A stretch of 24,219 nucleotides of DNA from a virus. The stretch is taken from the IMG/VR virus record IMGVR_UViG_3300009506_000184, positions 1-24,219 of that record. One strand, given 5' to 3'. A model generated the notes under the pieces. That model searched no databases and was not told where the DNA came from. It saw only the letters and a program-made list of their open reading frames with translations. How positions within the stretch are numbered: the first letter of the stretch is position 1; each line of letters begins with the position of its first letter. Below, piece after piece: positions 1-24,219 of the stretch. The translations under genes were made by a program, and so were the position numbers.

Positions 1-428
1 TCACACGCTCCAGCGCAGTTGGTGTCTTGCTCTCCATCAAATTCAAGGTCTTGAAATTTAAGATTCTGACCCGTAACTACGAATAGGGGATAATTAGCAT
101 CCGCATAAGCGGTGTCCGTTGGTGTGATTATAACTGATTCACTGTTGTATGCTTTTACCGTTACTAAAGAGCCATAGTCCTGATCCCATGTGACTTTGGT
201 AATTTCATAAGTGCCGGCCCTAATCGCTAGGGTATCCCCGGCGCTGGCATTTGTTTCGCCCTCGGCTATCGTATCGTATGAATTGCCATCTGAACCTGAA
301 CAGGCACGGGAAGCGATGGAATAATCTCCGGAGCAATCCGTTCCCGGTGTGGCATCGATGTAAATCGTTGCCCCATAGGATATAGAAGGAATCAATAAAA
401 AGACTAATATCTTTTTAAAAGCAATCAT
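1..428 (-). CDS. Exported beta-helix-like protein, N-terminal part (truncated by window edge)
   Basis: The frame opens at ATG 428-426 and stays open for 142 codons to the window edge, so only the N-terminus is seen. It begins with a Sec-type signal peptide: a Lys-Lys n-region, a hydrophobic stretch (ILVFLLIPSI) and a likely cleavage site after SYGA. The mature part starts TIYIDATPGTDCSG and continues with DTIAEGETNASAGDTLAIRA, the kind of opening seen in right-handed parallel beta-helix (pectate-lyase-like) proteins, where a fixed set of turns precedes the repeats. It contains several Cys residues, possibly disulfides after export. The start overlaps the last 14 bases of the preceding gene, which supports translational coupling. 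Polysaccharide binding or cleavage is a guess from the fold; no catalytic residues are visible in the part present. Confidence 0.7.
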   Translation of the reverse strand, partial: MIAFKKILVFLLIPSISYGATIYIDATPGTDCSGDYSIASRACSGSDGNSYDTIAEGETNASAGDTLAIRAGTYEITKVTWDQDYGSLVTVKAYNSESVIITPTDTAYADANYPLFVVTGQNLKFQDLEFDGEQDTNCAGAC

Positions 429-1125
429 CGATTCTTATTCGAAAGTCGTCAAAGTAGACATCTAAGGTGGTTGTCGTTGCAGTTCCTTGTTTAAAACCGA
501 AATCTATTGACCGCGTGTTATATTGTCGGGTATCATTTGAAATATCTATTTTTAAAGTTCCATCAAACCAGACTTGGACTATTCCATCTGATCCGCTGCC
601 CTTGACATATCTTAATTTTATGGGATACCAAGTGCTTGCAGATGGTGCTATAACAGCATTATAGGTCGATGAACCATTAAATCTTAATTGAACAACACTC
701 CCGCCGGAATTGGAGAGAACGTTTAAGTTCCCAACTTCATTCCACGAAGCATCATATATAGTCATCATCTTATAATATTTCGTATCACCCCAGCCGGTTA
801 CTTCGTCAAAATAAATGTAAAACTGTAACCAATATTCTCCAGTATAATCTCCCCCGAATGTTTTTCTTAATCTTGCTTCAACTAATGTGTCATGTTGATG
901 GTGCATGGAATAACTGCCATGTCCTGCACCGGGAGCTGCTTGCACATCGAGATTTCCGTCAGCATCTTGTTCGCCCGTCCAATCATCTGCAAGGTCGTTA
1001 TCCTCCCAATCGTCTGAAAAATCGTCTGCGGAGCATTCTACAGCACCCGAACCATAATACCACCCCGCATCAACCCGATAGCTGATTAGAAATAAAAAGC
1101 ATAAAAGAAGAATTATCTTTTTCAT
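415..1125 (-). CDS. Exported concanavalin A-like (lectin/LamG-type) protein
   Basis: This 236-aa protein opens with a clear Sec signal peptide (MKKIILLLCFLFLISYRVDA, then GWYYG). After an acidic linker (about 23-60), residues 60-236 look like a single beta-sandwich of the concanavalin A/LamG type: alternating beta strands, a WYPIKLRYVKG strand, a VQVWFDGTLKIDI strand pair and a final VYFDDFRIRID strand. Such folds bind or cleave carbohydrate, and some are polysaccharide lyases. No catalytic residues can be assigned with confidence. Its start overlaps the stop of the preceding gene (TAATG) and its end overlaps the next start. Lying in a tail-fibre locus, it may act on the host surface glycan. 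The signal peptide is odd for a virion part, since tails assemble in the cytoplasm. It could also be a secreted adhesin or a coat modifier of infected cells. Confidence 0.7.
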   Translation of the reverse strand: MKKIILLLCFLFLISYRVDAGWYYGSGAVECSADDFSDDWEDNDLADDWTGEQDADGNLDVQAAPGAGHGSYSMHHQHDTLVEARLRKTFGGDYTGEYWLQFYIYFDEVTGWGDTKYYKMMTIYDASWNEVGNLNVLSNSGGSVVQLRFNGSSTYNAVIAPSASTWYPIKLRYVKGSGSDGIVQVWFDGTLKIDISNDTRQYNTRSIDFGFKQGTATTTTLDVYFDDFRIRIDDCF

Positions 1126-2213
1126 TAATCGGCCTCCGCATAGTACCAGAACTCAAAGATTACCTGATGTCCCGTTTCGGTGTAGGCTGTAGGAAAGTCA
1201 AGATATAAAACCTTGCTGTTGGCTACCACTGCGCCGCTATTGATATTAGCATTTGTATCCTCTGTGCTAACCCCGGCTGAAGTTGCCACATCGTCTATCG
1301 TAGCCGCATTGGCTACCCCAATAAACGCATCAGCGTATTTGAACAGGGTTTCACCCGCCCCGAATTCCGTGGTCGGGTCTGCTTCAAACGACAATTTCCA
1401 CTCTACTATGATTATTCCTTCGGGTGCGTCATCGCCTATGGTCATCAAGAAAAGCCGGTCAACATCGCCGTCGCATACTACTTTGGGGTCAAATGAAATC
1501 GCAAAATGCTGCAATAAGCTATGTGCCGCTTCTCCCTGGATTTCACCGGCAGCACCACCGTGAAATATGAACTGATCGTCTGTTAGTTCTAACCCGACTT
1601 GACCGGCGGTTGTAAGTGCCATATCGGATGTTGAATTAGGAATTTCCTCAGACGCTCCCCCGAAATCAAGGGTTTGTGTTGAAGTGGCGTTAACCTTTGT
1701 GGTCGGATCATACCCATCAACCAGGTCACCATCTGCGTTCCATACTGCCGTGTAGGTATTGGTTCCTGCCGTTCCTGTCAGAATCGTAGCGTCAGCACCG
1801 GAAAGGGTCTTGCCCGATCCCTCAAGATTGCCACTTCCATCCGATTGAATTATTTCATTTGAAGGAAATCCGCCCACGGTAACGCTGGTAAACGTGACGC
1901 CCGACATGGTTGTAAGATACCAGACCCCCTGTGAGCTGTAATCATCTGGCCGAATATATTGCGGCGAGCTTTCGGCATCCGTAGCAGAGGCATTAAATTC
2001 ATAAATATAAAAATAATTGCCGGAAACGACAAAGCTGATATCACCATCAGTCAAAGCCGATATGCTTATAGCATCAAGCGCCCCTGTGCCGCCGCCCGTT
2101 AGTGCTGTAAATGCACGTACTTTGTTGACTGCTTCGGCATTTTGAAAATAACCGCATACAAAAAACAACACGGATGCAATTATTAAAAATCGTTTAAAAT
2201 TAAGGTATCTCAT
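1125..2213 (-). CDS. Tail-fibre-like protein with a signal peptide
   Basis: This 362-aa protein has an N-terminal hydrophobic signal (h-region FLIIASVLFFVCGYF, cleavage likely after AEA at about residue 28). Residues 30-105 carry a pattern common at the start of phage fibre proteins: VRAFTALTGGGTGALDAIS, then LTDGDISFVV, a YFYIYEF strand and QYIRPDDYSSQGVWYL. The middle is rich in Gly, Thr, Ser and Asp (fibre-like repeats around 110-200), and the C-terminal half (210-362) is a beta-rich domain, perhaps receptor-binding. The gene has a good ribosome-binding site (GGGAG, 6 bases before ATG). The odd feature is a fibre-type body behind a Sec signal. It could be an exported adhesin or a fibre in which the hydrophobic N-terminus is used for something else. 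No catalytic motif is visible. Confidence 0.65.
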   Translation of the reverse strand: MRYLNFKRFLIIASVLFFVCGYFQNAEAVNKVRAFTALTGGGTGALDAISISALTDGDISFVVSGNYFYIYEFNASATDAESSPQYIRPDDYSSQGVWYLTTMSGVTFTSVTVGGFPSNEIIQSDGSGNLEGSGKTLSGADATILTGTAGTNTYTAVWNADGDLVDGYDPTTKVNATSTQTLDFGGASEEIPNSTSDMALTTAGQVGLELTDDQFIFHGGAAGEIQGEAAHSLLQHFAISFDPKVVCDGDVDRLFLMTIGDDAPEGIIIVEWKLSFEADPTTEFGAGETLFKYADAFIGVANAATIDDVATSAGVSTEDTNANINSGAVVANSKVLYLDFPTAYTETGHQVIFEFWYYAEAD

Positions 2214-2236
2214 GTTTTTCTCCCAATATCACTATT

Positions 2237-2731
2237 TTAACCAAACAAAAAATTTCCTGTCAAATTTGCCCCACGGATATTCACGGCCAAGTCTGCCTGA
2301 TATGACCCGTTATTGACTCGCATCTGCCATACGAGTCGGTCGCCGGTAACAACTGTTATATCATCGGTTCGATTATGCCAGCCGTTGCTGCCGGTATTCC
2401 ATGATAAATAAGTCGCTCCATTTTTTAAAATCAAAAAATAGGCGGTTCCCGCTCCGTTATCTAAAAAATATTGCGTATAAAATCGATATTCACCGGGGGC
2501 CGGGAAGGTTACAGATAAAACCGATATATAGCTTGCAGAGTTTGTCGGCCCAAGCGCCGCGCCCCCCAATATTCCGGTTGAAAAATAATTTGTACTCCCG
2601 GCGGCCTCCCTGTCGGGCGACCCGGTATCCCCCAGCAAGCCGGCTTCAATGTTGTCTCGTAATTGCTGCATCTGCTGGCTTGTTAATTTTGTACCGTATC
2701 CAAATGCTGCTGCTAAATCAGTCCAGCCCAT
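2237..2731 (-). CDS. Small tail-associated beta-rich protein
   Basis: This 164-aa protein lies directly after the tail-tip gene and before the fibre-like genes. Residues 1-35 (MGWTDLAAAFGYGTKLTS, then QQMQQLRDNIEAGL) form a short helical segment of the kind that attaches small tail or neck-fibre proteins. Residues 55-164 are a predicted beta-sandwich with strands such as YISVLSVTFPAPGEYRFYTQ, TAYFLILKNGATYLSW and DRLVWQMRVN, resembling C1q/TNF-like or carbohydrate-binding jelly-roll heads. There is no signal peptide, unlike the next three genes. The SD-like AAGGAT lies 10 bases before the ATG. A role as a short fibre or tip-attached binding protein fits position and fold, but no specific family is recognised. 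Confidence 0.6.
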   Translation of the reverse strand: MGWTDLAAAFGYGTKLTSQQMQQLRDNIEAGLLGDTGSPDREAAGSTNYFSTGILGGAALGPTNSASYISVLSVTFPAPGEYRFYTQYFLDNGAGTAYFLILKNGATYLSWNTGSNGWHNRTDDITVVTGDRLVWQMRVNNGSYQADLAVNIRGANLTGNFLFG

Positions 2732-2747
2732 GTTTTATTCATCCTTT

Positions 2748-4061
2748 TTAAAGCAGGCGGTCATTGCCGTCTAAATAACTGATATCCAGATAAAAGGCAT
2801 TCAATACTGTTGCCTCATCCAGTTCTTTTACGACCGAGCAATCATGTAAATTTATTTCTTCTTGAACTATGCGCCACCCGGCGGCCGATGTTACATTAAA
2901 AAAGCTGTCAACAAAGCGGGCGGTTTCTCCAATTTTGCGCCATATGCCGCTCAATCCCGTTTCAAGTTCGAAGTATTTCGGCGGGTCTGAAAGCAAAGCG
3001 ACTTTCCGCTGCGCAATGTTTAGGGCGCTTACGCTGTCAACATACCATACCGACTCTTTTTCAATCACATACTCATGCAAATCAAAGGTATTTACGCTGG
3101 TACTGTTCTGCGCGAACACCTTGCCCATATAATAATCGGAATCAACGCTATAATCCCAATAGACCCATTGCCTGTTTACCAGCCGATTTTTATTGACATC
3201 AATGCCCAAGTCGATGATCTTGTCTTGCGTCCAGGTATAATCATTGCTGTTGACTTCACCGAAGCGGCTGAAATGTATGCGGCCGTCTCCTGCCAATACA
3301 ATGGCGCTGTCGGTATATTGAGCAAGATCGTAAAGGGCTTCTGAAATCTTCTGGCCGTCATAGCGGCCATGTGCCAGAATACTGTCGGCTGAAAACTGAG
3401 CAGACCACTCGGCAAAATCAGACCAGTAAATGTCTTCGTTATAATTGCTTTTAAGCGTATCAAGGCCGCCGTAACAGGTGCAAAGTATCCATGCTATTTC
3501 AGACGGCGCGATGCCGCCTGAATCCGGTATGTTGATTACGCTGTCGGTATCACCAACTTTGCGCTCGGTAAAATCCCAGAACTTGTCACGGGCCTCAACT
3601 ATGCACTGGCGCTTGTCATATGACACCCCGGATATCTTGCCGGTAAACAGCTTGAAACTTTCCCAGCCACTTGTCGGGTGTGTGTCTCCTAAAATTATGC
3701 TGACCGTATTTTGAAGTGTATATGTCTGCTCATAGAAACTGTTTAATGCGCCATCATCATTTGCCAGCGGCACCTTTATCTTTACGGATTTAACATCATT
3801 TGCGGTACGGCTGATCTTCGGCCAGGTGACAACCCGCTCGGAATAATCAGAGCCGCCGATATAAACCTTGCGCTGCGGGCTGTAAGTTTTCTGCTCAAAT
3901 TGACTTTGCAACCATATGCTGATTGGCGGGTCATCGGCCAGCGGGTTGACCTGCACGCCCATTGAAAGCAAATTTACCGATACCGTCACCGGAAGGCCTG
4001 CGATGTCAACCGTATTGGGTGATAATGAAAGATAGAGAAGATTGGTATCGGCTACGGTCAA
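2748..4061 (-). CDS. Tail-tip / baseplate hub-like structural protein
   Basis: This 437-aa protein follows the tape measure and a small distal-tail protein, the usual place for the tail hub or tip of siphophages. The N-terminal 65 residues are a Pro/Val-rich lead-in. From about residue 66 (YIGGSDYSERVVTWPKISRT) it reads as a beta-rich domain with VKSVKIKVPLANDDGALNSF and FKLFTGKISGVSYDKRQCIV, typical of proteins that define a coordinate-like segment of the tail tip. The C-terminal half contains further strands and WYVDSVSALNIAQRKVALL. No peptidase or lysozyme motif is visible. Its start overlaps the preceding stop by four bases (ATGA). The assignment as a hub rests on gene order and general composition, not on a recognised signature. 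Confidence 0.65.
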   Translation of the reverse strand: MTVADTNLLYLSLSPNTVDIAGLPVTVSVNLLSMGVQVNPLADDPPISIWLQSQFEQKTYSPQRKVYIGGSDYSERVVTWPKISRTANDVKSVKIKVPLANDDGALNSFYEQTYTLQNTVSIILGDTHPTSGWESFKLFTGKISGVSYDKRQCIVEARDKFWDFTERKVGDTDSVINIPDSGGIAPSEIAWILCTCYGGLDTLKSNYNEDIYWSDFAEWSAQFSADSILAHGRYDGQKISEALYDLAQYTDSAIVLAGDGRIHFSRFGEVNSNDYTWTQDKIIDLGIDVNKNRLVNRQWVYWDYSVDSDYYMGKVFAQNSTSVNTFDLHEYVIEKESVWYVDSVSALNIAQRKVALLSDPPKYFELETGLSGIWRKIGETARFVDSFFNVTSAAGWRIVQEEINLHDCSVVKELDEATVLNAFYLDISYLDGNDRLL

Positions 4062-4423
4062 TAGGTTTCCAGTATCAGCTTCCCGTTCCGGTAGCTGTCA
4101 TATGGTTTATTATATCCGTCCAGCGGCCGGTCGTCATTCATTACCATGACGCTATAAATATCTGTGGTGCCGCCTGAATCGACAAAGAATAAAAGCTCGC
4201 TGCGCGATTGCCACCAGCTATTTATAATAGTTGCATTTGCTTCGGTGACATACTCAAGAGAAAACTCAAAGCGGGCATAATCGCCCCACTTGTAGCTATA
4301 TTGCGTACCGGCCTGGGTGCGGTGCCGTGATTCAATCAGCTTTACACTATTGCTGAAATCATATTCAGGCATAAGCTGAATGGCATCTATACTTGATATG
4401 CCAAGTTGGAATGTCAGGCTCAT
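4058..4423 (-). CDS. Small distal-tail-like protein
   Basis: This 121-aa protein sits between the tape measure and the tail-tip protein and overlaps both by four bases. It is beta-rich and lacks membrane segments. The central segment YARFEFSLEYVTEANATIIN followed by SWWQSRSELLFFVDSGG is characteristic of a small tail protein found after the tape measure in many Gram-negative siphophages, probably a ring at the distal end of the tube. The tight overlap with both neighbours suggests matched expression with the tape measure and tip. Gene order is the main support; a named family cannot be assigned with certainty. Confidence 0.65.
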   Translation of the reverse strand: MSLTFQLGISSIDAIQLMPEYDFSNSVKLIESRHRTQAGTQYSYKWGDYARFEFSLEYVTEANATIINSWWQSRSELLFFVDSGGTTDIYSVMVMNDDRPLDGYNKPYDSYRNGKLILETY

Positions 4424-6720
4424 GGTCTAATGCCTCTTGTTGCAAGCGTTCTAAGCGCCGGTATGATTGAAACTTCAACGGTATCCTGCCAATCTGATTT
4501 CTTCATATCCTGAATCGGGCTTGGTGCATTTACTTCCAAAACCAGATCACCATTAATTGTCAGACCAGAGCCACCGTTTGATAGAAAATCTGTCAGGTCT
4601 TTATTTTGCGCAGGGCTTAAAACCCGCTCCCCACGGTCGAGCAGATATGTCTGCTCACGCGGCACGTTTTCAAGGCCGCCGTGGGCCGCGCCTGAATATT
4701 TGGTTGCAGATATCGCAGCCACACGCGCAAGACCGGCGGCCAGGGCAACCCCGGCCATGATTTGCGGTATCGGTGGCAGAAAATACTCAGAAGCAGTCGC
4801 AAGGGTATTCGTAAAGCTGCGGTAAGCTGCCATTGTGGCCTGTGCGACTTCAAAGGCTTTGGCTATCGCAAAACCTTTTTTGCCGAAGGCTTTTGTGCTT
4901 GCAATCAGATTATTAAAGGTTTCATCCTGAAGCTGCTGTTCTTTTTGTTGCTTGGCTTCGTCAAGGTCTGCTTTGCGCTGTGCGTAGATTTCATCAATTA
5001 CCGCTTTGCCTTCCTGAAAGGTGCCGTATTGCTCAATCTGTTGGTCATACCACTCTTGCAGTTTATCGTATTCGGTGCCGAGGTATTCAGTCCGTAAAGC
5101 CTTTAACTGCTCATATTTCTCGCGCTCTTTTTCTACCTGAGCAGCGTTGTACTCCTCATCCATGCCGGTCAGAAAATCATAAAAATTTTCTTGCTCGGCT
5201 TTTTGACTGGAAATATAATCTTTTAATCGTTTATCAAGTTCTTTGATCGCTTCATCATCATAATTGGGGACGGCTAACGTTGGGAGCTTTGTCGGTTCCG
5301 GAAACGCAAACTCATCTGGTGATAAGCCCTCAATTTTTATCGCTTTTGCACGGTCTGATAATGCCTCAATTTCCTGTTGCAATAATGCGATTTTGTCTCG
5401 CTGCAATTTCAGGAAATTCTCATCAACCGGCTGCCCCTCGGCCATTGCCAGATAATAATCGTGAATATTTTGCTGCGCCTGTGTAAGCTGTTGATTTAAA
5501 AGATCCAGTTTTGTCGGGTCTTTGGTAGGGCCGAAAAAGAAATCAATGATTTTATCGGTGATGTTTTTATCGACCCAGGCAAGGGCTTTTGCAACTGCTA
5601 CCAATTCATGCGCAACCGCCCGCAGCCATTTCACACCGGCATCACCGAAGGCAATAATCTGGTCGCGGTTTTCTCTAAAAACCTTTGTCAAATCTTCTAA
5701 AAGTCGTTTTATTTCCCCCTCGTTGCTTTTAAATACATCTAATTGAATTGACTCGATTGCTGATTTTAATTCTTTGAATCGCCCGATAACTGTATCACGC
5801 ATGATATCGGCAAGGCGCTTGGCTGCCCCTGCTGAATCTTTATTGGCGGCTGTCAGTTCTTCGATACGCGGGATCATATTGCGCAGGACGAGGATTGCAC
5901 GGCCAGAACGTATGTCAAAAGTCTCCATTACCTTATTCGTGTCCCAGCCAGCCGCATTAATGGCTTTTAGTGCATCGATTAAATTTTTGCCTTCACCATT
6001 TATGCCAAGTTCTTTCCATACCTTATCTAACTTTAAAAATGATTGCGATAACTGCGTTCCAGCCAATGAACCCTGCACGCCCGCATCGCCTAACGCACCA
6101 ATTAATGCCGATAATGTTTCAATATCATATCCCATTGATTGCGCTATCGGAGCGCCATACTTAAACGCCTCCGCAAGGTTTTCCATATTGACGTTTGCGC
6201 TGGTCAATGTATTTATAAAAACATCATTGACCCGATTCAAATCTTCAACCGGCAATTGCATTGCCTTCAACGCGTTTGATGTAATATCGGCTGTTCGTGC
6301 AAGATCGGTATTAGAGGCGGTCGCAAGGTCTAATACTCCGGGCAATACCTTGATTGCATCGGAGGCTCTAAAGCCTGTCATTCCCAAAAACTTCAAAGCC
6401 TCTGCTGCCTGAGTTGCAGTATATTCGGTCGTTTCTCCCATTTTGCGGGCTATGGCGGTCAGGTCTTCAAATTCCTGCTGGCTTGCCCGCATAACACCGC
6501 CGACCGTTTTTATTTTCTGCTCAAATTCAGCACCGACTTTGATTGAATCTTTTAAGACGGCAGCAAGGGATGCTATGCCGCCGCCGACTCCAATGGCACC
6601 AAAGACAGCACTGAGTTTTAAGGCAGATTTGGCGGTTCTGTTTAAAGAACCTCGCAACTTTGTAAAAGCCTGTGAAAATTGATCCTTTGCATCGATTATG
6701 ATCTGTAAGCGTTCAGCCAT
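4420..6720 (-). CDS. Tape measure protein
   Basis: This 766-aa protein is the longest in the tail module and lies just after the frameshifted chaperone gene, the standard place for a tape measure. Residues about 60-310 match the TP901-type tail tape measure core: EFEDLTAIARKMGETTEYTA, TQAAEALKFLGMTGF, LARTADITSNALKAM, AEAFKYGAPIAQSMG and GALGDAGVQGS follow in order. Residues 400-620 are charged, Gln-rich helices likely to form coiled coil. Hydrophobic stretches around 640-680 (IAKAFEVAQA, IMAGVALAAGLARVAAI) may insert in the host membrane during ejection. The C-terminus has a conserved GGLENVPREQTYLLDRGERV segment. At about 1.5 angstroms per residue, the general tape-measure rule, the tail would be near 115 nm. 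The start shares one base with the chaperone extension stop (TAATG). Confidence 0.93.
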   Translation of the reverse strand: MAERLQIIIDAKDQFSQAFTKLRGSLNRTAKSALKLSAVFGAIGVGGGIASLAAVLKDSIKVGAEFEQKIKTVGGVMRASQQEFEDLTAIARKMGETTEYTATQAAEALKFLGMTGFRASDAIKVLPGVLDLATASNTDLARTADITSNALKAMQLPVEDLNRVNDVFINTLTSANVNMENLAEAFKYGAPIAQSMGYDIETLSALIGALGDAGVQGSLAGTQLSQSFLKLDKVWKELGINGEGKNLIDALKAINAAGWDTNKVMETFDIRSGRAILVLRNMIPRIEELTAANKDSAGAAKRLADIMRDTVIGRFKELKSAIESIQLDVFKSNEGEIKRLLEDLTKVFRENRDQIIAFGDAGVKWLRAVAHELVAVAKALAWVDKNITDKIIDFFFGPTKDPTKLDLLNQQLTQAQQNIHDYYLAMAEGQPVDENFLKLQRDKIALLQQEIEALSDRAKAIKIEGLSPDEFAFPEPTKLPTLAVPNYDDEAIKELDKRLKDYISSQKAEQENFYDFLTGMDEEYNAAQVEKEREKYEQLKALRTEYLGTEYDKLQEWYDQQIEQYGTFQEGKAVIDEIYAQRKADLDEAKQQKEQQLQDETFNNLIASTKAFGKKGFAIAKAFEVAQATMAAYRSFTNTLATASEYFLPPIPQIMAGVALAAGLARVAAISATKYSGAAHGGLENVPREQTYLLDRGERVLSPAQNKDLTDFLSNGGSGLTINGDLVLEVNAPSPIQDMKKSDWQDTVEVSIIPALRTLATRGIRP

Positions 6721-7330
6721 TATTTTTTAATCTTCGCAAATTGCCGGTGCTGGTAATAGTCGCGCATGACATCGAGCACCTGCATAGTTAGATTATCCTG
6801 CTCCATTATGCCGCCGGCCTTCGGTAAAAAAATGCGGCTGTAATAACCCGTTTTAATGATTTTGCCCTTTGCGCTTTTTGCGGGTGATTCGCCGCCGTCA
6901 AATCTAAATTCATGGCACAGATGGAAAACCCTAAACCAATAGTCAAACAGCTTTCCGGCAATCGGCTTTTCGATTCTTTTGCCGATTGAAACAAAGTCGA
7001 TTGCCTGTTTCAGTTTTTTTCATCGGCCTCCGGCAAACGGCTGATCTCGGTTAGCCTGGTCATTACCTGCCCGGATAATGGTATCAACTGCGCTGTAGTG
7101 GCAATTTGCTCCGGTGTGATCGGCTTGCCATTTATGGTCAGATTTTCAATGTTTCTCACATATTGGTTGAAAATATTGACCATGATGTCTATCTGCTTTT
7201 GATCCGGTGAATCGGGCTTTATCTGCATAAGCTGAAACACTGCACCGACCTGCATCGGGCAAATTTCCATTGAAATCACTTCGCCGTTTAATCCAAATTC
7301 ATGCCGTTGCCAATCTAATGAAATATCCAA
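6720..7330 (-). CDS. Tail assembly chaperone, frameshifted long form (GT-like)
   Basis: This is the long form of the tail chaperone, made by a -1 ribosomal frameshift. The short form ends GAT GAA AAA AAC TGA. The heptamer A AAA AAC (7019-7013) lies just before the stop, and slipping back one base opens a frame of 97 codons (from CTG 7013) to a TAA at 6722-6720. The extension starts LKQAIDFVSIGKRIEK and ends QHRQFAKIKK, giving about 203 residues in all. The extension frame has no ATG until 70 codons in, so it has no independent start that would yield most of the protein. This matches the lambda G/GT arrangement conserved across long-tailed phages, where both forms bind the tape measure and recruit tail tube subunits. 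The frame was checked by length (294 bases from 7013 to 6720). Confidence 0.85.
6959..7019 (-). promoter_or_regulatory. Programmed -1 frameshift signal (slippery A AAA AAC plus hairpins)
   Basis: The slippery heptamer A AAA AAC occupies 7019-7013 in the reading phase required for simultaneous -1 slippage. Two possible RNA hairpins follow. One pairs TGAAACA (7012-7006) with TGTTTCA (6993-6987) over a 12-base loop. The other pairs CAATCGGC (6988-6981) with GCCGATTG (6966-6959) over a 14-base loop. They share two bases, so they compete slightly. The first is unusually close to the heptamer, and the second is about 24 bases away, so neither has textbook spacing. Confidence 0.75.
7010..7330 (-). 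CDS. Tail assembly chaperone, short form (G-like)
   Basis: This 106-aa protein, between the tail tube gene and the tape measure, is the short product of the chaperone locus. It reads MDISLDWQRHEFGLNGEVIS at its start and is helix-rich afterwards (IDIMVNIFNQYVRNIENLTI, TPEQIATTAQLIPL). It begins with TTG at 7330-7328 rather than ATG; a strong ribosome-binding site (AAAGGGGG) lies four bases upstream, which decides the start. The stop directly follows the slippery sequence, so the ratio of short to long product is set by frameshifting. The short form is expected to be in large excess and, in lambda, coats the tape measure before tube polymerisation. Sequence similarity to a specific family is not obvious; the call rests on position and frameshift. 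Confidence 0.85.
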   Translation of the reverse strand: MDISLDWQRHEFGLNGEVISMEICPMQVGAVFQLMQIKPDSPDQKQIDIMVNIFNQYVRNIENLTINGKPITPEQIATTAQLIPLSGQVMTRLTEISRLPEADEKN

Positions 7331-7347
7331 ATTACCCCCTTTGGTTA

Positions 7348-8310
7348 TCAGTAAGCATCATTAGTATTTACAAGCGTAAACTGCACCGCATAACTGCTGG
7401 TCGCGTCATAGCCGCCCTTGCCGGTAAAGCTGACCTCCACCAGACCGGGGCCACCGATATTGGCTGGAAAATTTGTATAGCGCATTTTGGGAATATCGAT
7501 TACCAGCTGGTTATGTGCAAGCATTACCGTGGTCGGGTCTGTTGCGGTAATCAATACCCGTTGCAAGGTTCGATTTTTATAATTGCGGGCTTCGGTGTCA
7601 CCAGAAAGCAGCATGGTTCCGGTGAGTTCAATGGTTCTGAAGTCACTTCTTAAAATCCGGCCATGATATTTATTGCCATCCAGAAAGGCACGGCCTTCAA
7701 GATTGTTATTCAGGGTAATGGTGGCCTCGCTGATGTCAGAGACCGCAGCGCCCGCTATGCTCAATGATACCGTATCCCACGTAAAATATGACCCGGTTTC
7801 ATAGGTCGGAGTTGTCTTTTGCATCCATGCAAACTGAGCGCCGATAAAGGAAGCCGTTGCCCGATAGATTGCACCCTGACTGATTTCAAATACAAGCTGG
7901 TTGAGCATCATGTCATAATACTGATAGGCGCTGCCGGTATCCCGATAGACTTCAATCGTCATCGGTGGCAAAGCCGCTTTTTCAGCGTCCCAATCGTCTG
8001 AAATCGGCAGAAACAAATGGTTGCGGCAGCTATTCGTAAAACTGACCGATTCCTGCCCGGCCCAGGCCTTTAGAAACACGCCGATATTATGCGGGTGAAC
8101 TTCAATTACGATATCGCCTTCAATGCTGTGCATCCCTTCATAGGGGTCTGGTTCTTCAAGTCTGCTTGAAAGCGATTTGCTGATTAAATCCTCGATGTTT
8201 TCTTTTAGGGTCTCGCTTACAAACGGCATATACCAGAAACTACTGACGTTTGCCGTGCCGAGCGAGTTTTGAAATCCTATCCCTATATGCCCATCTTGAC
8301 CATAAGCCAT
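7348..8310 (-). CDS. Major tail tube protein
   Basis: This 320-aa protein lies just before the tail chaperone genes, the canonical site of the tube subunit. The N-terminus (MAYGQDGHIGIGFQNSLGTA) and the following SSFWYMPFVSETLKENIEDL, EGDIVIEVHPHNIGVFLKAW match the tube-protein family with a long two-domain body found in many Gram-negative siphophages and some myophages. The middle domain has paired strands (YTVSL-type, ISEATITLNNNLEGRAFLDG) that would form the inner tube ring, and the C-terminus is beta-rich. It has a strong ribosome-binding site (AAGGAGG, 8 bases before ATG), fitting a highly made structural protein. Its ATG overlaps the stop of the 57-aa gene upstream. No sheath gene follows, so the tail should be non-contractile. 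Confidence 0.85.
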   Translation of the reverse strand: MAYGQDGHIGIGFQNSLGTANVSSFWYMPFVSETLKENIEDLISKSLSSRLEEPDPYEGMHSIEGDIVIEVHPHNIGVFLKAWAGQESVSFTNSCRNHLFLPISDDWDAEKAALPPMTIEVYRDTGSAYQYYDMMLNQLVFEISQGAIYRATASFIGAQFAWMQKTTPTYETGSYFTWDTVSLSIAGAAVSDISEATITLNNNLEGRAFLDGNKYHGRILRSDFRTIELTGTMLLSGDTEARNYKNRTLQRVLITATDPTTVMLAHNQLVIDIPKMRYTNFPANIGGPGLVEVSFTGKGGYDATSSYAVQFTLVNTNDAY

Positions 8311-8483
8311 TAGTCTTCCTCCTTAACCTTTTTTGTCTTTTCCGGTAAAACTTCAACGGCCTTGCCCTGTCTGATCAAACCCCTTGCGAGCTGTTCATTA
8401 ACGAGGATTTGCTGATCCTGTTCAATCTCGCCCAGGCCCGGCACAAATTGCCGCTTTTTTTCAATCCATTTTATTTTTATCAT
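8310..8483 (-). CDS. 57-aa small tail/neck-region protein
   Basis: A short frame of 57 codons fills the space between the tail terminator-like gene and the tube gene. Its ATG (8483-8481) overlaps the upstream stop as ATGA, and its TAA (8312-8310) shares a base with the tube ATG. The protein starts MIKIKWIEKKRQFVPGLGEI, has a central EQLARGLIRQGKAVEVLP segment and ends with a charged tail (EKTKKVKEED). This plan (short strand, helix, strand with a run like QLARGLIRQGKAVEV) is common in very small phage proteins of the head-tail region that resemble a single beta-alpha-beta unit. No function can be assigned. Exact overlap on both sides is the best evidence that it is real. Confidence 0.75.
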   Translation of the reverse strand: MIKIKWIEKKRQFVPGLGEIEQDQQILVNEQLARGLIRQGKAVEVLPEKTKKVKEED

Positions 8484-8926
8484 GTCCTTAACTCCGCTAT
8501 AACTGTTATCAAAGCAGCTTGGTAATAGGTCTGCTCATCTGCATTAACTTCGTAAGTAATCTCAAAGCCGGTTATATTATGCACGGTTCCCGACAGTTTT
8601 CCGGTTTTGCGATCAGCTTCAAAAATGTCAAGGATCTGCTTTTCAGCATCGCAAAGGCGATCCTCGCAATCCTCCGGGGTGGCGGTGCTAGCAACCTGAA
8701 TTTCTACAACAAAGCGCATGGTTGCAAGCCACGGCGTAGCGCCGACTGCATAAGGGTCATATTTAAGGCCGCTGCGATAGACGCCAATCCAGCCCTTTTT
8801 ACCGTCCCGCATTACCTTAACCGGGTCGGCGGGCCGCACCGGGTTACGCTCGATTATGAAATCATCGCCGGCCTGCGTGATTAGCAAATCAACTGCCGCC
8901 TGCGTTATGTTCTTAAAGTTTATCAT
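8480..8926 (-). CDS. Tail terminator / tail completion-like protein
   Basis: This 148-aa protein lies between the connector group and the tube gene, the usual position of a tail terminator. It is alpha/beta, with an N-terminal helix (INFKNITQAAVDLLITQAGD), a central strand set (KGWIGVYRSGLKYDPYAVG, WLATMRFVVEIQVAST), a long helix (DCEDRLCDAEKQILDIFEAD) and a closing strand pair (FEITYEVNADEQTYYQAALI). This order agrees with the compact fold shared by tail terminators such as lambda gpU. Both ends overlap neighbours by four bases. The similarity is judged from length and pattern only; it could instead be a head-tail joining protein. Confidence 0.6.
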   Translation of the reverse strand: MINFKNITQAAVDLLITQAGDDFIIERNPVRPADPVKVMRDGKKGWIGVYRSGLKYDPYAVGATPWLATMRFVVEIQVASTATPEDCEDRLCDAEKQILDIFEADRKTGKLSGTVHNITGFEITYEVNADEQTYYQAALITVIAELRT

Positions 8927-9315
8927 TCCAAAGTCACTACTACATAGCCGCGCCGATTATTGCCTACATTTTCGATATGCAACCGCATGGTCTCATTTAC
9001 CAGAAGCACCTGGCTGCTGTTTGTATAGCTCAAAGTTTTCGCCCAATTTTTGGGCAAATCGGTTTGATTAATCTGCACGCCATTAAACAGATCAAAACTG
9101 TCTGCATTAAACAGATAGCAATCAAAACCGGAATCCGGCACATAGCCGCTTGCTTGACTCGGATAAACAAGGCTGTTTTTCAATATCCCCGTTACCCCCG
9201 TAAGGCAGGTAACATCGGTAACGATGCCGCCGCTGTCAGATTCCCATGTAAAGGTAATGCCTCTAATGCCTTGCATTTTCCATGCAGACGTTGTGCAGGT
9301 TCCTGTTGCTGCCAT
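8923..9315 (-). CDS. Small beta-rich neck/tail protein of unknown function
   Basis: This 130-aa protein starts with a good ribosome-binding site (AGGAG, 8 bases before ATG) and overlaps the next gene by four bases. It is beta-rich: GIRGITFTWESDSGGIVTDV opens the body, and LLVNETMRLHIENVGNNRRG closes it. A short segment GYVPDSGFDCYLFNADSFDL lies between. Proteins with this opening (a strand, WxSD, GG) recur in head-tail regions of Gram-negative siphophages. I recognise the pattern but not a function; a ring or decoration role in the neck is possible. No membrane segment or enzyme motif is visible. Confidence 0.6.
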   Translation of the reverse strand: MAATGTCTTSAWKMQGIRGITFTWESDSGGIVTDVTCLTGVTGILKNSLVYPSQASGYVPDSGFDCYLFNADSFDLFNGVQINQTDLPKNWAKTLSYTNSSQVLLVNETMRLHIENVGNNRRGYVVVTLE

Positions 9316-9356
9316 TTTCTAAACTCCTATAAGGTTGTATTCGATTTAAAAGATCT

Positions 9357-9382
9357 CGCTCATATCGTGATAATATGAAGCG
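9357..9382 (-). other. Small hairpin in the 74-bp gap between two morphogenesis genes
   Basis: In the 74 bases between the virion morphogenesis gene and the next gene, the arms CGCTTCATAT and ATATGAGCG (minus strand) can pair with one bulged T around the loop TATCACG. A short AGATCTTTT follows, which is not a convincing U tract. It may be a weak attenuator or an RNA-stabilising hairpin, since expression of downstream tail genes must continue through it. Confidence 0.4.
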
Positions 9383-9389
9383 ATAGGCG

Positions 9390-9881
9390 CTATTTTAAGC
9401 TGGTTCCGACCCATCGGCCAAATATCTTTCTTATATCTGTTGCGACCTGTTCGTTTCTCGGTAAAATCCTACGTTCCGGCAGATTGCCCCGGCCCTCATC
9501 ATGGGCCACGCCGTAGTAATACCCTTTGCTGGTAGCAAAGTTTTCAATCACCGCCCGGCGGTCATTGTAATCATGTTTCCAGCGACGCATTAAAAAACCT
9601 TTGTGCCGCAATATCTGCGGGTTTGATGTCTTTGGCTTATAGTATCCCCAGCCTCGCTCGCGTGCTTTGACAGTCGATGGCGCAAGCGGTTTCCAGCCGC
9701 TGCCGCCCATTGCCAGCCGACCGTCATCCCTGAAATTGCGCTGAATCCAGCCGTCAAGAAATATAACCGCCTGGTGCATGGGGCCGCCCACGCTGCCGCG
9801 CTTTTCAAGTTTGCCGTGTATTCTGCGTATTTTATTTGTAAACTGCCGCAGATTTACTATTTTAAAAGCACTTTCAGACAT
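9390..9881 (-). CDS. Phage virion morphogenesis protein (Mu gpG-like)
   Basis: This 163-aa protein follows the gp36-like connector and resembles the Mu gpG/tail completion family. The N-terminal helical segment leads to a characteristic core: IFLDGWIQRNFRDDGR, GGSGWKPLAPSTVKARERG (the W-x-PL-x-x-x-T pattern), ILRHKGFLMRRWKHDY and YYYGVAHDEGRGNLPERRIL (the H-x-x-G ... PxR motif). The C-terminus is short and basic. In Mu-like phages this protein acts in joining head and tail or completing the tail. Its ATG shares a base with the connector stop (TAATG). The motif order makes the family assignment quite safe, though the precise step is not shown by sequence. Confidence 0.85.
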   Translation of the reverse strand: MSESAFKIVNLRQFTNKIRRIHGKLEKRGSVGGPMHQAVIFLDGWIQRNFRDDGRLAMGGSGWKPLAPSTVKARERGWGYYKPKTSNPQILRHKGFLMRRWKHDYNDRRAVIENFATSKGYYYGVAHDEGRGNLPERRILPRNEQVATDIRKIFGRWVGTSLK

Positions 9882-10339
9882 TACATCCGCTCATTCTCAA
9901 GATTATAAAGCTGTGAACTATCCACATGAGTATAGGGACTGTCATCGTCAAGCATGGTATGTGTCGGCAGATAATCTTTTGTATTGCTCCATATCGCTGC
10001 GCCGGGAGCATCCGGGGCCAGTGTGCCGCTGCCAGTTATGACCTGCGCTTCGCCCGATAGCAATTTATCAACCTGATCGGTGATAATGTCATAAATTGAC
10101 TTCGCTTTTTCAGGATCTTTTTCAAGCGTGATCATATAAAGACACATCTCAAATGACAGGTCTTTAACAGTGGGGTGACCCGCTGAAAATGGCGTTGTAT
10201 ATGCCGGTGCCATAAGCATATCAACCCGGTTTTCAGCATAATAAATCAAGTAACTATCTACATGGCTTGGCTGGTCGCTCCAAGTTTTTACCAGCGGATA
10301 TCGGATGAGTAGCTCATTGTAATCGATATATCTGCCCAT
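9881..10339 (-). CDS. Head-tail connector protein (Mu gp36-like, DUF1320 type)
   Basis: This 152-aa protein has the plan of the Mu gp36 group: an N-terminal YIDYNELLIRYPLVKTW segment, then helices covering HVDSYLIYYAENRVDMLMAP and a middle helix KDLSFEMCLYMITLEKDPEK. The family forms part of the ring that joins the portal to the tail. The C-terminal 45 residues are Pro/Asp rich and probably flexible. Its ATG overlaps the TAA of the glycosyltransferase gene (TAATG) and its stop overlaps the next ATG, so the upstream enzyme gene is coupled directly to an essential virion gene. The family call is based on gene order and pattern. Confidence 0.7.
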   Translation of the reverse strand: MGRYIDYNELLIRYPLVKTWSDQPSHVDSYLIYYAENRVDMLMAPAYTTPFSAGHPTVKDLSFEMCLYMITLEKDPEKAKSIYDIITDQVDKLLSGEAQVITGSGTLAPDAPGAAIWSNTKDYLPTHTMLDDDSPYTHVDSSQLYNLENERM

Positions 10340-13275
10340 TAATAATACTTATCCTCATAATACTTTGTATTTTCGGTGACCATGACATTTACCAAGTTGT
10401 CGATATCACCCTGGGTCAAAAAGTGTCCATGCACCGGCATTTTCTGCTGTAATGGTCTGCCCTTCGCGCTTCCGAAGTCAAAGGCGAATTCAATCGTATT
10501 GCCATTGGCAAGATAACGGGCCATCTCGCTTTGATACATGATGCCGTCTGCAATCAAACGGACGCTGGGAGTTTCGCAACTTACCATATCTCTGAAAATC
10601 TGCACGCCTTCCATTGCCCATTGCTTTACTTCGGCGGTCATCTGGCCGCCGTTGCGCTCAAGAGTATATTTGCATAAATGCGCAAGATCGCGCATCCAGA
10701 GAAACTTGCCCAGATGCCTATCAGGATATTTCTCGCGCTCAATTCGCATCAAGGGGAAATTGCGCTCAAAGCGTTTACGGCGCAATATTTCGGTTGTGTA
10801 CCCGGTGTGCATAATCGCCACATCTGGTATCACATAAATTTTGCCAGTATTCGGGATACCCTTGCCGCATTCTTTTATCTCCGGGTGCTCATGGACATGG
10901 CCGAAGAACTTAAAGCCAATCCGATTTCTAAAAAGCCGACATGGAAAATCGGTTTTCAAGATGCCTTCAGGCTCGACCGCAAAATGATGCTGCTTTATTC
11001 CGTATCCGCTGAAACCGTTTGGCCGCAGGTACTTGCGCAGGTTTTCCGTCTGCTCCATGACCTCATCGGCATCTATCCACAAAATCCAATCGCAGGTTGC
11101 CTTTTCAATGGTTTTATTCCGGGCAGAATCAAAGCCAATTTGCAGCGGGCTGTCGATATTGAAATACCTTGCGCCGTATTTATCGCATATCCTGCGGGTG
11201 TCATCGGTTGTGGTTTTATCTATTCCGATGATAAGCTCATCATAGATCGGCTTTATACTGTCCAGGGTGCGGGCAAGCGTGGTCTCACCGTCTTTTACAA
11301 TCAGGCAGGTGCTTACCGTTTCCTGCGGGGATTGCACTTGCAGCTTGCGATGCTCGTCTATTTTGCCCAGCGGTTCGGCATTGTTTTCAAAGGTTACAAA
11401 ATAATGGCCCAGGTTCGGTGAGTGCGGTAAGCCCTGAAGGTTAAAGGCAAGCTGCTTGCCGAAAATGTCTTCAAGGTCTTGCCGTTCAAGCTGGTGGATA
11501 TGTGCCCGCCATCCTTTGTGCTGCTCATAGCCTATGGCTTCCCAGGCACCATAGGGAACGGTGATAATCATATAACCGTTTTTCGATAAATGCTTTTTAA
11601 GCTGTTCGCACAGCGCAACCGGGTCTGGCACATGCTCAAGCACTTCGGTGCAGATGATTAAATCAAATTTCTGATCGGTCTCGATATTTTCAACCGTGCC
11701 GCAGATAAAGTTCGGATAGAACATATCCACTTCGGGGCATTGCTCGGCCTTCCATTTGTTTGCGATCTCAATATTTTTCTGGTTGATATCAATGCCGGTA
11801 TAGTTAAGCTGCGGAAACCGTTTTACAAGATTCATTACATAATGGCCGTGGGCGCAGCCATAATCGAGCACGTTTTTAAATGATAGCTGTTTATCAGCAA
11901 AGACTTTTATCAAGTCATCAACTATCCGGGCGGTATGCTCAAAGCGGGGATTTCCGTCTAAATCCTCCGGGCCATATTTGACCCCTCGATCTTCTTCATA
12001 CTGATAGTATTTATCGTAATGTTCTTTATATTTGCCCGAATAAATAAAGTGGTAATTATCCTTTAGTTGCTCCTGCGCTTCGTCTTTGATATGGTAGATA
12101 TCTGAATAGTGCTCAAAGTGTTTAAAAAGTCGGCGCTTGTCGCTGCATTTGGAGGCAAGCAGGCTCTTAAACAATTTATCCCATTGCATGGCTGCCTGTT
12201 TCCAGCTTTGCCGTTTCTGCAATGCCTTGTCATGCAGCTGCCGCCATTTGCTTTCATTCTCGCAAATATATTTTACCTTATCGGTAAAGATTTTCAGGTC
12301 ATCGTCTGATAGATTGGTCTTGCCGTCTATCCCGTATTGATATTGATCATTTACCTTTACCTGATAAAAGCCGCCGTTTTTGCCGGTCTCAGGCAAAGCG
12401 GCATGATCGGCAAGGCCGACAAACGGGGTGCCGACCGCATTGGCTTCAAGCAGCATTATGTTGCTGGTGTCTTCGAAGCTGGTCGGGTATATATAGGCTG
12501 TTGACCGGGAAAGCAGGTCATAAAGCTGCTTCTTTCCTAAAAAGCCGTGATTTTTAACATTGGGCAATTCTGCGCAGCGTTGCCAGCAATATTCATAAAA
12601 GCCCCGCATATGATCCGGCACGTTCTTATAGGTGCAGATATTGAACTGATAATCGGGCATCAGTTCAGCAAGGCCTGTCTTTGGCCGTATAATCTCTTCA
12701 AGGCCGCGTTCTGGCCGGGCAGCGAACACCAGGCTTTTAGGCTGGCGATCATCTAATGAGCGCACGACGATGCCGTCAAACATTGAATAATCAACGCCGT
12801 TTGTGGTGGCGGTGATCATATTCAAGTCAATGTCATAAATCTTTGCTACCTGTTGGCGATGGAATTCTGAAACGCAGAGCACATGATCGACAAACGGCAT
12901 CTGGTGATATACCTGCGGGCCATTTCGGATAAGTGCAAGGTCATGCAGCCACCAGATGTTTAGCTTTGTATTCATCGGCCTGATAAATGCTAACGGATGC
13001 CGCTGAATAATGCAGACATCATGGGGTATCTGCATAATGGTATGGAAATTGACACCCATAGGATTTTGCTGATTTTGCTGACCCATGAACTGATAATTTA
13101 CACCGTCAAATTTTCCCATTTCCTGGCTGGCGGTAAAGCAGATCACCCGATGGCCGAGTGCTGCAAGTTCCTTTGCCATGAAATAGGCCGCAGACTCAGA
13201 CCCCCCCAGGCTCTGGCCCGATGGAATCGTGTTGCCGTTAAACGGCATCCCGCCGCAGTGGATGACTATTTGCAT
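10339..13275 (-). CDS. Trifunctional glycosyltransferase (GT4) - methyltransferase - glycosyltransferase (GT2) fusion
   Basis: This 978-aa protein carries three enzyme domains. Residues 1-375 are a GT4-type GT-B glycosyltransferase: a GGSESAAYFMAKELAALGH nucleotide-sugar fold start (24-42) and a C-terminal SFEDTSNIMLLEANAVGTPF (266-285), where the usual E-x7-E is D-x7-E. Residues 415-630 are a class I SAM methyltransferase with VLDYGCAHGHYV (469-480), GIDIN (494-498) and ICTEVLEHVPDP (541-552). Residues 652-850 are a GT2-type GT-A transferase with STCLIVKDGETTLARTLDSI, the ARN motif (718-720) and the metal-binding DAD in WILWIDADE (730-738). The last 130 residues are helical. No membrane segment or signal is present, so it acts in the cytoplasm. 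An AAGGGGG ribosome-binding site lies upstream, with long spacing. It probably adds a short, methylated sugar chain; the acceptor is unknown. Confidence 0.88.
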   Translation of the reverse strand: MQIVIHCGGMPFNGNTIPSGQSLGGSESAAYFMAKELAALGHRVICFTASQEMGKFDGVNYQFMGQQNQQNPMGVNFHTIMQIPHDVCIIQRHPLAFIRPMNTKLNIWWLHDLALIRNGPQVYHQMPFVDHVLCVSEFHRQQVAKIYDIDLNMITATTNGVDYSMFDGIVVRSLDDRQPKSLVFAARPERGLEEIIRPKTGLAELMPDYQFNICTYKNVPDHMRGFYEYCWQRCAELPNVKNHGFLGKKQLYDLLSRSTAYIYPTSFEDTSNIMLLEANAVGTPFVGLADHAALPETGKNGGFYQVKVNDQYQYGIDGKTNLSDDDLKIFTDKVKYICENESKWRQLHDKALQKRQSWKQAAMQWDKLFKSLLASKCSDKRRLFKHFEHYSDIYHIKDEAQEQLKDNYHFIYSGKYKEHYDKYYQYEEDRGVKYGPEDLDGNPRFEHTARIVDDLIKVFADKQLSFKNVLDYGCAHGHYVMNLVKRFPQLNYTGIDINQKNIEIANKWKAEQCPEVDMFYPNFICGTVENIETDQKFDLIICTEVLEHVPDPVALCEQLKKHLSKNGYMIITVPYGAWEAIGYEQHKGWRAHIHQLERQDLEDIFGKQLAFNLQGLPHSPNLGHYFVTFENNAEPLGKIDEHRKLQVQSPQETVSTCLIVKDGETTLARTLDSIKPIYDELIIGIDKTTTDDTRRICDKYGARYFNIDSPLQIGFDSARNKTIEKATCDWILWIDADEVMEQTENLRKYLRPNGFSGYGIKQHHFAVEPEGILKTDFPCRLFRNRIGFKFFGHVHEHPEIKECGKGIPNTGKIYVIPDVAIMHTGYTTEILRRKRFERNFPLMRIEREKYPDRHLGKFLWMRDLAHLCKYTLERNGGQMTAEVKQWAMEGVQIFRDMVSCETPSVRLIADGIMYQSEMARYLANGNTIEFAFDFGSAKGRPLQQKMPVHGHFLTQGDIDNLVNVMVTENTKYYEDKYY

Positions 13276-13304
13276 AAGCTGTTTTTACCCCCTTTTTGTT
13301 AAAG

Positions 13305-13553
13305 TTATTTCCTGCTTTTTTTCTTTTCCGGTATTGTAGCTGCCGGAGTCTCTGCCTTTTTCGGTTCTTCTTTCTTTGTTTCAGCCGGCGGCAACTTAGC
13401 CCCCAGCCTGCGGTGTTTCTCGCGTATATTTTCAAGGCTTTCACTTTCCTTTGCACTGCCGCCCAGCTTTTCGATTTCAAGGATCATGCGCCTTTTAAAT
13501 TCCTTGCGGCCTTCGATATCCGCTACATGCGGTATGGCCCCTAGATTAAACAT
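13305..13553 (-). CDS. Small basic/charged protein of unknown function
   Basis: This 82-aa protein follows the major capsid gene after a structured spacer and has a strong ribosome-binding site (AGGAG, 7 bases before ATG at 13553). Residues 1-50 are helical (EFKRRMILEIEKLGGSAKES, NIREKHRRLGAKL). The C-terminal 30 residues are a low-complexity Lys/Glu/Pro/Ala tail (KKEEPKKAETPAATIPEKKK), probably disordered. It has no recognisable domain. Position between capsid and connector suggests a minor head or joining protein. An overlapping frame in the same region (13238-13480) lacks a ribosome-binding site and looks like a shadow. Confidence 0.65.
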   Translation of the reverse strand: MFNLGAIPHVADIEGRKEFKRRMILEIEKLGGSAKESESLENIREKHRRLGAKLPPAETKKEEPKKAETPAATIPEKKKSRK

Positions 13554-13578
13554 ATATTTTCTCCTGTTACCCCGAAAG

Positions 13579-13650
13579 GTGCGCGGCGGGCCGGGGGCCT
13601 CAAAGTACCGGGCGGGGTAATTTCCCAGATGAGTTTTACCCGCCGCGCAC
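13579..13650 (-). repeat. GC-rich inverted repeat after the major capsid gene
   Basis: The 106-base gap between the capsid stop and the next gene contains a perfect 12-bp inverted repeat: gtgcgcggcggg at 13579-13590 and cccgccgcgcac at 13639-13650. Inside the 48-base loop, TTACCCCGCC and GGCGGGTAAAA can form an alternative imperfect pair, so two mutually exclusive foldings exist. There is no U tract, so a simple intrinsic terminator is unlikely. An RNA-stabilising or partly terminating structure that keeps capsid mRNA abundant is a reasonable guess. Confidence 0.7.
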
Positions 13651-13659
13651 GCATTGGTT

Positions 13660-14628
13660 TTAGCTTGAGCTGGTCACATTCGTAATCAGGTAAGACAGAG
13701 GCTTTGAAGTGATTACCTCATCCTGATAGACGCCCAATTCAACTTCTTCAGCCTTGATTTTGGCATCAAACGGGTGACGCTCAACAGTCATGTTCGGCAA
13801 TCCGGGCCGACTCCATCTGAATGAATACATGAAACTCGGCTCTTCGATGCTCGGTGCGCTCGGTGCATAGTAAATAAGCACATGGTCGCCCCAGACCGGC
13901 ACCAGCGTTTGACTCTGGCCCTCGGCCGCCGTGTTGATATAGGCTTCGCCTACCAGCAACCTGTCAACCTCAAACAGTGCCGCCACTTGCTGGCGGGATA
14001 CAATGCGCGGACTTCCCGTGCCAGTGTCACCGTGCAGCAATGAAATAACGTCATCATGCCGCCTGAAGTTGCGCCATGCCTGCCCGCTAAACAGGATGCT
14101 GTTCGGGCGATAGCCGGTCGTATCCTGAACAACATCAATGCCGGTAAACATCATTTCAACCGGGGTGCTGTTTCCAGCGTTATAATCTGTCCATGCCGAA
14201 GCGACAGCGGTTGAACTGCCAATATTTGAAGTACTGGTCACCTGATTGGCAACCCGACTTTCCCATACCAGGCCCATTTTGCCGACCAGGAAAGTAGCGC
14301 GGCCATTGCGAAGCTCATTGACATAGGCTGCGTCCATGTTTTCCCTGTCTTCAAGGGTCAGCATGGTTTTTAAAGCGTAGTTTTCGGCATAGTACGCTCC
14401 GGAGCTTACGCTTCGAGTGATTTTGTTCGCCTCGGTGCCGGGCGCACGCAGAGCGGTCTCGACTCTGAGAATATCGGCCTGAGACCATACCGGGTAATAG
14501 TCAGATTGCTTGCCGACAGGCACAATCGGCGCAATCATATCGGCAATCAGATTGCCGGGGCGATAGTTGATAGCCACATTAGTCAAGTTTTGATCAATAT
14601 GAAGATCATGTCCAGAAGCGGTTCCCAT
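13660..14628 (-). CDS. Major capsid protein
   Basis: This 322-aa protein follows the protease-scaffold and decoration genes, the canonical place for the coat protein. It opens HIDQNLTNVAINYRPGNLIA, continues DMIAPIVPVGKQSDYYPVWS and KITRSVSSGAYYAENYALKT, a pattern I associate with a coat-protein family of phages with Mu-like heads; the fold should be HK97-like. Further conserved-looking segments are GYRPNSILFSGQAWRNFRRH (A-domain-like) and MTVERHPFDAKIKAEEVELG near the C-terminus. There is no long N-terminal delta domain, consistent with a separate scaffold. A strong ribosome-binding site (AAAGGAG) precedes the ATG. Its first four residues (MGTA) are the same as those of the decoration protein upstream. 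The identification is safe from position and composition. Confidence 0.85.
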   Translation of the reverse strand: MGTASGHDLHIDQNLTNVAINYRPGNLIADMIAPIVPVGKQSDYYPVWSQADILRVETALRAPGTEANKITRSVSSGAYYAENYALKTMLTLEDRENMDAAYVNELRNGRATFLVGKMGLVWESRVANQVTSTSNIGSSTAVASAWTDYNAGNSTPVEMMFTGIDVVQDTTGYRPNSILFSGQAWRNFRRHDDVISLLHGDTGTGSPRIVSRQQVAALFEVDRLLVGEAYINTAAEGQSQTLVPVWGDHVLIYYAPSAPSIEEPSFMYSFRWSRPGLPNMTVERHPFDAKIKAEEVELGVYQDEVITSKPLSYLITNVTSSS

Positions 14629-14644
14629 AGGTCAATTCTCCTTT

Positions 14645-15022
14645 CTACAAGCTGGTCGGCAGGTAGTCTGCCACACCGTGGAAAAAGATTGGCCCCAGGG
14701 AGCCTGAAGTAATGGCTTCCATCGCACGGCCGCTGTCGCCATAACCCGAAGCGGCTACTACGAAATAACCTGAAGTCGTTACACGCACACGCTGCCCTAA
14801 TGCCAGAGCAACCCCTGCGCGAGCCTTTGCCACGCCCAATATGATCATTGAGCCATTTTCGCCGCTTTTGGGCTTCGAAGCCAGAACGCCGGTAGCCTCA
14901 TATCCCTGATTAGCGACCTTGCCGTCATTCAATGCGATGGCTACGCCCTCATGGCCGGAAGTGTTCAAATTCTCGCCGGCTGTGAAAGCATAGGTAATCG
15001 CATAGGTATTTGCTGTACCCAT
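14645..15022 (-). CDS. Head decoration / capsid cement-like protein (DUF2190 type)
   Basis: This 125-aa protein sits between scaffold and coat genes, where phages place decoration proteins. It has a beta-barrel pattern with VAIALNDGKVANQGYEATGV, MIILGVAKARAGVALALGQR and VRVTTSGYFVVAASGYGDSG, and a repeated Gly/Ala-rich turn pattern that agrees with the DUF2190 and lambda gpD-like trimeric cement folds. It has no cysteine and no membrane segment. A strong ribosome-binding site (AGGAG) lies upstream of the ATG. As an abundant exposed surface protein it is a natural candidate acceptor for the modifying enzymes encoded nearby, but nothing in its sequence proves that. Confidence 0.75.
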   Translation of the reverse strand: MGTANTYAITYAFTAGENLNTSGHEGVAIALNDGKVANQGYEATGVLASKPKSGENGSMIILGVAKARAGVALALGQRVRVTTSGYFVVAASGYGDSGRAMEAITSGSLGPIFFHGVADYLPTSL

Positions 15023-15036
15023 AGTAAAAATTTCTC

Positions 15037-15525
15037 CTATTGAAGTTTATAGCGGTTTGCCAGTTCGGGGTCTTGCTCCAGAATGGCCTTTGCCGCCACG
15101 TCATAATTTACCTTATGCTCAATACTGTATTTTTTAGCGCGATCAGCTAACTCGTCTGATGCGCTTGCATATTCTTTAGATTTCTTTTCAACGCCTTTTT
15201 CGTCCAGATCCAGCACCTGCCGCTTTTCGATAAACTCACGCACGGCAACAAACGGCACCAGATATCCGTCTTTTGAATACTGAAAAGTCGGGATGCCTTC
15301 GACCAGCTTGTCACGCTCGGCCGGCATCAGTTTTCCCAGGGTAACAAGACGCTCGCACTCGGATTTAAACTCTTTGGTGCGGCGCTCATTATCGGCTTTC
15401 TCAGCTGCGGCGGTAAATTCTTTCAGTTTGGCATCGGCGGCTTTTGCAGCAGCTTCTGCGGCCTCACGGGCCTTTTTTTCATCCTCGATTTGCTTCTCAT
15501 ACTTTTTAATCTGTTCGTCTGACAT
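15037..15525 (-). CDS. Nested scaffold protein (internal in-frame start)
   Basis: Inside the protease-scaffold gene an ATG at 15525-15523 is preceded by a perfect AAGGAG with eight bases of spacing. Starting here yields a 162-aa protein with the full scaffold: an N-terminal Lys/Glu/Ala coiled coil (MSDEQIKKYEKQIEDEKKAR) and a globular-looking C-terminus (GYLVPFVAVREFIEKRQVLD). This is the arrangement of lambda C/Nu3 and of Mu I/Z, where a small amount of protease-scaffold and a large amount of free scaffold are made from one locus. The scaffold would guide coat assembly and be degraded by the protease. Confidence 0.8.
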   Translation of the reverse strand: MSDEQIKKYEKQIEDEKKAREAAEAAAKAADAKLKEFTAAAEKADNERRTKEFKSECERLVTLGKLMPAERDKLVEGIPTFQYSKDGYLVPFVAVREFIEKRQVLDLDEKGVEKKSKEYASASDELADRAKKYSIEHKVNYDVAAKAILEQDPELANRYKLQ

Positions 15526-16272
15526 CTTGTTATCTCCTTGCTTTTCCATTTTAATATAAATTTTTGTGTCACCCGCATGGCTTTCGGTTTCAAACTCATA
15601 AGCCAGTTCCTGCTCGAAGTCTGCCCCTGCGGGCAACTGTCGAGTCAAATAGGCCGCCAGATCTTTAAGATTATCGACTGCGGGAATATCGGCCCCTAAA
15701 AGTGCGACCGCTTTCAAGACATAGTTGAAAGTCTTCCCGGCCGCGCTTTTGAAATTCCAGTATATTTCAGAACTGACCCGCTTATAGCGGCCAGCCTTGA
15801 TTGCATCATATACGATCTCAGGCACTTCGCTTAGTGTCGCAACTATCTTGTTGCCGACTTTCTTCAATGACTTTACCCAGCCAAGCGAGGGCTGCCCCTC
15901 TTTCCAGGCATGGCCCAGCTTGACAGGAGGCTTTACGGTATCGGCCAGGGCATTGAAGTTATCGACTAAATCTTGCAAATCCTGCTCGCTGTATTTGTCG
16001 CCGTTCCATTTGCCGGTGCTGAAAATTTCGGCATCAAATTCAAAGGTTTTCGCAAACAGGTCAAGCTGCGAATTTCCTTTATGCCAATTGCCGTCTTTGT
16101 CCTTTGTCCAGCCGGCGTTTTTCACAGCACCCCAGGCTTGCTTCATGGCGCTTTCTTCGCTTGCCCCGCCTTTCATAACGCTGTTAAAAGCGTTGCGGAA
16201 TATGGACTGCGCCTTTTCCGGCAATGCGTTTCTTACGCCTTCAGGCAGGTCTGCGTTAGATTCATAAGGCAT
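15037..16272 (-). CDS. ChaB domain - prohead protease - scaffold polyprotein
   Basis: This 411-aa protein combines an N-terminal ChaB-type helical domain (1-60: DLPEGVRNALPEKAQSIFRN, then EESAMKQAWGAVKNAGW), a Mu gpI-like prohead protease (about 75-205) and a scaffold (250-411). The protease shows KLGHAWKEGQPSLGWVKSLK (118-137) and AGRYKRVSSEIYWNF (160-174), both typical of the family. His121 and a serine of RVSSE (167/168) are the likely catalytic candidates, which is inference. The scaffold is a charged coiled coil rich in Ala, Glu and Lys. I chose the ATG at 16272 because AAAGGAG lies 8 bases upstream and the protein then starts at the domain; a start 11 codons earlier (16305) has no such site. 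The 5' end overlaps the FkbM gene by 11 bases. Confidence 0.83.
   Translation of the reverse strand: MPYESNADLPEGVRNALPEKAQSIFRNAFNSVMKGGASEESAMKQAWGAVKNAGWTKDKDGNWHKGNSQLDLFAKTFEFDAEIFSTGKWNGDKYSEQDLQDLVDNFNALADTVKPPVKLGHAWKEGQPSLGWVKSLKKVGNKIVATLSEVPEIVYDAIKAGRYKRVSSEIYWNFKSAAGKTFNYVLKAVALLGADIPAVDNLKDLAAYLTRQLPAGADFEQELAYEFETESHAGDTKIYIKMEKQGDNKMSDEQIKKYEKQIEDEKKAREAAEAAAKAADAKLKEFTAAAEKADNERRTKEFKSECERLVTLGKLMPAERDKLVEGIPTFQYSKDGYLVPFVAVREFIEKRQVLDLDEKGVEKKSKEYASASDELADRAKKYSIEHKVNYDVAAKAILEQDPELANRYKLQ
15534..15539 (-). promoter_or_regulatory. Strong internal ribosome-binding site of the nested scaffold
   Basis: The sequence AAGGAG on the minus strand lies inside the protease-scaffold coding frame, eight bases before the internal ATG. 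A perfect Shine-Dalgarno within a coding frame at ideal spacing is unlikely by chance and decides the nested start. Confidence 0.8.
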
Positions 16273-16960
16273 CTTTACTGCTCCTTTGGGCCATAATCTG
16301 CCCAATGTCTGTTAGTTCCATATGGTCAAAGCCACATCTTTTTATCTGATCCATTAGTCGGCTGTTCGGGTCTTTCGGATCATAGCCGAGTTCTGAAAAC
16401 CATTTATCGTCAAAAAATTCATTGTTCGGGCCATGCGTTTCGATAAACAGGCAATTGATGCCTCGCAAAGCCGTTTTTGCATCGACAAGGGTTGAAAAGA
16501 TAGAGTATTCGCTGCCTTCAATATCCATCTTTAAAAAATCAATCGGACTTTTTATATTGAATACCAAATCCCAGAGCGCAATCGTCATCATACTGTATGC
16601 GGTCGGCGCAGCGCCTTCACGGTAGCAAATCGAGCATTGGCCCCGGTTGATACCGGCATATTTGAAATTGCAAAGATGGCAATCAATATCCACCGCGCCC
16701 AGCACCGGGATTATCTTGCCCGCGAAACCGTTTTCGATAATATTGCTGCAAAGCAGATTGAAATTATCGATTGCCGGTTCTACGGCCCAGACCTTTTCAA
16801 AGCCTCCGTCTGTCATAAGCCACAGACTGCGGGTGCCAACATGAGCGCCCAGGTCAATTGCACCCCGGCGAGGCCCGCTATAATTTGGTAGCATATCTTC
16901 GCAACGGGCCATATGCAGGTCGGTCTTATGCAGTTTTATTTTGGTCTCGCAGTAGTTCAT
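16262..16960 (-). CDS. FkbM-family SAM-dependent methyltransferase with tetracysteine insertion
   Basis: This 232-aa protein shows the FkbM methyltransferase core: GAIDLGAHVGTRSLWL (33-48, motif I), VWAVEPAIDNFNLL (57-70, acidic loop) and the family-defining DFLKMDIEGSEYSIF (141-155). Members usually O-methylate sugars or sugar-like groups in secreted glycans and natural products. Between the third and fourth strands there is a CxxC-x11-CxxC pattern (Cys 94, 97, 109, 112), which would suit a bound zinc and is not a standard part of the family. The ATG overlaps the stop of the radical SAM gene (ATGA), and its 3' end overlaps the protease gene by 11 bases, so it is coupled to head genes on one side and to the cargo on the other. 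Substrate unknown; sugar O-methylation is inferred. Confidence 0.88.
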   Translation of the reverse strand: MNYCETKIKLHKTDLHMARCEDMLPNYSGPRRGAIDLGAHVGTRSLWLMTDGGFEKVWAVEPAIDNFNLLCSNIIENGFAGKIIPVLGAVDIDCHLCNFKYAGINRGQCSICYREGAAPTAYSMMTIALWDLVFNIKSPIDFLKMDIEGSEYSIFSTLVDAKTALRGINCLFIETHGPNNEFFDDKWFSELGYDPKDPNSRLMDQIKRCGFDHMELTDIGQIMAQRSSKDAL

Positions 16961-17694
16961 GCGCTCACCGCCTGGCAGTAACTTTTTCGCATGATCTCAT
17001 ATTCGCCCGGTGTTAGATGGTGGCACTTTCTGCAAAGGGGCATTTCTTTTATTTCAAGCTCTGCAATGTCATCAAACACCGTGCCGAAAACTCCCTGCGC
17101 AAAAGCGTCAATGCAGCAATTGGTTATATTGCCGTCTGACATAACCATGACCTGCCCACGTCCAAGCCAGGGACAGACATTGGCCTCATGCTGTATTTTA
17201 TGATAATTGGGTTTGAACCAGTCCACCTGTCCGGCCCAATTATTGGGTTGTGTTATAAAATCAAGGCTGATTCTGCCGGGCATGCCGACCGCCTGAAATA
17301 TGCGTACGGTGTTAGTGGCCGCTCGCGCATGGTGCGCGGTAATATCGATTGCGGTTATCCCGGCATCTTTTAACGCTTTCGCCAGTTCAAGCGTCATGGT
17401 GTTTCCATTGGTGTTTAAATGCAAATCCTGCTTAAATGGCAATTTGTGCCGGGCATGTTTTACAAACTCGACTACTTGCGGATGCAGGGTCGGCTCCCCT
17501 ACCCCGAAAAGATTCAGCTCGCGCTGCGTTCCCTGGTCGCACAGATATTTTACCAGATCGATTGCGCGTTCAAATACTTCCCGATTCATAAAGCCGACCT
17601 TGCGGTATTTATGCTGCAATGGCGCTGGACAATATTCGCACTTGTTATCGCAAACGCTTGAAATCTCGATTGTGTTGATTGTCGTTATTTTCAT
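16957..17694 (-). CDS. Radical SAM protein with twitch/SPASM-like C-terminus (copy nearer the capsid genes)
   Basis: This 245-aa protein has the radical SAM signature CDNKCEYC (Cys 15, 19, 22), which binds the [4Fe-4S] cluster, followed by the SAM-binding segment LNLFGVGEPTLHP (61-72) and LHLNTNGNTM (91-100). The C-terminus has Cys 174, 193, 194, 221 and 224, as in a twitch/SPASM region that holds an auxiliary cluster (CPWLGRG, then TNCC, then CRKC). It resembles the second radical SAM gene nearby in length, N-terminus (MKI-T-x-x-TIE-x-SS-x-C), NWAGQ segment and Cys spacing. At this size it has a complete but minimal fold. Twitch/SPASM enzymes often modify peptides, sugars or aminoglycosides; the substrate here is unknown. 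An AAAAGGGG ribosome-binding site precedes the ATG, and its stop overlaps the FkbM start (ATGA). Confidence 0.88.
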   Translation of the reverse strand: MKITTINTIEISSVCDNKCEYCPAPLQHKYRKVGFMNREVFERAIDLVKYLCDQGTQRELNLFGVGEPTLHPQVVEFVKHARHKLPFKQDLHLNTNGNTMTLELAKALKDAGITAIDITAHHARAATNTVRIFQAVGMPGRISLDFITQPNNWAGQVDWFKPNYHKIQHEANVCPWLGRGQVMVMSDGNITNCCIDAFAQGVFGTVFDDIAELEIKEMPLCRKCHHLTPGEYEIMRKSYCQAVSA

Positions 17695-17711
17695 GTACCA
17701 GTTACCCCTTT

Positions 17712-18134
17712 TTAGATGTTTAAATCTTCCCTGAATTGCTCCATTGAAAAATTGATACCCGGACAGCTTTTGTTTGCAAAATCCCGGTGGCCGTAAACAT
17801 CGGATGCCTTCAGGCCATACCGCTTACAGATATCACGCACCAGCGCCAGGGATTTGAGCCATTGCTGTTTCGGCACCCGCAGCTTGTCCCAATTGCCGAC
17901 CACGCACACCCCGATAGAATCATCATTATGGCCGAGCGTGTGCGCGCCCATGTGGTCTTCAAACCTGCCGACAAGGATCTCATAATCAAAATTGACAAGC
18001 TCAACCCCGTAATGATAACCGATATCTTTCCAGCCATGCACCTTGATATGAAACTGCCGGATAGCCCCCCAACTGACGGTGCCGCTGTCTTCTGTCAAAC
18101 TGTGATGCATTATAATTTTAGTTATCGGGTGCAT
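17712..18134 (-). CDS. N-acetylmuramoyl-L-alanine amidase, T7 lysozyme type (endolysin)
   Basis: This enzyme cuts the bond between N-acetylmuramic acid and L-alanine in peptidoglycan, releasing progeny at lysis. Using the start at 18134 (140 aa), zinc ligands are His10 (IIMHHS), His116 (VYGHRD) and Cys124 (NKSCPG), and the catalytic Tyr40 (IGYHYG) and Lys122 fall in the same order and spacing as His17, Tyr46, His122, Lys128 and Cys130 of T7 lysozyme. The domain alone fills the gene, with no wall-binding domain. An upstream ATG at 18227 would add a 31-residue extension unrelated to the family and overlapping the Cys-rich frame; neither start has a good ribosome-binding site, so the family length decides. 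It lies in the cargo block rather than at the operon end, which is unusual. Confidence 0.9.
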   Translation of the reverse strand: MHPITKIIMHHSLTEDSGTVSWGAIRQFHIKVHGWKDIGYHYGVELVNFDYEILVGRFEDHMGAHTLGHNDDSIGVCVVGNWDKLRVPKQQWLKSLALVRDICKRYGLKASDVYGHRDFANKSCPGINFSMEQFREDLNI

Positions 18135-18261
18135 CGGTTTCTTTTTCAGTCCAAGTGCATAGGGTAATGTCACCGAACCTGCGGCGGTGGATGCAAATAC
18201 TATTTTGCCCACTTTCACACTCATCACATTCGGTGCATTCGTCCATTTCGCATTGTGTCAT
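18118..18261 (-). CDS. 47-aa Cys-rich miniprotein (zinc-ribbon-like)
   Basis: From ATG 18261 the frame codes for 47 residues starting MTQCEMDECTECDECESGQN, followed by SICIHRRRFGDITLCTWTEK. It has six cysteines (C-x4-C-x2-C-x2-C, then C and C), which suits a small zinc ribbon or another metal-bound mini-fold. A GTG 60 bases upstream (18321) could extend it, but those residues are basic and unlike the rest. It ends 17 bases inside the amidase gene if that starts at 18134. It has a poor ribosome-binding site, so it may be translated by coupling. Function unknown; it could be a metal-binding regulator or an enzyme partner. Confidence 0.5.
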   Translation of the reverse strand: MTQCEMDECTECDECESGQNSICIHRRRFGDITLCTWTEKETDAPDN

Positions 18262-18293
18262 ACCGCTTTCATACTTTGATTGACTCGGCAGTT

Positions 18294-18386
18294 TCAATCG
18301 TCGTCGTCCAGGGCCGCGCACTCGATTGCGATATAAGCGGCCACAAAAATGATAAAAGCAAAAAGCACTGCGACAAGAAATGTCAT
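18294..18386 (-). CDS. 30-aa single-helix membrane peptide (possible holin or lysis helper)
   Basis: The frame starts with ATG 18386 overlapping the stop of the radical SAM gene (ATGA) and codes for 30 residues: one hydrophobic helix (residues 3-21, FLVAVLFAFIIFVAAYIAI) followed by Cys and an acidic tail (ALDDDD). The ATGA coupling suggests real translation. Only one short, possibly coding frame separates it from the amidase gene, so a role in membrane lesion formation or regulation of lysis is plausible. Most holins are longer and have two or three helices, so this would be an unusually small one. It could alternatively be a membrane anchor or a regulator of its neighbours. Confidence 0.6.
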   Translation of the reverse strand: MTFLVAVLFAFIIFVAAYIAIECAALDDDD

Positions 18387-19087
18387 TTCAATTCATCCGG
18401 CAAAATCTGGTGACAGGTTTTGCAAAGTTCAAATGGTTTTAGTTCCCGTTCTAAAATATCGGCATCGAAAACATGGCCTATTCTGCCCAGATTACGGTAG
18501 TCATAGCAGCAGGGCACCACATCGCCCTCGCTTTGGATATACGCGCGGCCGTCAATTAAGGGGTCACACTTAACGCCTTCAGGGGTACAGGGAATACTGT
18601 TTTCAGGTTCAAGTTGCCCGGCCCAATTATGACTTTTGAGCAGAGGCCCGGCATTGATTGCGCCGGTTATACCCGCAGCGCCCATGTAACAGACCGCAAA
18701 GCGCACCGCTTCTGGTTTATGCGGTGATAAGTCAATTCGGTTTATTCCTGCATTTTTAAGGCCCGCAGCCGATTGAGGGGTAACAAGTGTCGCATTGGTG
18801 CTAAGTTGTATGTGTAGCCGATCACCCATTTGGGCGCGCAGCTTGCCTATCCGTTCAATCAGCTGCGGGTCGAGCAGGGATTCACCGTTGCCGTTTAGAT
18901 TCAATTCTTTTTGTGTGCCTCTTTCGGTCAATTCGCTAACAATCTCGACACAACGGTCAAATACGGCATCGTTCATAATCCCAGGCTTGCGAGATGGATC
19001 TTTTACCAGCATCCGGTTTATGCAATATGAACAAGACAGATTACAAAGGCTTGAAAGCTCAATGGTTGTTACGGTGTTTATTTTCAT
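18383..19087 (-). CDS. Radical SAM protein with twitch/SPASM-like C-terminus (copy nearer the terminase genes)
   Basis: This 234-aa protein begins MKINTVTTIELSSLCNLSCS and carries the cluster motif CNLSCSYC (Cys 15, 19, 22). The SAM-binding segment LNLNGNGESLLDP (62-74) lacks the proline of the usual GEP motif. The C-terminus has Cys 167, 174, 193, 194, 222 and 225, matching its paralogue at four points (174, 193/194 and the CxxC), plus an extra Cys at 167, so it probably binds one auxiliary cluster. The NWAGQ segment (154-158) is also shared. Overall it looks like a diverged duplicate, separated from its relative only by the membrane peptide, the Cys-rich frame and the amidase. Its ATG overlaps the stop of the 75-aa gene (ATGA). 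The substrate is unknown; a different substrate from that of the paralogue is likely given the divergence. Confidence 0.88.
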   Translation of the reverse strand: MKINTVTTIELSSLCNLSCSYCINRMLVKDPSRKPGIMNDAVFDRCVEIVSELTERGTQKELNLNGNGESLLDPQLIERIGKLRAQMGDRLHIQLSTNATLVTPQSAAGLKNAGINRIDLSPHKPEAVRFAVCYMGAAGITGAINAGPLLKSHNWAGQLEPENSIPCTPEGVKCDPLIDGRAYIQSEGDVVPCCYDYRNLGRIGHVFDADILERELKPFELCKTCHQILPDELK

Positions 19088-19311
19088 TTAGGCGATTTCA
19101 AAGTGGCACAAATCATTTGGATTGTTTCATCCCTTTTAAAGCCGTGATTTTCAAGCGCAGTCGCTTTGCATTCGAGCCAAAAAGCCCAACTGTCTTCAAG
19201 GTCTTCTGCTACCTGCGGATTTTCTTTGAAAAAACTCCAATACATAACCCGCGCTAACTGCTGCGCCTTCAAGTCCTTTTCCATTTGCTCTGCTTTTTCT
19301 GCATGAGTCAT
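19084..19311 (-). CDS. 75-aa helical protein next to radical SAM gene
   Basis: This 75-aa protein has a strong ribosome-binding site (AAAGGGGG, 5 bases before the ATG) and overlaps the radical SAM start by four bases, so it is probably co-translated with the enzyme. It is mostly helical: an N-terminal charged helix (HAEKAEQMEKDLKAQQLARV), a Trp/Phe-rich middle (MYWSFFKENPQVAED, DSWAFWLECKATALE) and a C-terminal helix. It has two Cys and no leader-core signature typical of ribosomal peptide precursors. It could be a partner that delivers a substrate, or an unrelated head-region protein. No known family is recognised. Confidence 0.7.
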   Translation of the reverse strand: MTHAEKAEQMEKDLKAQQLARVMYWSFFKENPQVAEDLEDSWAFWLECKATALENHGFKRDETIQMICATLKSPK

Positions 19312-19322
19312 TTTTACCCCCT

Positions 19323-19874
19323 TTAAACTTTTTCAGTTAATATTTTGCCGTAATTAAACTTTGCATGGCCGGTGTTATTCAGTCCATTAAGCAGCATCTG
19401 CTGCTCATAGCCGATATGCAAAAAGTCGCAAATGCGCCGCAGTTCGCTTTCGGTGCGCAGCAGTAAATCTTCAAAGGAAACTTCAATAACTGCGTCCGGT
19501 CTGCCGTTGCGTATGGCCCAATATATCGCCCGGCCTTTAATCCAGTTTTGCTCCGCTTTGCGCGATTCCTGTTTCTTGATCCACTTCGGATACCGGCGCA
19601 CAATCCAGAGGACAAGAAAGCTCTTGCCGATTTCAGTAATTTTTTCATCCGGCCAGTGGTTTGACCAGAACATTTCAAGTGGTATTTTATTGCCCCAGAT
19701 CTTGTCATGTTCTTTTGCAATCTGCGCCCATTTCGCAAGGTTGCCGTCAATGTCTTTGTTTTTGACCGCCCAGGCTTCAAAGCCGCAATCGATTTCATTA
19801 TGCGCATTTAAAAGCCCTCGCAAAAGTGAAGTGCCGCTGCCGCCATGTCCGAGTATGAAGAAATCATTTTTCAT
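19323..19874 (-). CDS. Sulfotransferase (PAPS-dependent)
   Basis: This 183-aa protein begins FFILGHGGSGTSLLRGLLNA, the phosphosulfate-binding loop (about residues 6-20) that contacts the 5'-phosphosulfate of PAPS in the sulfotransferase fold. A second region LVLWIVRRYPKWIKKQES (87-104) fits the 3'-phosphate binding strand and helix with Arg93/94 and Ser104. The C-terminus has the typical EVSFEDLLLRTESELRRICD followed by FLHIG, seen in bacterial Sulfotransfer_3-like enzymes. At 183 residues it is short for the family but contains all expected core parts. Sulfation of a sugar or tyrosine is possible. The ATG overlaps the end of the 68-aa gene by 11 bases. As with the other cargo enzymes it lacks a signal peptide and so works in the cytoplasm. 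Confidence 0.85.
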   Translation of the reverse strand: MKNDFFILGHGGSGTSLLRGLLNAHNEIDCGFEAWAVKNKDIDGNLAKWAQIAKEHDKIWGNKIPLEMFWSNHWPDEKITEIGKSFLVLWIVRRYPKWIKKQESRKAEQNWIKGRAIYWAIRNGRPDAVIEVSFEDLLLRTESELRRICDFLHIGYEQQMLLNGLNNTGHAKFNYGKILTEKV

Positions 19875-20070
19875 CCGTGATTATGTTTGCAAACCTGTCG
19901 ATATATTTCTTGCGCTCCTTTTCGATTTCGCTTATCTCGAAATCATCGTCTTTGCCGGTAATGACAAGGCGCAAATCCTGAATCGTATCTAAAAGCTCAT
20001 TAATCAAATCATTGATAGCCTCAAGCCTTCCGACGTCTAAAACCCGTATTTCAGCCCTTAATTTTGCCAT
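19864..20070 (-). CDS. 68-aa coiled-coil protein after the portal
   Basis: This 68-aa protein starts at ATG 20070, which shares a base with the portal stop (TAATG), so I prefer this start over one 60 bases upstream within the portal gene (20130). It is almost entirely helical (LEAINDLINELLDTIQDLRL, FEISEIEKERKKYIDRFANI), with heptad-like hydrophobic spacing suggesting a coiled coil. No family is recognised. Small helical proteins after the portal are common in Mu-like heads and may be internal or joining proteins. It bridges the head genes and the cargo block by overlapping both neighbours. Confidence 0.7.
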   Translation of the reverse strand: MAKLRAEIRVLDVGRLEAINDLINELLDTIQDLRLVITGKDDDFEISEIEKERKKYIDRFANIITDEK

Positions 20071-22259
20071 TACCCGAAGCCCTCTTGCGGCTGGATTTTG
20101 CTTGACGGCACAATCTCTTTGCCGTTCCATTCATCAACCTGAGTTATCGGAATCAGGATTGACCGGCATTGAAAGTGGTTAGGCGGCTGATAATGGCTGA
20201 AGTCTCTTAAAATCTTGCCGTTCAATGAAGCGCATATCTCAGTGGTGCGGCTGTCCATGATTGCCGAATATTCATAGGCCACCACAAAGCCCTTGAGCGC
20301 AGGATCGCCGAATAATGAAGCGCGGGCCTCATTTATGGCCTTGCTGCTTTCAGTGCGGGCGATGTTTTCAAGCCTGAAGGCCGGCAGCGGGGCCTCGCCG
20401 GTTGTGGCAAGGAATTTTGAAATAGCTTTATCAAGGTCAAGCATGGTCTCGCGCAGGGACTTGTCATACCGGATAGCGTTTTGCAGAACATAGTCAACAG
20501 ACTCGACAATCGCGTCTCCGTATTTTTGCGCAAGCGCCATCATGCGCGAATTGATAAAGCGTTCGGCCTGTGTTTTGTCCATGCCTATGCCGATTCTGCG
20601 AAATACCCGTTTCGGCAGTTCCTTTGCGGCCTGGTCATATGCTTCATTGAAAATGTCAATCAATGTGCGCTGCATGGTTTTGCGGAGGTCGGCCATGCGG
20701 GTTTTGGGAATTGATATCTGTTGCAATTCTTTCGGGTCAACATTGCCCCAGCTGCGGGCGCCGCCTATCTTCTCCACCTGCTTGAATAAATCATCTTTTA
20801 TCTGGGCGGTGATATCGGTTAGTTTCTGGCTGATATTGGCATCGGCATTATTCCAGCGGCGCTCCATCAAAGCGAAGTTGACCCGCTTTAACCAGGGCTT
20901 GTCGGCAAACTGCTGTAGGATAAATTCGGAGTCCGGCTGCTGGTTGATCCACTGCTCATTATCAGGCATTTCAATCGGCATCTCGTCAGGGTCAGGCTCG
21001 CTCTTTTCGGGCATACCCAGGGTTTTTCTGATATAGCTTTCGTCGGAATCGGATTTGGTAACCGCGCCCTTGCTGACAAGCTCGGCCCAGCCTTTCATCA
21101 ATTCAAGCTGTTCTGATTGGGATAGCGGTTGCGTGCAATAGCGCGGGAAATCCTCTGTACCGAAGTTCCAGAGCGCAAGCTGCCTGAATATCTGCTCGTT
21201 TAGGACTTCACATAACTGAGCATCGATAGCATTGAGCACCCACAAAAAACCCTGGAACTGAGTATCACCAAGCGCCCGGCTGCCATGTGGCCCCTGCTCT
21301 GATAAGCCCAGCAAATTAGGCACCAGCATTGAACGGGCAATCGCGGAATTGTATTGAATAATTGCCTTTTCATAGGCGATGGTGTTTAGAGGCTGTACGG
21401 TGTCAAGCTCCACATTGTAAGGCACCTGCATTGCGGTGTTTAAAGTGATATTGTCAAGGGCATCCTGTAAAGCGTCTCTTTGAGGCTGTGTCAGGTTACC
21501 TTCGGTCACTTTAGCCCAGACAAAGCCATGCGCATGGCGTTCAAGGTGGATATTTTGAAACTTGATAGCAATGTCTTTGCTCCACCAGGCCCGGTGCGCC
21601 GCCTTCAGATCCGACTCGCCATAATAGCGGTCGATATCAGGCTGGTAGACAAAATGCACAATCTTATCGATTGGCAGTTCAATATCTTCTGTGCCTATTC
21701 CGGTCTGCTTTATGGCAAGCAGCCTGCCGTGTTCATCAACCTGAAACCCGCCATTGTTAAACGTCTGGGCCGGCCGCAGTTTTATATCAGACAAACCCCA
21801 ATAGGTTTTGCTGTCCCATTCAAAGGGCGCATATATCTTTTCACATATCGAAAAACCGGATTTAAAAGCCGACAGGATTTCAATCAGCTTGTCAGACCAT
21901 GAGCCGGATATATTTTTGATAGCGGCCATAAAAAAATCGGCTATCTCAACATGATCTTTGTTTTCTTCTTCGGTTTCCGGGTCGATCTCGATATCAAAGT
22001 AATATTCCCGGCTGGTAATGGCGTTCTGCTTGAATCGGTAAACGGCCTTGACCTGATCGTCTTTGAGCATCCGGGTATAGATGCCGTCACCCTTATAGGC
22101 TAAAAGCTCATCCGGGTTGTAATATGTAAAGTCACTGCCCAGATATAGCCGGCTGCGCATGATGCCGATTTCTTTTAGCGAAGGCGGTTTAATATCGGCT
22201 TTTAACTGCGGCGCAGCTGCCGGCTGAGTTCGGAATCGATTAAAAAATGGGATCTGCAT
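20070..22259 (-). CDS. Portal protein fused to Mu F-like minor head protein
   Basis: This 729-aa protein joins two normally separate Mu proteins. The N-terminal 450 residues match the DUF935/Mu gp29-type portal (KSGFSICEKIYAPFEWDSKT, LPIDKIVHFVYQPDIDRYYG, AIIQYNSAIARSMLVPNLLG, GDTQFQGFLWVLNAIDAQLC). The C-terminal 200 residues match the Mu F-like head morphogenesis domain: LENIARTESSKAINEAR, YEYSAIMDSRTTEICASLNG and the closing YQPPNHFQCRSILIPI. A Pro/Glu-rich linker (KSEPDPDEMPIEMPDNEQ) separates them. The portal ring lets DNA enter and leave the head; the F-like domain sits inside the head near the portal. It directly follows the terminase stop, with no gap. Fusion fixes the stoichiometry at 1:1 and is uncommon. 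Confidence 0.9.
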   Translation of the reverse strand: MQIPFFNRFRTQPAAAPQLKADIKPPSLKEIGIMRSRLYLGSDFTYYNPDELLAYKGDGIYTRMLKDDQVKAVYRFKQNAITSREYYFDIEIDPETEEENKDHVEIADFFMAAIKNISGSWSDKLIEILSAFKSGFSICEKIYAPFEWDSKTYWGLSDIKLRPAQTFNNGGFQVDEHGRLLAIKQTGIGTEDIELPIDKIVHFVYQPDIDRYYGESDLKAAHRAWWSKDIAIKFQNIHLERHAHGFVWAKVTEGNLTQPQRDALQDALDNITLNTAMQVPYNVELDTVQPLNTIAYEKAIIQYNSAIARSMLVPNLLGLSEQGPHGSRALGDTQFQGFLWVLNAIDAQLCEVLNEQIFRQLALWNFGTEDFPRYCTQPLSQSEQLELMKGWAELVSKGAVTKSDSDESYIRKTLGMPEKSEPDPDEMPIEMPDNEQWINQQPDSEFILQQFADKPWLKRVNFALMERRWNNADANISQKLTDITAQIKDDLFKQVEKIGGARSWGNVDPKELQQISIPKTRMADLRKTMQRTLIDIFNEAYDQAAKELPKRVFRRIGIGMDKTQAERFINSRMMALAQKYGDAIVESVDYVLQNAIRYDKSLRETMLDLDKAISKFLATTGEAPLPAFRLENIARTESSKAINEARASLFGDPALKGFVVAYEYSAIMDSRTTEICASLNGKILRDFSHYQPPNHFQCRSILIPITQVDEWNGKEIVPSSKIQPQEGFG

Positions 22260-23519
22260 TTACATTACCGCCCTGCTCTTTGTGGTTCTTATTTCGAATT
22301 GCTCATCTGCAAACATCAAATCCTCGCAGGCATACCTGATTGCGTCTATAAAATCATTGGCCCTGTCAACCGGCACATTTATAGGCCGGTCTTCTTTCGG
22401 GTCTTTTTTCCATTGATAAAGCTGGAAGTTTTTAATCGTTTCAGTGCATCCACGGTCGATGATGATCTCCTGCTGCTTCAGCCATTGAATACCATGAATA
22501 ACGCTGTCCGGGCCTTTCTGGGCGGGCCTGGCCTTTATGCCGTTTAACTGAAGTTCTTTTATGCTTTTAGGTTCGGCGCTGTCGCAAACCACATAGTCAC
22601 CATTGAGCATCGGTTTTATCGCTGCGGCAATAGCGGGATTGGTAATCTCTTTAGCACCCCATTCCTGAGTGATAAAAAGCCTTTTCGTAGCTTTATGATA
22701 ATAAAGGCGCACAAAAGCGGTAGGATCATTGCTGAAACCAAAATCAAGCCCATGACGAAATAAATCGAACCAATAATAATCAGGCCCGTTAATAACGTCA
22801 GCCGCTGTCCAGTTATTGAATATGACATCTCCCAAAACCCCCCAATTTCCAAAGGTATAGACGTTGCGCCAGTATTCATCTTTTTCGGTCTCTAAGACCT
22901 TGATTTCATAATCGTCAAGGAAAGCGTTATCGCGGTAGGTCGTTTTGAGTATGAAAAGGTCGGAATCTTTTTTAATCGCATCGGAGTCAGCCCAGGTTGC
23001 AAACCAACGTTGACAAATCCAATGTTCACGGAAAATCGGGTTGAAAGTAAAGGTGACACGCTTCGGCACTTCGGCCATGCCGCGCATTCTCCGCTGCAAC
23101 TGTCTGAAATCATCCTCAGTAATCTCGGTTGCTTCCTCAACCCATAGATCGGTGAATACGCCAGACTCAGGCACAATCGATTTGACTTTCTCGGCATCGT
23201 CTAATCCCACGCATACAAGCTGCCGGCCATTGGCCAGGCAGGATATTGTCAGATTGGTAATGTTAAACTTGAAATAAGGGACTGCATTTAGGCTGGATAT
23301 GACTTGATTTAATTCTTTCCACACGCTGTCGCGCAAGTGGTGGCGGGTTTTTCTGACTATTATATAATTGCGCTTGCCTTCAAGCAGGTCGAGGATGGTT
23401 CTTTGAGCCACAAAGCGGGACTTTCCAGAGGATGAGCCGCCGAAATAAATCTGCATTTCGGTGTCATTTTCAAGATGCTCGTAGTAGGCGCTATTTATCT
23501 TCAGTTCGGTCTGTGGCAA
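22260..23519 (-). CDS. terL: Terminase large subunit (PBSX-like)
   Basis: This 419-aa protein is the ATPase-nuclease that pumps and cuts phage DNA. Walker A is GGSSSGKS (27-34), Walker B is TDLWVEEATE (123-132), with the coupling motif FTFNP (157-161). The nuclease has GLDFGFSNDPTAFV (257-270, Asp259), VVCDSAEPKSI (310-320, Asp313) and NDFIDAIRYA (388-397, Asp389/392), as in PBSX-type terminases. The start is TTG at 23519, since an in-frame TAG stops reading just upstream and the next ATG (residue 22) is only five residues before Walker A. It overlaps the upstream gene by 29 bases, suggesting coupling. All catalytic motifs are intact, so the protein should be functional. Confidence 0.95.
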   Translation of the reverse strand: MPQTELKINSAYYEHLENDTEMQIYFGGSSSGKSRFVAQRTILDLLEGKRNYIIVRKTRHHLRDSVWKELNQVISSLNAVPYFKFNITNLTISCLANGRQLVCVGLDDAEKVKSIVPESGVFTDLWVEEATEITEDDFRQLQRRMRGMAEVPKRVTFTFNPIFREHWICQRWFATWADSDAIKKDSDLFILKTTYRDNAFLDDYEIKVLETEKDEYWRNVYTFGNWGVLGDVIFNNWTAADVINGPDYYWFDLFRHGLDFGFSNDPTAFVRLYYHKATKRLFITQEWGAKEITNPAIAAAIKPMLNGDYVVCDSAEPKSIKELQLNGIKARPAQKGPDSVIHGIQWLKQQEIIIDRGCTETIKNFQLYQWKKDPKEDRPINVPVDRANDFIDAIRYACEDLMFADEQFEIRTTKSRAVM

Positions 23520-23769
23520 TTTTTTTGACTATTATTTCCAATGTGTTGCTGTCTTCGTCTATTCCAACAGTCACGTTTTTGGGTATCAGCCCTTTAAGAA
23601 ACAAACTCAAAAACCATTTCGGATCTTGCATGGCACAATCGAGCAGCCCTTTCTTTTTATCCTTTAACCGCTCATGTACTTCGAGGATCTCATTAACCAC
23701 ATCGTTTTTGAGCTTTCCTTTAGAACCTTTCTTGCGGCCGCCGAGCTTATTTCCTTTCTGAAATGGCAT
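23491..23769 (-). CDS. Terminase small subunit candidate
   Basis: This 92-aa protein lies immediately before terL and overlaps it by 29 bases. It starts MPFQKGNKLGGRKKGSKGKL, a basic nucleic-acid-binding start also found at the head of many small phage and transposon-linked proteins. Helices follow (NDVVNEILEVHERLKDKKKG, PKWFLSLFLKG), and the end is beta-like (TVGIDEDSNTLEIIVKKI). The usual small terminase has a helix-turn-helix and a longer oligomerisation domain. This one is short, so it may be a reduced version, and gene order is the main support. Its ATG lies just after the leader terminator. Confidence 0.65.
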   Translation of the reverse strand: MPFQKGNKLGGRKKGSKGKLKNDVVNEILEVHERLKDKKKGLLDCAMQDPKWFLSLFLKGLIPKNVTVGIDEDSNTLEIIVKKIATDRTEDK

Positions 23770-23793
23770 GATTATTTCTGTTTTTTAAACACA

Positions 23794-23991
23794 TTAAAAA
23801 ACCCGCAACCTGTTTACCAGTGCGGGCCTGTTTAAGATTCGTAAGACAAAAAACAGCAATGGCGCTATGATTATGATTAGCAGAATCACTAATTGCCAGA
23901 GTCTGTTTTTTATGCAGACAGCCAAATAATTAGCTGTTGTCATCGAGTAGCCGGCAATGTGGAGGCTCATTACCGGCTGTTGCATCTCCAT
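23794..23991 (-). CDS. Possible 65-aa one-helix membrane protein in the leader
   Basis: The frame from ATG 23991 codes for 65 residues with one strongly hydrophobic helix (residues about 31-52, LWQLVILLIIIIAPLLFFVL) followed by a basic tail. Its stop lies in the T tract of the terminator, so the last residues are coded by the hairpin itself. There is no convincing ribosome-binding site. It may be a real small membrane protein, such as a holin, or an accidental frame in a noncoding leader. The hydrophobic run favours a real protein; the poor initiation context argues against it. Confidence 0.4.
   Translation of the reverse strand: MEMQQPVMSLHIAGYSMTTANYLAVCIKNRLWQLVILLIIIIAPLLFFVLRILNRPALVNRLRVF
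23796..23826 (-). terminator. Intrinsic terminator before the late operon
   Basis: On the minus strand, CCCGCA (23826-23821) pairs with TGCGGG (23807-23802), with a possible inner CTG/CAG pair, and is followed directly by six T residues (23801-23796). This is a rho-independent terminator in the direction of the late genes. It lies 27 bases before the small-terminase ATG, leaving no room for another promoter, so the downstream operon probably needs read-through or antitermination. Confidence 0.8.
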
Positions 23992-24011
23992 TAAACCGTT
24001 CAGAAAGGAGC

Positions 24012-24023
24012 TACTATATAGTA
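24012..24023. repeat. 12-bp palindrome overlapping the putative -10 (possible operator)
   Basis: The sequence tactatatagta is a perfect 12-bp palindrome covering the right half of the proposed -10 and the start site. A dimeric regulator bound there would block transcription. Its AT richness makes chance possible, so the operator role is only suggestive. Confidence 0.4.
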
Positions 24024-24049
24024 TGATTTTTTTTGGGAAGGCTTGTCAA
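24020..24049 (-). promoter_or_regulatory. Putative sigma70-type promoter of the late leader
   Basis: On the minus strand, a perfect -35 TTGACA (24049-24044) is separated by 18 bases, including an A8 run, from CATACT (24025-24020), which matches four of six -10 positions. The region is AT-rich. Transcription would start near 24012 and run through the leader to the terminator about 215 bases on. Confidence 0.6.
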
Positions 24050-24078
24050 TGAAGTCATTAGCAAAATACTAAATTGGT

Positions 24079-24219
24079 CTAATTTGAAAGGGAAGTAAAT
24101 TGGGGCTTCTTTTTTGTTAAATACCAGATATCCTTTCCTTTATAGCCGCAATTGGCGCATACCATGTACCGGGTGCGTTCAATGACTCCGTTGCCGTCAT
24201 ATTCGCTTATGGTGTTCGA
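24079..24219 (-). CDS. C-terminal end of a zinc-ribbon-like protein (truncated by window edge)
   Basis: An open frame enters from the right edge and ends at TAG 24081-24079, giving the last 46 residues of a protein. It contains RTRYMVCANCGYKGKDIWYL, with a CxxC knuckle typical of zinc ribbons and of short DNA- or RNA-binding phage regulators. The second metal-binding pair would lie either outside the window or in a partner subunit. It is on the same strand as the late genes and ends about 30 bases before the proposed promoter, so it probably belongs to a preceding transcription unit. The function is unknown. Confidence 0.6.
   Translation of the reverse strand, partial: SNTISEYDGNGVIERTRYMVCANCGYKGKDIWYLTKKKPQFTSLSN

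Follow-up and report, generated by a model that had tools for sequence, protein, structure and literature searches.

A glycosyltransferase fusion beside the capsid gene and predicted particle glycosylation in a lineage of uncultured phages

Why should genes for a sulfotransferase, methyltransferases, glycosyltransferases and radical SAM enzymes lie among those that build a phage head? The question is raised by an IMG/VR virus record of 24,219 bases, analysed here over its whole length and referred to as the window. Its head operon carries five such enzymes: a sulfotransferase, two radical SAM proteins (rSAM_A and rSAM_B), an FkbM-family methyltransferase, and a protein, here called GT3, in which a GT4, a methyltransferase and a GT2 domain are fused (Table 1). 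The original prediction held that the five act together on one product and that their late-operon placement points to the particle, or else to the envelope at late times. The reading we favour, with a probability of roughly 60%, is that products of this operon glycosylate the phage particle: GT3 would add and methylate virion sugars constitutively, and further tailoring of the sugar would be optional.

Layout of the head operon

Every gene of the module is read leftward. The order is small and large terminase, portal-MuF, an 88-aa ORF, sulfotransferase, a 75-aa ORF, rSAM_A, amidase, rSAM_B, FkbM, ChaB-protease, decoration/scaffold-like protein, major capsid protein, an 82-aa ORF, GT3, the connector-position gene, neck and tail genes. 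Pfam confirmed the five enzymes at the positions first assigned to them, as did PHROGs for the flanking head genes, and the two radical SAM proteins are paralogues, as had been proposed, with 38% identity to each other. The earlier gene list, however, overlooked a sixth enzyme, the amidase between the rSAM genes, which is probably a lysis gene outside the glycan set; no homologue of it was found in related loci at the threshold used. The gene described as encoding a decoration protein does specify a head protein, but the PHROG that it matches bears the name head scaffolding protein; relatives have one or two copies. For the small ORFs of 75-88 aa, the same relatives yielded no homologues at the threshold used.

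The gene junctions are also as described. The sulfotransferase gene overlaps the ORF at 19864-20130 by 11 nt, rSAM_B and FkbM overlap by 4 nt, and FkbM and the protease gene by 11 nt if the latter begins at its likely start codon, the ATG at 16272. GT3 and the connector-position gene share 1 nt (TAATG), and a 29-nt gap lies on the 5' side of GT3. Past the tail module are three consecutive genes (3-428, 415-1125 and 1125-2213) with signal-peptide-like hydrophobic starts, the first of which resembles a gene for a beta-helix protein. Secreted proteins are unusual at the end of a tail module.

Table 1. Features of the window, with positions counted from its first base
Feature	Position	Strand	Matches and remarks
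GT3, GT4-methyltransferase-GT2 fusion, 978 aa	10339..13275	-	PF13439 / PF13489 1.4e-22 / PF00535 1.1e-11
rSAM_A, radical SAM/twitch, BtrN-like	18383..19087	-	PF04055 2.6e-11, SPASM 7.6e-5
rSAM_B, radical SAM/twitch paralogue	16957..17694	-	PF04055 8.7e-14
FkbM-family methyltransferase, accessory	16262..16960	-	PF05050 5.3e-11; TIGR01444 above cut-off
Sulfotransferase (Sulfotransfer_3), accessory, 183 aa	19323..19874	-	PF13469 1.5e-14
N-acetylmuramoyl-L-alanine amidase, endolysin-like	17712..18227	-	PF01510 7e-18; phrog_822 1e-29
Major capsid protein, candidate acceptor	13660..14628	-	phrog_1005 1.3e-63
Decoration/scaffold-like head protein, candidate acceptor	14645..15022	-	phrog_673 1.9e-7
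Head maturation protease, N-terminal ChaB domain	15037..16305	-	phrog_976 5.1e-36; PF06150
Portal-MuF fusion	20070..22259	-	phrog_113 5e-54; C-terminal head morphogenesis families
Connector-position gene, directly after GT3	9881..10339	-	syntenic in related contigs; no match in PHROG search
Neck/tail completion protein	9390..9881	-	phrog_26 5.6e-9
75-aa ORF between sulfotransferase and rSAM_A	19084..19311	-	no Pfam or PHROG family
88-aa ORF overlapping portal and sulfotransferase genes	19864..20130	-	no Pfam or PHROG family

GT3 and the capsid gene

A capsid search gave nine related contigs, and searches with rSAM_A, rSAM_B, GT3 and a capsid alignment then brought the set to 131 distinct contigs. 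In all nine initial relatives GT3 directly follows the capsid gene, and in most of them rSAM_A and rSAM_B lie between the portal and protease genes. In the larger set, 98 distinct contigs contain a capsid gene with 600 nt or more of sequence after it, and GT3 directly follows that gene in all 98, which argues that the arrangement is not due to chance. Loci with at least 600 nt downstream that came from the capsid search alone, and thus were not selected for GT3, give the same result (27/27, a few being near-duplicates). Seen from the other side, where sequence upstream of GT3 is available (100 genes), it contains the capsid gene in 99 cases; the sole exception (L152) has no recognisable phage gene upstream. 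The fusion is present at full length in about 74 contigs, and among 35 long records Pfam detects the GT2 domain in 34, always within a frame of about 900-1,050 aa except for one extra copy.

No full-length GT3 was found in 50,697 GenBank phage records, where only parts of the GT4 domain were matched. Distant capsid homologues (27-28% identity) occur in the isolated phages RDJL Phi 2 and CRP-6; no glycosyltransferase is annotated after the capsid gene of either, and the GT3 profile finds none there. Together, these counts and the absence from isolates make GT3 a lineage-defining core gene. Bacterial genomes yielded only two GT3 contigs, too weak a basis for naming a host: a contig of 7 kb from a Desulfobacterales MAG, which carries phage genes (L151), and the exception mentioned above, an 8.9-kb contig from a SAR324 MAG.

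The surroundings of GT3 vary among the relatives, which include IMGVR_UViG_2708742752_000002 (L182; 45.8 kb). An extra protein of about 315-345 aa with a partial match to the GT3 profile is encoded between the capsid gene and GT3 in L131 (9938-10888), L168, L184 and L200. Many relatives encode long repeat proteins between GT3 and the connector gene. Their lengths differ greatly (400-1,320 aa; for instance L085:15123-17315, L093:7571-10270 and L110:14006-17968), and a few members of this gap have LamG or beta-helix domains. The repeat proteins are possible particle-surface or head fibres; the window has none between these two genes.

GT3 diverges in step with the capsid and portal genes, and as strongly as head-gene controls do. 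Pairwise identities of GT3 correlate with those of the capsid protein (Spearman rho 0.66, n=66) and of the portal protein (0.84, n=38); neither value was reached in any of 499 permutations, and the head-gene controls gave 0.56-0.72. In close pairs, with synonymous sites near saturation in most, dN/dS was 0.05-0.08 for GT3, 0.02-0.10 for the capsid gene and 0.04-0.10 for the rSAM genes tested. Both GT3 and the rSAM genes are thus under purifying selection in the sampled pairs.

These observations bear on where the enzymes act. One alternative is that they modify the host envelope late in infection, causing superinfection exclusion or stopping released particles from sticking to debris. Cell-surface glycans are common substrates of FkbM enzymes and sulfotransferases, and the signal-peptide-like starts within 3-2213 mean that the phage may export proteins. 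Against this, GT3 is tied to the capsid gene in all contigs that bear one and diverges with it. Classical serotype conversion of the Gtr type, moreover, requires a flippase and a lipid-linked-sugar transferase, with membrane-protein genes near the attachment site; a hydropathy scan of 28 window genes revealed no multi-span membrane protein, the attachment region lying outside the 24-kb fragment. All five enzymes are predicted to lack membrane segments. We consider action on the envelope improbable. Glycosylation of phage DNA bases by GT3 deserves hardly any weight: phage glycosyltransferases can act on DNA, and the phage glycosyltransferase structure 9iqz is among the fold matches of GT3, but the gene sits beside the capsid gene, in the late operon, in every contig with a capsid gene, and the window genes scanned include no recognisable partner for base modification.

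The GT3 protein itself was modelled with AlphaFold2 over its whole length (mean pLDDT 89.1). Its best fold match in the PDB is SunS, and its N-terminal part matches MshA-type GT4 folds. Profile searches of the PDB with the GT2 domain match GmaR (5.5e-24) and SunS (1.5e-18), and the DxD region and other glycosyltransferase motifs are invariant in an alignment of 27 GT3 sequences. The conserved DxD of the GT2 domain comprises D735 and D737, the methyltransferase motif includes D471 and G473, and E277 lies in the GT4 part. Against the NCBIfam model of the SunS peptide S-glycosyltransferase (TIGR04195), GT3 scores 59.5 bits, below the cut-off of 350. The closest PDB relatives of the GT2 domain are protein glycosyltransferases; however, the GT2 fold is also found in lipopolysaccharide glycosyltransferases, so that the PDB match is no proof of a protein acceptor. 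GmaR itself modifies flagellin with GlcNAc (PMC9638930).

In our estimate, it is more likely than not that the target of GT3 is a virion protein. The late-operon placement of the enzymes had been taken to aim at the particle, and for GT3 this expectation is supported by the fixed position after the capsid gene, the divergence in step with capsid and portal, the kinship of the GT2 domain and the layout shared with Corndog-type phages (see below). We envisage that soluble GT3, made along with the head proteins, would furnish a virion protein with a short, O-methylated glycan. The GmaR/SunS-like GT2 domain would most likely attach the first sugar to an abundant head protein, at a Ser or Thr; extension by the GT4 domain would follow, and the internal class-I methyltransferase would cap the glycan. 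This part of the pathway would be constitutive in the lineage, and the benefit would probably be shielding of the particle or an altered surface. Two residues may serve as pointers to the acceptor: capsid S144, which is invariant in 71 capsid proteins and is not Ser in two isolate outgroups, and S106 of the decoration protein, also invariant. Both are suggestive only. Neither the capsid protein nor the decoration protein of the window contains cysteine, which excludes S-linked sugars on both.

The radical SAM pair and the accessory genes

BtrN is the top PDB match of both radical SAM proteins by hmmsearch (rSAM_A, 1.5e-7 over residues 4-213; rSAM_B, 1.2e-10). With the AlphaFold2 model of rSAM_A (pLDDT 95.2), the two best Foldseek matches are again BtrN structures, 4m7t (4.2e-14) and 4m7s. 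An alignment of 47 rSAM sequences shows invariance of C15, C19 and C22 of the CxxxCxxC motif, as well as of C174, C193, C222 and C225 in the C-terminal part. As far as a cysteine pattern can tell, three plus four conserved residues agree with one auxiliary cluster located in a short, BtrN-like C-terminal domain. BtrN oxidises 2-deoxy-scyllo-inosamine and has the single-cluster twitch layout, as opposed to the two-cluster SPASM layout (PMC9012708). The pair is BtrN-like and plausibly oxidises a sugar or cyclitol, the substrate class being a guess since identity to BtrN is only about 20%. Within the proposed pathway, the two paralogues of the window's subgroup would oxidise or remodel such a compound before or after transfer. 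A different possibility is that the pair matures a peptide or a virion protein in RiPP-like fashion, producing a cross-link, an epimer or an oxidised residue. Matches to NCBIfam peptide and metalloenzyme maturases exist, weak and far below cut-off, and ORFs of 75-88 aa lie nearby. Yet these ORFs lack homologues in the relatives at the threshold used, the arrangement of cysteines (three N-terminal and about four C-terminal) is that of the single-cluster twitch layout of BtrN, and BtrN heads the profile matches of the two proteins as well as the fold matches of rSAM_A. We give this possibility little credence, a shade less than action on the envelope.

In a tree of the rSAM family, the A and B proteins form separate clades of 25 rows each (support 100/100 and 100/96, respectively); a third clade (13 rows, 100/99) consists mostly of genes elsewhere in the operon. 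At least one rSAM gene is present in 18 of the 39 operons covered from portal to connector, and two in 11 of them; by Pfam, the family appears in 21 of 35 long records. In relatives, rSAM genes are also found downstream of GT3 or in the interval that separates it from the capsid gene. Among the 50,697 GenBank phage records, rSAM_A has no match and rSAM_B a single partial one.

The remaining two enzymes are rarer. Pfam finds FkbM in one of the 35 long records and a sulfotransferase over cut-off in three; neither matches anything in the GenBank phage set. The window's FkbM protein is 27-31% identical to those of related contigs, which share 57-100% among themselves, and its gene follows rSAM_B, versus a place between the two rSAM genes in relatives. 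A single origin of the FkbM genes was rejected on these grounds, and we read the window's gene as a separate acquisition. Sulfotransferase homologues of 177-202 aa occur in seven related loci, with 34-46% identity to that of the window; in relatives a sulfotransferase gene also occurs ahead of the tail tube gene. A scan of 61 accessory ORFs from the gaps identified 10 class-I methyltransferases.

A fixed five-gene system must therefore be rejected, because GT3 is universal (98/98) but FkbM (1/35) and the sulfotransferase (3/35) are rare; the rSAM genes are common, and FkbM and the sulfotransferase vary in place. Co-occurrence, which had been put forward as a check, was found once more: another contig, L085, has all five enzymes in the same operon, in the order portal-Sul-rSAM_A-FkbM-rSAM_B-protease, then capsid-GT3. 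The set recurs but is not an obligate unit. No GenBank phage among the 50,697 has the same enzyme set, and the literature yielded no phage with a radical SAM enzyme, a glycosyltransferase and FkbM or a sulfotransferase. That all five enzymes serve one product is doubtful, in our view, although conceivable.

How the variable genes should be read depends on the gaps in which they lie. It could be that only GT3 glycosylates virions, and that rSAM_A, rSAM_B, FkbM and the sulfotransferase are cargo in permissive gaps, with other substrates such as host metabolites or the envelope. Their patchy presence in the long records (FkbM 1/35, sulfotransferase 3/35, rSAM 21/35), the varying slots of the rSAM and sulfotransferase genes and the lysis gene in the window's gap agree with this. 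The rSAM family as sampled here, on the other hand, keeps to the head operon, its two old, paired paralogues have persisted together, and the gap between them repeatedly acquires methyl- or sulfotransferases rather than random genes. We thus regard the cargo reading as unlikely, if less so than the alternatives discussed above, and prefer particle glycosylation with FkbM and the sulfotransferase as optional terminal decorations, which would have been gained separately. The analysis itself establishes the presence and synteny of the genes, their coupled divergence, purifying selection in the pairs sampled and the relationships between folds; we infer the acceptor, the sugar, the order of reactions, the action of the rSAM pair on the same glycan and the benefit. 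A stronger formulation is only tentative: virion glycosylation by a GT4-MT-GT2 enzyme that codiverges with the capsid might be an obligate hallmark of the lineage, the particle sugar of the window's subgroup being made via an oxygen-sensitive, BtrN-like rSAM pair.

Comparison with known systems

Among tailed phages, a few mycobacteriophages have documented virion glycosylation. Over about a hundred uncultured contigs of the lineage described here, GT3 is no less constant than the portal and capsid genes; this suggests that particle glycosylation is essential in these phages rather than optional. GT3 offers a concrete enzyme to assay, and the rSAM pair a test case for radical tailoring of a viral glycan; if our reading is true, the pair would represent radical-enzyme chemistry on such a glycan.

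Each part of the predicted pathway has a known counterpart. The two rSAM proteins resemble BtrN by profile (and rSAM_A by fold), in size, and in having CxxxCxxC plus about four C-terminal cysteines; they differ in sequence (about 20% identity) and in forming a conserved A/B pair. GmaR and SunS/ThuS are the best PDB profile matches of the C-terminal GT2 domain of GT3, SunS/ThuS by fold as well; here, too, identity is about 20%, and in GT3 the domain is fused to a methyltransferase and a GT4 domain. A064R of the chlorovirus PBCV-1 combines two rhamnosyltransferase domains with a methyltransferase and builds the O-methylated end of the capsid glycan (PMC9614988). It is like GT3 in having two glycosyltransferase domains and one methyltransferase domain in one polypeptide, but it is shorter (638 versus 978 aa), has the order GT-GT-MT instead of GT4-MT-GT2, uses other glycosyltransferase families and belongs to a eukaryotic virus. 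A064R may be viewed as a functional analogue of GT3, whose function is predicted.

The closest parallel in layout is with the Corndog group (cluster O) of mycobacteriophages, where the interval from portal to protease encodes an O-methyltransferase and three glycosyltransferases in genes whose ends overlap (PMC4351075); PMC12363180, citing Freeman et al. 2023, reports glycosylation of the Corndog capsid. The records of Firecracker and Catdawg, which represented the group in our analysis, both have glycan genes in the portal-protease slot. Corndog-type phages and the window thus have in common methyl- and glycosyltransferase genes inside the head operon, use of this slot and overlapping ORFs. 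Unlike the window, Catdawg combines three small glycosyltransferases with an O-methyltransferase of the TylF type, and the Corndog-type cassette has neither a fusion after the capsid gene nor radical SAM or sulfotransferase genes. No homology between the two was found: profiles and phmmer match no Catdawg protein to the window's enzymes, so that the shared layout is convergent. As in virion glycosylation of the Corndog/Che8 kind, the glycosyltransferase is encoded by the phage (the GT4 and GT2 domains of GT3) and its gene is placed among structural genes (98/98). Judged from the genes, the GT3 lineage is predicted to have the same kind of system as Corndog and Che8, with another enzyme family. 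That unrelated enzymes have converged on the head operon suggests that glycosylation and head assembly are linked in general.
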